Shown here piece after piece: positions 1 to 64,000 of a stretch of 64,000 bases of DNA. A model generated the notes under the pieces. That model was not told where the DNA came from. It worked only from the letters and a program-made list of their open reading frames with translations, and ran no database searches. Both the position numbers and the translations under genes were made by a program. Source of the stretch: Pedobacter glucosidilyticus DSM 23534 (GTDB taxonomy: Bacteria > Bacteroidota > Bacteroidia > Sphingobacteriales > Sphingobacteriaceae); assembly GCF_000425145.1 (NCBI RefSeq), contig NZ_AULF01000009.1, positions 124,001 through 188,000 of the forward strand. Direction: 5' to 3'. Position 1 is the stretch's first letter. Every line of letters starts with the position of its first letter.

Positions 1-13
1 AAAGAGCCCATAT

Positions 14-424
14 ATGATGAATCAAGCCTTACATATTTTAATTATTGATGATGACGAAATCAATAATTTTATAGCCGCTAAACTAATAGACAAGATACCA
101 CCAAGAGCAAAAGTTTCTACTTGTTTAAATGGACAAGAAGGGATAGATTATATTATTTCTGGGTTAAATAACCAAGAAGAGCTTCCTGATATTATTTTTT
201 TAGATATCAATATGCCTGTTATGAATGGTTGGGAGTTTTTAGAAGAGTACGCTAAAATAGCTCATCAGCTATCAAAAAAGATAGTTATCAATATGCTTTC
301 TTCATCTGTATACAATGATGATATCAGTAAATCAAAAACTTTTTCTACAGTAAACAAATTTATTTCTAAACCATTAACTGTAGAAAAGATAAAGAGTTTG
401 TATGATAGTTTAGGTATTAACTAA
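14..424 (+). CDS. Single-domain response regulator (CheY-like receiver)
   Basis: This 136-residue protein is a stand-alone receiver domain with no output domain, so it probably acts by protein-protein contact or as a phosphorelay intermediate. The acidic pocket is Asp12-Asp13. The phosphoacceptor is Asp64 in FLDINMP, the switch Ser/Thr position lies in LSSS (96-98), and the conserved lysine is Lys119 in SKP. The segment between strand 2 and the phosphoacceptor is slightly long, as in many Bacteroidota receivers that follow hybrid or PAS kinases. A second ATG lies one codon downstream, so the exact start is uncertain. Its partner kinase is probably upstream, outside the window. The stop overlaps the end of the convergent MBL-fold gene by eight bases. 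Confidence 0.93.
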   Translation: MMNQALHILIIDDDEINNFIAAKLIDKIPPRAKVSTCLNGQEGIDYIISGLNNQEELPDIIFLDINMPVMNGWEFLEEYAKIAHQLSKKIVINMLSSSVYNDDISKSKTFSTVNKFISKPLTVEKIKSLYDSLGIN

Positions 425-1193
425 AAGCACTTACCGTAATATTTCCTTGTTCGTCTTCTTTTACTGTACCGATAGTCCTGTTTTTAGCATGATAAAATAA
501 GCAAATCCAATGGTTTTGTGCTGCTTTTTTACCATATTCAGTTCTTAAATCTTTAGCTAGTTTTCCATCAAAATCATATTTAGCTATAAAATTTCTTTGT
601 AACTGTTCTGGTTCAGGCACTACATCGCCACCAAAAAAAATCTCTTGGTCTGCATTTTTTATATAATATACTTGGTGAAATTCACAATGCCCACCGGTAA
701 GTTCATAACTAATTTCATCGGTTAAGATTCCATTTCCATCAATAAAATGAACTTGTCCTGATCTTTGTATCACATCAAAAATCTCTGTTTTATATGAGGA
801 TGATTGCTTAGCATAAGCCGTTTCCCACTCGCCCCTTTGGATAATGTATTCTGCGTTAGCAAAGCTAGGTTCTAATTTGCCCTGATTATTCCAAACCATC
901 CCACCACTATGGTCATAATGTAAATGAGACATTAAAACTTTAGTAACATCATCCGGATGATAACCTGCTTTTTTAATATTTTCATGTAAAATAAGATTGC
1001 CTTTCTCATCATGATAACCTAAACCCGTATCTAGAATTAATAATTCCTTTTCAGTTTTAATCAAAAACGGATTGATGTGTATAAACAATGAAGCAGGTCT
1101 TTCGCTTGCTTTATGAATGCTAGGGTCAAAGGGGATAAATTTCTTTGATGAATCTACAGAGTATGAACCTTCTTTAAGTGCTATAATTTCCAA
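417..1193 (-). CDS. MBL-fold metallo-hydrolase
   Basis: The 258-residue protein carries the metallo-beta-lactamase signature HLHYDH (about residues 91-96), which provides the HxHxDH zinc ligands. Further histidines and the acid expected for the second half of the metal site follow in TGGHCEFH, FFGGDV and FYHAKN. The fold covers hydrolases such as quorum-quenching lactonases, glyoxalase-II-like enzymes and phosphodiesterases. The N-terminal half (ILDTGLG, then the HxHxDH loop) fits the lactonase-like or uncharacterised hydrolase branch, but the substrate cannot be read from the sequence. No signal peptide is visible, so it is probably cytoplasmic. It is convergent with the receiver gene and divergent from recJ. 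Confidence 0.88.
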   Translation of the reverse strand: MEIIALKEGSYSVDSSKKFIPFDPSIHKASERPASLFIHINPFLIKTEKELLILDTGLGYHDEKGNLILHENIKKAGYHPDDVTKVLMSHLHYDHSGGMVWNNQGKLEPSFANAEYIIQRGEWETAYAKQSSSYKTEIFDVIQRSGQVHFIDGNGILTDEISYELTGGHCEFHQVYYIKNADQEIFFGGDVVPEPEQLQRNFIAKYDFDGKLAKDLRTEYGKKAAQNHWICLFYHAKNRTIGTVKEDEQGNITVSAFS

Positions 1194-1300
1194 AATGCTA
1201 GTTTTTTGTAATTTAAATAAGACATAATCAGTGGCTTACAATTCTTTTTTATGGAGCTTATTGATTATTGTATCTTTACTGTGTTACATTGCGCAAATAT

Positions 1301-3001
1301 ATGGAAAAAAGGTGGGTAGAGCATTCGATACAAGATATAGAAACTGTTAAATTACTCTCAGAAGAGTTAAATATAGATGAGATTTTAGCTCAAATGTTGG
1401 TTGCCAGAGGTATAAAAACTTTTGAGCAAGCTAAACTATTTTTTAGACCATCTTTGGATGATTTGCATGACCCATTTTTAATGAATGGGATGGAAGAAGC
1501 CGTATCCAGAATACAAAGAGCCATCAAAAACCAAGAGCATATTTTAATTTATGGAGATTATGATGTTGATGGTACAACTTCTGTAGCTTTAACCTATTCT
1601 TTCTTTAAAGATTTATATCCTCATTTAACTTATTATATTCCAGATAGATATGTAGAGGGCTATGGTATATCAACACAAGGGATTGATTATGCCACTCATC
1701 ATGGTATAAGCCTTATAATAGCTTTAGATTGTGGTATCAAATCTATTGATAAGGTTGAGTATGCAAAAGAAAAGGGAATAGATTTTATCATTTGCGACCA
1801 TCACCTACCGGGAGATGAAATTCCGGATGCTGTTGCTGTGCTAGACCCAAAACGTAAAGATTGTCATTACCCATATAAAGAGCTTTCTGGTTGTGGTTTA
1901 GGCTTTAAACTAATTCAGGCTTTTGCATCTAGAAATAACATCCCACAAGAAAAGGTGTTAAAATATCTTGATTTGGTAGTGGTAAGTATTGCTTCGGATA
2001 TTGTGCCTATTACTGGAGAAAATAGAATTTTAGCGCATTATGGTTTAAAAAAACTTAACTCAGACCCATGTAACGGTTTAAAAGCTTTAATTGAGTTGTC
2101 TGGTAAAGCCGATGATTTTACCATCACAGATATTGTTTTTTCTATTGGCCCTAGAATTAATGCCGCTGGTAGAATTGATGATGCCAAACAAGCGGTTAAA
2201 CTTTTAATAGCTTCCTCAACGCAATTGGCAGAGGATGCTGGCTTTATCATTAACCTCAAAAATTCTGAACGTAAAGAGTTTGATAATAATATTACAGAGC
2301 AAGCGCTTAACATGATTTTAAACTCTCCAGAAATGGAAAAAAGAAAATCAACCGTTGTTTACCATGAGACTTGGCATAAAGGTGTGATAGGAATTGTAGC
2401 GAGTAGACTAACAGAGAAATATTATCGTCCAACAATTGTTTTAACTCAGTCTAACGGACATATTGCAGGTTCGGCAAGGTCTGTTTTGGGGTATGATTTG
2501 TATGAAGCTTTATGTGAGTGTAGCGATTTGTTAGAGCAATTTGGCGGACATAAATACGCCGCAGGTTTAACCATGAAACCAGAGAACTTACCTGCTTTCA
2601 TCCATAAATTTGAAGAGGTTGTATCTGCTACCATTACCGATGATATGCTTATCCAAGTAATAGAAGCAGAAAAATGTATAGATTTAAAAGATATTAATCC
2701 TAAATTTTTCAGGATATTAAAGCAGTTTGCTCCTTTTGGTCCTCAAAATATGGCACCTGTTTTTATCAGTAGAAATGTATATTCGTACGGCTATGGCTCT
2801 ATTGTTGGTAATAACCATTTAAAAATGAGTGTTAGACAAAAAGATAGTCAAGTTTTTGATTGTATAGCCTTTGGTTATGGAGATTTTTTAGAGCAAATTA
2901 ACAGAGGTATACCTTTTGATATTTGTTACACTATAGAAGAGAATGTATGGAAAGATAAACGTTCAATACAATTAAACATCAAAGGCATTAAAACCTATTA
3001 G
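1301..3001 (+). CDS. recJ: Single-stranded-DNA-specific exonuclease RecJ
   Basis: RecJ is a 5'-to-3' single-strand exonuclease used in RecF-pathway recombination and in mismatch and base-excision repair. The DHH/DHHA1 organisation is clear: motif [11 protein letters not shown], motif [10 protein letters not shown], motif III ICDHH, later SGCGLGFKL, and the DHHA1 glycine-rich segment IAGSARS...[12 protein letters not shown]-terminal OB-like region follows. The length of 566 residues is usual for the family. The reading frame continues upstream to a TTG at 1268, but the ATG at 1301 gives a typical N-terminus (MEKRW) and is preferred. lptB starts 11 bases after the stop, so the two are probably co-transcribed. 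Confidence 0.95.
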
Positions 3002-3011
3002 GTTAAAATTT

Positions 3012-3752
3012 ATGATATTAAGAGCAGAAAATCTAATTAAAAAATATAAGCAAAGAACTGTTGTAAATAACGTTTCTTTTCATGTAGGGCAGGGAGAAAT
3101 TGTAGGTTTACTTGGCCCAAATGGAGCAGGCAAAACAACTTCATTTTACATGATAGTGGGTTTGATAAGACCAAATGAAGGCAATGTTTTTTTAGAAGAT
3201 GAAAATATCACCCAAGACCCAATGTACAGAAGAGCGCAAAAGGGTATAGGCTACTTAGCGCAAGAAGCTTCTGTATTTAGAAAACTCACCGTAGAAGATA
3301 ATATCAAAGCTGTTTTAGAGATGACGCAACTCTCCAAAACAGAACAAAAAGATAAATTAGAACAACTTATTGATGAATTTAGCCTCCATAAAGTAAGAAA
3401 AAACCGTGGCGATTTATTATCGGGTGGCGAGAGAAGAAGAACAGAAATTGCCAGAGCTTTAGCCGCAGACCCAAAGTTTATTTTATTAGACGAACCTTTT
3501 GCAGGGGTAGACCCTATTGCGGTAGAAGAAATTCAAACTATTGTTGCCAGACTAAAACATCGCAATATTGGGATTTTGATTACCGATCATAATGTAAACG
3601 AAACCTTATCTATTACAGATAGAGCTTATTTATTAGCAGAAGGTAAAATTATGCTTGCTGGCACTCCTCAAGAAATTGCGGATAATGAAATGGCTAGGAA
3701 GTTTTATCTAGGACAGCATTTTGTACTTAAAATCAAGAATTTTAAAGTTTAA
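3012..3752 (+). CDS. lptB: LPS export ABC transporter ATP-binding protein LptB
   Basis: LptB is the cytoplasmic ATPase that powers the LptFG inner-membrane complex, which extracts lipopolysaccharide and drives it towards the outer membrane. The 246-residue protein has Walker [10 protein letters not shown], the Q-loop around YLAQEAS, signature [16 protein letters not shown], Walker [13 protein letters not shown] and the switch histidine in LITDHN. The signature with ERRR and the short length are characteristic of LptB rather than amino-acid importers (LivF/LivG). The permeases are not in this window, which is usual because they are encoded elsewhere. It follows recJ closely and is followed after 40 bases by the GH3 gene, so the three probably form a transcription unit. 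Confidence 0.93.
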
Positions 3753-3792
3753 AAACTATATCTCTTACATTCAAAGTAGCCCATAGCCCATT

Positions 3793-5310
3793 ATGACAAT
3801 TGTAAATTCTTTTCTTAACTGGATTATGAAAAAGCGTATGCACCAGATAGAGCTTTTCATGAAATATCCTAATGAAGTACAAGAAGAATGGTTAAATACT
3901 TTGGTAAACTCAGCAGAAAATACAGAGTGGGGTAAGCTTTACGATTATAAATCCATAGAAAACGAGCGTCAATTTAAAGAGCGTGTACCCTTGCAAAGTT
4001 ACGATACTTTAAAGCCTTTTATAGAAAAAATGCTAAAAGGCGAGCAGAATATACTTTGGCCATCAGAAATTAAATGGTTTGCCAAATCATCGGGTACCAC
4101 CAGCGATAGAAGTAAATTTATCCCTGTAAGTGAGGAAGCTTTAGAAGAATGTCATTTTAAAGGAGGTAAAGATATGCTGGCTATTTATTGTAACAATAGA
4201 CCAGACGCCAAGATGTTTACTGGTAAAAGTTTGGTTTTAGGAGGTAGCCACCAAATCAATCAATTAAGTCCCGATTCCTTCTATGGGGATTTATCAGCCG
4301 TTATCATAAAAAACTTGCCTATATGGGCAGAAATGATGCGTACGCCAGATATGTCTATTGCTTTAATGGATAACTACGAGGAGAAGATTGAAAAGATGGC
4401 CAGAGCAACTATGGAAGTTAATGTAACCAATATTGCTGGTGTACCAACCTGGACTATCGTTCTTGCAAAACGCATTTTAGAACTTACGGGTAAAAATAAC
4501 CTCATGGAAGTTTGGCCTAATTTAGAGCTTTATGTACATGGTGCAGTAAATTTTGAACCTTATCAAGAACAATTTAAAATGCTTATTCCTAACGAGCAAA
4601 TGTATTATCTGGAAACCTATAATGCATCTGAAGGCTTTTTTGGGATACAAGATCAAAGTGAAGATAAAGATTTATTACTGATGCTTGATTATGGTATTTA
4701 TTACGAGTTTTTACCAATGGAGCATTTTGATGAGGAAAACCCTGAGACATTATCCCTAAGCGAGGTTGAGCTTAATAAAAATTACGCCATCATCATCAGT
4801 ACCAATGCCGGTTTATGGAGGTATGTTATTGGTGATACAGTAAAGTTTACTTCATTAGACCCTTACCGAATAAAAATAACTGGAAGAACTAAACATTTTA
4901 TTAATGCATTTGGCGAGGAGGTTATCATAGATAATGCTGAAAAGGCACTTACTAAAGCTTGTGCGGAAACCAATGCTATTATTAAAGATTATACTGCCTG
5001 CCCAATTTATTTCCAAGGTAATGAGGCTGGCGGTCATGAATGGATCATAGAGTTTGAAAAGAAACCTAACGAGTTTAATAGATTTGTTGATATTTTGGAT
5101 AATACTTTACGCGAAGTAAACTCTGATTATGACGCTAAAAGATTTAAAGATATGGCTTTAAGAAGACCAACAGTACATATTGCTCCTGATGATACTTTCT
5201 ATAAATGGTTGAAACAGAAAGGGAAATTAGGCGGACAACACAAGGTTCCAAGATTGGCAAACAACAGAACTTATGTTGATGAAATCTTACAAATCATACA
5301 AAGTTCATAG
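3793..5310 (+). CDS. GH3-family acyl-adenylate/amido-synthetase-like protein
   Basis: The 505-residue protein matches the GH3 family, named after plant auxin-responsive enzymes that adenylate carboxylic acids and join them to amino acids. The nucleotide-binding loop is FAKSSGTTSDRSKFIPVS (about residues 96-113). The second ATP motif is YNASEGFFGIQ, and a third, NAGLWRYVIGDTVKF, comes before the mobile C-terminal domain. Bacteroidota commonly encode one such protein, often near lptB, but its substrate there is not established as far as I know. No signal peptide or membrane segment is visible. Plausible roles are activation of an acid for a lipid or amino-acid conjugate; this is inference from the fold only. 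Confidence 0.88.
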   Translation: MTIVNSFLNWIMKKRMHQIELFMKYPNEVQEEWLNTLVNSAENTEWGKLYDYKSIENERQFKERVPLQSYDTLKPFIEKMLKGEQNILWPSEIKWFAKSSGTTSDRSKFIPVSEEALEECHFKGGKDMLAIYCNNRPDAKMFTGKSLVLGGSHQINQLSPDSFYGDLSAVIIKNLPIWAEMMRTPDMSIALMDNYEEKIEKMARATMEVNVTNIAGVPTWTIVLAKRILELTGKNNLMEVWPNLELYVHGAVNFEPYQEQFKMLIPNEQMYYLETYNASEGFFGIQDQSEDKDLLLMLDYGIYYEFLPMEHFDEENPETLSLSEVELNKNYAIIISTNAGLWRYVIGDTVKFTSLDPYRIKITGRTKHFINAFGEEVIIDNAEKALTKACAETNAIIKDYTACPIYFQGNEAGGHEWIIEFEKKPNEFNRFVDILDNTLREVNSDYDAKRFKDMALRRPTVHIAPDDTFYKWLKQKGKLGGQHKVPRLANNRTYVDEILQIIQSS

Positions 5311-5337
5311 CCATTTAAAAAATAATTAAACCCACAT

Positions 5338-5365
5338 GCAACCTATCTTATAAATTCATCATCTA
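5338..5365 (+). promoter_or_regulatory. Candidate ECF-type promoter of the sigma operon
   Basis: TGCAACC (5337-5343) followed after 16 bases by CATCTA (5360-5365) resembles the AAC / (C)GTC pair used by ECF sigma factors. The -10 half is imperfect (ATC instead of GTC). It sits just upstream of the sigma gene, leaving a leader of only about 8-15 bases, as expected for an autoregulated ECF operon. This is a motif reading only. Confidence 0.4.
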
Positions 5366-5379
5366 CCTTATATAACACG

Positions 5380-5952
5380 ATGAATTTGCAGCACAAATAC
5401 TCTCAGGAAGAAATTATTAAAGGATGCCAGGCAGGCGAAAGACGTTATCAAGAGTTGCTGTATAAGATGATGTCTTCTAAAATGCTAGGTGTTTGTATGC
5501 GTTACGCTAAAGATCAATTTGAAGCAGAAGATATGATGCAAACTGCTTTTGTAAAGGTATTTAAGAATATAAATGCGTACCGCGGAGAAGGTTCTTTTGA
5601 GGGCTGGATAAGAAGAATAATGGTAAATACTTCTATAGAAGTGTACCGTAAAAATTTAAGAAGTTTAAATATTGTTGATATAGATGAAACACATGATCAT
5701 CAGGCCTCAACAGCATTTGATATGAGTAGATTAAATATTGCAGACTTAATGAAGTTGATAAGAAATCTTTCTGATGGTTATAGATTAGTATTTAACATGT
5801 ATGCTATAGAAGGATATTCGCATAAAGAAATAGCAAAAGAACTAGGCATTACAGAAGGAGCATCAAAATCCCAGTTAAGTAGAGCTAGAGCAATATTAAG
5901 AGAACAAATTTTAAAAATGGAGGGAAACAGTTATGGAACCAATGTCGGATAA
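5380..5952 (+). CDS. ECF-type RNA polymerase sigma factor
   Basis: This 190-residue protein has the two conserved sigma regions of group 4 (ECF) factors. Region 2 spans about residues 27-95, with the DNA-melting/recognition stretch AEDMMQTAFVKVFKNI and then YRGEGSFEGWIRRI. Region 4 is about 120-180, with the helix-turn-helix GYSHKEIAKELGITEGASKSQLSRAR. It would direct RNA polymerase to a small extracytoplasmic-stress or envelope regulon. The next gene encodes a membrane protein with the form of an anti-sigma factor and overlaps this one by 20 bases. A promoter-like GCAACC element upstream suggests autoregulation. The signal it responds to cannot be deduced. Confidence 0.93.
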   Translation: MNLQHKYSQEEIIKGCQAGERRYQELLYKMMSSKMLGVCMRYAKDQFEAEDMMQTAFVKVFKNINAYRGEGSFEGWIRRIMVNTSIEVYRKNLRSLNIVDIDETHDHQASTAFDMSRLNIADLMKLIRNLSDGYRLVFNMYAIEGYSHKEIAKELGITEGASKSQLSRARAILREQILKMEGNSYGTNVG

Positions 5953-6679
5953 AGAATTGGATCTTTTATTCAAATCTAAATTTGAAGATTATGAAGTAGA
6001 GCCATCAGTTTCAAGCTGGTCTAAGATAGACGAACAGCTATCTATTAAGCCTATGCAACGCAGAAAAGTTCCTTTTCTATGGATGGCAGCTGCTAGTGTA
6101 TTAGTTGTTTTGGGTTTAGGTTTAATATTTTGGAATAAACCGCAGGAGCAAATTATGTTAAAAGGTAAGCCAGCTATTGACGAAGGAAATATCTTGATTG
6201 CTGAAAATAATAGTACTAGTTCAAGTAATGAGGTTAACACTAATACTAAGCAAGCCAACCTGCAATCAGGAAATCAAGAAAGTGAAGTGCAAAAAATAAC
6301 TCAATCTGTTTCAGAACAAAATGGTTTGCAAGAAGAAAATCTTTTTGCATCCATACAAACAGATAAGTCAGGAATACAAGAAGAACAAGAGCTTGTAACA
6401 CGTACAGAACCAGTTAAAAGAATCACGGTAACAGAGCTAATACTTCTTGAGGAAGAAAATGCAGTAAAAACTGATAAAATTAAATCGAGCATGTTTTCTT
6501 CTTTTAATGAAGATAACCAATCATCAGAAAAAATAAGATCTGTAGGAGATTTGGTAAATTTTGTTATCGCAAAAGTTGATAAAAGAGAGCAAAAACTTAT
6601 CAGAATTAGTAAAACAGACGAAAGTGATATAGAAATAACAGGAATTAATCTAGGACTCTTTAAATATAAAAAAGACTAA
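5933..6679 (+). CDS. Single-pass membrane protein, probable anti-sigma factor
   Basis: The 248-residue protein has a cytoplasmic N-terminal part of about 45 residues (MSDKELDLLFKSKFEDYEVE...WSKIDEQL). This fits the F...E..P...W..I...L pattern seen in Bacteroidota proteins encoded directly after ECF sigma genes. One transmembrane helix follows at about 46-67 (PFLWMAAASVLVVLGLGLIF), then a long hydrophilic periplasmic region rich in Gln/Glu/Ser. No canonical zinc-binding anti-sigma HxxxCxxC motif is present, so the anti-sigma role rests on position and topology. The GGAGGG at 5919-5924, eight bases before the ATG at 5933, and the 20-base overlap with the sigma gene both point to translational coupling. 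An alternative ATG lies at 5942. Confidence 0.75.
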   Translation: MEPMSDKELDLLFKSKFEDYEVEPSVSSWSKIDEQLSIKPMQRRKVPFLWMAAASVLVVLGLGLIFWNKPQEQIMLKGKPAIDEGNILIAENNSTSSSNEVNTNTKQANLQSGNQESEVQKITQSVSEQNGLQEENLFASIQTDKSGIQEEQELVTRTEPVKRITVTELILLEEENAVKTDKIKSSMFSSFNEDNQSSEKIRSVGDLVNFVIAKVDKREQKLIRISKTDESDIEITGINLGLFKYKKD

Positions 6680-6680
6680 A

Positions 6681-7499
6681 ATGATGAAACAATTCATACT
6701 TGTAACATGCAGCATTTTTTCTATCGCAGCATTTTCTTATGCCCAAACGGCAGACTCAGTGATGGTTAAAAAAGAAAGAAAAGCCCATTTAGAAATAGGG
6801 AAAGAGGGAGTTAATATTCATATTGGTAAATCAGATTCAACTCAAAAAGATAAAAAGGGAAGTTTTCCCAAAGTAAGTTTTGGATTTAACTTTGAGCATT
6901 TTGATATCGGTTTAAGCAAATATCATAACAATGGTGATTTCGGGTTCCCAAATAGCTATGATTTTTTAGAGCATAACAACTGGAAAACGCATACTTTTGG
7001 TTTTGATATTCTGCAATTTGGAGTAAGGTTTAATCCAAATTTTAAAATAGCGCTTGCCGGGGGGATAGATTGGAATCATGTAAGACTTGAGAAAGATGTA
7101 ACCATCAGACCAGATTCGCCCGTGTTAACAGCTGACCCATCCTCAGAAACGAATTTAAAAAAGAATAGATTTTCTAGTAGATACGTAAGAGTCCCTTTGT
7201 ATTTTGAATATAGAAGTAACCAAGGTAAGGATGGGAAAAGATTTTCTGTAGTAGCAGGTCCGGAAGTAGGTTTCCTGATAGATGGCAAGGTTAAACAAAA
7301 GACTGATGGCGGCGAGAAAATCAAAGTTAAAGATGATTTTAATTTTAACCAATTTAGATATGGTGCCAATCTTAGGCTAGGTTATGGTGGCGCAGGTTTA
7401 TTCTTTAAATATTACCTTAACGATGTATTTGCAGAATCAGAGGCTCCTGGTTTAGAAGGGTATAAAAACCTTTCATTTGGATTAACTTTCGGATTTTAA
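6681..7499 (+). CDS. Outer-membrane beta-barrel (porin-like) protein
   Basis: The protein starts with a signal peptide (hydrophobic core about residues 5-18, cleavage probable after SYA at 21). It continues with alternating hydrophobic strands and glycine-rich turns and ends in SFGLTFGF, a terminal phenylalanine typical of barrels inserted by the BAM complex. The region after the signal peptide (about 30-60) is charged and may be a periplasmic plug or linker. Its start lies one base after the stop of the anti-sigma-like gene, so it is the third gene of the sigma operon and is probably a target or partner of that system. The exact family could not be assigned with certainty; it resembles the PorT-like/outer-membrane beta-barrel group. 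Confidence 0.75.
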   Translation: MMKQFILVTCSIFSIAAFSYAQTADSVMVKKERKAHLEIGKEGVNIHIGKSDSTQKDKKGSFPKVSFGFNFEHFDIGLSKYHNNGDFGFPNSYDFLEHNNWKTHTFGFDILQFGVRFNPNFKIALAGGIDWNHVRLEKDVTIRPDSPVLTADPSSETNLKKNRFSSRYVRVPLYFEYRSNQGKDGKRFSVVAGPEVGFLIDGKVKQKTDGGEKIKVKDDFNFNQFRYGANLRLGYGGAGLFFKYYLNDVFAESEAPGLEGYKNLSFGLTFGF

Positions 7500-7521
7500 C
7501 CTGTAATAATATGATGTGTGT

Positions 7522-7553
7522 AAAAGCTCTGTTTTGATACAGGGCTTTTTTTA
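7522..7553 (+). terminator. Rho-independent terminator after the sigma operon
   Basis: The arms AAAAGCTCTGT (7522-7532) and ACAGGGCTTTT (7539-7549) pair with one G-T wobble around a six-base loop, followed by a T run. It closes the operon 5380-7499. Confidence 0.85.
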
Positions 7554-7605
7554 TTCTTTCATTTATCAACACGATGATTATATTTACTAAGTAAACAATA
7601 AGATT

Positions 7606-8574
7606 TTGCCTTTAATTAGTGTAAGTAATATTTATAAGAACTTTACAAAGACCTCTCATTCTGGTGTTTCCGGAATTAGCCTTGATATTCATGAAGGTGA
7701 AATTGTGAGTATTGTAGGAGAAAGTGGAAGCGGTAAAACAACTTTATTAAAGCTAATTTATGGTTATCTTATTCCTCAGGAAGGTGAAATCCTTTTTGAA
7801 GGTAAGCGTGTATTGGGACCCACAGAAAAGTTGATTCCAGGGCATGATGAAATGAAAATGGTTACGCAAGAACTTACCTTAAACCTTTATGCTAGGGTTT
7901 ATGATAATATATCGTCTCTGCTATCTAATACTGATTTAGATGTTAAAAGAGATTTAACCATGCAAACCATGGAATTCTTAAGAATAGACCATTTGGCCTA
8001 TAAAAAAATTGTTGAATTAAGCGGCGGCGAGCAGCAACGCGTAGCTATAGCAAGGGCGGTTATTACCGAGCCTAGAGTGTTATTATTAGACGAACCTTTT
8101 AGTCAGGTTGATTCCATTCTAAAAAAACAATTAAGAGATGATATAGAACGCTTAGCTCGTTTCTTAAAAATAACAGTTATCATGGTATCTCATGATCCTA
8201 ACGATGGTTTATCATTATCTGATAAGTTGGTGATTGTAAAAGAGGGGAAAGTAGTTAGAGAAGGTAAACCACAAGAAATTTATCACCACCCACAACATGC
8301 TTACGTGGCTCAGCTTATTGGTAAAGCCAATATTTTAGAAGGTTTATCATTTTTAGAAAAAGGTAAGTATGCTGTTTACCCTCAGGATGTTGTTGTGAAA
8401 AAAGATGGTATAGCTGCTAAAGTTAAATCAGTTCATTTTGGAGGTTTATATCAAGAAGTTGAATATGTAATTGAAGATAAAATCATATTATCTTATGATT
8501 TTGATTTTCTACCGTTATCTAGAGGCGATGAAATAAACATTGCTTTTAAAAAGCTAATAGCGTTGGATTCTTAA
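7606..8574 (+). CDS. ABC transporter ATP-binding protein (PotA/FbpC-like), orphan
   Basis: The 322-residue ATPase has Walker A GESGSGKTT, Q-loop MVTQEL, signature ELSGGEQQRVAIARA, Walker B VLLLDEPFSQVD and the switch histidine in MVSHDP. After about residue 235 there is a further small beta-rich domain of roughly 85 residues, placed like the TOBE domain of spermidine/iron/sulfate importers of the PotA/FbpC/CysA type. No permease or binding protein lies next to it, so its transporter is unknown. The start is a TTG at 7606 (reads MPLISVSNIYKNF), since no ATG occurs between it and the preceding stop codon in a sensible place. A hairpin at its 3' end separates it from the convergent acyltransferase gene. 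Confidence 0.85.
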   Translation: MPLISVSNIYKNFTKTSHSGVSGISLDIHEGEIVSIVGESGSGKTTLLKLIYGYLIPQEGEILFEGKRVLGPTEKLIPGHDEMKMVTQELTLNLYARVYDNISSLLSNTDLDVKRDLTMQTMEFLRIDHLAYKKIVELSGGEQQRVAIARAVITEPRVLLLDEPFSQVDSILKKQLRDDIERLARFLKITVIMVSHDPNDGLSLSDKLVIVKEGKVVREGKPQEIYHHPQHAYVAQLIGKANILEGLSFLEKGKYAVYPQDVVVKKDGIAAKVKSVHFGGLYQEVEYVIEDKIILSYDFDFLPLSRGDEINIAFKKLIALDS

Positions 8575-8591
8575 TAAAAATCGGAGCATAA

Positions 8592-8625
8592 ATTGGGTAA
8601 AATCAAAGATTTTTACCCAGTTTTT
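8592..8625. terminator. Bidirectional terminator between convergent genes
   Basis: ATTGGGTAAAA (8592-8602) and TTTTACCCAGT (8611-8621) form an 11-bp stem with one wobble, and TTTTT follows on the + strand. It ends the ABC ATPase transcript and overlaps the last codons of the opposing acyltransferase gene, whose transcript it may also end. Confidence 0.7.
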
Positions 8626-10357
8626 CTATCATATCTTGAGGGATATTTTCTAAATCCAAAACCAAAAAACCATCTAAACTATCAGAGAATTTAGGGTCAA
8701 TATTAAAACAAATAATCTTAGCATTTAAGGCGATATATTGCCTTAGCAAAACAGGAATTTTAATATGATTGCTCTCTACTTCAGCAATTAAACTATCTAG
8801 GTTTTTAAGAGAGTTACTGTTAGCCGTTAGTATATCAGCATCAATTTTAGAAAAGTCTACCTTAAATTGTTTTCTAGGTTTAACCATTTGTGCCATTTCG
8901 TGGTCAAAATGATTACGGTAAATAAAATCCACAATCAAAGATTTAGAAAATTTACTAAAAGTATTACTGATGGATACAGGACCAATCAAATATTTATATC
9001 TAGGATTATCAATCAGAAATTTAAGAATCCCTTTCCACAGTAAAAACAGTGGTAAAGGTTTTTGTTGATATTCTTTTCTTATCCAAGAACGCCCAAGTTC
9101 TAAACTATTTCTTAAAACAACACTAAACTGAGACTTTATCTTAAACAATTCGGCAGTGTAAAAGCCTTTTTTGCCATAGCTGTAAAAAATTTCATCGCCT
9201 TTTCCAATTCTATATGCTCCAACAACCATTTTTTGCTCAGTATCCCAAATAAATAAATGGTTGTAATAAATATCATAACTATCTAAATCGATAGATTTAT
9301 TAGTGCCTTCTCCAACTTCCCTAAAAGTAATTTCTCTTAATCTTCCTATTTCTTTAATGATGTTAGGGATATTTTGAGTAGGGGTGATGTAAACCTCATA
9401 GTTTTTCTCTGTCCACACCAAACACTCACCACGCAAGTCCTCAATTTCTTTTTCCATCAAAGGTGTTTCAATAGGAGGAATAATATCTTGAGATTGCTTT
9501 AAAATTTTAAATAAATTAGCACTGCTAAAAATTTTTCGCTCGTTTTCTAATCCGGCACCTAAAGCATAAGTTTTGGCTCTTAAAAAAGCCAATAGAGCGC
9601 TGTTATTATCGTTATTAGGGATTTCTTCAAATTTTATAGGTTTCCCTATTCTTACATGGATGGTATGCCCCTTTTTATTAAACAATTCTGATGGTAGTTT
9701 AGCAGTTCTTAAAGCAGGGTGTATGAGTGATAATAAGTTAAATAACAAACCATTATTACCATGAAAATAAATAGGCACCACCGGAACTTTAGATTTAGAT
9801 ATCAATTTACCCACTACCAGATGCCACAGCTTATCTGTTACTTGCTGTTGTTCTAATTTAAAGGTAGATACCTCGCCAGCCGGAAAAATCCCAATAGGAG
9901 TACCGCCATTTAATAAGCCTAAAGTTGTTTTTATACCGCTAATACTGGATGAGTGATCTATATTTTCAAACGGATTTACAGCTACAAAAAAATCACTCAG
10001 GTTAGGTATTTTCTTCAATAAGAAATTTGCCATTACCTTGGCTTCTGGCCTTATGGTACAAAGTATTTTTATCAAAACCAAACCTTCTATGCCGCCATAA
10101 GGATGATTTGCTACACTTATAAAAGCACCATCAAGTGGGAGATTTTTTAAATCGCTTTCTTTAATCTCTACTTTAACACCTAAAAGTCTTAAAATTTCAT
10201 CTACAAAATCCACGCCCTCAAAATCGGCTGCTTTAGCAAATGTTTCGTTAATATCATTTATTTTCATGATTTCCATTAACAAGTAAGCCAATCCGGGCAT
10301 TCTAAGCTTGTTAATTTTAGTAGCTTTCGCAAATTCTTCTGTCGTAATTATTTTCAT
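8603..10357 (-). CDS. Two-domain acyltransferase, OlsF-like ornithine/amino-acid lipid synthase candidate
   Basis: The 584-residue protein joins two acyltransferase domains. The N-terminal half is a PlsC-type O-acyltransferase with NHPYGGIEG (His85) and IFPAGEVST (158-165). The C-terminal half, about residues 320-530, is the GNAT-like OlsB/hemolysin domain (RLREITFREVGEG, then LELGRSWIRKEYQ and LIGPVSIS). This order matches OlsF, known from Serratia and Flavobacterium as a single-protein synthase of ornithine lipids. There the C-terminal part N-acylates the amino acid and the N-terminal part adds the second acyl chain. The related glycine-lipid enzymes (GlsA/GlsB) of Bacteroides are an alternative, so the amino acid is uncertain. 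No signal peptide is present; it should act at the cytoplasmic membrane face. The gene stands alone and is divergent from the HhH gene. Confidence 0.8.
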   Translation of the reverse strand: MKIITTEEFAKATKINKLRMPGLAYLLMEIMKINDINETFAKAADFEGVDFVDEILRLLGVKVEIKESDLKNLPLDGAFISVANHPYGGIEGLVLIKILCTIRPEAKVMANFLLKKIPNLSDFFVAVNPFENIDHSSSISGIKTTLGLLNGGTPIGIFPAGEVSTFKLEQQQVTDKLWHLVVGKLISKSKVPVVPIYFHGNNGLLFNLLSLIHPALRTAKLPSELFNKKGHTIHVRIGKPIKFEEIPNNDNNSALLAFLRAKTYALGAGLENERKIFSSANLFKILKQSQDIIPPIETPLMEKEIEDLRGECLVWTEKNYEVYITPTQNIPNIIKEIGRLREITFREVGEGTNKSIDLDSYDIYYNHLFIWDTEQKMVVGAYRIGKGDEIFYSYGKKGFYTAELFKIKSQFSVVLRNSLELGRSWIRKEYQQKPLPLFLLWKGILKFLIDNPRYKYLIGPVSISNTFSKFSKSLIVDFIYRNHFDHEMAQMVKPRKQFKVDFSKIDADILTANSNSLKNLDSLIAEVESNHIKIPVLLRQYIALNAKIICFNIDPKFSDSLDGFLVLDLENIPQDMIEKLGKNL

Positions 10358-10469
10358 CAGAATTGGTCGGTTTTTTATGCAAATATCAACTCTTTTAATA
10401 GATATTAGCTAATTAAATTTTTATTGATAGTATTAAAAATAATTCTTTAATTTGATTTATTATCTACGT

Positions 10470-11348
10470 ATGAATCAAAAATTTAAAGAATACTTTAGTA
10501 TTTCTCGTCAGGAATACAGAGGTGTATTGGTGTTATTTATATTAATTGGGATACTTTTTAGCCCTTATGTTTATGAACGTTTCTTTTTCAAGCCTTTAGA
10601 AATAAAAATAGAAACCATTAAGCCCGCTTTAACCCAAATTGATAAATATAAAAATATAGGCGATGAAAATCATGAAGAAGAATTTCATAAACCTATTTTA
10701 TTTAAGTTTAACCCCAACCATTTACCAGTGGAGGATTGGATAAAGCTAGGGCTATCAGAAAAGCAGGCTCTTTCTATTAAAAAATATGAAGCCAAAGGAG
10801 GCAAGTTTTATAAGAAGGAGGATGTTAAAAAAATGTATGCTATTTCTCCTGCTATGTACCAACGGTTAGCACCTTATATAGACATACCAGAAAATAAAAA
10901 GGAGGCTTATACCACTTACGATAGGAAGGAGTCTTTCCCTAAAAAGGCTTTTGTTATGGTTGATGTAAATAATGCAGATTCATTACAGTTATTAAACATC
11001 AAAGGAATAGGCCCTGCATTTGCCTCAAGAATTATAAAATATAGAAATAGGTTAGGAGGTTTTATTAGAAAAGAGCAACTCATGGAAGTTTACGGATTAG
11101 ATTCTGTTAAATATGCTCAAATAGAAAATCAGATTTTGATAGATAAAGAGAAAATTACACCCCTCCATATCAATACAGCTGAATTTGCAGACATAAAGAG
11201 GTTTCCATATCTGTCTTATAAACAAATGAATGCTATTATCGCTTACCGTAAACAACATGGTGCTTATAAATCCATTACAGATTTAAGTAAAATCCACATC
11301 TTAAATCCCGAAATAATCAGTAAAATTGCTCCATATATCCAATTTTGA
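10470..11348 (+). CDS. Helix-hairpin-helix (ComEA-like) membrane-anchored DNA-binding protein
   Basis: The 292-residue protein has a transmembrane segment near the N-terminus (about residues 18-35). After it come three helix-hairpin-helix units: PNHLPVEDWIKLGLSEKQALSIKKY, then VDVNNADSLQLLNIKGIGPAFASRIIKYR, then INTAEFADIKRFPYLSYKQMNAIIAYR in the C-terminal part. The middle unit is the classical ComEA form (INxAxxxxLxxLPGIGxxxAxxIixyR). Such proteins bind DNA non-specifically outside the inner membrane and can take part in DNA uptake, but ComEA-like anchored proteins are widespread in Bacteroidota without proof of competence. A TTG at 10452 is possible, but the ATG at 10470 is preferred. Its stop overlaps the apt start (TGATG). 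Confidence 0.82.
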   Translation: MNQKFKEYFSISRQEYRGVLVLFILIGILFSPYVYERFFFKPLEIKIETIKPALTQIDKYKNIGDENHEEEFHKPILFKFNPNHLPVEDWIKLGLSEKQALSIKKYEAKGGKFYKKEDVKKMYAISPAMYQRLAPYIDIPENKKEAYTTYDRKESFPKKAFVMVDVNNADSLQLLNIKGIGPAFASRIIKYRNRLGGFIRKEQLMEVYGLDSVKYAQIENQILIDKEKITPLHINTAEFADIKRFPYLSYKQMNAIIAYRKQHGAYKSITDLSKIHILNPEIISKIAPYIQF

Positions 11349-11875
11349 TGATTGAACAAAAAATAAAGGAAGCCGTAAGAGATGTTATGGATTTTCCGAA
11401 GCCAGGTATTGTTTTCAAAGACATTACACCTATTCTAAAAAATCAAGAATTATGTACTCAAATTATTGATTCTTTTGTAATACAATTAAAGGAGTTAGAC
11501 TTTGATGCTATAGCAGGTATAGAAAGCAGAGGCTTTTTATTTGGATTGATGTTAGCCAATAGGTTAAATAAGCCTTTTATTCCAATTAGAAAAGCAGGTA
11601 AATTACCTTATAAAACCGTAAAACAAAGCTATAATCTAGAATACGGCTCTGCTACTATAGAAATGCATGAAGATGCTTTTGAACCAGGAACCAAAATCTT
11701 AATTCATGATGATTTATTAGCTACCGGAGGAACTGTTGAAGCTACATCTTTGTTGATACAAAAAATGAAAGGCAAGATAGCAGGCTTTTCTTTTATCATT
11801 AGCCTAGATTTTTTAAAGGGTAAGGATTTAATTAAGCCTTATGCTGATAAAGTTGTGGCTTTGGCAGAGTATTGA
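11348..11875 (+). CDS. apt: Adenine phosphoribosyltransferase
   Basis: Apt salvages adenine by joining it to PRPP to give AMP. The 175-residue protein has the family N-terminus (IREIPDFPKPGI-like: VRDVMDFPKPGIVFKDITPI), the flexible-loop region GIESRGFLFG, and the PRPP-binding loop ILIHDDLLATGGTVEA near residues 117-132. The length is typical. The ATG at 11348 overlaps the stop codon of the preceding gene (TGATG), indicating translational coupling. The in-frame TTG one codon earlier is less likely. Confidence 0.95.
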   Translation: MIEQKIKEAVRDVMDFPKPGIVFKDITPILKNQELCTQIIDSFVIQLKELDFDAIAGIESRGFLFGLMLANRLNKPFIPIRKAGKLPYKTVKQSYNLEYGSATIEMHEDAFEPGTKILIHDDLLATGGTVEATSLLIQKMKGKIAGFSFIISLDFLKGKDLIKPYADKVVALAEY

Positions 11876-11901
11876 TTAAAAAGTTTAATTAAAATCTAAA
11901 T

Positions 11902-12426
11902 ATGAAAAACAGCTTACTATTATTACTGTTATTTGGTGCTGCACTCACCAACGCCCAAGACCTTCATAGAAAAGGCTTTTTTAACAAAACTAAATTAGGT
12001 GTAGCCATACGAATGAATACATCTCCATCTTATTCTGGTATTAGGGATGCAGGAAACGGTACAGAAATTACCACCATAAATGGTTGGCATATCAATAAGC
12101 ATGTTTCATTAGGTTTAGGGTTAAGTACATCTTCTTACATCAATCCAACTTTAACTTCTTACCCTGTATTTGCAAATGCACATTACTATTTTAAAGAAAG
12201 CTTTAAAACGCCTTACACTTTTACAAATTTAGGCTATGGCATTACATCTAACAGATATGATGGAGGCTTACTATATGAGATAGGTGCAGGCTACAATCTT
12301 AAATTAGGCAAGAAAACAGCCCTAACACCAGAAATATCTTATAAATATCAAGATTTTAGATATAAAATATCTGATGATAAAATAGCTTTAAGTTCTATAG
12401 CATTAGGTATAGGCATTCTTTTTTAA
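11902..12426 (+). CDS. Secreted hypothetical protein, possible small beta-barrel
   Basis: I do not recognise this 174-residue protein. It starts with a clear signal peptide (hydrophobic LLLLLLFGAALTNA, cleavage probably after residue 18). Its mature part alternates short amphipathic strands with Gly/Asn turns: VSLGLGLSTSS, AHYYFKESF, LLYEIGAGYNLKLG, SIALGIGILF. The last strand ends in Phe. This pattern fits a small outer-membrane beta-barrel or lipid-binding barrel. It follows apt by 26 bases and may be co-transcribed with it. Confidence 0.65.
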   Translation: MKNSLLLLLLFGAALTNAQDLHRKGFFNKTKLGVAIRMNTSPSYSGIRDAGNGTEITTINGWHINKHVSLGLGLSTSSYINPTLTSYPVFANAHYYFKESFKTPYTFTNLGYGITSNRYDGGLLYEIGAGYNLKLGKKTALTPEISYKYQDFRYKISDDKIALSSIALGIGILF

Positions 12427-12480
12427 CTTTTTGATGTACAGCCTTTTACTTTTAAATAAATATTAATTAATAATACAACT

Positions 12481-12624
12481 CTGAAAAACATCACAAAAAG
12501 AGATTTAAAATCCTTTTTATTAAGCTTTGCAATAATGTTTTTAATTGAGCTAATTTTAAATTGGAGTGATTTTGAACGAGGTTATCAAGATGGTAAACCT
12601 TATCCTAAAGAGATTGATAAATAG
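12481..12624 (+). CDS. Small single-pass membrane protein with apparent CTG start
   Basis: A 47-codon frame runs from CTG (12481) to TAG (12622-12624). It encodes a basic N-terminus (KNITKRDLK), a hydrophobic helix of about 17 residues (SFLLSFAIMFLIELILN) and a polar tail (ERGYQDGKPYPKEIDK). The layout, codon use and composition look protein-like rather than random. No ATG, GTG or TTG lies upstream in frame before the preceding gene that would give a sensible start, so CTG is the best candidate, though a CTG start is rare. I do not recognise the family. It lies between a secreted-protein gene and the rpsU promoter. Confidence 0.5.
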   Translation: MKNITKRDLKSFLLSFAIMFLIELILNWSDFERGYQDGKPYPKEIDK

Positions 12625-12648
12625 CTTATTAAATAAATCTTTCAAAAC

Positions 12649-12679
12649 TTGCAAAATACAATCTCACTCATTACCTTTG
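12649..12679 (+). promoter_or_regulatory. Bacteroidota-type promoter of rpsU
   Basis: TTG at 12649-12651 is followed after 20 bases by TACCTTTG (12672-12679). This is an exact match to the TAnnTTTG -7 element of the main Bacteroidota sigma factor with a correct -33 partner. Transcription should start near 12683, giving a leader of about 36 bases. Confidence 0.75.
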
Positions 12680-12718
12680 CAATCCATTAAAAATGAATAG
12701 AAGGGTGGTATTTAAAAA

Positions 12719-12907
12719 ATGATTATTATCAACGTAAAAGACGGAGAATCAATTGATAGAGCTTTAAAGCGCTTCAAAAAGAAATTCGAAAAAACAGGTG
12801 TTTTAAGAGAGCTTCGTAGTCGCCAGGCTTATGAAAAGAAGTCTGTTGCCCGTAGAATGGAAGTTAAACACGCTATTTACAAACAAGGCTTAAACTTAGA
12901 ATCTTAA
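12719..12907 (+). CDS. rpsU: 30S ribosomal protein bS21
   Basis: bS21 is a small basic protein at the 3' end of 16S rRNA in the 30S platform. The 62-residue sequence has the family pattern (VKDGESIDRALKRFKKKFEKTG, then RRMEVKHAIYKQ). Tyr54 is present; in Flavobacterium ribosomes bS21 with such a tyrosine helps bury the anti-Shine-Dalgarno sequence, explaining why this phylum rarely uses Shine-Dalgarno signals. The leader carries AGGGTGG (12702-12708), about ten bases before the ATG, a weak SD-like stretch. rpsU of related bacteria has been reported to keep an SD as an autoregulatory device, which may apply here. It has its own promoter and a terminator. Confidence 0.95.
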   Translation: MIIINVKDGESIDRALKRFKKKFEKTGVLRELRSRQAYEKKSVARRMEVKHAIYKQGLNLES

Positions 12908-12944
12908 TAAATAACAATTTATTAAATAGATTTTTACATTATAT

Positions 12945-12989
12945 AAAAACTATTTGTATATTCAATTTCGGATAAACAAATAGTTTTTT
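12945..12989 (+). terminator. Terminator after rpsU, abutting the xer start codon
   Basis: AAAAACTATTTGT (12945-12957) pairs with ACAAATAGTTTTT (12976-12988) around an 18-base loop, and the second arm ends in a T run. The xer ATG begins at 12990, directly after the T run, so the hairpin could also shape xer expression. Confidence 0.75.
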
Positions 12990-13871
12990 ATGTTTTTAGA
13001 GCGTTTTTTTAATTATCTACAGTACGAAAAAAGGTATTCCAAGCATACCTTAACTGCTTATAAAAACGATTTACTACAATTTGAAAATTTCCTTAAAGAA
13101 TTTGAATCAGATATTCTAACTGTTAATCATCAACAAATAAGAAATTGGATGATTACTTTACTAGATGATGGCATAGAGGCTAGATCTGTAAATAGAAAAA
13201 TATCTACACTAAGAGCTTTTTATAAATTCCTAGTAAAAGAGGAGGTGCTATCCATCAATCCTGTATTAAAAATACAGACACCTAAGGTTGCAAAAAAATT
13301 ACCGGTTTTTGTAGAAGAGTCCAAGCTTATCGCTTTATTAGATAGCACCAGTGCTTTTGAAGATAGCTTTACAGGTGTTAGAGATAAATTGATATTAGAG
13401 CTATTATTTGGTACGGGCATGCGATTAAGCGAGCTTTTAGGTTTAACCATTGCTTCAATAGATTTAAACCATCAAACCATAAAAGTTCTGGGTAAAAGAA
13501 ACAAAGAAAGAATTATTCCTATCCACCATTCTCTGGTAAATCAAATAAAAAGTTATTTAACAGAAAGATTAGCTATCGTTGCGGATACAAATACAACATC
13601 CTTCATCGTTACAGAAAAAGGAGAACAAGCTTATGCAAAACTAATTTATAGAGTTGTGCAGCGTTATTTAAGTTTAGTAACTACACAAGATAAAAAAAGT
13701 CCACACCTGTTAAGGCATAGTTATGCAACATCGTTATTAAACCATGGGGCAGATATCAACGCCATCAAAGAGTTGTTAGGGCATGCAAGTTTAGCTGCTA
13801 CACAAGTTTACACGCACAATTCTATAGAGAGAATTAAAACAATTTATAAACAAGCCCATCCAAAGGCTTAA
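12990..13871 (+). CDS. xerC: Tyrosine recombinase XerC/XerD-type
   Basis: The 293-residue protein has an N-terminal SAM-like core-binding domain (about 1-90) and the catalytic domain with all active residues visible: Arg145 (GTGMRLSE), Lys169 (VLGKR), His239 and Arg242 (HLLRHSYAT), His265 (LGHASL) and nucleophile Tyr274 (QVYTH). The length and lack of extra domains fit the housekeeping Xer enzymes that resolve chromosome dimers at dif, not a phage integrase. The place between rpsU and hpf, next to the translation cluster, is a stable chromosomal setting. Whether it is the XerC or XerD orthologue cannot be decided from sequence alone. hpf begins 14 bases after its stop. Confidence 0.9.
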   Translation: MFLERFFNYLQYEKRYSKHTLTAYKNDLLQFENFLKEFESDILTVNHQQIRNWMITLLDDGIEARSVNRKISTLRAFYKFLVKEEVLSINPVLKIQTPKVAKKLPVFVEESKLIALLDSTSAFEDSFTGVRDKLILELLFGTGMRLSELLGLTIASIDLNHQTIKVLGKRNKERIIPIHHSLVNQIKSYLTERLAIVADTNTTSFIVTEKGEQAYAKLIYRVVQRYLSLVTTQDKKSPHLLRHSYATSLLNHGADINAIKELLGHASLAATQVYTHNSIERIKTIYKQAHPKA

Positions 13872-13875
13872 AAAC

Positions 13876-13882
13876 AGGAGGT
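13876..13882 (+). promoter_or_regulatory. Perfect Shine-Dalgarno sequence of hpf
   Basis: AGGAGGT lies three bases before the ATG at 13886. Almost all other starts in the window lack such a signal, so it stands out. The spacing is shorter than usual for strong initiation. Confidence 0.7.
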
Positions 13883-13885
13883 AAA

Positions 13886-14224
13886 ATGAAAATCGGAGTT
13901 CAATCCATCCACTTCAATGCCGACAAAGATTTATTGGCATTCATTCAAAAAAAAGCAAACAAATTAGATTTGTTTTTTGACCAGATTATTGGCGGAGATG
14001 TTTATTTAAAATTAGATAATGTCTCTGATGAAGCTAATAAAATCACGGAAATTAAGTTAATGATACCAGGTAATACCTTATTTGCAAAAGAACAATGTAA
14101 AAGCTTTGAAGAAGCAACAGACTTAGCCATAGAATCTTTAAGAAAACAAATAAATAAACATAAAGAGAAAATTAAAGCTCATGAGAGTAATCATAAGCAA
14201 ATTATTTCTCAAGCTATAAACTAG
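13886..14224 (+). CDS. hpf: Ribosome hibernation-promoting factor (short form)
   Basis: This 112-residue protein belongs to the HPF/RaiA family (MKIGVQSIHFNADKDLLAFIQKK, IKLMIPGNTLFAKEQCKSFEEATDLAIESLRKQI), which binds the 30S decoding centre in starved cells and shuts down translation. It has only the N-terminal ribosome-binding domain and a short Lys-rich tail, so it is the short type. The gene is preceded by a perfect Shine-Dalgarno sequence, unusual here, and follows xer closely. Translation may therefore respond to how well the ribosome's anti-SD is exposed; this is inference. A strong terminator follows. Confidence 0.93.
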   Translation: MKIGVQSIHFNADKDLLAFIQKKANKLDLFFDQIIGGDVYLKLDNVSDEANKITEIKLMIPGNTLFAKEQCKSFEEATDLAIESLRKQINKHKEKIKAHESNHKQIISQAIN

Positions 14225-14261
14225 CTATATAATTCATTATCAACAGCCTTGAAACGGCCTT

Positions 14262-14295
14262 AATCGATGATTGTAAAAATCATCGATTTTTTTTT
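14262..14295 (+). terminator. Strong terminator after hpf
   Basis: A perfect 11-bp stem, AATCGATGATT (14262-14272) and AATCATCGATT (14278-14288), with a five-base loop runs into a tract of nine T. It insulates the tRNA promoter downstream. Confidence 0.92.
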
Positions 14296-14304
14296 AAAAA
14301 AAAT

Positions 14305-14334
14305 TTTGTTCGAATAGTAATTTTTGTACTTTTG
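14305..14334 (+). promoter_or_regulatory. Promoter of the tRNA-tuf cluster
   Basis: TTTG at 14305-14308 is followed after 18 bases by TACTTTTG (14327-14334), an exact TAnnTTTG element. Transcription should start near 14338, about 57 bases before tRNA-Thr. The leader contains AAAGTTCTTTAAATT (14371-14385), similar to sequences in stable-RNA leaders of this phylum. Confidence 0.8.
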
Positions 14335-14394
14335 CAGTCCCTCAAGCACAGGTCTTCTGGGATAAAAAAAGAAAGTTCTTTAAATTTAATAAAA

Positions 14395-14467
<73 letters not shown>

Positions 14468-14476
14468 CAAGAGTGC

Positions 14477-14556
14477 GGGGGTATCGCATAGCGGCAATTG
14501 CGGCGGACTGTAAATCCGCTCCTTCGGGTTCAGTGGTTCGAGTCCACTTACCCCCA
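14477..14556 (+). tRNA. tRNA-Tyr (anticodon GUA)
   Basis: The acceptor stem GGGGGTA/TACCCCC, the anticodon loop CTGTAAA in stem GCGGA/TCCGC, a long variable arm and the T-stem AGTGG/CCACT give a class II tRNA of 80 bases with anticodon GTA. CCA is not encoded. Confidence 0.95.
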
Positions 14557-14566
14557 CAATTAACAT

Positions 14567-14639
14567 GCGGAAGTAGCTCAGTTGGTAGAGCGATAGCCTT
14601 CCAAGCTATAGGTCGCGAGTTCGAACCTCGTCTTCCGCT
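14567..14639 (+). tRNA. tRNA-Gly (anticodon UCC)
   Basis: The acceptor GCGGAAG/CTTCCGC, D-arm AGCTCAGTTGGTAGAGC, and anticodon stem ATAGC/GCTAT with loop CTTCCAA (TCC) form a standard 73-base cloverleaf. CCA is not encoded. Confidence 0.95.
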
Positions 14640-14658
14640 CACTTATTAAAAATAATAT

Positions 14659-14693
14659 AGCCGCCTGTTTTAAAATTAGGCAGGGCTTTTTTT
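14659..14693 (+). terminator. Terminator-like hairpin inside the tRNA cluster
   Basis: AGCCGCCT (14659-14666) pairs with AGGC and GGCT (14678-14687) with a two-base bulge, followed by seven T. It may partly separate the Thr-Tyr-Gly tRNAs from tRNA-Thr(GGU)-tuf, although tuf must then be reached by readthrough or from another promoter. Confidence 0.55.
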
Positions 14694-14701
14694 GTTTAAA
14701 A

Positions 14702-14773
<72 letters not shown>

Positions 14774-14836
14774 CGATAAGATAGAGATTAAAAAAATTAA
14801 AGTATATAAAATTAACCTACTAATAAGTACAAAATC

Positions 14837-16024
14837 ATGGCAAAAGAAAAATTTGACCGTAGTAAACCACACTTAAACATCGGTACAATCGGTCACGTTG
14901 ACCACGGTAAAACTACATTAACCGCAGCTATCACTAAAGTATTAGCTGATGCAGGTTTATCTGAAGCTCGTTCATTTGATTCAATTGACTCAGCTCCTGA
15001 AGAAAAAGAAAGAGGTATCACTATCAATACAGCACACGTAGAGTATTCTACTGCTAACCGTCACTATGCACACGTTGACTGTCCGGGTCACGCGGATTAT
15101 GTGAAAAACATGGTTACTGGTGCTGCTCAGATGGATGGTGCTATCCTTGTTGTTGCTTCAACAGATGGTCCAATGCCTCAAACTCGTGAGCACATTCTAT
15201 TAGCTCGTCAGGTTGGTGTACCAGCTCTTGTTGTTTTCATGAACAAAGTAGATATGGTTGACGATCCAGAGTTATTAGAGCTTGTTGAAATGGAAATCCG
15301 TGAGTTATTATCTTTCTATGATTTCCCTGGTGATGACATTCCTGTAATCCAAGGTTCTGCTTTAGGTGGGTTAAATGGTGATGCTAAATGGGTTGGTAAA
15401 ATCATGGAGTTAATGGATGCTGTAGATAACTTCATTCCAATTCCACCAAGATTAACAGATCTTCCTTTCTTAATGCCTGTTGAGGACGTATTCTCAATCA
15501 CTGGTCGTGGTACTGTTGCAACTGGTCGTATAGAAAGAGGTGTTATTAACTCTGGCGAGCAAGTGGATATCTTAGGTATGGGTGCTGAGAACTTAAAATC
15601 TACAGTTACTGGTGTTGAGATGTTCCGTAAGATATTAGATAGAGGTGAAGCTGGTGATAACGTAGGTTTATTATTGCGTGGTATTGAGAAAACTGATATC
15701 CGTCGTGGTATGGTTATCTGTAAGCCAGGTTCAGTAACTCCTCACACAGATTTCAAAGCTGAGGTTTACGTATTATCAAAAGCAGAAGGTGGACGTCATA
15801 CTCCATTCTTTAACAAATACCGTCCTCAATTCTATTTCCGTACAACAGACGTAACTGGTGAAATCACTTTACAAGAAGGTGTAGAAATGGTTATGCCTGG
15901 TGATAACGTAACAATCAATGTTAAATTGATTAACGCAATCGCAATGGAAAAAGGTCTACGTTTCGCTATCCGTGAAGGTGGTAGAACAGTAGGTGCTGGT
16001 CAGGTAACTGAAATTGTAGCTTAA
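14837..16024 (+). CDS. tuf: Elongation factor Tu
   Basis: EF-Tu delivers aminoacyl-tRNA to the ribosome. The 395-residue protein has G1 GHVDHGKT, switch I ending in [13 protein letters not shown]3 [13 protein letters not shown]4 NKVD and G5 SALGG. The beta-barrel domains 2 and 3 follow ([21 protein letters not shown]; then TDVTGEI...MPGDNVTI). Codon use is strongly biased towards the codons of highly expressed genes compared with neighbours. A strong terminator follows, so secE and nusG depend on readthrough or a separate promoter. Confidence 0.98.
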
Positions 16025-16045
16025 TTTTAAGCATCATAAATATTT

Positions 16046-16080
16046 GAAAGCTAAGGTATTTAATGCCTTAGCTTTCTTTA
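16046..16080 (+). terminator. Terminator after tuf
   Basis: A perfect 11-bp stem GAAAGCTAAGG (16046-16056) and CCTTAGCTTTC (16066-16076) around a nine-base loop. The T run after it is short and interrupted (TTTA), so termination could be partial, allowing readthrough into tRNA-Trp and secE. Confidence 0.75.
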
Positions 16081-16086
16081 ACAAAA

Positions 16087-16157
16087 ACGGGAATAGTTCA
16101 ACGGTAGAATAGAGGTCTCCAAAACCTTTGATCAGGGTTCGAATCCTTGTTCCCGTG
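16087..16157 (+). tRNA. tRNA-Trp (anticodon CCA)
   Basis: The acceptor ACGGGAA/TTCCCGT, D-arm GTTCAACGGTAGAAT, anticodon stem GAGGT/ACCTT with loop CTCCAAA, and T-arm CAGGGTTCGAATCCTTG form a 71-base cloverleaf. It precedes secE by 14 bases, the conserved tuf-tRNA-Trp-secE order. The end could be shifted by one base. Confidence 0.93.
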
Positions 16158-16171
16158 CTAAAGCAATACAA

Positions 16172-16366
16172 ATGGCTAATTTTGCAGAATATATTAAAGA
16201 ATCTTACACAGAGCTTACTGAAAAAGTAACTTGGCCAACTTGGGGTGAATTGCAGAATAGTGCTATCATAACCTTAGTGGCTTCTCTTATCATTGCATTA
16301 ATCATATTTGCAATGGATGAGTCTGCAGGTAATCTGATTAAATTAATTTATAAGTCATTCGTATAA
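16172..16366 (+). CDS. secE: Preprotein translocase subunit SecE
   Basis: SecE clamps SecY in the inner-membrane translocon. This 64-residue short form has the amphipathic surface helix (FAEYIKESYTELTEKVTWPTWGEL, with the conserved V-T-W-P) and a single transmembrane helix, about residues 29-47. It sits between tRNA-Trp and nusG, its standard place. Confidence 0.95.
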   Translation: MANFAEYIKESYTELTEKVTWPTWGELQNSAIITLVASLIIALIIFAMDESAGNLIKLIYKSFV

Positions 16367-16377
16367 TATAATTAAAG

Positions 16378-16920
16378 ATGAGCGACCAATTAAAGTGGTA
16401 TGTAGTAAGAGCGGTAAGTGGGAAGGAAAAAAAAGTAAAGCAATATATAGATGCTGAAATCAGTCGTTTAGAGCTTACTCATTTGGTTCCTCAGGTTTTA
16501 ATACCTATGGAAAAATACTATCAGATGCGTGATGGTAAAAAAATCGCTAAAGAAAGAAACTACTACCCAGGGTATGTTTTAATAGAAGCTGCTTTAAATG
16601 CAGAGTTAGAATTAATCATCAAAAATATCAATAGTGTTATCGGCTTCTTAGGAGATAAAAGCGGAAACGCTGTCCCGTTAAGACCGGCAGAAGTTAATCG
16701 TATCTTAGGTAAGGTTGACGAGATGGCACAACAAGGAGAGATGATTAATATTCCTTATTATGTAGGTGAAAACATCAAAGTGATGGATGGTCCTTTCAAT
16801 GGCTTCTCTGGAGTTATTGAAGAAGTGAATGAGGAAAAGAAAAAATTAAAGGTTATGGTTAAGATTTTTGGAAGAAGAACTCCATTAGAACTTAACTATA
16901 TGCAAGTAGAGAAAGAGTAA
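16378..16920 (+). CDS. nusG: Transcription termination/antitermination protein NusG
   Basis: NusG binds the RNA polymerase clamp and couples transcription to translation or Rho. The 180-residue protein has the NGN domain (KWYVVRAVSGKEKKVKQYI; NYYPGYVLIEA) and the C-terminal KOW domain (GENIKVMDGPFNGFSGVIEEV). It is 11 bases downstream of secE. The following 150-base gap contains a tandem AT-rich repeat and the rplK leader. Confidence 0.96.
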   Translation: MSDQLKWYVVRAVSGKEKKVKQYIDAEISRLELTHLVPQVLIPMEKYYQMRDGKKIAKERNYYPGYVLIEAALNAELELIIKNINSVIGFLGDKSGNAVPLRPAEVNRILGKVDEMAQQGEMINIPYYVGENIKVMDGPFNGFSGVIEEVNEEKKKLKVMVKIFGRRTPLELNYMQVEKE

Positions 16921-17000
16921 AAAGTATAAAGTAGTAAGTATAAAGTATCAAGATTATATAGGTGCTAAATACTAATAACTAGATACTAAATACTAATAAA
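16921..17000. repeat. AT-rich tandem repeats between nusG and rplK
   Basis: AAGTATAAAGTA occurs twice (16922-16933 and 16936-16947, period 14). The sequence CTAAATACTAATAA occurs twice (16965-16978 and 16986-16999, period 21). The second block is roughly an inverted copy of the first. Similar mosaic repeats occur at 23161-23216 and 33102-33192. Confidence 0.75.
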
Positions 17001-17002
17001 AG

Positions 17003-17068
17003 ATGGATATGAGCTCAACAAAAGAATGCTTCCACATTAATTAACGTTGAGAAATAAATAAATAGAAA
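17003..17068 (+). promoter_or_regulatory. Leader of the rplKAJL operon with a possible stem and a 13-codon ORF
   Basis: CTCAAC (17014-17019) can pair with GTTGAG (17046-17051), bracketing GCTTCCAC. The same stretch can be read as a 13-codon frame from ATG 17003 to TAA 17042-17044. Ribosomal protein L1 represses rplKA by binding a leader stem in many bacteria; whether this stem is that site is untested. Confidence 0.35.
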
Positions 17069-17512
17069 ATGGCAAAAGTAGTCAGTGCGTTAATCAAATT
17101 ACAAATCAAGGGTGGCGCTGCAAATCCATCACCTCCAGTTGGTCCGGCATTGGGAGCAAAAGGGGTGAACATTATGGAGTTTTGCAAGCAATTTAATGCT
17201 CGTACCCAAGATAAACCAGGGAAAGTTCTTCCGGTTGTAATTACTGTTTACGCAGATAAATCTTTCGATTTTATCATCAAAACTCCACCAGTAGCTATCC
17301 AATTAATGGAAGTTACTAGCATTAAAAGTGGATCTGCAGAACCTAACCGTAAAAAAGTTGCTAGCGTAACTTGGGAACAGGTAGAGGTTATTGCAAAAGA
17401 TAAAATGCCTGATTTGAATGCATTCACAGTAGAATCAGCAATGAGAATGGTAGCTGGTACCGCCCGTAGTATGGGTATAAACGTTACAGGAAACGCTCCC
17501 TGGAACAATTAA
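17069..17512 (+). CDS. rplK: 50S ribosomal protein uL11
   Basis: uL11 forms the base of the ribosomal stalk and the GTPase-associated centre. The 147-residue protein has the N-terminal [20 protein letters not shown] proline-rich helix region and the C-terminal 23S-binding domain ([12 protein letters not shown]). rplA follows after 22 bases. Confidence 0.98.
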
Positions 17513-17534
17513 TTAAACAACAAAGTTAAAGACA

Positions 17535-18233
17535 GTGGCTAGATTAACAAAAAATCAAAAGACAGCACTTTCCAAACTTGAAGCTGGTAAAGCTTACTCT
17601 TTAAAAGAGGCAGCTAACCTGGTTAAAGATATCACAACAACTAAATTTGATGCATCGGTAGATATTGATGTTCGTTTAGGTGTTGATCCACGTAAAGCCA
17701 ATCAAATGGTTCGTGGTATTGCTACTTTACCTCATGGTACCGGTAAGACAGTACGCGTTTTAGCATTAGTAACTCCTGACAAGGAAGAAGAAGCTAAAGC
17801 TGCAGGTGCTGATCACGTAGGTTTGGACGAGTATATTGCTAAGATTGAGAGTGGTTGGACAGATATCGATATTATTATTACTACTCCTAGCTGTATGGCT
17901 AAAGTTGGTAAATTAGGTCGTATTTTAGGTCCACGTAACTTAATGCCTAACCCTAAGTCAGGTACTGTAACCCAAGAAGTTGGTAAAGCAGTTGCTGATG
18001 TTAAAGGTGGTAAAATCGACTTTAAAGTTGATAAAACAGGTATTATCCATTGCTCAATAGGTAAAGTATCTTTCCCTGCTGATAAAATTTATGATAATGC
18101 TTTGGAGGTTCTTCAAATCATTTCAAAATTGAAACCATCAGCTGCTAAAGGAACATATTTTAAGAGTATTCATTTATCTTCAACTATGTCTCCTGGAATT
18201 GAAATTGAAACTAAAACAGTAGCGGGAATTTAA
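17535..18233 (+). CDS. rplA: 50S ribosomal protein uL1
   Basis: uL1 forms the L1 stalk and in many bacteria represses its own operon. The 232-residue protein shows [32 protein letters not shown] and the C-terminal [11 protein letters not shown]. Translation begins at GTG 17535 (reads MARLTKNQ). rplJ begins four bases after its stop. Confidence 0.97.
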
Positions 18234-18237
18234 GATT

Positions 18238-18756
18238 ATGAGAAAAGAAGAAAAACACGAAGTTGTTTCTGCTTTAGCTGAACAAATGAAAGAGTACGGT
18301 AATTTCTATATTACTGATACATCTGATTTAACAGTGGCAAAAATCAATAATATTCGCCGCAAATGTTTTGAGAACGAAATTGGTATACAGGTTGTAAAAA
18401 ACACACTTATCAGAAAAGCTTTAGAGCAATTAGATGGTGATGTTGCACCTTTATTCGATGTTCTTAAAGGTTCATCTTCTGTGATGTTTTCTACTACAGG
18501 AAACGCACCTGCAAAGCTTATTAAAGCTTTAAGAAAAGAAGGTGATAAACCAGTTTTAAAAGCAGCATATATTGATTTCACTGCATTTATCGGAGATAAC
18601 CAGTTAGACGCTCTAGTTAATCTTAAATCTAGAGAAGAGCTTATTGGCGATATCATCGGTTTATTACAGTCACCAGCGAAGAATGTTGTTTCAGCACTTC
18701 AATCTGGAGGAAACAAATTGGCAGGAATTGTCAAAACTTTACAAGAAAGAGGTTAA
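18238..18756 (+). CDS. rplJ: 50S ribosomal protein uL10
   Basis: uL10 anchors bL12 dimers on the ribosome. The 172-residue sequence has the rRNA-binding N-terminus (FYITDTSDLTVAKINNIRRK, VVKNTLIRKAL) and the C-terminal helical stalk (LQSPAKNVVSALQSGGNKLAGIVKTL). rplL follows after 60 bases. Confidence 0.97.
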   Translation: MRKEEKHEVVSALAEQMKEYGNFYITDTSDLTVAKINNIRRKCFENEIGIQVVKNTLIRKALEQLDGDVAPLFDVLKGSSSVMFSTTGNAPAKLIKALRKEGDKPVLKAAYIDFTAFIGDNQLDALVNLKSREELIGDIIGLLQSPAKNVVSALQSGGNKLAGIVKTLQERG

Positions 18757-18816
18757 CCAAATACCTGAAATTTGGAATTAGTAAAACAAAAAGTAAAATT
18801 TTAAAAATTAAATATA

Positions 18817-19194
18817 ATGGCAGATTTAAAAGCGTTTGCTGAGCAGTTAGTAAACTTATCAGTTAAAGAAGTAAACGAATTAGCTCAAATTTTAAAAGAT
18901 GAGTATGGTATTGAGCCTGCTGCTGCTGTTGCAGTTGCTGGTCCTGCTGCTGCTGGTGATGCACCTGCTGCTGCTGAAGAGAAAACATCTTTTGATGTAA
19001 TCTTGAAAGATGCTGGTGGTCAGAAATTAGCGGTTGTTAAATTAGTTAAAGACTTAACTGGTTTAGGCTTAAAAGAAGCTAAAGATTTAGTTGATGGTGC
19101 ACCTAAAGAATTAAAAGCTGGTGTTGCTAAAGACGAAGCTGAAGCTCTTAAAAAACAATTAGAAGAAGCAGGAGCTGTTGTTGAGATTAAATAA
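18817..19194 (+). CDS. rplL: 50S ribosomal protein bL12
   Basis: bL12 recruits translational GTPases. The 125-residue protein has the dimerising N-terminal domain, an Ala/Pro-rich flexible hinge ([20 protein letters not shown]) and the C-terminal domain with [17 protein letters not shown] and [18 protein letters not shown]. Codon use is highly biased. A structured gap follows before rpoB. Confidence 0.98.
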
Positions 19195-19216
19195 TTAGAG
19201 TCTCTCTACAAAATAT

Positions 19217-19325
19217 AGCCTTAAACTCCCTCCGTTAAAACGGATTGGAGTTTATGGCTTTTGGTGTATATCACCAATTTTAATAAAAATACTGAATGGT
19301 TGTTCAGTATTAATCGAATTTTCGG
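19217..19325 (+). promoter_or_regulatory. Multi-hairpin rplL-rpoB intergenic region, possible attenuator
   Basis: The first hairpin pairs AGCCTTAAACTCC (19217-19229) with GGAGTTTATGGCT (19247-19259) and encloses CCGTT/AACGG. The second is TTGGTG/CACCAA (19261-19277) followed by TTTT. The third is TACTGAA/TTCAGTA (19290-19309). In E. coli an attenuator in the same gap reduces transcription into rpoBC several-fold; the parallel here is inferred. Confidence 0.6.
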
Positions 19326-19351
19326 TTTAGTTTAACTAAAATTTTAGACCC

Positions 19352-22300
19352 TTGGCAAACAAAAGCAATCAAAGGATAAACTTTGCTCAAAGTAAGCATG
19401 TAATTGATTATCCTGATTTTCTGGATGTTCAAATCCAATCGTTCAAGGAATTCTTTCAGTTAGAAACCACTTCAGATAACCGTCATACAGAAGGGTTATT
19501 TAAAGTTTTTGCTGAAAACTTTCCGATCTCAGACTCGAGAAACATATTTGTTTTAGAATTTCTGGATTACTTTATTGATCCACCTCGTTATGATATACAA
19601 GAGTGTATTGAGCGTGGGCTAACTTACAGTGTACCTCTTAAGGCAAAATTAAGATTGTCTTGTAATGATGAGGAACACGAAGATTTTGAAACAATTGTTC
19701 AAGATGTTTATTTAGGGACTATTCCTTATATGACACCTAAAGGAACTTTTGTTATCAATGGTGCAGAACGTGTAATTGTTTCTCAGCTACACCGCTCACC
19801 AGGTGTATTTTTCGGTGTAAGTCGTCATACAAACGGTAGTAAATTATACTCAGCCCGTGTTATTCCTTTCAAAGGTTCATGGATAGAGTTTGCTACAGAC
19901 GTTAACAATGTGATGTATGCTTACATAGACCGTAAAAAGAAATTCCCTGTAACTACACTTTTAAGAGCAATTGGTTATGATTCTGATAAAGATATATTAG
20001 AATTATTTGACTTAGCAGATGAAGTTAAGGTTAGCAAATCTGGACTTAAAAAATATGTAGGTCGTAAACTTGCTGCAAGAGTTCTTAAGAAATGGGTAGA
20101 AGATTTTGTGGATGAAGATACAGGTGAAGTTGTTTCTATTGATAGAAATGAAATTATTCTTGAAAGAGAAACCATTTTAGAAGATGATCATATCGATATG
20201 ATTGTTGATGCTGGTGTTAAAACTTTAATTCTTTCTAAAGAAGATAGCAACAGCGGAGACTATACTATCATTTATAATACTTTACAAAAAGATACTTCTA
20301 ACTCTGCTAAAGAAGCGGTAGAACATATCTACAGACAATTACGTAACGCAGAACCACCTGATGAGGAAACCGCTCGTGGTATCATCGATCGTTTATTCTT
20401 CTCAGATAAACGTTATGATTTAGGTGATGTTGGTCGTTACCGTATCAATCGTAAGTTAAAATTAGATACTCCTGTGGAGACTAAAGTTTTAACTAAGATG
20501 GATATTATTGCGATTGTTAAATACTTAATCAAATTAATTAACTCTAAAGAAGATGTTGATGATATCGATCACTTATCTAACCGTCGTGTTCGTACTGTTG
20601 GTGAGCAACTTTATGCTCAGTTTGGAGTAGGTTTATCAAGAATGGCAAGAACCATTCGTGAGCGTATGAATATCCGTGACAACGAGGTATTTACGCCAAC
20701 TGATTTGATCAATGCTCGTACCTTATCTTCAGTAATCAATTCTTTCTTTGGAACTAACCAGTTATCTCAATTCATGGATCAAACCAATCCATTGGCTGAG
20801 ATTACTCACAAACGTCGTTTATCGGCCTTAGGTCCAGGTGGTTTATCTAGAGAGAGAGCTGGTTTTGAGGTTCGTGACGTTCACTACACGCACTACGGCC
20901 GTTTATGTACTATTGAAACTCCAGAAGGACCAAACATTGGTTTGATTTCTTCTCTTTGCGTACATGCTAAAATTAATAACCTTGGATTTATTGAAACTCC
21001 TTACCGTAAAGTTGTTGAGGGTAAGGTAGCAGTAGACCAACCAGTTATTTACTTAAGTGCAGAGGATGAAGATGGTATGACCATCGCACAAGCGAATGCA
21101 CAATATGATGAAAAAGGAAATTATGTTGACGATAAAGTAAAAGCAAGATATGAAGGCGACTTCCCGGTAATTGAGCCAGAAAAACTTGATTATATGGATG
21201 TATCTCCAAATCAGATTACTTCTATTGCGGCTTCATTAATTCCTTTCTTAGAGCATGATGATGCGAACAGAGCTTTGATGGGATCTAACATGCAACGTCA
21301 AGCTGTACCATTATTACGTCCAGAAGCTCCTGTAGTAGGTACAGGTTTAGAAGGTCGTGTTGCTCGTGACTCAAGAACTTTGATCAACGCAGAAGGTAAT
21401 GGTGTTGTTGAGTATGTTGATGCTAATAAGATTACTATTAAATATGATAGAACAGAAGATGATACTTTAGTTTCATTTGATGGAGAATCTAAATCATATA
21501 ACTTAATTAAATTTAAGAAAACCAACCAAAGTACTTGTATCAACCTAAAGCCAATTGTTAAAAAAGGACAAAGAGTTGAAAAAGGTCAGGTTCTTTGCGA
21601 AGGTTATGCTACACAAGATGGTGAATTAGCCCTTGGAAGAAACTTAAAAGTTGCTTTCATGCCTTGGCAAGGTTACAACTTTGAAGATGCTATCGTAATC
21701 TCTGAAAGAGTTGTTTCTCAGGACATCTTTACTTCTCTTCATATTGAAGAATTTGAATTAGAAGTGCGTGATACAAAACGTGGTGAAGAGGAGTTAACTC
21801 CGGATATTCCTAACGTTTCTGAGGAAGCTACTAAAGATTTAGATGAAAACGGTATCATTAGAGTAGGTGCTGAAGTTAAAGAAGGTGATATTCTTATCGG
21901 TAAAATCACTCCTAAGGGAGAATCAGACCCTTCACCAGAAGAGAAACTTTTAAGAGCAATTTTCGGAGATAAAGCTGGTGATGTTAAAGATGCATCTTTA
22001 AAAACTCCACCTTCAATCAATGGTGTTGTTATTGATACTAAATTATTTTCAAGAGCTAAGAAAACTTCTAAAGCAGAAGAAAAAGCAGCTTTAGACAAAT
22101 TAGAAGCAAGACATGAGAAAGCTGTAAGAGAGCTTCGTGAAACCTTGGTTGAGAAATTGTTTACTATCGTAAATGGTAAAACTTCACAAGGTGTTTACAA
22201 TGTTTACAAAGAGCTTTTAATTGCTAAAGGTGTTAAGTTTACGCAGAAGTTATTAATGGAATTGGATTACAATCACATTAATCCAACGAAATGGACAACT

Positions 22301-23152
22301 GATGAGGACAAAAACGAATTGATAAAAGCGCTTCTACATAATTTCAATATTAAAGTTAACGAAGAATTAGGTGCTTACCGCAGAGATAAATTTGCTATCA
22401 GTGTGGGTGATGAGCTTCCTTCAGGTATCGTTCAAATGGCGAAAGTTTATGTTGCTAAGAAACGTAAATTAAAAGTAGGTGATAAAATGGCTGGTCGTCA
22501 CGGTAATAAGGGTATAGTTGCTCGTATCGTTCGTGATGAAGATATGCCTTTCCTTGCTGATGGAACTCCAGTTGATATCGTGTTAAACCCACTAGGTGTA
22601 CCTTCTCGTATGAACCTTGGACAGATTTACGAAACTGTTTTAGGTTGGGCAGGTAAAGAATTAGGGTTGAAATTTGCAACTCCAATTTTTGATGGTGCAT
22701 CTCATGATGAGGTTGAACATTATGTAAAAGAAGCTGGTGTACCAGAATCAGGAAGAACATACTTGTACAATGGCTTAACTGGAGAGCGTTTTGACCAACC
22801 AACAACCGTAGGTATCATCTATATGTTGAAACTAGGGCACATGGTTGATGATAAAATGCATGCTCGTTCAATAGGACCATACTCATTAATTACACAACAA
22901 CCATTAGGTGGTAAAGCACAATTTGGTGGTCAGCGTTTTGGTGAGATGGAGGTTTGGGCACTTGAAGCGTTTGGTGCTGCTAACATTCTACAAGAGATAT
23001 TAACAGTTAAATCTGATGATGTTGTAGGAAGAGCAAAAACTTACGAAGCAATTGTTAAAGGTGAAAATCTTCCAACTCCAGGTGTTCCAGAATCATTCAA
23101 CGTATTGGTTCATGAACTAAGAGGATTAGGTTTAGATATTACATTAGATTAA
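19352..23152 (+). CDS. rpoB: DNA-directed RNA polymerase subunit beta
   Basis: The 1266-residue beta subunit starts at a TTG (19352, reads MANKSNQ). Typical segments are visible, including the fork loop region [21 protein letters not shown] and [21 protein letters not shown]. The rifampicin-pocket residues equal to E. coli Asp516, His526 and Ser531 are all present, so no classical resistance change is seen. The C-terminal [20 protein letters not shown]...[18 protein letters not shown] is intact. Transcription probably continues from rplJL through the hairpin region upstream, and rpoC follows after 74 bases. Confidence 0.98.
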
Positions 23153-23160
23153 TAAGGCCG

Positions 23161-23216
23161 AAGGCCGAAAGCTTAAAGCGTAATGCTTTAAGCTTTTAGC
23201 ATTCTGCTTTTAGCTT
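23161..23216. repeat. Perfect hairpin and repeats between rpoB and rpoC
   Basis: AAAGCTTAAAGC (23168-23179) and GCTTTAAGCTTT (23185-23196) form a perfect 12-bp stem with loop GTAAT. It is preceded by the tandem AAGGCCG AAGGCCG (23155-23167) and followed by a second GCTTTTAGCTT copy (23207-23217). No long T run follows, so it is not an obvious terminator. Confidence 0.8.
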
Positions 23217-23226
23217 AAGAAAGAAT

Positions 23227-26200
23227 ATGTCTTACAAAAAGGATAATAAAATAAAAAGTAATTTTACCTCAATTACCATTAGCTTATCTTCTCCTGAAGC
23301 AATTTTGGAAAGATCAAGTGGTGAGGTATTAAAGCCTGAGACAATCAACTACAGAACGTATAAGCCAGAACGTGATGGTTTATTTTGCGAGCGTATTTTT
23401 GGTCCGGTGAAAGATTACGAATGCCATTGCGGTAAATATAAGCGTATTCGTTATAAAGGAATCGTTTGTGACCGTTGCGGTGTTGAGGTTACAGAGAAAA
23501 AAGTACGTCGTGAGCGTATGGGACACATCAACCTTGTTGTTCCTGTAGCGCATATTTGGTATTTCAGATCTTTACCTAATAAAATTGGTTACTTATTAGG
23601 TTTGCCAACTAAAAAATTAGATTTAATCATTTACTACGAGCGTTACGTAGTTATTCAATCTGGTTTAATGGCAGATCAAGGTATCAATTACATGGACTTC
23701 TTAACAGAAGAAGAGTACCTTGATATCTTAGATAAATTACCTAAAGAAAATCAGTATTTGGATGATAAAGATCCAAATAAATTCATCGCTAAGATGGGTG
23801 CTGAGGCTTTAGAAGATTTACTAAAACGTCTTGATTTAGACACTTTATCTTATGATTTACGTCATCAAGCAGCTAATGAAACTTCTCAGCAACGTAAAAA
23901 CGAAGCTTTAAAGCGTTTACAAGTTGTTGAAGCTTTCCGAGGTTCTCAAGGTCGTATAGAGAATAATCCAGAATGGATGATTGTTAAAATCGTTCCGGTT
24001 ATTCCACCAGAATTACGTCCATTAGTGCCATTAGAAGGTGGTCGTTTTGCAACTTCAGATTTAAATGATCTTTATAGAAGAGTTATTATCCGTAATAACC
24101 GTCTAAAAAGATTGATGGAAATTAAAGCTCCAGAAGTAATCTTACGTAACGAAAAACGTATGTTACAAGAAGCTGTTGACTCTTTATTTGACAACTCACG
24201 TAAAGTGAATGCTGTTAAAACTGAAGGTAACAGAGCTTTAAAATCATTATCTGATATATTAAAAGGTAAACAAGGACGTTTCCGTCAAAACTTACTAGGT
24301 AAACGTGTGGATTATTCTGGACGTTCTGTAATTGTGGTAGGTCCTACCTTAAAATTACACGAATGTGGTTTACCTAAAGATATGGCAGCAGAGCTATTCA
24401 AACCATTTATCATCCGTAAGATGATAGAAAGGGGAGTAGTTAAAACTGTTAAATCTGCTAAGAAAATTGTGGATAGAAAAGACCCTCTAGTTTGGGATAT
24501 TTTAGAGAACGTATTAAAAGGACATCCAGTTCTTTTAAACAGGGCTCCTACACTTCACCGTTTAGGTATCCAAGCATTCCAACCTAAATTAGTTGAAGGT
24601 AAAGCTATCCAATTACACCCATTAGTTTGTACTGCATTTAACGCGGATTTTGACGGTGACCAGATGGCTGTTCACGTACCACTAGGTAACGCTGCTGTTT
24701 TGGAAGCCCAAATCTTGATGTTAGCATCACATAACATTCTTAACCCTGCTAACGGAACTCCGGTAACGGTACCTTCTCAAGACATGGTTCTTGGTTTATA
24801 CTACATGACTAAAGGTCGTAAGTCTGAGCCAGGACACCCAGTAAGAGGTGAAGGTTCTATTTTCTATTCTTCGGAAGAGGTAACGATTGCCTACAACGAG
24901 AAGCAAATAGATTTACATGCCTTCATTAAAGTAAAAGCTAAGGTTAAAGGTAAAGATGGTTCAATAGAAGCTAAAACTATTGAAACTACAGTTGGTAGAG
25001 TATTATTTAATGAAGTTGTACCAGAAGAGGTGGGTTTCATTAATGAATTGCTAACTAAAAAATCTCTTAGAGATATCATTGGGGAAGTTGTAAAAGTTAC
25101 TGGTATGGCCAGAGCTGCAAATTTCTTAGATGAAATCAAAACTATGGGATTCCAGTATGCTTTCAGAGGAGGTTTATCTTTCAACTTGAAAGATTTAAAT
25201 ATTCCTACCGAGAAACATACTTTATTAGAGCAAGCTCGTAAAGAAGTTGATGAAGTAATGAATAACTATAACATGGGTTTCATTACCAACAACGAACGTT
25301 ACAACCAAATTATCGATATCTGGACGCGTATCAATAACAAACTGACATCGCATGTAATGCACCAGTTAACAAACGATAACCAAGGATTTAACTCTGTTTA
25401 TATGATGTTAGATTCTGGAGCTCGTGGTTCTAAGGAGCAAATTCGTCAGCTTTGCGGTATGAGGGGATTGATGGCAAAACCTCAAAAATCAGGTTCAGGT
25501 GGTGAGATTATTGAGAACCCTATTCTTTCTAACTTTAAAGAAGGTTTATCAGTTCTTGAGTACTTTATCTCTACCCACGGTGCTCGTAAAGGTCTTGCGG
25601 ATACAGCATTAAAAACTGCTGATGCTGGTTACTTAACTCGTCGTTTACATGATGTTGCTCAGGATATGGTTATTAAAGCACACGATTGTGGTACTTTAAG
25701 AGGTATGTTCACAACAGCTTTAAAAGATAACGAGGATATTGTTGAGCCATTATACGATAGAATTTTAGGTCGTACTTCATTACATGATGTTTACCATCCA
25801 TTAACTAATGAATTATTAGTTGGTGCTAATGAGGATATCACTGAAGAAATCGCGAAAGCCATAGAAGAGTCTCCGTTAGAAGGAGTTGAAATACGTTCTG
25901 TATTAACTTGTGAGGCTCCAAGAGGGGTTTGTGCACTTTGCTACGGAAGAAACTTAGCTTCTGGTAAACGTGTTCAAATGGGTGAGGCAGTTGGTGTAAT
26001 TGCAGCACAGTCTATTGGTGAGCCGGGTACACAGTTAACACTTCGTACTTTCCACGTGGGTGGTACTGCATCTAACATTGCAGCAGAATCTCAAATCAAT
26101 GCTAAATTTGATGGTGTTATCGAGTTTGAAAACATCAGAACTGTTGAGTATGACACAGAAGAAGGTAAAGTAGAAGTTGTTTTAGGTCGTTCTGGAGAGT

Positions 26201-27519
26201 TTAAAATTGTAGATCCAAATAGCGGAAGAGTTATTGTAACCAATAATATCCCTTATGGTTCTTATTTATATGTTAAAGAAGGAACTAAATTAACTAAAGG
26301 AGATAAGATTTGTTCTTGGGATCCTTATAACGCAGTAATCATATCTGAGTTCTCTGGTAAGGTAGAGTTTGAATCAGTCATAGAAGGTGTTACCTTCCGT
26401 GAAGAGTCTGATGAGCAAACCGGACACAGAGAGAAAGTGATTATTGATACTAGAGATAAAACCAAAAACCCTGTTGTTAAAATCGTTGACAAAAAAGGTG
26501 GTTCTATTAGAGAATACAATATTCCGGTAGGAGCACACATTGTTGTAGATGAAGGCGACGAGGTTAAAATGGGTGAAATCTTAGTTAAGATTCCTCGTAC
26601 AACTGGTAAAACTAGAGATATCACCGGTGGTTTACCTCGTGTAACCGAATTATTTGAAGCTAGAAATCCATCTAACCCAGCTGTTATTACAGAGATTGAT
26701 GGTGTGGTAACTTTAGGAGGTGTTAAACGTGGTAACCGTGAGGTAACTATCGAGTCTAGAGACGGTCAAGTTAAAAAATATCTTGTTCCTTTATCTAAGC
26801 ACATCTTAGTACAGGATAATGACTTTGTTAAAGCTGGTATGGCATTATCTGATGGAGCAACTTCTCCTGGCGATATCCTATCAATTAAAGGTCCTGCAGC
26901 TGTACAAGAATATCTTGTTAATGGAATCCAAGAGGTTTACCGTTTACAAGGTGTGAAAATTAACGATAAGCACTTTGAGACTATCGTTCACCAAATGATG
27001 CAAAAAGTAATGATTGAGGATGCTGGTGATACGAAATTCTTAGAAAAAGAAGCCGTAGATAGATTTGATTTCTCTATTGAGAATGATAGTATCTATGATA
27101 AAATGGTAGTTGAAGATCCAGGAGATTCTAATACTTTAAAACCAGGTCAGATTATTTCTGTACGTAAATTACGTGATGAGAACTCACAATTGAAACGTAA
27201 AGATTTGAAACTGGTTACAGCAAGAGAGGCTCGTCCGGCAACGGCAAGTCCAATGCTACAAGGTATTACCAGAGCATCTCTAGGTACTAAATCGTTTATC
27301 TCGGCTGCATCCTTCCAAGAGACTACTAAAGTTCTTAATGAAGCTGCAATTGCTGGTAAGCGTGATAATTTATTAGGATTGAAAGAAAATGTAATTGTTG
27401 GTCACTTAATCCCGTCTGGTACAGGATTAAGAGATTACGAAAGAATTATTGTTGGATCTCAAGAAGAATACGATAAATTAATGGCTTCTAAAGAAGAGGA
27501 AGAAGAGATTGAAGCATAG
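23227..27519 (+). CDS. rpoC: DNA-directed RNA polymerase subunit beta-prime
   Basis: The 1430-residue subunit has the zinc ribbon near residue 70 ([20 protein letters not shown]) and the catalytic Mg-binding motif [12 protein letters not shown]. The bridge helix/trigger loop region ([34 protein letters not shown]) and the second zinc cluster ([13 protein letters not shown]) are intact. The C-terminus is acidic (EEEEEIEA). A strong terminator follows, closing the operon. Confidence 0.98.
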
Positions 27520-27542
27520 TAATCTCTCTAAATAATAAAAAG

Positions 27543-27567
27543 CCTGCTAGAAATAGCAGGTTTTTTT
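27543..27567 (+). terminator. Terminator of the rpoBC operon
   Basis: CCTGCTA / TAGCAGG (27543-27549, 27554-27560) closed by a GAAA loop, then seven T. Confidence 0.93.
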
Positions 27568-27616
27568 GTTTACTTCTTTTGGAGCAAATTTTGTATTTTT
27601 ATAAAAAAGTCTAATA

Positions 27617-27862
27617 ATGAGCGTTTCAGAAATTCAATTGTATCAAATTCTTAAAGCTAAGATAGGAGATAAAGAGGCTGAAGAATTGGTTTCTTATGTG
27701 AAATCCGAAGTAAACAAAGAATTTGAGACTAAAAAAGATACTTTAGCAACCAAGGTTGATTTAGCCAATATGAAAGGCGAAATCATCAAATGGATGTTTA
27801 TTTTCTGGATTGGTCAAATAGGTGTTACTTTAGGTATAATATTCGCTTTTATTAATAAATAG
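27617..27862 (+). CDS. Small coiled-coil plus transmembrane protein (CCDC90/DUF1640-like)
   Basis: The 81-residue protein has an N-terminal acidic helical half, a short Lys-rich heptad-like stretch (KKDTLATKVDLANMKGEIIKW) and a C-terminal membrane helix (about 57-79). This layout with K.DLA..KgEiikWm is found in many bacterial small proteins related to the CCDC90/DUF1640 family, in which the coiled coil mediates oligomerisation. Their bacterial function is not established. It has its own terminator and probably a monocistronic transcript. Confidence 0.6.
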   Translation: MSVSEIQLYQILKAKIGDKEAEELVSYVKSEVNKEFETKKDTLATKVDLANMKGEIIKWMFIFWIGQIGVTLGIIFAFINK

Positions 27863-27884
27863 AAGAATATCAATGATTCATTTT

Positions 27885-27912
27885 AAGTTCCGGAAAGGCC
27901 GGGACTTTTTTA
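27885..27912 (+). terminator. Terminator after the small membrane protein
   Basis: AAGTTCCGG (27885-27893) pairs with CCGGGACTT (27899-27907) with one wobble; seven T follow on the + strand. Confidence 0.88.
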
Positions 27913-27922
27913 TTTTTATAGC

Positions 27923-28237
27923 ATGCAAGAACAAAACGACAACCAACTAAACATAGAACTATCAGAAGAAATAGCAGAAGGTGTATATTCTAACCTAGCC
28001 ATCATAACGCATTCTAATAGCGAGTTTGTACTTGATTTTATTAGGGTAATGCCTGGCATACCTAAGGCAAAGGTGAAAAGTAGAATTGTATTAACACCAG
28101 ACCATGCAAAGAGGCTATTATTAGCTTTAGAAGATAATATTGCCAAGTTTGAAATGATAAATGGACAGATAAAAGGCGGTGGAGAACCTAACAATGGAAT
28201 GCCTTTTAATTTTGGAGGGCCTACTGCACAAGCTTAA
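27923..28237 (+). CDS. DUF3467 family protein
   Basis: This 104-residue protein matches the DUF3467 pattern: an N-terminal stretch with AEGVYSNLAIITHSNSEFVLDFI, then PGIPKAKVKSRIVLTPDHAKRLLLALEDNIAKFE, and a Gly/Asn/Pro-rich tail. The family is small, conserved across bacteria and archaea, and lacks a known function. The stop overlaps the convergent miaA stop by four bases. It probably has its own promoter in the short gap after the preceding terminator. Confidence 0.85.
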   Translation: MQEQNDNQLNIELSEEIAEGVYSNLAIITHSNSEFVLDFIRVMPGIPKAKVKSRIVLTPDHAKRLLLALEDNIAKFEMINGQIKGGGEPNNGMPFNFGGPTAQA

Positions 28238-29157
28238 TCATGAGGAAGAGAGATAATTTCTTTTTCAATAAAGGAAATAATCTCTCTTTCTTCTTCTGGG
28301 TTAAACCAATGTATATTTTCTGTTTTTCTAAACCAAGTTAGCTGTCTTTTAGCAAATCTTCTGGTATTCTGTTTAATAGCTTCAATAGCTTGTTGTAAAG
28401 TAATCTTATCCTCTAAATATTCAAATATTTCCGAATAGCCAACCGTATTAAGACTATTTAAGTGTTTGTAATCTTGTAAGGCTTTTACCTCATCAACTAA
28501 GCCTTGGGCTACCATTAAATCTACCCTTGTATTGATTTTTGTATATAGTTCTTCTCTTGGCATATCTAAGCCAATGGTGATACTTTTAAAAGGACGTTCT
28601 TTTTTTATTCCGCTACGAAAAGAAGAAAATGCTTTACCTGTTGTATGATAAACTTCAAGAGCTCTAATGATGCGTTGCGGGTTATGTATATCAACTTCTG
28701 CGTAGTAAGTTGGGTCTACTGCTTGTAATTCTTGCTGTAGAGGGCTTATCCCTTCCTTAATCAGTCTATCATTAAGATTTTCTCTAACTTCATTTTTTAC
28801 TGGAGGCAGTTTATCAAAACCCTGTAATACAGCATTAATATATAAGCCAGAACCACCAACCATAACCAAAACATCATGACTTTTAAAAAGTTGATTTAGA
28901 AGCTCTAAAGCCTCCTTTTCGTAAGAACCTACACTGACTTGCTCTTGTATGCTGTGCGAGTTGATGAAATGGTGTGTTGCTGCTTTTAGTTCTTCATTTG
29001 TGGGTTTTGCAGTTCCTATGCTCATTTCTTTAAAAAATTGTCTGCTATCTGCTGATAAGATTTCGGTATTAAAATGCTGTGCAATTTTTATGGCAAGGGC
29101 AGTTTTGCCAATCGCTGTTGGGCCTGCAATTACAATAAGAACTTTGGGTTTATTCAT
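28234..29157 (-). CDS. miaA: tRNA dimethylallyltransferase
   Basis: MiaA adds the isopentenyl group to A37 of tRNAs that read codons starting with U. The 307-residue protein begins at the ATG at 29157 (MNKPKVLIVIAGPTAIGKTALA); the TTG at 29172 is less likely. It shows the P-loop GPTAIGKT, LSADSRQFFKEMSIGTAKP, HFINSHSIQEQVSVGSYE, GGSGLYI, and the C-terminal NTRRFAKRQLTWFRK. It is downstream of the pRiA4b ORF-3-like gene but separated from it by a terminator. Confidence 0.96.
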   Translation of the reverse strand: MNKPKVLIVIAGPTAIGKTALAIKIAQHFNTEILSADSRQFFKEMSIGTAKPTNEELKAATHHFINSHSIQEQVSVGSYEKEALELLNQLFKSHDVLVMVGGSGLYINAVLQGFDKLPPVKNEVRENLNDRLIKEGISPLQQELQAVDPTYYAEVDIHNPQRIIRALEVYHTTGKAFSSFRSGIKKERPFKSITIGLDMPREELYTKINTRVDLMVAQGLVDEVKALQDYKHLNSLNTVGYSEIFEYLEDKITLQQAIEAIKQNTRRFAKRQLTWFRKTENIHWFNPEEEREIISFIEKEIISLPHD

Positions 29158-29164
29158 GCTATTT

Positions 29165-29196
29165 TTAAACAAAAAATCCGGCTTAAACCGGATTTT
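29165..29196 (-). terminator. Terminator after the pRiA4b ORF-3-like gene
   Basis: AAAATCCGG / CCGGATTTT (29173-29181, 29188-29196) form a perfect 9-bp stem with a six-base loop; TTTTTT follows on the minus strand just upstream of miaA. Confidence 0.88.
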
Positions 29197-29207
29197 AATA
29201 TGTTGTT

Positions 29208-29828
29208 TTATTCTCTATCATAATCATCCTGATCGAAGTTTTCATTATCAGAAAACTCGTCAGAAAATTCATCGCTTTCCTCTTCGTCGTCTTCACCTTC
29301 TTCTGTGTCAGAATTTAGGGCTTCTAATTCGTCCTCATCGGCAATTAAAATGGTTTCATCTTCTAAGAAATCTGGGTCTTCATCGCCCGTAATTTCATCA
29401 GGAGAACCAATAATATTGCTAATGATTTTTGGTGCTTCGCCAACAGCTTTAAATACTAAAGGATAAGTTTGAGTAGGGTTATTTTCTAAAATTTTAATCA
29501 GCTCTACATGAAAATCAAAAGGTTTTTCAAAATTATAGATGTAATAAAACTTTTGATGCGGGTCATCTATATGGCTGCTTAATTTTGCATTCTCCATTAA
29601 ACTTATACCACGGTCTATTTTTCTTTCATTAGGTAAGTAAGCAATTTCTTCGTTTTTTATCCAATGATCATTACTTACATAAAAAGAAGAAGACTTCTCG
29701 GGGTCATAACCTATAGATTTATGAATTGCATAATGCAAATCTTTAAATGTTTGATTTGATTTAATATCAATCTCTCTGATTACATCATCGTAATCCTCAA
29801 AACTTACCCTGAATCTGTAAACTGCCAT
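29208..29828 (-). CDS. pRiA4b ORF-3-like family protein
   Basis: The 206-residue protein matches the family named after plasmid pRiA4b ORF-3, also called the IS1096 TnpR-passenger-like family: YRFRVSFEDYDDVIREIDI, FKDLHYAIHKSIGYD, then FYVSNDHWIKN. The final 45 residues are almost all acidic (EEGEDDEEESDEFSDEF), suggesting a protein- or metal-binding tail. The name refers to mobile elements, but here there is no transposase or other sign of mobility. The function is unknown. Confidence 0.8.
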   Translation of the reverse strand: MAVYRFRVSFEDYDDVIREIDIKSNQTFKDLHYAIHKSIGYDPEKSSSFYVSNDHWIKNEEIAYLPNERKIDRGISLMENAKLSSHIDDPHQKFYYIYNFEKPFDFHVELIKILENNPTQTYPLVFKAVGEAPKIISNIIGSPDEITGDEDPDFLEDETILIADEDELEALNSDTEEGEDDEEESDEFSDEFSDNENFDQDDYDRE

Positions 29829-29899
29829 GCTGCAAAAATAATTTTTATAGGGGATTTTTCTTAATTTATTTCACCTTCGTTGATAAATAAAAGGAAAAC

Positions 29900-31312
29900 C
29901 TAATCTAGTTCTTTTTCAATTTTTAGCCCAAGTTCTATGCCTGTTTTTTTCATGAAATAAAGTGCTTCAGAACGGTTATTGGCTATATCTCCTTCTAAAA
30001 TAGCTTCTCTAATCTTGTTTTTGATGATTCCAACTTCTTTACCGGCTTGTAAATTGAAAGTTTTCATAATGTCTTCACCGGTAACTGGAGGCTGCCAATT
30101 TCTTATTTTATCTCTCTCTTCAACATCTTTAAGCTTTTGTTTTACCAACTCAAAGTTATTCCTGTACTTTTTGATTTTGTACTCATTTTTGGTAGTTACA
30201 TCTGCCTGGCATAAGAGCATTAAAGCCTCTGTGTGTTCACCTGCTTCAAATAATAATCTTCTGACTGCGGAATCTGTAACAACTTCTTGTGCCAATACAA
30301 TAGGACGGAGGTGAAGTTGTACCAACAATTGTACAAACTTCATTTTATCGTTAAGAGGTAATTTTAAATCAGCAAATATTTTAGGAACCATTCTAGCTCC
30401 TTTATCTTCATGACCATGGAAAGTCCAGCCGTGATTTTTCTCAAAACGTTTGGTTGCTGGTTTGGCAATATCATGTAAAATAGCTGCCCATCTTAACCAT
30501 AAATCATCAGATGTTTTGGCAACATTATCCAATACCTGTAAAGTATGGTAAAAGTTATCTTTATGTCCTTTACCTTCTACGATATCTACCCCATGCAAAG
30601 CCACCATTTGTGGAAAAATCAGTTTCAATAAACCTGTATCAAACAAATAATTAAAACCTATGGATGGCTTAGGCGATAGAATAATTTTATTCAGTTCATC
30701 TGTAATACGCTCTTTCGAGACTATTTTAATACGCTCTAAGTTAAGTTTTATGGCATCAATAGCGTCTTGACTAATTTTAAAATTAAGTTGAGTAGCAAAG
30801 CGTATAGCTCGCATCATCCTTAAAGGATCATCAGAAAAAGTCTCATTAGGATTTAAAGGCGTAATAATTTTTTTTTCTTCCAGATGTTTAATGCCATCAA
30901 AAGGGTCTACCAACTCTCCATATTGATGAGGATGAAGGTGGATAGCCATAGCATTGATGGTAAAATCTCTTCTTTTTTGATCGTCTTCTAAAGTGCCATC
31001 TTCAACAATGGGTTTTCTAGAGTCTGCTCTGTATGATTCTTTTCTGGCACCCACAAATTCTACTTCTAAATCTCTATAGCGCAACATAGCGGTCCCAAAA
31101 TTTTTAAAAACAGCAACCTTAGTTTTTAAGATTTTACCTACTTCTAAGGCGAAATTTGGTCCATTGCCTATCACTAAAATATCCACATCTTTAGAAGGAC
31201 GGTTTAGAAATATGTCTCTTACAAAGCCACCTATTACATAAGTTTCGACATTTAAATTGCCAGAAATTTTAGAGATAATTTTAAAAATAGGATGTTTAAG
31301 GTGTTGCTTCAT
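29900..31312 (-). CDS. CCA tRNA nucleotidyltransferase / poly(A) polymerase family with HD domain
   Basis: The 470-residue protein has the class II nucleotidyltransferase core (GGFVRDIFLNRPSKDVDILV, with Gly-Gly and the DxD metal pair) and KRRDFTINAMAI, then the RNA-binding region (DDPLRMMRAIRFATQL). A C-terminal HD domain follows (ILHDIAKPATKRFEKN, FHGHED). This is the family that adds or repairs the tRNA 3' CCA end; members with an HD domain also have phosphatase/phosphodiesterase activity in some bacteria. The ATG at 31312 is preferred to a TTG at 31336. The tRNA genes in this window lack encoded CCA, so such an enzyme is needed. Confidence 0.9.
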   Translation of the reverse strand: MKQHLKHPIFKIISKISGNLNVETYVIGGFVRDIFLNRPSKDVDILVIGNGPNFALEVGKILKTKVAVFKNFGTAMLRYRDLEVEFVGARKESYRADSRKPIVEDGTLEDDQKRRDFTINAMAIHLHPHQYGELVDPFDGIKHLEEKKIITPLNPNETFSDDPLRMMRAIRFATQLNFKISQDAIDAIKLNLERIKIVSKERITDELNKIILSPKPSIGFNYLFDTGLLKLIFPQMVALHGVDIVEGKGHKDNFYHTLQVLDNVAKTSDDLWLRWAAILHDIAKPATKRFEKNHGWTFHGHEDKGARMVPKIFADLKLPLNDKMKFVQLLVQLHLRPIVLAQEVVTDSAVRRLLFEAGEHTEALMLLCQADVTTKNEYKIKKYRNNFELVKQKLKDVEERDKIRNWQPPVTGEDIMKTFNLQAGKEVGIIKNKIREAILEGDIANNRSEALYFMKKTGIELGLKIEKELD

Positions 31313-31407
31313 ATTTGATTTGGACAATGCTATCAAAAACTGAATGCATATTCCTGAAATTTTAAAAACGCTACCAAAGATAATTCTTTAAACTGAAGGC
31401 TGAAAGC

Positions 31408-31974
31408 TTATTTCCTGATAAAGGCAAAGGCTCCATTTGCTTCTAATTTCATGATGGTGGATGGCTTTTTAGTTTGATGATTATGTTGTTCTAATTGCAC
31501 AATATAATCTACACCATCTTTAATGGTTTGAGGTATTTGAGAAAAGTTATTAGGGGTGGGCTCACCACTTAAGTTAGCAGATGTAGAAATTATAGGTTTT
31601 CTAAATCTTTGCACTAACTCTTTACAAAATGGATGTTTGGTTATTCTAATGCCAATGCTACCATCGCTATTGATAGCGTTTTCCGCTAAATTTTTAGCAC
31701 CTGAGTAAATGATAGTCAAAGGGTTTTCTGCAAATTCTATTAAATCATAAGCAACATCGGGTATTTCTTTAACATAGCTTGGTAGCTTGGCATCTGTGTC
31801 TAATAAAATGATAAGGCTTTTAAACTCTTCTCTTTTTTTAAGCGCAAAAACTTTAGCAACAGCATCTTTATTGGTGGCATCGCAACCAATTCCCCAAATG
31901 GTATCTGTTGGGTATAGAATTAAACCACCATTTTTTAAAACTTCTAAAGCCTTATTAATTTCTTCTTTTAGCAT
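31408..31974 (-). CDS. L-threonylcarbamoyladenylate synthase (Sua5/TsaC/YrdC family)
   Basis: The enzyme makes threonylcarbamoyl-AMP from threonine, bicarbonate and ATP for the t6A37 tRNA modification. The 188-residue protein (ATG at 31974) has the YrdC fold motifs GLILYPTDTIWGIGCD, AVAKVFALKKREEFKSLIIL and ISTSANLSGEPTP. It lacks the extra Sua5 C-terminal domain, so it is the short TsaC form. Its start overlaps the end of the glycosyltransferase gene by 20 bases, and the pair is probably an operon read on the minus strand. Confidence 0.93.
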   Translation of the reverse strand: MLKEEINKALEVLKNGGLILYPTDTIWGIGCDATNKDAVAKVFALKKREEFKSLIILLDTDAKLPSYVKEIPDVAYDLIEFAENPLTIIYSGAKNLAENAINSDGSIGIRITKHPFCKELVQRFRKPIISTSANLSGEPTPNNFSQIPQTIKDGVDYIVQLEQHNHQTKKPSTIMKLEANGAFAFIRK

Positions 31975-33094
31975 GTTCAATGGTTTTTAGGTAAACGCTG
32001 TTTAAGTTTTTTGCAATACTTTCATCATTAAAATTTTCGGCATAGGTTAAGCCTTTTTTAATCATGTTATTTTGTAAATCTTCATCTTTTAACACTCTTT
32101 CTATGGCTTTAGCAAGTGCAATGTCATCATCAGGATGAACGTATAAGCTATTTGGTCCACCCGCTTCTTCTAAACAAGAACCTGTTGCTGCAATTACAGG
32201 AATCTTACTGTTCAAAGCCTCTACAATAGGTATCCCAAAACCTTCGAACCTGGAAGGATAAATGAAAATTTTAGCTCCTTGGTAAATAAGTGGTAATTCT
32301 TGAAAAGGAACATTTTCTAAGAAAATAACCTGTTGTGTAAGATGATTTTCTTGAATAAAATCTAAAATTTTTTGTTTATAAGCGGTTACTTTACCTACTA
32401 TAACCAGCTTAATATCTTGTTTAAGATGCTTTAAAGCTTTACAAATCAATAATTGATTTTTGCGTGTTTCTATAGTTCCAACAGATAGAAGATATTGCTG
32501 TGGTAGCTTATATTTTTCTTTTATTTCCTTGATAGCATCATCTGAATATGGACAACAAAAAGCAGCATCGCAACCTTGATAAACAACATCAATTTTTTGA
32601 GGATTGGTATTAAAATACTGAACAATATCTCGTTTTGTTTGCTCGCTTATGGCAATAATCCTATCTGCATTTTTGCAAGCCGCTTTAAATTTGTAACGAT
32701 AAATTTGTCTATCAACCCATTTGAAATAATGTGGAAAACGAAGGAATATCAAATCATGAATGGTAACAACGCTAGTAATATTAGATTTTTTAATATTAGC
32801 CGGAAGCTCGTTACTTAAACCATGAAATAACTCAACATCATCATAAACCAATGATTTTGTAAGCTGGAAACTCCTCCAATAGGATTTTAAAATTTTTACG
32901 GGAGCTGTTTTAACCGATATGTTGGCAAAAGGTTCAACCAATGTTTGCCTTACCTTTGCGTTATCTTGCGGTGTGTAAAGTAGGTATTGGTTCTGAGGAT
33001 AATATTTAGCCATGATGCTGATAACTGCCCGACTATAATTACCTAAGCCAGTGAAGTTTTTAAATGCTCTTTTGGCTTCGAACCCTATTTTCAT
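31955..33094 (-). CDS. Glycosyltransferase family 4 (GT-B)
   Basis: The 379-residue protein has an N-terminal acceptor domain and a C-terminal domain with the GT4 donor-binding motifs: VGTIETRKNQLLICKAL, FLENVPFQELPLIYQGA and PSRFEGFGIPIVEAL, where the E-x7-E signature is visible. This type transfers sugars such as mannose or glucose to lipids or polysaccharides. No neighbouring sugar-cluster genes point to a substrate. It overlaps the TsaC gene, and a long inverted repeat lies just upstream of its start. Confidence 0.88.
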   Translation of the reverse strand: MKIGFEAKRAFKNFTGLGNYSRAVISIMAKYYPQNQYLLYTPQDNAKVRQTLVEPFANISVKTAPVKILKSYWRSFQLTKSLVYDDVELFHGLSNELPANIKKSNITSVVTIHDLIFLRFPHYFKWVDRQIYRYKFKAACKNADRIIAISEQTKRDIVQYFNTNPQKIDVVYQGCDAAFCCPYSDDAIKEIKEKYKLPQQYLLSVGTIETRKNQLLICKALKHLKQDIKLVIVGKVTAYKQKILDFIQENHLTQQVIFLENVPFQELPLIYQGAKIFIYPSRFEGFGIPIVEALNSKIPVIAATGSCLEEAGGPNSLYVHPDDDIALAKAIERVLKDEDLQNNMIKKGLTYAENFNDESIAKNLNSVYLKTIEHAKRRN

Positions 33095-33101
33095 ATTTTT
33101 T

Positions 33102-33192
33102 AAGTTTAAAGTAAAAAGTTAAAAGTAAAAAGGTTTTGATCAATGTTTATCTAGCTTTCTACTCTTAACTTTAAACTTTTTACTTTCAACTT
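33102..33192. repeat. Imperfect inverted repeat between the glycosyltransferase gene and dapD
   Basis: The left arm 33102-33132 and right arm 33162-33192 are 31 bases each and match at 27 positions when folded. Both are built of AAAGT/AAGTT blocks. A 29-base spacer separates them. It belongs to the same mosaic style as 16921-17000 and 23161-23216. Confidence 0.85.
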
Positions 33193-33195
33193 CTA

Positions 33196-34014
33196 TTAAA
33201 TCGCTACACTATGTTCTCTTAATGCATCGTTTAATGATGTTTTTTTATCGGTAGATTCTTTTCTCTTACCAATAATTAAAGCGCAAGGTACTTGGTACTC
33301 GCCAGCAGGGAATTTTTTGGTATAGCTACCTGGTATCACAACAGAGCGCTCTGGAACATACATTTTATGTTCTACAGGCTCATCGCCAGATACGTCGATA
33401 ATTTTGGTTGATGCGGTTAATACCACATTAGCACCTAGAACAGCTTCTTTACCTACTCTTACACCTTCTACAACAATTGCTCTAGAACCTATAAAACAGT
33501 TATCCTCAATAATTACAGGTGAAGCTTGAACCGGCTCTAATACACCGCCTAAACCAACACCACCACTTAAGTGTACATTTTTACCTACTTGTGCACAAGA
33601 ACCAACTGTTGCCCAAGTATCAACCATCGTACCTTCATCAACAAATGCGCCTATGTTAACATAAGAAGGCATCATGATAACGCCTTTTGCTAAATGCGCA
33701 CCATAACGGGCAATACCATGAGGTACTACACGCACACCTCTCTCTTTATAGTCGGTTTTCAATTTCATTTTATCGTGAAAAACAAAAGGACCAACTTCAA
33801 TTTCTTCCATTTCTCTGATAGGGAAATAAAGAATTACTGCTTTCTTTATCCAGTCGTTAACAGCCCAACCATCTAAAATAGGTTCTGCAACTCTTAGTTC
33901 ACCTAAGTCTAAACGATAAATAACTCTTTCTATAGCATCACGGTATTCTTTGAAATTCAATAAATTTCTATCTTCCCATGCATCTTCAACGGCTTTTTTT
34001 AATTCGGCAATCAT
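33196..34014 (-). CDS. dapD: 2,3,4,5-tetrahydropyridine-2,6-dicarboxylate N-succinyltransferase
   Basis: DapD carries out the succinylation step of the lysine/diaminopimelate pathway. The 272-residue protein is a left-handed beta-helix enzyme; hexapeptide-repeat turns appear through GVIMMPSYVNIGAFVDEGTMVDTWATVGSCAQVG and HLSGGVGLGGVLEP, with GSRAIVVEGVRVGKEAVLGAN after them. Length and order match DapD. Diaminopimelate is needed for peptidoglycan. Confidence 0.95.
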   Translation of the reverse strand: MIAELKKAVEDAWEDRNLLNFKEYRDAIERVIYRLDLGELRVAEPILDGWAVNDWIKKAVILYFPIREMEEIEVGPFVFHDKMKLKTDYKERGVRVVPHGIARYGAHLAKGVIMMPSYVNIGAFVDEGTMVDTWATVGSCAQVGKNVHLSGGVGLGGVLEPVQASPVIIEDNCFIGSRAIVVEGVRVGKEAVLGANVVLTASTKIIDVSGDEPVEHKMYVPERSVVIPGSYTKKFPAGEYQVPCALIIGKRKESTDKKTSLNDALREHSVAI

Positions 34015-34088
34015 ATTAAAATTTTTGTTTGCAAATTAAAGCTTTTTTTAGCTAATAATCTGATTTTTGACTTATTTTGAGAAGATTT

Positions 34089-34490
34089 ATGGTAGAAAAA
34101 GTAAGGATAGATAAATACCTGTGGGCAATAAGATTGTTTAAAACCAGAACCTTGGCTACAGAAGCTTGTAAGGCTGGAAGGGTAAAGAAAGATGGCACAA
34201 ACATTAAAGCCAGTTACGAGGTTAAGGTGGGCGATGTTTTGCAGGTTTCGAAAAATATTGAGAAGAAGTTGATAAGAGTTGCAGCTTTATTAGCCAACCG
34301 TGTAGATGCTAAAAAAGCGGTCTTACATTATGAGGATATAACTCCATTAGAAGATACGATTAAATTTAAATCTATGTTTAGGATGCCTGTTTTAGAACGA
34401 GACAGAGGAACAGGAAGACCAACTAAAAAGGATAGACGTGAAATAGACGATTTACAAGATAACTTCTTTATGGATGAAGAAGACGATTAA
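34089..34490 (+). CDS. S4 domain RNA-binding protein (Hsp15-like)
   Basis: The 133-residue protein has an N-terminal S4 domain (VRIDKYLWAIRLFKTRTLATEACKAGRVKKDG), followed by a Lys/Arg-rich segment with FRMPVLERDRGTGRPTKKDRR and an acidic end. This is the Hsp15 arrangement, in which the protein rescues 50S subunits carrying blocked nascent chains. The frame extends to a TTG at 34077, but the ATG at 34089 starts the S4 domain properly. Confidence 0.9.
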   Translation: MVEKVRIDKYLWAIRLFKTRTLATEACKAGRVKKDGTNIKASYEVKVGDVLQVSKNIEKKLIRVAALLANRVDAKKAVLHYEDITPLEDTIKFKSMFRMPVLERDRGTGRPTKKDRREIDDLQDNFFMDEEDD

Positions 34491-34522
34491 GGGAATTCGT
34501 AAAGATTTTTAAATAAGTACAT

Positions 34523-34584
34523 GACTTTTTTGGATTCTATTCCGAAAAAGTTATAACTTTTTTGGATTTCATTCCGAAAAAGTT
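34523..34584. promoter_or_regulatory. Two tandem palindromes upstream of the first DUF4143 ATPase
   Basis: ACTTTTTTGGATT...ATTCCGAAAAAGTT occurs at 34524-34552 and again at 34556-34584 (29 bases each, differing at two central bases; repeat period 32 bases, about three helical turns). Each unit is an imperfect inverted repeat with AACTTTTT(T/C)GGA arms. The second ends 23 bases before the ATPase ATG. Confidence 0.7.
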
Positions 34585-34607
34585 AATTTTGTAAGAAATC
34601 AAATACC

Positions 34608-35729
34608 ATGATAGATAGATTTCTTACAGAAAAAATCAAGGCTAAACTCTTTAAAGGAAAGGCTATCATTCTTACTGGGGCAAGGCAAATTGGTAAAACC
34701 ACTTTACTGAAATCTTTTTTTGGAAGTGATGAAGAAGTTTTATGGCTTAATGGAGATGAAGTGGATGTACAAGAGTTGTTTTCTACAATTTCTGCAACTC
34801 GTTTAAAAGCTATTTTTGGTCAGAAGAAAATAATTGTCATAGATGAAGCACAAAGAATCAAAGACATTGGTTTACGCTTAAAACTCATTACAGACTCTAT
34901 TCCAGAAGTACAACTTATTGCAACCGGGAGTTCTGCTTTTGAGTTGGCAAATCACATTAATGAACCTTTAACCGGTAGAAAATGGGAGTACAAAATGTTT
35001 CCAATCTCATTCTCAGAAATGGTACAGCATCATGGTTTATTAGAAGAAAAACGTTTGATTCCACATCGTTTAGTTTATGGTTATTATCCGGATGTTATTG
35101 TTAATCAAGGAAACGAAGTAGAACTATTAAAGCAATTATCCGATAGCTATTTGTATAAAGATATTTTGGCTTGGGAGCAAATCCAAAAGCCAGATAAATT
35201 ATTAAAACTCTTACAAGCTTTAGCTTTTCAAGTTGGTTCTCAGGTTTCTTTTAACGAATTAGGACAAATTTGCGGATTGGATTCTAAAACAGTAGAGAAA
35301 TATATTGTATTGTTAGAACAAACCTATGTTATATTTAGGTTGAGTTCTTTTAGTAGAAACTTGAGGAATGAACTTAAAAATAGCAAGAAGATATATTTTT
35401 ATGATAATGGAATTAGAAATGCGGTTATAGCAAATTTTAATCAAATAGAAAATAGAGCTGATGTAGGTGCTTTATGGGAAAACTTTGTAGTTTCTGAACG
35501 TATTAAATTCTTGAATTACTCTGACAAGTGGGTAAATTACTGGTATTGGCGAACCAAAGAACAAAAAGAGATTGATTGGGTAGAAGAAGCTAATGGACAA
35601 TTAACGGCCTATGAATTTAAATGGAGTGCATTAGCAAAAGCAAAGTTACCTCAGCTTTTTCTTAAAACTTACCCCAATAGCCAATTTAAAGTCATTAGTA
35701 AAGAGAATATAGATGAATTTTTGTTGTAA
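34608..35729 (+). CDS. AAA ATPase with C-terminal DUF4143 domain (copy 1)
   Basis: The 373-residue protein has an N-terminal AAA module (Walker A GARQIGKTT; Walker B IIVIDEAQR; sensor LIATGSSAF) and a C-terminal DUF4143 domain. The latter contains a D...ExK pair (EIDWVEE...AYEFKWS) of the PD-(D/E)xK nuclease type. A winged-helix-like segment (FNELGQICGLDSKTVEKYIVLLEQTYVIFRL) links them. The family is very abundant in Bacteroidota and often present in many copies; its job is not established. The gene is preceded by a duplicated palindrome and lies among unrelated genes. It is a distant paralogue of the gene at 45960. Confidence 0.9.
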   Translation: MIDRFLTEKIKAKLFKGKAIILTGARQIGKTTLLKSFFGSDEEVLWLNGDEVDVQELFSTISATRLKAIFGQKKIIVIDEAQRIKDIGLRLKLITDSIPEVQLIATGSSAFELANHINEPLTGRKWEYKMFPISFSEMVQHHGLLEEKRLIPHRLVYGYYPDVIVNQGNEVELLKQLSDSYLYKDILAWEQIQKPDKLLKLLQALAFQVGSQVSFNELGQICGLDSKTVEKYIVLLEQTYVIFRLSSFSRNLRNELKNSKKIYFYDNGIRNAVIANFNQIENRADVGALWENFVVSERIKFLNYSDKWVNYWYWRTKEQKEIDWVEEANGQLTAYEFKWSALAKAKLPQLFLKTYPNSQFKVISKENIDEFLL

Positions 35730-35755
35730 TGGAGTTATTGTAATTTAAGGAATTT

Positions 35756-36730
35756 TCAAGATTTTCTAACAAAACTTTCTATAATTTCTAATCCTAATAA
35801 AGCTTCTTCTAGCGAACACGGGTTTTCTCCTTCATCTCTAAAATAGGCTATTGTTTTGGTAATCATTGGTCGTTGAATATTTACAGGATGCTCAAATTCT
35901 TCATGAACAGTCTCTCCATTTTTGGTGATGCTTAATTTATTTCCAAAGATGTGAAAAGTTATTTTTCCTTTTGTACCTATAATCTCGCAAAACTCTTCTT
36001 CTTGTTCGGGTAGTACATCAAAACACCATAAACCGTTGAAAATAATGTTATTTTCAAATTTGATTTGGCCACAAATAATATCATCAGCATCACTTTTTAG
36101 AGATTGGTTAGCAGAGACCCCATTAAAATAAATAGGTTTTCCAAAGAAATAAAGCATTAAATCTATGGCGTGTGGTGCTAAATCATGAAATAAGCCTCCA
36201 CCAGAGATACTGGGGTTTAAGCGCCAGCTTTCTTCGCTTGCGGCAATCATATCAGAATCGCTTCTTTGTAAAGTATGTAGGTTAACAAATTTTACCTCAC
36301 CAATAAGCTGCTCATCTAAAAGATTTTTTATAGCCTTAAAATAAGGTACTTCTCTTCTATAATGGGCAACTACCACTTTCTGCTGATATTGCTTTTGGGC
36401 TTCTATAATAGCTTTACAAGCTTCCGTATTAATGGTAACAGGTTTCTCAATATAAACTGGTTTACCTGCTTTTAAGGCTTCAATAGCGTAGTCATGATGT
36501 TGAAGAGGTGGCGTGGCAATGTAAATGGCATTTATATCATCATCCAGAATTAAGGCAGAAGCATCTTGATACCATTTTTGTATATGATGTCTTTTAGCAT
36601 AGTCAGCAGCTTTTTCTGCATTTCTTCTCATCACAGCTACAACTTTAGAGTATTCTTGTCTAAAGGCAGGACCACTTTTAACCTCAGTAACATTGCCACA
36701 ACCAATAATTCCCCAATTGATATTTTCCAT
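35756..36730 (-). CDS. Gfo/Idh/MocA family oxidoreductase
   Basis: The 324-residue protein starts with a Rossmann NAD(P)-binding motif (WGIIGCGNVTEVKSGPAF) and carries the family lysine motif in KPVYIEKPV and HDLAPHAIDL. The family oxidises or reduces sugars and related polyols. Its substrate cannot be assigned. The ATG at 36730 is preferred over a longer frame to 36772; it lies directly behind the guaD stop, so the two are probably co-transcribed. Confidence 0.88.
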   Translation of the reverse strand: MENINWGIIGCGNVTEVKSGPAFRQEYSKVVAVMRRNAEKAADYAKRHHIQKWYQDASALILDDDINAIYIATPPLQHHDYAIEALKAGKPVYIEKPVTINTEACKAIIEAQKQYQQKVVVAHYRREVPYFKAIKNLLDEQLIGEVKFVNLHTLQRSDSDMIAASEESWRLNPSISGGGLFHDLAPHAIDLMLYFFGKPIYFNGVSANQSLKSDADDIICGQIKFENNIIFNGLWCFDVLPEQEEEFCEIIGTKGKITFHIFGNKLSITKNGETVHEEFEHPVNIQRPMITKTIAYFRDEGENPCSLEEALLGLEIIESFVRKS

Positions 36731-36731
36731 T

Positions 36732-37202
36732 TTAATAATCTTTTTTACTAGCTGATTGTTGCCACATTTCAAAAGCTTTTAAAGCCTCGTCTCTTAATAA
36801 TTGTTGCGATGGTAATTTCCTGTCCTCAGGTTTCAAGTCTATTTCCTGATAAATGAAATCATCATTAAAATTGATAGCAGCGGCATCTTTTTTGGTATTT
36901 GCGTAGTACAATTTATCTATCCTAGCCCAATATATTGCACCCAAACACATGGGGCAAGGTTCGCAACTGGCATAAATAGTGCATCCTTCTAAAGAAAAGG
37001 TGTTTAGGTTTTGGCAAGCTAGTCTTATAGCCGCAACTTCTGCATGTGCTGTAGGGTCGTTTGTTGTAGTAACTGTATTAGCGCTTTTTGCTATAATTTG
37101 ACCGTCTTTAACGATAACCGCTCCAAATGGGCCACCTAAATTGTTTTTAACATTGTCTTCAGAGAGGGCAATAGCCATTCTCATAAAATCTTCATGTTCC
37201 AT
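36732..37202 (-). CDS. guaD: Guanine deaminase / nucleoside deaminase
   Basis: The 156-residue enzyme belongs to the cytidine-deaminase-like zinc fold, with the ligand motifs TAHAEVAAI (His and catalytic Glu) and PCPMC (two zinc cysteines). The stretch NDPTAHAEV, LGAIYWARIDKLYYA and AAAINFNDDFIYQEI and the end KKDY follow the Bacillus subtilis GuaD sequence closely, so guanine-to-xanthine conversion is more likely than tRNA editing (TadA). It comes before the oxidoreductase gene. Confidence 0.85.
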   Translation of the reverse strand: MEHEDFMRMAIALSEDNVKNNLGGPFGAVIVKDGQIIAKSANTVTTTNDPTAHAEVAAIRLACQNLNTFSLEGCTIYASCEPCPMCLGAIYWARIDKLYYANTKKDAAAINFNDDFIYQEIDLKPEDRKLPSQQLLRDEALKAFEMWQQSASKKDY

Positions 37203-37213
37203 AGCTGTAAATT

Positions 37214-37244
37214 AAAAAAGCTCAACATCAAATGCCGAGCTTTT
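37214..37244 (-). terminator. Terminator after the OmpH-like gene
   Basis: AAAAGCTC (37216-37223) and GAGCTTTT (37237-37244) form an 8-bp stem; on the minus strand six T follow. It separates the OmpH gene from guaD. Confidence 0.75.
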
Positions 37245-37269
37245 GTTTATATTTTAAGAATTGAAAATA

Positions 37270-37866
37270 TTACTTTTTGTCTTTTTTATAAGCTTCATTT
37301 AAGCCTTTGATTACTTCTTTAGTAACATCTAAGCTTTCATCAGCAAATAAAATAGCACTATTACCTTTAGAGTAAGTTAAAACCATTTTATAGCCTTTTT
37401 CTTTAGCATAGATTTTAAGGTAATCAGCTACTTTATCATAAAGTTTTTCATTTTCTGCCATTTCTTCGCTTTGTAAAGCAGAACCTGCATTTTGCTGATA
37501 AGCCTGTAATTCTTGTTGTTTACGAGCTAAACGCTGTTCTGTACTAGCTCTTTCATCAGCACTCATACCTTGTGCACCTTGTTGGTATGCGGCAACTTCA
37601 CGTTGGAAAGCAGCACCTTTAGTTTTTAAATCAGCTTCGGCTTTTTTAGACTTATCTTCAAATTTAGATTTGATTTCTTTGAAATACTCGTAGTTATTTA
37701 ACAATGAATCTGAGTTTACGTATACCACAGCAGCAGCTTGGTCTTTAGCAGTTTCGGTTGTTGATTTAGTTGTTTTTGGTTCTGTACTATCATTACAGCT
37801 TACTACAGCAACAGCTAATAATAAGCCTAAACCTGCTTTAGTAATGTTAGAAAAATATGGTGTCAT
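37270..37866 (-). CDS. OmpH/Skp-family chaperone-like lipoprotein
   Basis: The 198-residue protein starts with a lipoprotein signal peptide; the lipobox ends VVSC, giving lipidated Cys24 after a Lys-containing N-terminus. After a Thr/Lys-rich linker it has the Skp/OmpH fold: VVYVNSDSLLNNYEYFKEIKSKF, a long Gln/Ala-rich coiled coil (about 75-135) and the C-terminal strand/helix (KGYKMVLTYSKGNSAILFADESLDVT). Skp holds unfolded outer-membrane proteins in the periplasm. A lipidated form would be tethered; several such genes are common in Bacteroidota. A -7-like element CAAAGATA (37884-37891, minus reading TATCTTTG) precedes it. Confidence 0.85.
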   Translation of the reverse strand: MTPYFSNITKAGLGLLLAVAVVSCNDSTEPKTTKSTTETAKDQAAAVVYVNSDSLLNNYEYFKEIKSKFEDKSKKAEADLKTKGAAFQREVAAYQQGAQGMSADERASTEQRLARKQQELQAYQQNAGSALQSEEMAENEKLYDKVADYLKIYAKEKGYKMVLTYSKGNSAILFADESLDVTKEVIKGLNEAYKKDKK

Positions 37867-37883
37867 TTTTATTTATTTTTACA

Positions 37884-37891
37884 CAAAGATA
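37884..37891 (-). promoter_or_regulatory. Candidate -7 element of the OmpH-like gene
   Basis: On the minus strand TATCTTTG matches TAnnTTTG and would give a leader of about 14 bases. No clear -33 TTG is seen at the correct distance, so it is weak. Confidence 0.35.
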
Positions 37892-37920
37892 TACTTTCAA
37901 TAAAAGTATCCTAATAAAAT

Positions 37921-37959
37921 AAAAAAAGACCTTTCAGAATCATCGAAAGATCTTTTTTT
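37921..37959. terminator. Terminator between trxA and the OmpH-like gene
   Basis: AAAAAAAGA followed by CCTTTC pairs with CGAAAG followed by ATCTTTTTTT around a short loop; both strands have T runs. It ends trxA transcription on the minus strand. Confidence 0.75.
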
Positions 37960-37977
37960 AATATCAATTTAAATGGA

Positions 37978-38298
37978 TTAAGCCATTTGCTTGGTTAATT
38001 TTTCAGCTAAAACTGATTTTGGAACTGCGCCAATTTGCTTGTCAACAATTTCACCGTTTTTGAAAAATAATAAAGCAGGAATGTTTCTGATGCCAAATTT
38101 CATAGAGATTTCTGGATTGTGGTCTACATTAACTTTACCAACAACAGCTTTACCATCATATTCTTTTGCTAACTCTTCTACAACAGGTCCAACCATACGG
38201 CATGGTCCGCACCACTCTGCCCAAAAGTCTACTAAAACTGGTTTATCTGATTTTAATACTAATTCTTCAAAATTAGCATCTGTAATTTCTAATGCCAT
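37978..38298 (-). CDS. trxA: Thioredoxin
   Basis: The 106-residue protein has the full thioredoxin fold with the active site [10 protein letters not shown] (Cys30 and Cys33). The cis-proline loop ([13 protein letters not shown]) and the glycine-rich C-terminal strand are in place. No signal peptide is present, so it acts in the cytoplasm as a general disulfide reductant with thioredoxin reductase. Confidence 0.97.
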
Positions 38299-38504
38299 AA
38301 TATCAATGATTTAAATAAAAATTCTTTTTTTAAGATTTCAAATATACATACCCAAACATTCTGCCACAAATAGATTCTTGTAATCTTACCATAGGATAAA
38401 GCTATAGTTAAAACAATACAGGTATTTTTTGTTTAATAGTATGGATAGATGTTGTACTGGCGCATATTTTGTTAATTATATTTAAAGCAATAAATTTTTA
38501 TTTT

Positions 38505-41500
38505 TTGAACAAATATCTATCACTCATTTTAAAGACAATTCTCTGGATTTTTACCGGTGTTATTACTTTGTTTTTATTGGTCGTATTGCTTATCCAAGTT
38601 CCGGCTATACAAAATATGGTAAAAAATAAAGTAGTTAACTATCTGGAAGAGAAAATAAAAACACCCGTAAGTATAACTAAGCTAGAAATTGGCTTGCCAA
38701 AAAAAATAATTCTTCATGGCGTTTATTTTCAAAGCCTGCAAAAGGATACTTTATTAGCTGGCGATAAACTGGCTGTAGATATCAGTTTGTTCAAATTACT
38801 AGACAATAAGTTAGAGATTAATAGTATAGATCTGCAAGGCATTACCGCTAATGTTAAAAGAAATCAAGATTCGGTTTTTAATTTTGATTACATCATTAAA
38901 GCATTTGCTACTGAGCAAACAAAAGAATCAATGCCTCAGGATAGTAGTGCTACCATGAAATTTTCAATAGAAAAAATAAATTTAGACAAAATAAGGGTAA
39001 GGTTTGATGATGCCATCACGAAAAATAACTTGGATGTTTACCTCAACCACCTTGATACAAAAATTAAAAAATTTGATTTAGATAGTTTAGATTTTGATGT
39101 TCCTAAGATTACCCTAAACGGTTTAAATTTAAATTTGAAACAAGGTATTGTAGAAGAACTGGTAAACAACACACAAGAAACTGTTAAAGAAGCTTCTCAT
39201 AACCCATTTTTTAAATTAAAGCTCGAAGAAATAGCTCTTTCGGCTATAAAAATCAATTATAATAGCGAAGGAAATAGCCTGAAAACCTTTTTAGATTTGG
39301 GTGAACTAAACCTGATTTTTAATACACTAGACTTACAAAAACAATGGATAAACATTGAAAAACTAGCTATGAAGCAAACTAAAGGAAGTTTAGCCTTTGG
39401 AAAAGCATTAGCGAAACCCATTACAGAAACAACAAGCAACAACACACAACCCGGCTGGAAAGTTGGTTTACAAGAAGTGGCTATAGCACATGTTGATTTT
39501 AAGTTTGATGATTTTAATAGCAAACCTTTAAAAAGAGGTATAGATTATATGCACCTGGATTTAAAAGGACTTTTGCTAAATGCAGATGATATTTATTACA
39601 GTACCGATACCATTTCTGGAAAAATAGCCAGTTTGAAAGTTGCAGATAAAAGTGGCTTAAATATTCAGGATTTTAAAACATCTTTTTTTTACGGACCTAA
39701 GTACGCTTACCTAGAGGATTTATATATTAAAACTCCACGGTCGCTTATTCGGGATGAAATTAAAGTGGCTTATCCATCTATTGCAACTTTATCAAAGAAT
39801 TTAAGTGAACTGTATATAGAAGCATCGTTAAATAAAAGTAGTATCGCTTTCACTGATATTTTACTATTTGTACCAGATTTAGCTCAAAATCCTCCCTTTA
39901 AAGGAAACCCAAATGCTATATTAAGGGTGAATAGCACTGTAAAAGGAAGGTTAGACAATCTAAATATTCCTAAACTAGAACTTAGCGGAATTGGTCAAAC
40001 TAAACTAGTTGCCAATGGTAGGATAAAAGGACTTCCAAACGTTGAAAAGGCGTTTTTTGATCTTAATATCAAAGAATTTAGTACCAGCGCCAAAGACATC
40101 AATAGCTTTATTCCTAAAGGTACTTTACCGGCTCAATTTCAAATTCCGCAACGTTTATCATTAAATGGATTTTTTAAAGGAGCCATAAATAATTTTAATA
40201 CGCAACTCTTTCTAAAAAGTAGTTTAGGAAATGCTACTGTTAAAGCTAATTACGACCAACGTTTAAAAAACAAAGAACGCTACCAAGCCACGGTAGAGGT
40301 AAAAGATTTCCATGTTGGGCAACTGATGAAAAATGATTCTATCGGTAGGATAAGTTTAAATGCGCAAGTTAGTGGTATGGGTTTAAACCCTAAAACGATG
40401 GTTGCCGGCGTAAAAGCTCGGGTTTTAAAAGCTCAATACAATGGTTATAACTATAAAAATTTAGATGTTAAAGGAAATATCAAAGCAGGAGTATATCAGG
40501 CTACAGCCAATATGGAGGATAAAAACCTTGATTTTGATTTATTAGCTAAAGGAAGTTTTAATCAGCAGTATCCAAGTTTATCTTTAAAAACTAATATAGA
40601 TAGCGCCAATTTTGGAGCTTTAAATTTGTATAAAGGAAGCCTAAAATTTAGAGGTAAAATAGATGCCGATATAGCAACACTAGACCCTGATTATCTGAAT
40701 GGGAAAATATCAATAAACAATATGCTTATTGCAACAGAAACAGAGCGGTTTCCTTTAGATTCTATCAATATCATTTCGCAAGCATCGGCATCTCAAAACT
40801 CGTTAAACATCAAATCTCCTTTTTTAAATGGAAGTATAAAAGGTAAATATCAGTTTACGCAATTGGCTACAGCCTTGACCAATAGCATAGCTAAATATTA
40901 CGATACCAGCCAGGGAATAAAAAAAGAGCCTGTTAAACCTCAATATTTTGCCTATCAATTATCGGTTCAAAATCATCCAGCATTAATAGCTTTTGTTCCG
41001 GGTTTAACCCGGATAGAGCCTATCCAAATAAACGGACGCTACAATAGCGAAGGCGACACCATTATTATGAAAGCCAATATCCCTAAGTTAATTTATGGTT
41101 CAAATATCATTACCAACGCCGTTTTAAATGTTGCGCCAAATAATGATAGTTTGGCTTACAGCTTTATTATTGATGAAGTTAAAAGCAGTCAATTCTTGCT
41201 TCCTTATACAGCCTTAAGTGGAAACATTGCAAAAAATATCATCGATTATCGTTTACAGGTTAAAGATATCCAAGACAAAGAACGTTATTTAATTGCCGGA
41301 ACCATGCAGGCCATTAAAAACGATACTGAGTTTAAACTGGCTTTAGAAGGGTTAAAACTTAATTACGAAAGATGGCAGATTAACGAAAATAACCTCTTAA
41401 GTTTTGGAGAAAGAGGTATTTATGCCAATAATTTCGAATTACGAAACCAATCTCAATCCATCAAAATACAATCGCAAGCAAGGGTTTTAAATGCCCCTAT

Positions 41501-43496
41501 GACTGTTACTTTTGATAATTTTAAAATTGAAACCTTAACAAGCATCATCGAGAAAGATTCTTTATTAATAGGTGGGACCTTAAATGGAGATGTTTTACTG
41601 AAAGATTTAGATCGGGATTTCTCTTTTACCTCAGATTTAGCTATTCAAAATTTCAATTTCAGAACAGATACTTTAGGAAACATCAGCCTAAAAGTAAATA
41701 ACCAGCAAGCCAATACTTTTGCTGCACAGGTAGCCATAACTGGGCAAGATAATGATGTTAGACTAGATGGTATTTACCGTACCAATAACAGTAGTTTTGA
41801 TATGGATTTAGCTATAGCAAAGCTAAATCTTAAAAGTATAGAAGGTTTTACTTTTGGCAATTTAAAAGAAAGTAGCGGTTATTTAACAGGCGATTTTAAA
41901 ATATCTGGTACAGCTGCAGCACCAAAAGTTATTGGCGATTTACAGTTTAAGGATGGGGCTTTTAGAGTAACACCTTTAAACTCTTATTTTCAATTACTGA
42001 ATGATAAAATATCTTTTACCCAAGAAGGAATCAATTTTAATAGGTTTAGTTTATCAGACTCGGCCAATAATAAACTCACGGTAAACGGAGCAATTTATAC
42101 CAGCAATTATCAGGATTATAGATTTAATGTAGATGTAAATGCCAATAATTTTAGAGCAGTTAACTCAACAGCTAAAGATAATGAGCTTTATTATGGCGAT
42201 TTGTTTTTAAACACTCGATTAAGAATTCGCGGTGATTTAAACCAACCAGAGGTAGAAGGAACACTAAAAATTAATAAGGATACTAGGTTTACTATTGTTT
42301 TGCCGCAATCAGACCCGGGTATAGCAGACAGAGAGGGGATTGTAGAATTTATAGATCAAGATAATCCGCAATTGGCAGAAACTTTTGCTTTACCGGATTC
42401 TCTTAATAAAAGTAGTGTTACCGGTATGGATGTTTCTATGAATATAGAAGTAGACCCAGAAGCAGAACTTACCATGATTATTGACAAAGGAAATGGCGAT
42501 TTTGTTAAGCTTAAAGGCGAAGCAGAGCTAACCGGAGGCATGGACCCATCAGGTAAAATAAGCCTTACCGGGAAATACGAATTAAAAGAAGGAAGTTATG
42601 AAATGTCTTTCAACTTCATCAGACGGGTATTTAAAATTAAAGAAGGAAGCTCTCTGGTTTGGACAGGAGAGCCAACCACCGCTAATATAGATATTACTGC
42701 TATTTACGAAACAGAAACAGCTCCTTTAGATTTATTGGATAATCAATTAGGTGGTAGGTCCGCTGCGGTACGTAACACGTACAAGCAAGAAATTCCTTTC
42801 CAAGTATTACTCAATATGGATGGCGAGTTACTAAAGCCAGAAATTAGTTTTGATATTGTGCTCCCAGAAGGAAATTATAATGTTTCTCAAGATATCATCA
42901 GTGAGTCAAGAACCCGTCTAGAGCAGTTAAGGCAGCAGCCATCAGAGCTTAACAAGCAAGTTTTTGCATTGTTATTGTTAAACAGATTTGTAGGCGAAAA
43001 CCCTTTTGCAAGTGAAGCTGGTTCTGGCGGAGTAGAATCTATAGCCAGACAAAGTGTTAGTAAAATATTATCTCAACAATTGAATAATCTTGCAGGCGAT
43101 TTACTTGGAGGTGTTGAGTTAAATTTTGATTTGGAAGCTACCGATGATTATACCACAGGACAAAGAGAAAACCGTACCGATTTAAATGTTGGCTTATCTA
43201 AAAGATTGTTAAACGATAGGTTAAAAGTTACCATTGGTAGTAATTTTGGTTTAGAAGGTCCGCAACAAGCAAACCGCCAAACTAATAATATAGCCGGAGA
43301 TATTGCTGCCGATTATCAGCTTTCTAAAGACGGACGTTATTTGTTAAGAGCTTATCGTAAAAATCAATACCAAATGGCTATACAAGGGCAGGTTATAGAA
43401 ACAGGTTTAGGATTTATTTTAACGATGGATTATAACCAATTTAAAGAGATTTTTGAAAAGCCTAAATCGCCACGAAGAAGAAATAATTCAAAATGA
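38505..43496 (+). CDS. tamB: Translocation and assembly module protein TamB
   Basis: TamB spans the periplasm from the inner membrane to TamA/TamL and helps insert outer-membrane proteins or move phospholipids. The 1663-residue protein begins with a single inner-membrane anchor (ILWIFTGVITLFLLVVLLIQVP) and continues with a very long beta-rich AsmA/DUF490-like region of repeated short strands. The C-terminal DUF490 segment includes RLEQLRQQPSELNKQVFALL and LLNRFVGENPF and the end in repeated strands. The start is uncertain: the TTG at 38505 (reads MNKYLSL) gives a compact N-terminus, while a TTG at 38469 is further upstream. tamL begins in the stop codon (ATGA overlap). Confidence 0.92.
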   Translation: MNKYLSLILKTILWIFTGVITLFLLVVLLIQVPAIQNMVKNKVVNYLEEKIKTPVSITKLEIGLPKKIILHGVYFQSLQKDTLLAGDKLAVDISLFKLLDNKLEINSIDLQGITANVKRNQDSVFNFDYIIKAFATEQTKESMPQDSSATMKFSIEKINLDKIRVRFDDAITKNNLDVYLNHLDTKIKKFDLDSLDFDVPKITLNGLNLNLKQGIVEELVNNTQETVKEASHNPFFKLKLEEIALSAIKINYNSEGNSLKTFLDLGELNLIFNTLDLQKQWINIEKLAMKQTKGSLAFGKALAKPITETTSNNTQPGWKVGLQEVAIAHVDFKFDDFNSKPLKRGIDYMHLDLKGLLLNADDIYYSTDTISGKIASLKVADKSGLNIQDFKTSFFYGPKYAYLEDLYIKTPRSLIRDEIKVAYPSIATLSKNLSELYIEASLNKSSIAFTDILLFVPDLAQNPPFKGNPNAILRVNSTVKGRLDNLNIPKLELSGIGQTKLVANGRIKGLPNVEKAFFDLNIKEFSTSAKDINSFIPKGTLPAQFQIPQRLSLNGFFKGAINNFNTQLFLKSSLGNATVKANYDQRLKNKERYQATVEVKDFHVGQLMKNDSIGRISLNAQVSGMGLNPKTMVAGVKARVLKAQYNGYNYKNLDVKGNIKAGVYQATANMEDKNLDFDLLAKGSFNQQYPSLSLKTNIDSANFGALNLYKGSLKFRGKIDADIATLDPDYLNGKISINNMLIATETERFPLDSINIISQASASQNSLNIKSPFLNGSIKGKYQFTQLATALTNSIAKYYDTSQGIKKEPVKPQYFAYQLSVQNHPALIAFVPGLTRIEPIQINGRYNSEGDTIIMKANIPKLIYGSNIITNAVLNVAPNNDSLAYSFIIDEVKSSQFLLPYTALSGNIAKNIIDYRLQVKDIQDKERYLIAGTMQAIKNDTEFKLALEGLKLNYERWQINENNLLSFGERGIYANNFELRNQSQSIKIQSQARVLNAPMTVTFDNFKIETLTSIIEKDSLLIGGTLNGDVLLKDLDRDFSFTSDLAIQNFNFRTDTLGNISLKVNNQQANTFAAQVAITGQDNDVRLDGIYRTNNSSFDMDLAIAKLNLKSIEGFTFGNLKESSGYLTGDFKISGTAAAPKVIGDLQFKDGAFRVTPLNSYFQLLNDKISFTQEGINFNRFSLSDSANNKLTVNGAIYTSNYQDYRFNVDVNANNFRAVNSTAKDNELYYGDLFLNTRLRIRGDLNQPEVEGTLKINKDTRFTIVLPQSDPGIADREGIVEFIDQDNPQLAETFALPDSLNKSSVTGMDVSMNIEVDPEAELTMIIDKGNGDFVKLKGEAELTGGMDPSGKISLTGKYELKEGSYEMSFNFIRRVFKIKEGSSLVWTGEPTTANIDITAIYETETAPLDLLDNQLGGRSAAVRNTYKQEIPFQVLLNMDGELLKPEISFDIVLPEGNYNVSQDIISESRTRLEQLRQQPSELNKQVFALLLLNRFVGENPFASEAGSGGVESIARQSVSKILSQQLNNLAGDLLGGVELNFDLEATDDYTTGQRENRTDLNVGLSKRLLNDRLKVTIGSNFGLEGPQQANRQTNNIAGDIAADYQLSKDGRYLLRAYRKNQYQMAIQGQVIETGLGFILTMDYNQFKEIFEKPKSPRRRNNSK

Positions 43497-45781
43497 TGAA
43501 TAGATATTTGATAGTTTTCATGGTTATTTTCTTGATGTCTGCTTGTAGCAATATCAAGTATTTGCCTAAAGGCGAGCAACTTTATATAGGGGCAGAAGTT
43601 ACGATTACAGATAAAGAAATTACCAAAAGCGAGCGTAAAAGTTTAACATCAGAATTAGAAGGGGTATTAAGACCCAAACCTAACTCAACTATTTTAGGTT
43701 TAAGACCAAAATTATTTTTTTACAACATCGCCGGAACTCCTAAAAAAGAAAAGGGTTTAAGAAACTGGCTGAAGAATAAAGCAGGTGAACCTCCTGTTTT
43801 AATGAGTAAGGTAGATCTGGATTATAATGCATCTATCATTCAAAACCGCTTAGAAAATAAAGGATATTTTTTAGCAGAAACCAGTGCTGATTCTACCGAA
43901 AGAAACCAAAGAGTAAAAGCCCAATACTCGGTGCAAACCAAAAAGCAGTATAAAATAAGGGAGGTGATTTTTCCTCAAGATTCATCGGTATTAACTCAAG
44001 CCATCAAAGAAACAGAAGTTAATACTTTCCTAAAACCAACAGAAGCTTACGATTTAGACAAAATTAAGGCCGAGCGGGAGCGTATAGATGTCCGCTTAAA
44101 AGAGAAAGGCTTTTATTATTTCGGGCCAGATTATTTAATTGTTAAAGTTGATAGTACCGTTGGAAACCAGCAGGTAGATTTATTAGTAGAAGTAAAAAAA
44201 GAAACCCCTATTAATGCTAAACAAGTTTATACGATAGATGATATTTACATTTACCCTGATTATTCTTTAAGAAAAGAAAGGCGGTTAAATAAAGACTCGG
44301 CAGTTGTTTATAAAGATTTTAAAATTATTGACGATGGCGAGCCACTTTTTAAACCTCAGGTTTTTGATCGTACTTTGTTTTTCCATAAAGGAGATGTTTA
44401 CAACCGTACTGATCATAATTTGTCGCTTAATAGGCTAGTTAATTTAGGTGTTTTTAGGTTTGTTAAAAATCAATTTAAGGAAACAGATTCTATCCAAAAC
44501 GTTTTAGACGCTTATTACTATTTAACGCCCAGAGAGAAAAAATCTATCCGTTTTGAATTGTTAGGGAAAACAAACTCAGCTAATTATACCGGTACAGAGT
44601 TAAATCTAAACTGGATAAATCGCAATACCTTTAAAGGGGCAGAACAATTAACCATCACAGGTTTTGGGGGAGTAGAAACGCAAGTATCAGGGCAAAACCA
44701 AGGTTTTAATGTTTACCGCTTTGGGGCCGATGCTAGCTTGATTTGGCCACGCTTTATTACACCTTTTAATATCAACGGTACCAGTGCTTTTGTACCCAAA
44801 ACCAGAGCAACTTTGGGCTACGAGTTTCAAAATCGAGTAAAATTGTACTCTTTAAATACTTTTAAAGGCTCTTTTGGCTATTTATGGAAAGAAGAAATCC
44901 GTAAAGAGCATCAACTTAATGTAATTGATATAACCTACGTAAATTCTTTTAATGTTTCTGATTTATACAGACGTCAAATTGATAGTATTCCATCTTTAGC
45001 CAGAGTGATAGAAAAGCAATTAATTTTTGGTCCAACTTATAGTTTCACCTTTACCAATACCACAGAAACCAGTAAAACACATACGTTTTATTACAAAGGC
45101 TCTATAGATTTATCTGCAACGATTACAGGTTTAATAAAAAATGGTAATGTACAAAGAGGTGATACAGCTACTATTTTAAATGTCCCTTATAGTGAGTTTG
45201 CAAAAACCGAACATGATTTTAGGTATTATCTAAGACTAAATGATAGAAATAGAATAGCTAGTAGAATTATTATAGGGGCGGGTTTACCTTACGGAAATTC
45301 TAGTTCTTTACCTTTTATTAAACAGTTTTTTTCTGGCGGTACAAATAGCATCAGGGCATTTAGGGCTCGGTCTTTAGGTCCGGGTACTTTCCGTTACGAT
45401 GTTGATGAGAATAGCTTTTTGCCAGACCAATCTGGAGATTTTAAATTGGAGTTGAATGCAGAATATAGAGCAAAATTATTTTCTATTGTAGAAGGTGCAG
45501 CTTTTATTGATGCAGGTAATATCTGGATGGCTAACGACGATCCAAACCGACCAGGTGCTGTTTTATCTAAAGATTTTATGAAAGAATTGGCTGTTGGAAC
45601 AGGTGTTGGTTTGCGTTTTGATTTATCTTTTCTGATTTTGAGGGGAGATTTAGCATTTCCTATCCGAAAACCTTATTTACCCGATGGCGAACGTTGGGTT
45701 TTAAACCAGATAGATTTTGGTAACAGAGATTGGCGTAGAGAAAATCTAGTTTTCAATTTAGCTATTGGATATCCTTTTTAA
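43493..45781 (+). CDS. tamL: Translocation and assembly module lipoprotein TamL (BamA/TamA superfamily)
   Basis: The 762-residue protein starts with a lipoprotein signal (lipobox LMSAC at Cys18), unlike classical TamA, which has an ordinary signal peptide. This is the Bacteroidota form called TamL. POTRA-like units follow (AEVTITDKEITK...; YKIREVIFPQDSSVL...; DDIYIYPDYSL...). The Omp85 barrel comes next, with the lid-lock-type motif SGGTNSIRAFRARSLGPG and the terminal strand ending NLAIGYPF, with aromatic C-terminal residue. It overlaps tamB by four bases, so the pair is translationally coupled and the proteins presumably bind each other. Confidence 0.94.
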   Translation: MMNRYLIVFMVIFLMSACSNIKYLPKGEQLYIGAEVTITDKEITKSERKSLTSELEGVLRPKPNSTILGLRPKLFFYNIAGTPKKEKGLRNWLKNKAGEPPVLMSKVDLDYNASIIQNRLENKGYFLAETSADSTERNQRVKAQYSVQTKKQYKIREVIFPQDSSVLTQAIKETEVNTFLKPTEAYDLDKIKAERERIDVRLKEKGFYYFGPDYLIVKVDSTVGNQQVDLLVEVKKETPINAKQVYTIDDIYIYPDYSLRKERRLNKDSAVVYKDFKIIDDGEPLFKPQVFDRTLFFHKGDVYNRTDHNLSLNRLVNLGVFRFVKNQFKETDSIQNVLDAYYYLTPREKKSIRFELLGKTNSANYTGTELNLNWINRNTFKGAEQLTITGFGGVETQVSGQNQGFNVYRFGADASLIWPRFITPFNINGTSAFVPKTRATLGYEFQNRVKLYSLNTFKGSFGYLWKEEIRKEHQLNVIDITYVNSFNVSDLYRRQIDSIPSLARVIEKQLIFGPTYSFTFTNTTETSKTHTFYYKGSIDLSATITGLIKNGNVQRGDTATILNVPYSEFAKTEHDFRYYLRLNDRNRIASRIIIGAGLPYGNSSSLPFIKQFFSGGTNSIRAFRARSLGPGTFRYDVDENSFLPDQSGDFKLELNAEYRAKLFSIVEGAAFIDAGNIWMANDDPNRPGAVLSKDFMKELAVGTGVGLRFDLSFLILRGDLAFPIRKPYLPDGERWVLNQIDFGNRDWRRENLVFNLAIGYPF

Positions 45782-45798
45782 GGATATACATATCTTTT

Positions 45799-45956
45799 TT
45801 TGGACAAATTTAAAGTTGTACTTTATATTTGTCTATTTATTCATAAATATTTGAATTTTAGTTTTTTATGTTTACTTTTTAAGATCAAATAGTTGATATT
45901 ATTTGTAATTAAGTGAAAATAGACCTATATTTGGACGGATTTAAAGTTGTACTTTA
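45799..45956. promoter_or_regulatory. Two direct copies of a palindromic 27-mer upstream of the second DUF4143 ATPase
   Basis: TTTGGACAAATTTAAAGTTGTACTTTA-type units begin at 45800 and 45931. They differ only at AA versus GG inside the unit and are 131 bases apart; the second ends directly before the ATG at 45960. The core TTTAAAGT-TGT-ACTTTAAA is a palindrome, and around the first copy GACAAAT...ATTTGTC (45803-45833) extends it to a near-perfect 31-base palindrome. Confidence 0.75.
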
Positions 45957-45959
45957 AAA

Positions 45960-47132
45960 ATGGCTGTTTCATTAAAAGAATTTATATTAAGGATATTAGA
46001 TAGCGAGTTAAATCGATTATCAAAACTATATAGCATTATAGTGGTTACAGGTCCTAGGCAATCTGGAAAGACTTCTTTGTGCAAGCATCAGTTTCCGAAT
46101 TATCATTACATCAATTTGGAAAATCCTACTACCAGAGAGCAAGTAATGGCAGCACCAAAAGCTTTTTTAGAGGAGCATCTTGGCGGATTAATCATAGATG
46201 AAGCCCAACATATTCCAGAGTTATTTTCTTATTTACAGGTTATCGTAGATGAGCGTGAGGATACTAAATATATATTAACCGGTAGTAGTAATTTTGCTTT
46301 ATTACAAAGCGTTACGCAATCATTAGCTGGTAGGGCAGCTATACTTACCTTATTACCTTTATCATTAAATGAAATTGGCGAACATAAAAATACAAGTACC
46401 AATACTTTACTCTTAAATGGTGGTTATCCGGCTGTTTGGGCTAAGGGAATTCCTGCAAATGATGTAACACAAAATTATTATAACACTTATATAGAAAGAG
46501 ATGTAAGACAGTTGTTAAATATTAAAGATATTAATCGTTTTCAAGTGTTTATGAAGTTGTGTGCAGGTAGGGTAGGTTCAGAGTTTAATGCTTCTTCATT
46601 ATCAAATGAGATAGGCGTATCAGTACCTACAATACAAGAATGGTTAAATACTTTAGAAGCATCCTATGTAGTATTTAGGTTACCACCTTTTTTTAGAAAT
46701 ATTGGTAAAAGGCTAGTGAAATCTCCTAAAATATATTTTTATGATACCGCATTAGCTTGCTTTTTGTTAGGTATAGAAAATGAGCAACATCTGGATGCTC
46801 ATCCTTTGCGAGGTGCTATTTTTGAGAATTTGGTGGTGTTAGAGTTTATGAAAAATAGATTTAACAAAGGTAAATTACCAAATTTATATTTTTATAGAGA
46901 TAAGTCTCAGCATGAAGTTGATTTAGTAGAAGAAAAAGGTTTGCAACTTCATGCTTATGAAATTAAATCAGCTAAAGCTTTTACAAGAGATTTTTTAAAT
47001 AACTTAAATTATCTTAGAAAAGTTGTTGGACAAGATATCACATCCACACAAGTAATTTATGATGGTCCAGATGATTATGCAACATCAGAGAACGGGATTA
47101 TAAATTTTAGAAATTTAAAGTTTGATAGTTAA
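45960..47132 (+). CDS. AAA ATPase with C-terminal DUF4143 domain (copy 2)
   Basis: The 390-residue protein has Walker A GPRQSGKTS, Walker B GLIIDEAQH and sensor ILTGSSNFALL. A winged-helix-like linker (FNASSLSNEIGVSVPTIQEWLNTLEASYVVFRL) follows, then DUF4143 with the D...ExK pair (HEVDLVEE...AYEIKSA). It is clearly related to the ATPase at 34608 but not a recent duplicate. Its leader is a pair of palindromic repeats, the second abutting the start codon. A nuclease-type C-terminus with AAA motor would fit a DNA-processing or defence role; this is inference. Confidence 0.9.
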   Translation: MAVSLKEFILRILDSELNRLSKLYSIIVVTGPRQSGKTSLCKHQFPNYHYINLENPTTREQVMAAPKAFLEEHLGGLIIDEAQHIPELFSYLQVIVDEREDTKYILTGSSNFALLQSVTQSLAGRAAILTLLPLSLNEIGEHKNTSTNTLLLNGGYPAVWAKGIPANDVTQNYYNTYIERDVRQLLNIKDINRFQVFMKLCAGRVGSEFNASSLSNEIGVSVPTIQEWLNTLEASYVVFRLPPFFRNIGKRLVKSPKIYFYDTALACFLLGIENEQHLDAHPLRGAIFENLVVLEFMKNRFNKGKLPNLYFYRDKSQHEVDLVEEKGLQLHAYEIKSAKAFTRDFLNNLNYLRKVVGQDITSTQVIYDGPDDYATSENGIINFRNLKFDS

Positions 47133-47164
47133 AAATGAAGGGTTCTGAATGATTAAACCCTTCA
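47131..47164 (-). terminator. Terminator after dnaE
   Basis: TGAAGGGTT / AACCCTTCA (47136-47144, 47156-47164) form a 9-bp stem; on the minus strand five T follow. Confidence 0.75.
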
Positions 47165-47171
47165 ATCTCTC

Positions 47172-50100
47172 TTAATTTAAAACATAATCTACTTCCAATT
47201 CATCCAACTGGCTTAAAAGCTCTTTACAAATATTAATTTGTTTGGTTTTACTTTGCATATCTACTTTTAAGCGGTCTTTTTTATCCAAAATAACAAAGCT
47301 TAATTTTTTAGAGCCACTATGGTTTGATATCACTTGATTTAAACTCTGAATAAATTCATCACTTATTTCGCTTATATCCACACTGATATCAATCTTGGTA
47401 GATTGTTTCTCCAGAACATCTCTAAGGTCTGTAAAATCCGTATAAGAAATACGATGCCTTTTAGTACCGTCTGGATTAGAAAAGTAGCTTACATTTCCTT
47501 TGATGTAAAGATAATTATTGACAATCAAATGGTGTTTAAATTTAAGATACTCATCTCTATAAATGGTAAATTCAAAAGCATCATCATATCCCTCAAGCTT
47601 AAAAATACCCCAACCTCTGCCGTCTTTGGTAGTCATGTGCCTTATAGCTGTCACAATACCACCAACTTTAAATTGGAAATCGGCACCTTTCTCAATGTCA
47701 TTAAATATGGTGAGATTACCGGTAGAACAGTACTTATTTAGCACCAATTTATACTCATCTAAAGGATGCCCTGAGATGTAAATCCCAACAACTTCTTTTT
47801 CTTTAGCAAGCTTTTCCATAGCGCCCCATTCTTCGCAAGGACATAGCGTAGGCTCTGCAATTTCTACATTGCTTGAGCCTCCAAATAAACTTCCTTGAGA
47901 GGAATTTTCATTTTCTTTATGCTTAGCACCATATTTAATAGCCTTCTCCAGTGGCGATGCTCCATCACCATCATCATAAAAATATTGAGCTCTATGGGTA
48001 TTTTCAAAACAATCAAATCCGCCTGCTAAAACCAAATTTTCTAACGCTTTCTTATTAGCAGCTCTTAAATCAATACGTTTGGCTAAATCAAAAATAGATT
48101 TGTATTTACCTGTTTTACGGTTTTCTACGATGGTTTCAACTGCTCCGGCTCCTACACCTTTAATAGCACCCATACCAAAACGGATAGCATATTGCTCATT
48201 TACAGTAAATTTATAATAAGACTCATTCACATCCGGACCTAAAACTTCCAAACCCATACGCTTACATTCTTCCATAAAGAAAGTTACCTGCTTAATATCA
48301 TTCATGTTATTTGATAGTACAGCAGCCATATACTCGGCAGGGTAGTGGGCTTTTAGATATGCAGTTTGGTAAGCAATCCAAGCGTAACAGGTAGAGTGAG
48401 ATTTGTTAAACGCATAACTCGCGAAAGCTTCCCAATCTTTCCATATTTTTTCTAATGTTTTAGGGTCATGACCTTTCTCTGCCGCTTGTTGCACAAATTT
48501 GGGTTTCATTTTATCCAAAACATCTTTCTGCTTTTTACCCATAGCCTTACGTAAAACGTCGGCCTCACCTTTGGTAAACCCAGCAAGCTTTTGCGAAAGA
48601 AGCATCACCTGCTCTTGGTAAACTGTAATACCGTAGGTTTCTTTTAGGTATTCTTCACAAGCATCTAAATCGTATTTTATTTCTTCTTCGCCATTTTTTC
48701 TTCTGATAAAACTTGGGATATACTCCAGTGGTCCTGGTCTGTAAAGCGCATTCATGGCAATTAAATCACCAAAAACTGTTGGCTTTAGCTCTTTCATGTA
48801 CTTTTGCATTCCGGGCGACTCGTACTGGAAAATACCTACCGTTTCACCACGTTGGAAAAGCTCATAAGTTTTTACATCATCAATAGGGAAGGTATCAGGG
48901 TCTAAATCTATATCTAATCTATGTTTAACCAGTTTAACGGTATCTTTTATCAGCGTAAGCGTTTTAAGACCTAAAAAGTCCATTTTTAATAGACCAGCAC
49001 TTTCTACTACCGAGTTATCAAATTGGGTAACATATAAATCAGAGTCTTTAGCTGTAGCAACCGGAACGAAATTGGTAATATCGTCAGGAGTAATGATTAC
49101 CCCGCAAGCATGAATACCGGTATTTCTTAAAGAACCTTCCAGAACTTTTGCTTGTTTGATGGTTTCGGCACCTAAATCATTCCCATTGGCCAAAGCAATT
49201 AATTGCTGAACGTTTTCCATTTCCTCAGAACGGAGCGCACTTCTAAGCGCTTGCTCATCCATATTGAAAATCTTATTCAGTTTTAGGTTAGGGATGAGTT
49301 TAGCAATTTTATCAGCTTCAAAAAGTGGTAAATCTAGCACACGGGCGGTATCTCTGATAGATGATTTTGCCGCCATAGTACCATAAGTGATGATTTGTGC
49401 TACTTGACTGGCACCATACTTTTTAATAACATAATCCATTACTCTTCCACGACCTTCATCATCAAAGTCGATATCAATATCGGGCATGGAAACTCTGTCT
49501 GGATTTAAGAAACGCTCGAAAAGTAAATCATAAGCAATAGGGTCTATATTGGTGATGCCTAAACAATAGGCTACTGCTGAGCCCGCAGCAGAACCCCTTC
49601 CTGGACCTACAGAAACATCCATTTCTCTGGCTTTGGCGATAAAATCCTGAACAATTAAGAAATATCCCGGGTAACCGGTATTTTCAATGGTCTTAAGCTC
49701 AAAATCTAAACGTTCTCTAATTTCTGGAGTGATTTCTTCATAACGTTTTGCTGCGCCAACATAAGTTAAGTGACGTAAATATTTATTCTCGCCTCTTTTA
49801 CCGCCATCTGCTTCGTCTTCTGGTACTAAAAACTCTTCCGGAATATCAAATTTAGGAAGCAAAACATCGCGGTAAAGCGAGTAAGTTTCTACTTTATCAA
49901 TTACCTCAGAAATATTGATGATAGCTTCCGGAATATCCGAAAACAGCTTTTTCATTTCATCGGCAGATTTAAAATAGTACTCGTCGTTTGGTAAGGCATA
50001 ACGGAAACCTCTTCCACGTCCTTTTGGAGTAGAAAATTTCTCGCCATCTTTTACGCATAATAAAATATCATGCGGATGAGCATCTTCTTTATTGATGTAA

Positions 50101-51536
50101 TAAGTATTATTGGTGGCAATAAGTTTAACCTGATGTTTTTTAGCTAAGCTTATTAAAGTTTGGTTTACCCTATTTTCATCTTCCTGATTGTGGCGCATCA
50201 GCTCAATATAAAAATCTTCGCCGAAGGTTTGTTTCCACCAAATTAAAGCTTCTTCGGCTTGGTTTTCGCCCATGTTTAAAACCTTGCTAGGGATTTCTCC
50301 ATACAGGTTTCCAGAAAGCACCATAATATCTTCTTTATACTGCTCTATAATTTGTCTGTCTATCCGGGGTACATAATAAAAACCGCTTGTATAAGCAATA
50401 GAAGACATTTTTGCTAGGTTGTGGTAACCTTTTTTATTCTTTGCCAAAAATACTACTTGGTAGCCATTGTCTTTTCTACTTTTGTCTTTATGGTTATCGC
50501 AAACAAAAAACTCGCAACCTACAATCGGTTTTATAATGGTTTCTGTAGGTGTTTCACCATTTTCTAAGGCCGCTTTATTTTTTGCTTCTGCTGCTTTATT
50601 ATGATTTAAAACATTACTCACAAAATGGAAAGCTCCCATCATATTGGCGTGATCTGTAATGGCAACAGCTGGCATTTTATATTTTGCAGCTGCCTTTACC
50701 AAATCTGGAACAGATGCCGTAGATTGTAATATAGAAAACTGTGTGTGGTTATGCAGATGTACAAAATCAACATCAGTTAGACTAGCAAAGCTATCGCTGT
50801 TAATTTGATTAACATCATGTTGCTGTTTTGTGTTTTTTCTAAGCGCTTCGGAAGCCTCTTTTAGGTTGATATGTTTTAAACCAACAGGGCGAATAGCTTC
50901 TGGATTAGCATTTTTAAACTGAGTTAGATAAGCCTCATCAGCCTGAAGCTCCTGAGTAGTGAAAACATCTTTTCTAAGAAGCTCAAAAAAACATCTGGTG
51001 GTCGCTTCAACATCGGCGGTGGCATTATGCGCTTCGCCAAAAGGTACTTGAAATAGGTATTGGTGAAGCTCTGTTAAATTAGGGAGTTTAAACTTCCCAC
51101 CTCTACCGCCGGGTAATTGTAAGAGGCTGGCCGTAACTTCTGTACAGGTATCTAATATGGGCTTGCTATTAAGTTCTGTTGCTATTTGATAGCGGTGGAA
51201 CTCGCAACCCATAATGTTTAAATCAAACTTGATGTTTTGCCCTACAATAAACTTCGCTTGTGTAATAGCGGCATTAAATTTTACTAAAACATCAGCTAAA
51301 GGAAATCCTTCTGCTGCGGCTAGCTCGGTAGAAATACCATGAACTTTCTCGGCATCGTAAGGGATATTAAAGCCCTCTGGCTTAATTAAATAATCCTCAT
51401 TGGAGATGAGTTTCCCCATATCATCATGCAATTGCCATGCAATTTGAATACACCTGGGCCAGTTATCTGTATCGGTAATAGGGGCATCCCATCTTTTAGG
51501 TAATCCAGTGGTTTCGGTATCAAAAATTAAATACAT
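47172..51536 (-). CDS. dnaE: DNA polymerase III alpha subunit with N-terminal proofreading exonuclease
   Basis: The 1454-residue replicative polymerase is longer than the 1160 residues of E. coli DnaE because of an N-terminal DnaQ-like 3'-5' exonuclease of about 200 residues. Its DEDDh residues are present: Asp6 and Glu8 (DTETTG), Asp105 (NIKFD), His170 and Asp175 (HNATAD). A linker leads to the PHP domain (HLHNHT at 260-265; AITDHAN). The C-family catalytic aspartates follow in PDIDIDFDDEGR, with GPGRGSAAGS. Clamp-binding and OB regions follow (YIKGNVSYF). The protein may combine synthesis and proofreading in one chain. No neighbouring dnaQ is seen. Confidence 0.94.
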   Translation of the reverse strand: MYLIFDTETTGLPKRWDAPITDTDNWPRCIQIAWQLHDDMGKLISNEDYLIKPEGFNIPYDAEKVHGISTELAAAEGFPLADVLVKFNAAITQAKFIVGQNIKFDLNIMGCEFHRYQIATELNSKPILDTCTEVTASLLQLPGGRGGKFKLPNLTELHQYLFQVPFGEAHNATADVEATTRCFFELLRKDVFTTQELQADEAYLTQFKNANPEAIRPVGLKHINLKEASEALRKNTKQQHDVNQINSDSFASLTDVDFVHLHNHTQFSILQSTASVPDLVKAAAKYKMPAVAITDHANMMGAFHFVSNVLNHNKAAEAKNKAALENGETPTETIIKPIVGCEFFVCDNHKDKSRKDNGYQVVFLAKNKKGYHNLAKMSSIAYTSGFYYVPRIDRQIIEQYKEDIMVLSGNLYGEIPSKVLNMGENQAEEALIWWKQTFGEDFYIELMRHNQEDENRVNQTLISLAKKHQVKLIATNNTYYINKEDAHPHDILLCVKDGEKFSTPKGRGRGFRYALPNDEYYFKSADEMKKLFSDIPEAIINISEVIDKVETYSLYRDVLLPKFDIPEEFLVPEDEADGGKRGENKYLRHLTYVGAAKRYEEITPEIRERLDFELKTIENTGYPGYFLIVQDFIAKAREMDVSVGPGRGSAAGSAVAYCLGITNIDPIAYDLLFERFLNPDRVSMPDIDIDFDDEGRGRVMDYVIKKYGASQVAQIITYGTMAAKSSIRDTARVLDLPLFEADKIAKLIPNLKLNKIFNMDEQALRSALRSEEMENVQQLIALANGNDLGAETIKQAKVLEGSLRNTGIHACGVIITPDDITNFVPVATAKDSDLYVTQFDNSVVESAGLLKMDFLGLKTLTLIKDTVKLVKHRLDIDLDPDTFPIDDVKTYELFQRGETVGIFQYESPGMQKYMKELKPTVFGDLIAMNALYRPGPLEYIPSFIRRKNGEEEIKYDLDACEEYLKETYGITVYQEQVMLLSQKLAGFTKGEADVLRKAMGKKQKDVLDKMKPKFVQQAAEKGHDPKTLEKIWKDWEAFASYAFNKSHSTCYAWIAYQTAYLKAHYPAEYMAAVLSNNMNDIKQVTFFMEECKRMGLEVLGPDVNESYYKFTVNEQYAIRFGMGAIKGVGAGAVETIVENRKTGKYKSIFDLAKRIDLRAANKKALENLVLAGGFDCFENTHRAQYFYDDGDGASPLEKAIKYGAKHKENENSSQGSLFGGSSNVEIAEPTLCPCEEWGAMEKLAKEKEVVGIYISGHPLDEYKLVLNKYCSTGNLTIFNDIEKGADFQFKVGGIVTAIRHMTTKDGRGWGIFKLEGYDDAFEFTIYRDEYLKFKHHLIVNNYLYIKGNVSYFSNPDGTKRHRISYTDFTDLRDVLEKQSTKIDISVDISEISDEFIQSLNQVISNHSGSKKLSFVILDKKDRLKVDMQSKTKQINICKELLSQLDELEVDYVLN

Positions 51537-51710
51537 CTTAATGATATGTTTTTGTGAATGAGGAGTTTGGCAGATGAAGATTATTCTGCCTGACTAAGCT
51601 CAAATTTACCAAAAAAATTGTGTGATTTTGGGGTGTTGATAACTTGTTTGCTCATTTAAACTATCAATATTATTTTGAATTTATTCATATAATAAGCATA
51701 TTTAGTAACT

Positions 51711-52538
51711 ATGAAAAAACATGTTTCAAAACCTATAGAAGTAGGTGTTATTAAATCTACTGCAGTATTTATACTGTTTATTTGGATTTCTTTTTTGCAT
51801 GTTCATGCTCAAACACAAAATTTTAATTATGAAAGTTTCAAAACTAGCTTAAGAGATACCGTTACTTTAAGCAAGAAAGATAGTTTGGAGGTAATTAAAC
51901 ACCTTTCAGGAGACTTTGATAAGTATTACAAACATCGATTAAAATTAAGAAGATCCACTATTAAGTCTCATTCTTGGGATAGAGCATCTTTTTATCTAAA
52001 CAAATCTATTAAAGAAGTTAAAGCTTATGCTAAAGAACTCAAAATTGATAGTGCTTATTATTTGGTAGCTTTTGTTTCGGATACCCAAATTAAACATCCT
52101 TTAAAAAAGGAAATCATCAGCGATTTAAAAAATAGTTTTTATGAAATAAAGAAAGATTCTTCTGTTTATAATTTAGAAGGTGCGGACTTATTGAATGCTT
52201 TTTTTACTATCAGGATGAAACCTAGAAGTGAGAAACAGCATAAACTCATTTATCAAATAAAAAACAAACCAGACATAGCTTTAATAGAACAGGTTTTTTT
52301 AGTAAAACAAGATGATTTAAAGCCCGAAATGCGTCAAGATTCTTCACAATTAAAACAAATAATTATAAAGCCCTTTGCAGATGAAAAAAGCTTTGATGAT
52401 TTAATGGAATTATCTAAAATACGCTATAAAGCCATGTATCCTGATAAAAAGGATGTTTCTGACATGAATAGCTACAGGTATTATTTATACAGAATAAATG
52501 ACTATTCTTTTAATGCAGTTGGTGGGTATGGTTTATAA
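51711..52538 (+). CDS. Secreted hypothetical protein
   Basis: I do not recognise this 275-residue protein. The N-terminal 34 residues form a signal peptide: a basic stretch, then a hydrophobic VFILFIWISFLHVHAQ, with cleavage probable before QTQ. The mature part is mostly helical and Lys-rich with no evident enzyme motif. The SYRYYLYRINDYSF stretch near the end is Tyr-rich. It may be a small conserved periplasmic or cell-surface protein (DUF4919-like is a possible but unproven assignment). It is divergent from dnaE. Confidence 0.6.
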   Translation: MKKHVSKPIEVGVIKSTAVFILFIWISFLHVHAQTQNFNYESFKTSLRDTVTLSKKDSLEVIKHLSGDFDKYYKHRLKLRRSTIKSHSWDRASFYLNKSIKEVKAYAKELKIDSAYYLVAFVSDTQIKHPLKKEIISDLKNSFYEIKKDSSVYNLEGADLLNAFFTIRMKPRSEKQHKLIYQIKNKPDIALIEQVFLVKQDDLKPEMRQDSSQLKQIIIKPFADEKSFDDLMELSKIRYKAMYPDKKDVSDMNSYRYYLYRINDYSFNAVGGYGL

Positions 52539-52691
52539 GCAAAGAAAGAGTAAGCTTTATACCTAAATAGTCCATTTTATTTTTACAATTTTGTCTATAA
52601 GTATTTTAAAATTATATTTTTAAAGAATTATTTATTAGCTTTAATCATCTTAAGCGATACTCTCTATTTTTAGAAACATCATTCTACCTTT

Positions 52692-52982
52692 ATGTTTCTA
52701 TCTATTTTTTTAAACATTAAAGCTTTGGTCATGATGGTAAACCACATTCATTTTGGAACTCAATTTAAAAAACGTAATCATCATCTTTTAAAAGACCCTG
52801 TGATTGAAAGTTACAATAATCAGATGGATATTTTGGTCAAGCGTTTTAGAATTATGGAAGTAATGGAGCAGGGGAAAAGAGTTGAAAAGTGGACTTGTAA
52901 AGAAGCAGAGGCAAAATATATTTTTCTAAAGACAGAGCTTCAAGAATATATTCAAATACATCATCCTGAGGTATATAAATAA
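52692..52982 (+). CDS. Hypothetical protein, small
   Basis: I do not recognise this 96-residue protein. It is basic at the start and acidic/Glu-rich at the end (KRVEKWTCKEAEAKYIFLKTELQEYIQIHHPE), possibly a helical small protein. The ATG at 52692 opens with hydrophobic residues; a second ATG at 52731 (MMVNHIHFG) would remove them. The choice cannot be decided. A strong terminator overlaps its stop. Confidence 0.45.
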   Translation: MFLSIFLNIKALVMMVNHIHFGTQFKKRNHHLLKDPVIESYNNQMDILVKRFRIMEVMEQGKRVEKWTCKEAEAKYIFLKTELQEYIQIHHPEVYK

Positions 52983-53019
52983 AAAAGCTTTCCAGAAATG
53001 TATCGGGAAAGCTTTTTTT
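52981..53019. terminator. Bidirectional terminator between the small gene and gap
   Basis: A 13-bp stem AAAAAAGCTTTCC / GGAAAGCTTTTTT (52981-52993, 53006-53018) with T runs on both strands closes two convergent genes. Confidence 0.88.
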
Positions 53020-53034
53020 AGATAAGCGATGTTC

Positions 53035-54887
<1,853 letters not shown>

Positions 54888-54891
54888 TTTT

Positions 54892-55872
54892 TTATGCTAA
54901 TATGCTAGACATTTCCATTAAATCGTCTTCTAACTTAAACTCATGTCCTGATAGTGCTTCACTTAAATCAGTAAGTGCAATAGTATTGCCATGCAAACCA
55001 ACCATTTTTCTGGTTTGGCCAGCCAATAATGCTTTTACCGCTGCAAAACCCATTCTACTGCCCAAAATTCTATCAAAACTACTTGGGCTACCGCCTCTTT
55101 GTAAATGGCCTAAAATGGTAACTTTAGTATCGTAGTAATCAAATTTTTCTTTTACTCTTTTAGCTACGTTATAAGCACCTCCGTTTTTATCTCCTTCGGC
55201 AACAATTACAATACTAGATGATTTTAAGTTAGCCGCCCCATGCTCTAGTGTTGAAATTAAATCCTCTATAGCTGTATCTTTTTCTGGTAACATAATAGCT
55301 TCTGCGCCGCCTGCAATACCAGCTCTTAAAGCTATACATCCAGCATCTCTTCCCATTACTTCTATAAAGAATAAGCGGTCATGAGATTCTGCCGTGTCTC
55401 TTATTTTATCAATAGCTTCTATTACCGTATTAGTTGCGGTATCAAAACCTAAAGTAAAATCAGAACCATAAAGGTCGTTATCAATAGTGCCTGGTACACA
55501 AATTACAGGAATATCGTATTTGTTTGAGAACCTTTCTGCACCTGTAAATGTTCCATCTCCACCTATCGCAACTAAGGCATCTATTCCTTGTTTTTTTAAA
55601 TTTTGATAGGCTTTTTCCATCCCTTCCTCCGTTCTAAATTCCAAACAGCGGGCAGTTTTTAAGATAGTACCGCCTAATTGCATGATATTACTTACCGAAT
55701 GACGATTCATCACTATAAAGTTTTCATCTATCATTCCTTGATAACCTTGTTTTATTCCAATCATCTCACAACCAAAATGAATACCTGTTCTCACAACAGC
55801 TCTTATACACGCATTCATTCCTGGGGCGTCTCCACCGGAAGTAAACACTGCTATTTTCTTAATTTTCGACAT
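54892..55872 (-). CDS. pfkA: 6-phosphofructokinase, ATP-dependent
   Basis: The 326-residue enzyme phosphorylates fructose-6-phosphate, the committed step of glycolysis. Visible motifs are FTSGGDAPGMNACIR, GGDGTFTGAERF, PGTIDNDLYGSDFTLGFDTA (with the catalytic acid in TIDND), EVMGRDAGCIAL and GGSPSSFDRILGSRMG. The length is that of PfkA, and the GGDGT form predicts ATP rather than PPi use. The ATG at 55872 is used; an upstream ATG at 55887 would add five residues. It begins the pfkA-pseudokinase-gap operon. Confidence 0.95.
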   Translation of the reverse strand: MSKIKKIAVFTSGGDAPGMNACIRAVVRTGIHFGCEMIGIKQGYQGMIDENFIVMNRHSVSNIMQLGGTILKTARCLEFRTEEGMEKAYQNLKKQGIDALVAIGGDGTFTGAERFSNKYDIPVICVPGTIDNDLYGSDFTLGFDTATNTVIEAIDKIRDTAESHDRLFFIEVMGRDAGCIALRAGIAGGAEAIMLPEKDTAIEDLISTLEHGAANLKSSSIVIVAEGDKNGGAYNVAKRVKEKFDYYDTKVTILGHLQRGGSPSSFDRILGSRMGFAAVKALLAGQTRKMVGLHGNTIALTDLSEALSGHEFKLEDDLMEMSSILA

Positions 55873-55911
55873 TTTTATTTTGAACATTGGTTTAAGGCTT
55901 ACTAATATACG

Positions 55912-55933
55912 GTGTATTTTTTACACTAAGTGA
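55912..55933. promoter_or_regulatory. Candidate operator of the pfkA operon (ACACTAAGTG site)
   Basis: ACACTAAGTG (55923-55932) lies 51-60 bases upstream of the pfkA ATG, and an inverted repeat GTGTA-TTTTT-TACAC (55912-55926) touches it. The same decamer occurs in the promoter of the intact kinase gene. The divergent Nudix-type regulator gene begins 58 bases further on. Confidence 0.5.
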
Positions 55934-55990
55934 GATTTTGTCAATTTTTTTTTTCAAATTTGATAATTGAATTTTTATAAACGCTAAGAT

Positions 55991-56689
55991 TTGGAAAATT
56001 TACCTTTACGTTTTGAGTCGATTTTCTCGGCTGATTGTATCATTTTTGGATTTGATGAGGGTGAATTAAAAGTTTTGCTTATCGAGCGAAATGAAGAGCC
56101 TTTTAAAGAATGGTTTGCCTTGCCTGGAAACTTTGTTTATGAAAATGAAAGTATAGATGAGGCAGCAGAACGTATATTATACGAGTTAACCGGTTTAAAA
56201 GGTATTTACATGCAGCAGTTTTATACTTTTGGCGAGGTTAATAGACACCCACAAGGTAGGGTAATTACGGTGGCTTATTTTGCTATGATAAGATTAAATG
56301 GGCAAAAAGAATTAAAACCTGTTACCAATTATGCCAGAAAAGCTGTTTGGGTTTCAGTAAAGGATTTGCCTCAATTAGCTTTTGACCATACTGAGATTTT
56401 TAAGAAAGGTTTTGAGAAAATTAAGAATAAGATTAGCTACCAACCTATTGCTTTTGAGCTTTTACCAGAGAAGTTTACCCTTACGCAATTACAAAACCTG
56501 TACGAGGTTATCTTAAATAAAAAGCTAGATAAAAGAAACTTTAGAAAGAAAATGTTGGCTTACGATATTTTAAAAGAGCTGGATGAGAAGCAGAAAGGTG
56601 TTTCTTATAGAGCAGCAAAACTATACAAATTTGATAAGCGTAAATACAGTAAATATTTCCATAACGAGCTGTCTTTTGGTAAAGAGTAA
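55991..56689 (+). CDS. Nudix-type transcriptional regulator (NrtR/AraR-like)
   Basis: The 232-residue protein has an N-terminal Nudix domain (CIIFGFDEGELKVLLIERNEEPFKEWFALPGNFV) and a C-terminal winged helix-turn-helix (FTLTQLQNLYEVILNKKLDKRNFRKKM) ending with YKFDKRKYSKY. The Nudix box is damaged: ESIDEAAERILYELTGL keeps only one of the usual metal-binding glutamates, so hydrolysis is unlikely. This is the pattern of NrtR-like regulators such as Bacteroides AraR, which bind a sugar or metabolite instead. The gene starts with TTG at 55991 and is divergent from pfkA, next to two sugar-kinase-like genes, so a glycolysis or amino-sugar regulator is the best guess. Confidence 0.82.
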   Translation: MENLPLRFESIFSADCIIFGFDEGELKVLLIERNEEPFKEWFALPGNFVYENESIDEAAERILYELTGLKGIYMQQFYTFGEVNRHPQGRVITVAYFAMIRLNGQKELKPVTNYARKAVWVSVKDLPQLAFDHTEIFKKGFEKIKNKISYQPIAFELLPEKFTLTQLQNLYEVILNKKLDKRNFRKKMLAYDILKELDEKQKGVSYRAAKLYKFDKRKYSKYFHNELSFGKE

Positions 56690-56709
56690 GCTCTCGTAAA
56701 TTATTAAAT

Positions 56710-56740
56710 AAAAATGGCGCATTAAGCGCCATTTTTATTT
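56710..56740. terminator. Bidirectional terminator between regulator and kinase genes
   Basis: AAAAATGGCGC / GCGCCATTTTT (56710-56720, 56726-56736) form a perfect 11-bp stem with loop ATTAA, with T runs on both sides; it overlaps the final codon of the kinase gene. Confidence 0.92.
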
Positions 56741-57592
56741 TTTATTAAATTTTCTTACGTGATAATCTACCAAATTATCTATAGGAGAGCGGATGATAAC
56801 CCCCATTTCCATGCCGTATTCTTGAGCAACTTCTTCTAAAATATTTCTAAAGTTATAAGCAACAGAGCCAATACAATTAAATTTATAAGAAGTATAATTA
56901 GGATAATGGCTTACCAGATTTTTGAAAAAATCATCAAAAGAAGATTTAACTAAATTTCTAGAATATTCTATATTAACCGTAATATCGTAAACAAATTTGC
57001 TAAAACTTGCACAAAATCTGTTTGGTAGTGGTTTGGTATAAACCTGATCTAAAATATCATCTGGCGTTAGTTTAAAGGTTTCCCAAAATACGGCTCTCAC
57101 ATTTTCTGGCATATAACCCCTTATATAATCTGATAAAAGTTTTTTACCAATATAACAGCCACTACCTTCATCTCCTAAAATATAAGCCAGAGAATCAATA
57201 TTAAATTCTATGTCTTCACCATCATAGATGCAAGTATTAGTACCTGTGCCTAGTATGGCGGCAAAGCCTCTTTCATCGCCTAGTAGGGCTCTTGCAGCTG
57301 CTAATAAATCATGTCCGATGTTTACTTTTGCATTGATAAAAAAAGCCCTCATGGCTTTTGCTACAATTTCTGCTTTTTCATCGTTATGTACCCCAGCACC
57401 ATAATAATTAACTTCTTTAATAGCTGCTATAGGCAAATCAGATGCAATATTTTTCTTTAATGATTCTAAAATATACTCGGTATTAGAGAAATAAGGATTG
57501 TAACCTTCAGTGTTGAAAAGTACTTTTTTCCCATCTTCAGTAATTAAGCACCAGTTTGTTTTGGTCGAGCCTCCATCGGCAATTATAATCAT
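56735..57592 (-). CDS. N-acetylglucosamine-kinase-like ATPase (BadF/BadG/BcrA/BcrD family), intact
   Basis: The 285-residue protein has the complete ASKHA kinase set: phosphate-1 loop IIADGGSTKTNW, catalytic Asp in NIGHDLLAAARA, phosphate-2 loop AAILGTGTNTCIYDG and DEGSGCYIGKKL. By comparison with human NAGK and related bacterial proteins, a GlcNAc or similar amino-sugar kinase is likely, but the substrate is not certain. It is a paralogue of the degenerate protein at 54036. Its promoter carries the same ACACTAAGTG element as the pfkA operon, which suggests common control. Confidence 0.82.
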   Translation of the reverse strand: MIIIADGGSTKTNWCLITEDGKKVLFNTEGYNPYFSNTEYILESLKKNIASDLPIAAIKEVNYYGAGVHNDEKAEIVAKAMRAFFINAKVNIGHDLLAAARALLGDERGFAAILGTGTNTCIYDGEDIEFNIDSLAYILGDEGSGCYIGKKLLSDYIRGYMPENVRAVFWETFKLTPDDILDQVYTKPLPNRFCASFSKFVYDITVNIEYSRNLVKSSFDDFFKNLVSHYPNYTSYKFNCIGSVAYNFRNILEEVAQEYGMEMGVIIRSPIDNLVDYHVRKFNKK

Positions 57593-57639
57593 GTTAATTT
57601 AAATTAGGTTTTTAAAGATAGGTAAATCTTCTTATTGTA

Positions 57640-57662
57640 CAAAATACACTAAGTGTTTTTTG
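57640..57662. promoter_or_regulatory. Candidate operator of the intact kinase gene (ACACTAAGTGT palindrome)
   Basis: CAAAATACACTAAGTGTTTTTTG (57640-57662) is a palindrome with 10 of 11 arm positions paired around A57651; its core ACACTAAGTGT (57646-57656) lies 54-64 bases before the kinase ATG. Confidence 0.55.
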
Positions 57663-57678
57663 CATAAAAAAATAAATT

Positions 57679-58662
57679 TTATGGATAAAAACATTGTTTA
57701 AGGCCTTTTTCTAAAATCTCTCTCTTTAGATTTTTACCAATAAAAACAATTCTTGTTTCTCTTTCTTCATCATTTTTCCAGTCATCTCCTTCTGTAAATA
57801 CAGGCGCCCCTTTAACAGATTGGATGATGAGTTGTTTTTTAAATCCTTCTATATTTAAAATTCCTTTTATCCTATAAAAATAAGCACCTTGTATCATCAA
57901 CATTACACTAAAATAATGCCTTAGTTTTAGTAAGTCGAAACTTGGTTTTAAGATATAGCTTTGTGATACGATATTATGATGATGTGTTTCTGGCTTTAGT
58001 TGAAGAAGAGGTTTATCATCTGTTTTAAAACCTAAATTAAACCTAACTTTAGATTTATCATAAGCATGTAGTTGTAATAAGGCTGTGCTTGGGGTTTTAC
58101 TATAATCAGTAAAAACGAAATCAGCAAATGGATTTAAAGCCTTTACTTTTTCTTTTACTTCTGCTAAAATTGCTGCCGAAGCTTCGCTACTTTTATTGAA
58201 AATTAAAAAATCTGAAAAAGCAATTTGCTTGGATGCTTCTTCTTCAATACCTAAAACATCTAATATATTTAACGTATCTACAATACCTATAACACCATCT
58301 AATTTAAAAGCAGTTTGGATATTATAATCTGTTAAAAAGGTAGCCGCTACGGCAGACGGATCTGCTATACCCGTTGTTTCAATAATTAAATGGTCATAAT
58401 CATAAGGACCAGTAACTAGCTTGTTTAGCAAAGCCGCCAAGTCTCCGTTTACAGAGCAACAAATACAACCGTTAGAAAGTTCAAAAATATTTTCATCGGT
58501 GTTGATAACTAACTGACTGTCTATATTAATTTCGCCAAATTCGTTTTCTATAATAACGAATTTTTTCTGCGGGTTTTCTGCTATCAGATGGTTTAAAAAA
58601 GTAGTTTTACCGGCACCTAAAAATCCGGTAAGTATGGTAACAGGTACAGCTTTAAAAGACAT
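57679..58662 (-). CDS. COG0523-family GTP-binding metal chaperone (CobW/ZigA/YjiA-like)
   Basis: The 327-residue protein has the P-loop GFLGAGKTTFLNHL, the zinc-binding CxCC motif in NGCICCSVNGDL, Walker B-type IIETTGIADPSA and the guanine motif NKSSE. A C-terminal CobW domain follows (about 240-327; FYRIKGILNIEG). These GTPases deliver zinc or other metals to enzymes. A histidine-rich stretch is short (ETHHHN). The ATG at 58662 is chosen; it overlaps the end of the kinase gene, so the two are an operon. Confidence 0.92.
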   Translation of the reverse strand: MSFKAVPVTILTGFLGAGKTTFLNHLIAENPQKKFVIIENEFGEINIDSQLVINTDENIFELSNGCICCSVNGDLAALLNKLVTGPYDYDHLIIETTGIADPSAVAATFLTDYNIQTAFKLDGVIGIVDTLNILDVLGIEEEASKQIAFSDFLIFNKSSEASAAILAEVKEKVKALNPFADFVFTDYSKTPSTALLQLHAYDKSKVRFNLGFKTDDKPLLQLKPETHHHNIVSQSYILKPSFDLLKLRHYFSVMLMIQGAYFYRIKGILNIEGFKKQLIIQSVKGAPVFTEGDDWKNDEERETRIVFIGKNLKREILEKGLKQCFYP

Positions 58663-58672
58663 TTTGATGGTA

Positions 58673-59947
58673 TTAATTTGCAACTAAAGTAAGAGGCAAA
58701 TTTACTTTAAATAGGCTACCTTGCCCCGGTGTGCTCATGACATCAATACTACCTTTTAATTTTTCTAGCAATTCCTTTACAATATACAGGCCCAAGCCAG
58801 AAGAACTTTCGTTATTGGTTGGCTTGTTTGATAATAGGGTAAAACGTTTAAAAAGCTTGTCCATTTCATGAGGGTGAATACCCGGACCTTCATCTTTAAT
58901 ACTTACACTAAACTGCTCATTTTGGGTTTGAAGCGTAATAAAAACTTGCTTGTTAAAAGATGAAAATTTGATAGCGTTTGAAAAAAGATTATTTAATACT
59001 CTTGTCAGTAAATTACTATCAGTTTTGATGTTTAGTGCTGAGGGTAAAGGCTCGTAATTTAAGCTGATATTTTTTTCATCAGCAGATTTTAAGAAATTAC
59101 CTATAATATCTCTTACAAAAGCATTTAATTCTAACTCTTCAATATAAGGTTTAATAGGTGTGCTCTCCATACTGTTAAGTGTTTCCATCTGGCTGATAAG
59201 ATGAAATACATCTTGCATACTTTTGTTAAAAATGCCAAAAAGTTCTTCTGTTTCGCTATTGGTTACCATTTCCTCAAATAAGAAAGATAACATTTTAATA
59301 TTGCTTAATGGCGATTTTAAATCATGAAGTAATATCTGTGAAAGCTGATCTTTCTCTTGCATGATTTTTTGCAAGTTTTCATTGTTTTTTTCTAACTCTT
59401 GATTAAGTTTTAAGAGTTCTTCATTTTTTTCTGCTATTTGCTTTTCAAAAGATCTTTTGTCTAAATAATTACTTATCCACTGCCCAAGATATTGTACAAA
59501 ATCTCTATCAGCTTGATTAAATTTTTTAGGATTGGCATAAGAGGAAGAAAAATTTAAAGTACCAAATTTTTTTCCTTCGGATATAATAGGAACGCCTATG
59601 TAAGAACGAGTTTGAAATTTACTGTAACAAGGATGACCTTTTAAATAAGAGGTTGCTGCATCGTCAATATCAAAAACATTATTCTCTCTAATGGTAATTT
59701 CGCAGAAAGTATCTTTTAAATCAAAAATCTGATTTTTAAGTTGTAATTCCTTATTGTTAGAATCGTAATCAATAATGTGGTAATCTTCCTGAATAACCTG
59801 AGAAATAATACCAGTTTCCATCTGTAGAAAGCCACATGAAATATTTAGAATTTCTGTAAAATCATGAATATTTGTTTGAATTAAAAGAGACGTGATTTTA
59901 TAAATCTCGTTCATTCTTTCTTCTTCTAACGAATTGGTTGTAGCCAT
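58673..59947 (-). CDS. GAF-domain sensor histidine kinase (cytoplasmic)
   Basis: The 424-residue protein has no signal peptide or membrane segment. An N-terminal GAF domain (about 20-165; YIGVPIISEGKKFGTLNFSS) is followed by a coiled coil (about 170-210), the HisKA dimerisation helix with the phospho-accepting histidine in LLHDLKSPLSNIKML, and the HATPase domain (NLFSNAIKFS, IKDEGPGIHP, SSGLGLYIVKELLEK). It would sense a small cytoplasmic ligand through GAF. No receiver gene is adjacent. The next gene is the COG0523 GTPase, starting within a few bases, which hints at a metal-related signal but does not prove it. Confidence 0.92.
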   Translation of the reverse strand: MATTNSLEEERMNEIYKITSLLIQTNIHDFTEILNISCGFLQMETGIISQVIQEDYHIIDYDSNNKELQLKNQIFDLKDTFCEITIRENNVFDIDDAATSYLKGHPCYSKFQTRSYIGVPIISEGKKFGTLNFSSSYANPKKFNQADRDFVQYLGQWISNYLDKRSFEKQIAEKNEELLKLNQELEKNNENLQKIMQEKDQLSQILLHDLKSPLSNIKMLSFLFEEMVTNSETEELFGIFNKSMQDVFHLISQMETLNSMESTPIKPYIEELELNAFVRDIIGNFLKSADEKNISLNYEPLPSALNIKTDSNLLTRVLNNLFSNAIKFSSFNKQVFITLQTQNEQFSVSIKDEGPGIHPHEMDKLFKRFTLLSNKPTNNESSSGLGLYIVKELLEKLKGSIDVMSTPGQGSLFKVNLPLTLVAN

Positions 59948-60065
59948 AATGCTTTGAAAAGGTTTCAATTGCAAAGTAATAAATATTTCTTTACCTAATA
60001 CTCGAAAATTACTTGAAATGTTTCACTAAACATAATGGCATGATATTGCATGTTTAATTTTTGGA

Positions 60066-61136
60066 ATGAATAAGCAACAAAAAATACTAGCAAAAATTGG
60101 TCTCGACCCTAAAATTACTGCTAAGGCTATAGGTTTACGTTACATCAATAACCAACAAGCAGGTTATAACAGGTTTAAAACAAAGAGTGGTTTTTTATAT
60201 AAAGATGAAGATGGGAAAAAGGTTACTGATAAAAAACTACTGGAAAGATTTAAAAAGTTAGTTATCCCGCCAGCTTATGAGCATGTTTGGATTTCACCTT
60301 CAGAAAATACACACTTACAATTTACAGGTATTGATGCAAAAGGTAGAAAACAGTATCGCTATCATCCAGAATGGAATAAAATAAGAAATGAAGCCAAGTT
60401 TTATCGATTAAGAAAGTTTGCAGAAGCACTTCCACACATCAGAAAACAAGTAGAAACAGATTTAAATAGAAAAGGATTACCTTTTGAGAAAGTATTGGCT
60501 TTGGTAGTGAAACTGATTGAGCTTACACATATCAGAATTGGAAATGCCGAGTATAGCAAGCTTTATGGCTCTTTTGGGCTAACAACTTTAAGAGATAAGC
60601 ATGTAAAATTTACAGGTAACAAGGTTAATTTTATTTTTAAAGGTAAAAAAGGTGTGCAGCATAACATCAATTTGCAAAGTAGAAAACTAGCTACGCTAGT
60701 AAAGAGGTGTAAAGATATCCCTGGTAAAGAATTATTTCAATATTATGATGATGAAGGGAAGCATTATCGTGTTGAGTCTGGCGATGTAAACCAATACCTT
60801 AAAAGTATTACTGGAGAAGATTTTACCGCTAAAGATTTTAGAACTTGGGCTGGCAGCGTACATGCTTTATGTACCTTAAAACAGATGGAAAAAGCTGATC
60901 AAGAACAAATCTGTAAAAAGAATATAGTACAAGCTATTGATGAGGTTGCCCGCAAATTGGGTAATACCCGTACGGTTTGTAAGAAATATTATATACATCC
61001 TATTGTGTTCCATAGTTATGAGAAAGGTACTTTGTATCAATACGATATTGATGAGGATCTAGAAGATAGTCTTCTCCCCGAAGAAAAATTATTGGTAAAA
61101 ATCTTAGATTCAGAAAACATGTCGGTGCTTAGTTAG
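60066..61136 (+). CDS. DNA topoisomerase IB (eukaryote/poxvirus-like)
   Basis: The 356-residue enzyme belongs to the bacterial type IB topoisomerases, which relax supercoils through a 3'-phosphotyrosine bond. The N-terminal domain has KLVIPPAYEHVWISP and KGRKQYRYHPEW. The catalytic domain has the Arg in GLTTLRDKHV, a Lys in FIFKGKKG, the Arg in DFRTWAGSVHAL and the Tyr in CKKYYIHP. Length and layout are usual for the bacterial group. It is divergent from the histidine kinase gene and 45 bases before the carboxylase gene. Confidence 0.93.
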   Translation: MNKQQKILAKIGLDPKITAKAIGLRYINNQQAGYNRFKTKSGFLYKDEDGKKVTDKKLLERFKKLVIPPAYEHVWISPSENTHLQFTGIDAKGRKQYRYHPEWNKIRNEAKFYRLRKFAEALPHIRKQVETDLNRKGLPFEKVLALVVKLIELTHIRIGNAEYSKLYGSFGLTTLRDKHVKFTGNKVNFIFKGKKGVQHNINLQSRKLATLVKRCKDIPGKELFQYYDDEGKHYRVESGDVNQYLKSITGEDFTAKDFRTWAGSVHALCTLKQMEKADQEQICKKNIVQAIDEVARKLGNTRTVCKKYYIHPIVFHSYEKGTLYQYDIDEDLEDSLLPEEKLLVKILDSENMSVLS

Positions 61137-61180
61137 TTTATCTCCTTAAATGCGTATTTTGTTGGGATAATTTAAGCCGT

Positions 61181-62662
61181 ATGAAAAAAATATTGGTTGC
61201 TAATAGGGGTGAAATAGCTCTTAGAATTATGCGCTCTGCTAAAGAGATGGGTATTAAAACCGTTGCAGTTTTTTCTGAAGCTGATAGAAATGCCCTACAT
61301 GTACGCTATGCTGATGAAGCTATTTGTCTTGGTGAAGCTGCTTCCACAGCATCTTATTTAAACATCCAAAAGGTAATTGATGCCTGTAAATTAACAGGTG
61401 CAGAAGCCATTCATCCGGGTTATGGTTTTTTATCAGAAAACCCAGAATTTGCCAGAAAAGTAAAAGCAGCAAGTATCATTCTGATTGGTCCATCGCCAGA
61501 AGCTATGGAGATAATGGGTAATAAATTATCAGCAAAAGCTGCAGCATTAAAATATAAAATTCCTTTGGTTCCTGGTACAGAAGAGGCTATCACCAATATA
61601 GAGCAAGCAAAAGAAAAAGCAACAAGTATTGGCTTTCCTGTTTTGATAAAAGCAGCTGCTGGTGGAGGTGGTAAAGGTATGCGTTTGGTACATCAGGTAG
61701 AAGATTTTGAAGAGCAAATGAAATTGGCTATTTCTGAAGCGGAATCTGCCTTTGGTGATGGTGCTGTTTTTATAGAAAAGTATGTAACATCGCCAAGGCA
61801 TATAGAAATTCAGGTTTTAGGAGACCAACATGGAAATATTGTTCATCTTTTTGAACGCGAATGTTCTGTACAACGTCGCCACCAAAAAGTGGTTGAGGAA
61901 GCGCCTTCTGCTGTTTTAGACGAGACAACAAGAGCCAAAATGGGAAAATGTGCGGTAGATGTAGCTCGTTCTGTAAATTATACTGGAGCAGGTACAGTAG
62001 AGTTTATTTTAGATGCCGATAAGAATTTCTTTTTTTTAGAGATGAATACTCGCTTGCAGGTAGAACATCCGGTAACGGAAATGATAACCGGGGTTGATTT
62101 AGTGAAAGAGCAAATAAAAATTGCCAGAGGCGAAGTACTTTCTTTTACTCAGGATGACTTAAACATAAAAGGTCATGCTATAGAGCTAAGGGTTTATGCA
62201 GAAGACCCAGCCAATAATTTCCTGCCAGATATTGGTACGCTAAAAACTTATAAAACTCCTAAAGGTATTGGCGTAAGGGTTGATGACGGCTTTGAGCAAG
62301 GTATGGAAATACCTATTTATTACGACCCTATGATTGCCAAATTGGTTACCTACGGTAAAAATAGGGAAGAAGCTATAGAAAGAATGTTGCGAGCAATTGC
62401 AGAATATCAAATAAGTGGTATTGAAACTACTTTACCTTTTGGTAACTTTGTCATGCAGCATGAAGCTTTTAAATCAGGAAATTTTGATACGCATTTTGTA
62501 GCTAAGTATTTTAAACCAGAAGTACTAAAGAAACAAGATAATGAGGAAGAAAAAATAGCTGCAATTTTAGCTTACAAGCTGTTTACGAAATCAAGCAATA
62601 AGCAATTAGCGACTGCAGCACAAGAAACTTCAAACTGGTTAAGAAATAGAAAAAATTGGTAA
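61181..62662 (+). CDS. accC: Biotin carboxylase subunit (acyl-CoA carboxylase)
   Basis: The 493-residue protein has the ATP-grasp biotin carboxylase core: KKILVANRGEIALRIMRSAK, HPGYGFLSENP, the glycine-rich loop AAAGGGGKGMRLV, catalytic EMNTRLQVEHPVTE and the lid region. A C-terminal stretch (about 450-493) exceeds the 450 residues of E. coli AccC. It would carboxylate the biotin of a separate carrier. No biotin carrier or carboxyltransferase gene lies nearby, so its partner (acetyl- or propionyl-CoA carboxylase) is uncertain; the symbol is provisional. Confidence 0.85.
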   Translation: MKKILVANRGEIALRIMRSAKEMGIKTVAVFSEADRNALHVRYADEAICLGEAASTASYLNIQKVIDACKLTGAEAIHPGYGFLSENPEFARKVKAASIILIGPSPEAMEIMGNKLSAKAAALKYKIPLVPGTEEAITNIEQAKEKATSIGFPVLIKAAAGGGGKGMRLVHQVEDFEEQMKLAISEAESAFGDGAVFIEKYVTSPRHIEIQVLGDQHGNIVHLFERECSVQRRHQKVVEEAPSAVLDETTRAKMGKCAVDVARSVNYTGAGTVEFILDADKNFFFLEMNTRLQVEHPVTEMITGVDLVKEQIKIARGEVLSFTQDDLNIKGHAIELRVYAEDPANNFLPDIGTLKTYKTPKGIGVRVDDGFEQGMEIPIYYDPMIAKLVTYGKNREEAIERMLRAIAEYQISGIETTLPFGNFVMQHEAFKSGNFDTHFVAKYFKPEVLKKQDNEEEKIAAILAYKLFTKSSNKQLATAAQETSNWLRNRKNW

Positions 62663-62682
62663 TTCAACAAATAAAACAATAC

Positions 62683-63279
62683 ATGTTTACTGGTATTATA
62701 GAAACTTTAGGAACCGTTACAAGCTTAAGAAAAGAGCAAGAAAATTTACATATTACCGTATCTTCTACAATAAGTAAAGATTTAAAAATAGACCAATCTG
62801 TAGCGCATAATGGCATTTGCTTAACCGTGGTTTCGCAAAATGAGGAAAGCCACACTGTAACCGCTATTTACGAAACTTTACAAAAAACTAATCTGGGAAG
62901 TATACAAGAAGGCAGTTTGGTAAACCTAGAACGTTGCATGCAAATGAATGGTAGGTTAGATGGGCATATTGTACAAGGCCATGTAGACCAAACTGGTATT
63001 TGTATTGCCTTAGAAGAGCAAGAAGGTAGCTGGTTTTACACTTTTAGTTATGATGAGGATAAGGGCAATGTTACAGTAGAAAAGGGTTCTATCTGCGTAA
63101 ATGGAATAAGTTTAACTGTAGTAAACTCTAAACCTGGGCAGTTTTCCGTAGCTATCATTCCATATACTTACGAGCATACCAATTTACAAAGTGTAAAACC
63201 TGGCGATATGGTAAACCTAGAATTTGATATCATTGGTAAATATGTTGCTCGTTTAATGGGGAATACTAAAACAGTTTAG
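62683..63279 (+). CDS. ribE: Riboflavin synthase, alpha chain
   Basis: This 198-residue enzyme converts two 6,7-dimethyl-8-ribityllumazines to riboflavin. It has the two homologous beta-barrels, the first beginning MFTGIIETLGTV and containing SVAHNGICLTVV, and the second with HIVQGHVDQTG and CVNGISLTVVNS. The ATG at 62683 is the standard start; the frame also extends to 62656, where it overlaps the carboxylase gene. It is convergent with the alkyltransferase gene, overlapping its end by 14 bases. Confidence 0.95.
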   Translation: MFTGIIETLGTVTSLRKEQENLHITVSSTISKDLKIDQSVAHNGICLTVVSQNEESHTVTAIYETLQKTNLGSIQEGSLVNLERCMQMNGRLDGHIVQGHVDQTGICIALEEQEGSWFYTFSYDEDKGNVTVEKGSICVNGISLTVVNSKPGQFSVAIIPYTYEHTNLQSVKPGDMVNLEFDIIGKYVARLMGNTKTV

Positions 63280-63745
63280 TTTGTCCTACTCCGGCAATTT
63301 TAGCTTCATGTTTTAATAGCCATTGTTTGCGCCATAAACCACCCGCATAGCCGGTAAGTTCGCCAGCCATGCCTACTACTCGGTGGCAGGGTACAGCAAT
63401 CATGATTTTGTTTTTGCCATTGGCGGCTGCAATGGCTCTTATGGCTAGTAAATTTTGCATCCTAATAGCTAAAGTGGTATAAGAGATAACTTCTGCAAAT
63501 TTTAGTTCTTGCAATGTACTCCAAACTTGTTGTTGAAAATCAGTACCGCTTTGTTTTATAGGGAAAGTAAAGCTTTTTAAATCTCCATTTAAATATTGTT
63601 GAAGTTCAGTTATAGCCAATGCTAAAATATCGGTTTTTGTGCCATTTTCTTGTGGTGCATCTGCAAAGCTAATTTCACAAATGGTATTATTTTCTTCTTT
63701 AATAATAACAAAGCCTAAAGGACTTTCAATACTTTGTACATTCAT
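63266..63745 (-). CDS. ogt: Methylated-DNA--[protein]-cysteine S-methyltransferase
   Basis: The 159-residue protein removes alkyl groups from O6-alkylguanine by self-alkylation. The acceptor Cys is in IAVPCHRVVG near residue 120, preceded by the helix-turn-helix with RAIAAANGKNK. The N-terminal domain is short, and no Ada metal-binding domain is present, so it is the Ogt type. The ATG at 63745 is preferred over a TTG one codon upstream. Confidence 0.94.
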   Translation of the reverse strand: MNVQSIESPLGFVIIKEENNTICEISFADAPQENGTKTDILALAITELQQYLNGDLKSFTFPIKQSGTDFQQQVWSTLQELKFAEVISYTTLAIRMQNLLAIRAIAAANGKNKIMIAVPCHRVVGMAGELTGYAGGLWRKQWLLKHEAKIAGVGQTKLF

Positions 63746-63785
63746 CAATCAAATATCATAAAAAATATAAGGCTTTACGCCGATG

Positions 63786-63817
63786 TTGAGCTTATATATG
63801 AGCTTTTACTATCTTTG
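63786..63817 (+). promoter_or_regulatory. Promoter of the ccmB-like gene
   Basis: TTG (63786-63788), 21 bases, TATCTTTG (63810-63817). This matches the Bacteroidota consensus. The predicted start lies within a few bases of the ATG at 63825, so the mRNA may be nearly leaderless. Confidence 0.6.
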
Positions 63818-63824
63818 CTACTGC

Positions 63825-64000
63825 ATGATATTAATTAAACAAGTTAAGAGTTTATTATACAAAGAGATTTTATTAGAATGGCGTTCTAAATATGCCTTTA
63901 ATGGTATTTTGCTCTATGTTATCTCTACCGTTTTTGTTTGTTATTTATCATTTAAAACTACTCCTCCTTTAGTTTGGAATGCGCTTTTCTGGATTATTTT
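63825..64000 (+). CDS. ccmB: Heme exporter CcmB-like permease, partial
   Basis: An open frame begins at ATG 63825 and continues to the window edge (58 codons seen). The translation starts with a basic amphipathic stretch (LIKQVKSLLYKEILLEWRSKY) and then a hydrophobic helix (FNGILLYVISTVFVCYL), followed by PPLVWNALFWII. This is the N-terminus pattern of CcmB, the permease of the CcmABC heme/cytochrome-c maturation transporter. The rest lies outside the window. Confidence 0.75.
   Translation, partial: MILIKQVKSLLYKEILLEWRSKYAFNGILLYVISTVFVCYLSFKTTPPLVWNALFWII

Follow-up and report, generated by a model that had tools for sequence, protein, structure and literature searches.

The regulators that adjust glycolysis to sugar supply in the enterobacteria and in Bacillus are Cra (FruR), a LacI-type protein, and CggR, a SorC-type protein, respectively. 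Control of the whole pathway seems to be little described in the Bacteroidota. No transcription factor of this phylum acting on pfkA, eno, and pyk is named in the titles or abstract openings among the open-literature matches listed, a set that most subscription papers fall outside. The Bacteroides sugar regulators AraR and XylR are known members of the NrtR family (PMC4666351; PMC3878776). The main text of PMC4666351 mentions neither phosphofructokinase nor glycolysis.

The window analyzed here is a stretch of 64,000 nucleotides from Pedobacter glucosidilyticus DSM 23534. It contains an NrtR-family regulator gene that is divergent from pfkA. The best reading of the locus is that this gene encodes a predicted Cra/CggR-like regulator of glycolysis of NrtR descent in the Sphingobacteriaceae. 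The whole proposal, which is judged likely, is that the product of 55991–56689 would act as a dimeric NrtR-family repressor and control central sugar metabolism through the palindrome TTAGTGTA-N5-TACACTAA. The features of the locus are collected in Table 1.

Table 1. Positions of the regulator gene, predicted operators, and neighboring features in the window
Feature	Position	Strand	Basis or remark
gap, glyceraldehyde-3-phosphate dehydrogenase	53035..54030	-	TIGR01534, 460 bits (cutoff 367)
BadF-type pseudokinase between pfkA and gap	54036..54887	-	Pfam, locus comparison
pfkA, 6-phosphofructokinase	54892..55887	-	TIGR02482, 406 bits (cutoff 371); PFK, 374 bits
Probable pfkA -7 promoter box, TATATTAG (consensus TAnnTTTG)	55902..55909	-	box start coincides with the operator's final base
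Operator O1 (predicted), ACGGTGTATTTTTTACACTAA	55909..55929	.	between pfkA and regulator gene; score 21.7, top in window; 36/37 orthologous pfkA promoters
Decamer ACACTAAGTG	55923..55932	+	right end of O1 plus three nonconserved bases
NrtR-family regulator, degenerate Nudix domain and winged helix, TTG start	55991..56689	+	Pfam, alignment, structure model
BadF-type kinase	56735..57592	-	PDB relatives are GlcNAc and putative MurNAc kinases
Operator O2 (predicted), TTATTGTACAAAATACACTAA	57632..57652	.	upstream of kinase gene; score 21.2; 17/27 orthologous kinase promoters
Decamer ACACTAAGTG	57646..57655	+	right end of O2 plus three bases beyond the operator

The assignment of the regulator to the NrtR/AraR group and its divergent orientation, both made in the original prediction, were confirmed using Pfam matches to NrtR_WHD (100.9 bits, cutoff 27), AraR_C (54.7 bits), and NUDIX (52.8 bits, cutoff 21.1). 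The protein has the domain plan of the NrtR family, a Nudix-like domain followed by the NrtR winged helix, and misses the curated score of the NAD-type NrtR equivalog NF050029 (161.7 bits versus a cutoff of 400). Structural alignment of an AlphaFold model with AraR (BT0354) of Bacteroides thetaiotaomicron (BtAraR) gave a Z score of 23.2 and 45% identity over 209 aligned residues. The mean pLDDT of the model is 76.9, with values below 50 for residues 204–207 of the wing, and therefore no conclusions about the pocket or the wing were drawn from it. The DNA contacts listed for BtAraR in PMC4666351 are K179, R180, N181, K184, K204, and R205. The residues aligned with K179, R180, N181, K184, and R205 are all identical (K181, R182, N183, K186, and R207), and K204 corresponds to Y206. 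DKRNFRKK is found unchanged in all 17 orthologues compared.

The L-arabinose-binding triad of BtAraR (Arg34, Arg86, and His131) is kept as R33, R85, and H133 and is likewise invariant in 17 orthologues. The pocket residues F36, G48, and G89 are replaced by E35, N47, and Q88, respectively. The kept triad together with the changed pocket positions favors a predicted sugar-like ligand other than arabinose; the triad is not decisive, because two of its three residues are also spatially kept in the ADP-ribose-binding SoNrtR (PMC4666351). The signature REUXEEXGU, given for active Nudix enzymes in PMC4666351, reads ERILYELTGL in the regulator, with catalytic glutamates replaced (by eye), and catalysis is therefore unlikely.

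A tree of 77 sequences, with an arbitrary root, places the pfkA-linked regulators in one clade with a support of 99/96. A paralogue from the same genome (L043) joins BtAraR at 100/99, away from this clade; BtAraR, SoNrtR, and L044 are on long branches, and such joins may be false. The grouping with BtAraR that would be expected of an AraR protein was not obtained for the regulator, which falls in its separate clade (the BtAraR branch being long). The AraR-branch paralogue of this genome (L223, 4529–8483) has two aldose 1-epimerase-like genes in its vicinity, along with a third gene resembling BadF-type kinases that reads DSGST (by eye). Among NrtR relatives from other lineages, L354 and L367 are beside NAD-salvage-like genes and L352 is beside xylose and transketolase genes (mostly by eye). 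Similar palindromes occur near these genes in L354, L367, and L352, a pattern of one DNA code with several regulons.

The original prediction took the decamer ACACTAAGTG as a regulatory element shared by the pfkA and kinase promoters. Both positions are exact, and no further mismatch-free copy was obtained in a count over the whole window. With up to one mismatch allowed, there are 4 copies in the window, which is the chance level (shuffle mean of 3.16; 41 of 100 shuffles reach 4). The larger palindrome reported at 57640–57662 is present, with 10 of 11 arm pairs matching by eye. The spacings of 51 and 54 bases to the start codons hold, provided that pfkA starts at its second Met (MSKIKK), probably the conserved start as judged from orthologue starts. 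A count over the whole genome gave two mismatch-free copies of ACACTNAGTGT, one in the kinase promoter and one at C6:6344 within an ORF resembling a two-component system. A shared element does precede both pfkA-pseudokinase-gap and the kinase gene, but it is a 21-bp palindrome to the left of the decamer.

This predicted operator is a palindrome of the NrtR/AraR type, and both decamers overlap its right half. The leftward extension of the decamers reads GGTGTA-TTTTT-TACACTAA at O1 and TTATTGTA-CAAAA-TACACTAA at O2. The 21-bp element was tested because the order of its half-sites and their like spacing match the AraR operators of B. thetaiotaomicron, given as oligonucleotides in PMC4666351. A weight matrix was trained on O1, O2, and the orthologous sites. 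O1 and O2 provided the two highest scores in the window, and the next score is 12.5. In 20 first-order Markov copies of the window, the mean number of matches scoring at least 15 is 0.1, and none reaches 21. A palindromic operator of about 21 bp in target promoters, which is a trait of the NrtR family, is thus found here at the level of sequence.

The regulator was matched in 145 of 151 family genomes at E ≤1e-20, and 40 loci of 7–10 kb around it were picked over many genera from the matching genomes. The pfkA gene is beside the regulator in 37 of the 40 chosen loci, and the kinase (at least 45% identity) is present in 27. The operator appears at a score of at least 15 within 300 bp in 36 of the 37 pfkA promoters and in 17 of the 27 kinase promoters, counts that are partly circular because the matrix was built from those same promoters; the other 10 kinase promoters are without it. 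As a background, 9 of 174 ORF starts in the 40 loci have a site, and by their coordinates 8 of these belong to the divergent neighbor of a kinase promoter. In a survey of named genomes (the best 80 of at least 570 relatives, including Pedobacter, Mucilaginibacter, Sphingobacterium, Albibacterium, Olivibacter, and Parapedobacter), pfkA accompanies the regulator in 37 of 80 loci, and the element precedes pfkA at a score of at least 14.5 in 33 of these 37. No query glycolysis gene was found within the fetched flanks in the Saprospiraceae sister clade. The regulator is kept next to gap in a genome of 1.7 Mb (G022; L077, 2897–4747), where the 10 kb contains no pfkA or kinase and no good operator precedes gap (10 of 16 positions).

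The kinase gene misses the curated score of NagK (NF046058; 21.9 bits versus a cutoff of 370). A MurNAc kinase of Tannerella is the subject of PMC5790795. The pseudokinase reads YSGS or FSGS in 35 of 36 loci at the position where the kinase has DGGSTKT; in the remaining locus (L063), this part of the gene is out of frame. Its sequence across these loci marks the pseudokinase as a conserved family and not as a product of decay, and a role as a sensor or partner is conceivable. In the genome with the out-of-frame copy (G001; L063, 7086–7933 and 3300–4279), the pseudokinase and cobW were each matched as two pieces in different frames, which may reflect either a sequencing error or a real frameshift.

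Model R1 was constructed from 26 sites in pfkA and kinase promoters only. In the genome scans with models R1–R3, 150 candidates were scored per genome (150 of 5171 for R1 in the P. glucosidilyticus genome). R1 provided 14 distinct places at E ≤10 in this genome, and 11 of these score at least 15 by the matrix; ten of the 11 precede an ORF, and the other falls within one. The ten promoters are those of pfkA, the kinase, enolase, pyruvate kinase, fructose-1,6-bisphosphatase (FBPase), the N-terminal half of transketolase, a GMC oxidoreductase, a secreted protein of 161 residues, a subtilase, and a HipA-like kinase. Four of the eight outside the training set (eno, pyk, fbp, and tkt) belong to central carbon metabolism, for which the probability by chance is approximately 7e-7 under the assumption that 1% of units are central carbon. 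The GMC oxidoreductase, the secreted protein, the subtilase, and the HipA-like kinase have no evident tie to glycolysis. None of these ten promoters, obtained from the 150 scored candidates out of 5171, belongs to an NAD gene. R1 gives its best match at the pfkA site in 18 of 18 genomes of the genus, which is expected from the training set. The secreted-looking protein (L104, 880–1365; G000:C6:97533) has no Pfam match and carries the best R2 operator in its genome. Its homologues in five more genomes of the genus have the operator at almost the same distance, 146–148 bases.

Recurrent targets in relatives include at least enolase, the kinase, pyruvate kinase, a sodium/solute symporter, FBPase, the GMC oxidoreductase, SusC-like proteins, and transketolase; these tallies are lower bounds counted as loci, with several places entered twice under two locus identifiers. 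Phosphoglycerate kinase (pgk) appears once among the matches listed. In 15 further genomes, 13 of which gave a match, sites were found at pyruvate kinase, enolase, class II aldolase, FBPase, gap, galactokinase (galK), and glucosamine-6-phosphate deaminase (nagB), among many other genes. The curated cutoff was passed by enolase, pyruvate kinase, FBPase, aldolase, gap, nagB, and galK; transketolase (half-length) and pgk were named by a best match below it.

A direct reading of 250-bp promoters was also made for enolase and pyruvate kinase in 46 family genomes. The operator is present in 24 of the 46 enolase promoters (23 before rounding), and in all but one of the 24 it begins 47–87 bases ahead of the start codon. 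It is present in 29 of the 46 pyruvate kinase promoters. For either gene, the mean with dinucleotide shuffles was 0.03 of 46 (maximum of 1), and 0 of 46 promoters were matched by a column-permuted matrix. The absences, 22 of 46 for eno and 17 of 46 for pyk, are real misses and include the regulator-keeping genera g5 (G021 and G045) and g8 (G024 and G048). The plain pattern KTGT-N7-ACAM was useless in the P. glucosidilyticus genome, where its 157 places are fewer than the 238 of the reversed control. Model R3, with mirrored and permuted columns, served as an imperfect control, GATGAT being common in coding DNA. Among the 21 loci examined for R3 (20 places), there is no glycolysis promoter, and 16 have the site inside an ORF; two sites are inside ORFs that weakly resemble a symporter or a SusC protein.

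Genomes in which no complete regulator was found, compared with one that keeps it, gave a mixed picture. No regulator was found in G038 (99% complete), which has no operator at eno or pyk and no R2 match at E ≤0.7. G045 keeps the regulator, yet it has no R2 match at E ≤0.7. In G040, a regulator piece of 35 residues is located at a contig end, perhaps as a cut gene, and eno and pyk are without the operator. No regulator was found in G049, yet operators are present at gap (L227) and pyk. A diverged homologue is located beside a BadF-type kinase in G027 and G064, which belong to the same genus, so an assembly gap may account for this genome.

The geometry of the pfkA promoter suggests how the operator would act. 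The -7 consensus TAnnTTTG comes from a flavobacterium (PMC9723704). In 32 of 36 pfkA promoters, a box with no more than one mismatch on the pfkA strand has its first base in common with the final base of the operator. A dimer that abuts this box would bar the polymerase, and so repression is the likely outcome at pfkA. The most frequent box offset is shared by at most 4 of 23 enolase sites, at most 8 of 29 pyruvate kinase sites, and at most 7 of 17 kinase sites, and the promoter box is not clear at eno and pyk. The operator of the P. glucosidilyticus FBPase gene is centered 18 bases before the start.

In the proposed mechanism, the winged helix of the regulator would read TTAGTGTA-N5-TACACTAA, and the Nudix domain, having lost catalytic residues, would serve as a sensor, most likely of a sugar or sugar phosphate. 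The ligand-free dimer would be positioned against the promoter box of pfkA-pseudokinase-gap and block RNA polymerase. Ligand binding would then pull the winged helices away from the DNA, which is the effect of L-arabinose on BtAraR. The genes for the kinase, enolase, pyruvate kinase, FBPase, and transketolase would be under the control of the regulator in this genome by way of this operator, as would other glycolytic and sugar genes in relatives. The regulator may also control itself, as the original prediction allowed, because the gene order is regulator, operator, pfkA and O1 is situated in the divergent gap common to both genes. In this family of soil and water bacteria, a disabled-Nudix regulator appears to recognize one palindrome before many sugar-breakdown genes and to act as a predicted general switch of glycolysis.

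Other readings of these sites were weighed. The original prediction described a local regulon of two promoters recognized via the decamer, of which an exact copy is indeed present in both. By the terms of that prediction, a lack of conservation in orthologous promoters would refute the decamer, and this is the outcome: an exact copy precedes pfkA in 4 of 37 cases and the kinase gene in 2 of 27, as opposed to 36 of 37 and 17 of 27 for the 21-bp element. The decamer was therefore ruled out as the operator. The three bases after TAA that complete the decamer vary among pfkA promoters and read CAC at only 4 of 36 sites. The predicted regulon is not local either, since its other targets in the genome include enolase, pyruvate kinase, FBPase, and transketolase, all encoded away from this locus. 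A local regulon based on the decamer is already contradicted and can be considered highly improbable; the original interpretation as a whole is partly supported.

The operators could also be real but serve chiefly a different member of the NrtR family, for example the AraR-branch paralogue, with the pfkA-linked gene as a bystander. The motif alone cannot name its binder, because similar palindromes occur near NAD-type NrtR relatives of other phyla and near a XylR-like one in a Flavobacteriales locus (names by eye), and the half-site is common to the NrtR branches. The P. glucosidilyticus paralogue (C11:33558) is 42% identical to the regulator, but it groups with BtAraR, its helix reads DKRNFSRKL versus DKRNFRKKM, and the 10-kb stretch around it has no operator (best score of 6.3). 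The persistence of operators in G049 suits a different binder; the retention of the regulator beside pfkA in the chosen loci argues against a bystander, and this explanation is quite improbable. It is unlikely, too, that the ligand sensed is ADP-ribose or NAD, as in a classical NrtR, so that glycolysis would follow NAD status and not sugar. All three arabinose-binding residues are retained (two of them spatially in SoNrtR also), catalytic glutamates of the Nudix signature are replaced, and the ten promoter sites obtained from 150 of 5171 candidates include no NAD gene; what speaks for NAD is the family membership, the use of NAD by gap, and the NAD-salvage-like genes that adjoin relatives in one genome of the Planctomycetes and one of the Bacteroidales (by eye). 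The preferred reading remains that of a sugar-responsive repressor of glycolysis genes encoded beside pfkA.

If this proposal is true, control of glycolysis becomes a testable question, centered on one named protein with a close homologue of known structure, for which the operator is defined and the targets are few. Nudix regulators would then be spread over NAD, arabinose, xylose, and glycolysis on a single type of operator. It is tentatively suggested, as a scenario that could hold but falls short of being probable, that a former NAD-sensing lineage turned an enzyme pocket into a sugar sensor and became a family-wide master regulator of glycolysis, with the DNA code held and the regulon and ligand changed.

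The fold and the operator type are known, and the regulon and the role are apparently new. AraR (BT0354) resembles the regulator in its fold, its GTGT half-site with like spacing, its DNA-reading helix, and residues R34, R86, and H131. It differs in that the regulator forms a separate clade, has E, N, Q, and Y in place of F36, G48, G89, and K204, and has a predicted regulon of glycolysis rather than arabinose use. The NrtR of NAD metabolism from Shewanella oneidensis (3gz5/3gz6) shares the family and the domain plan, but none of the ten promoter sites obtained here from 150 of 5171 candidates precedes an NAD gene. The likeness to Cra and CggR is one of predicted role, a sugar-responsive regulator over glycolysis genes, and it may extend to control of both directions of the pathway, as by Cra, because FBPase carries the operator too. 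The difference is that the regulator in the window is a Nudix-winged-helix protein with another operator.
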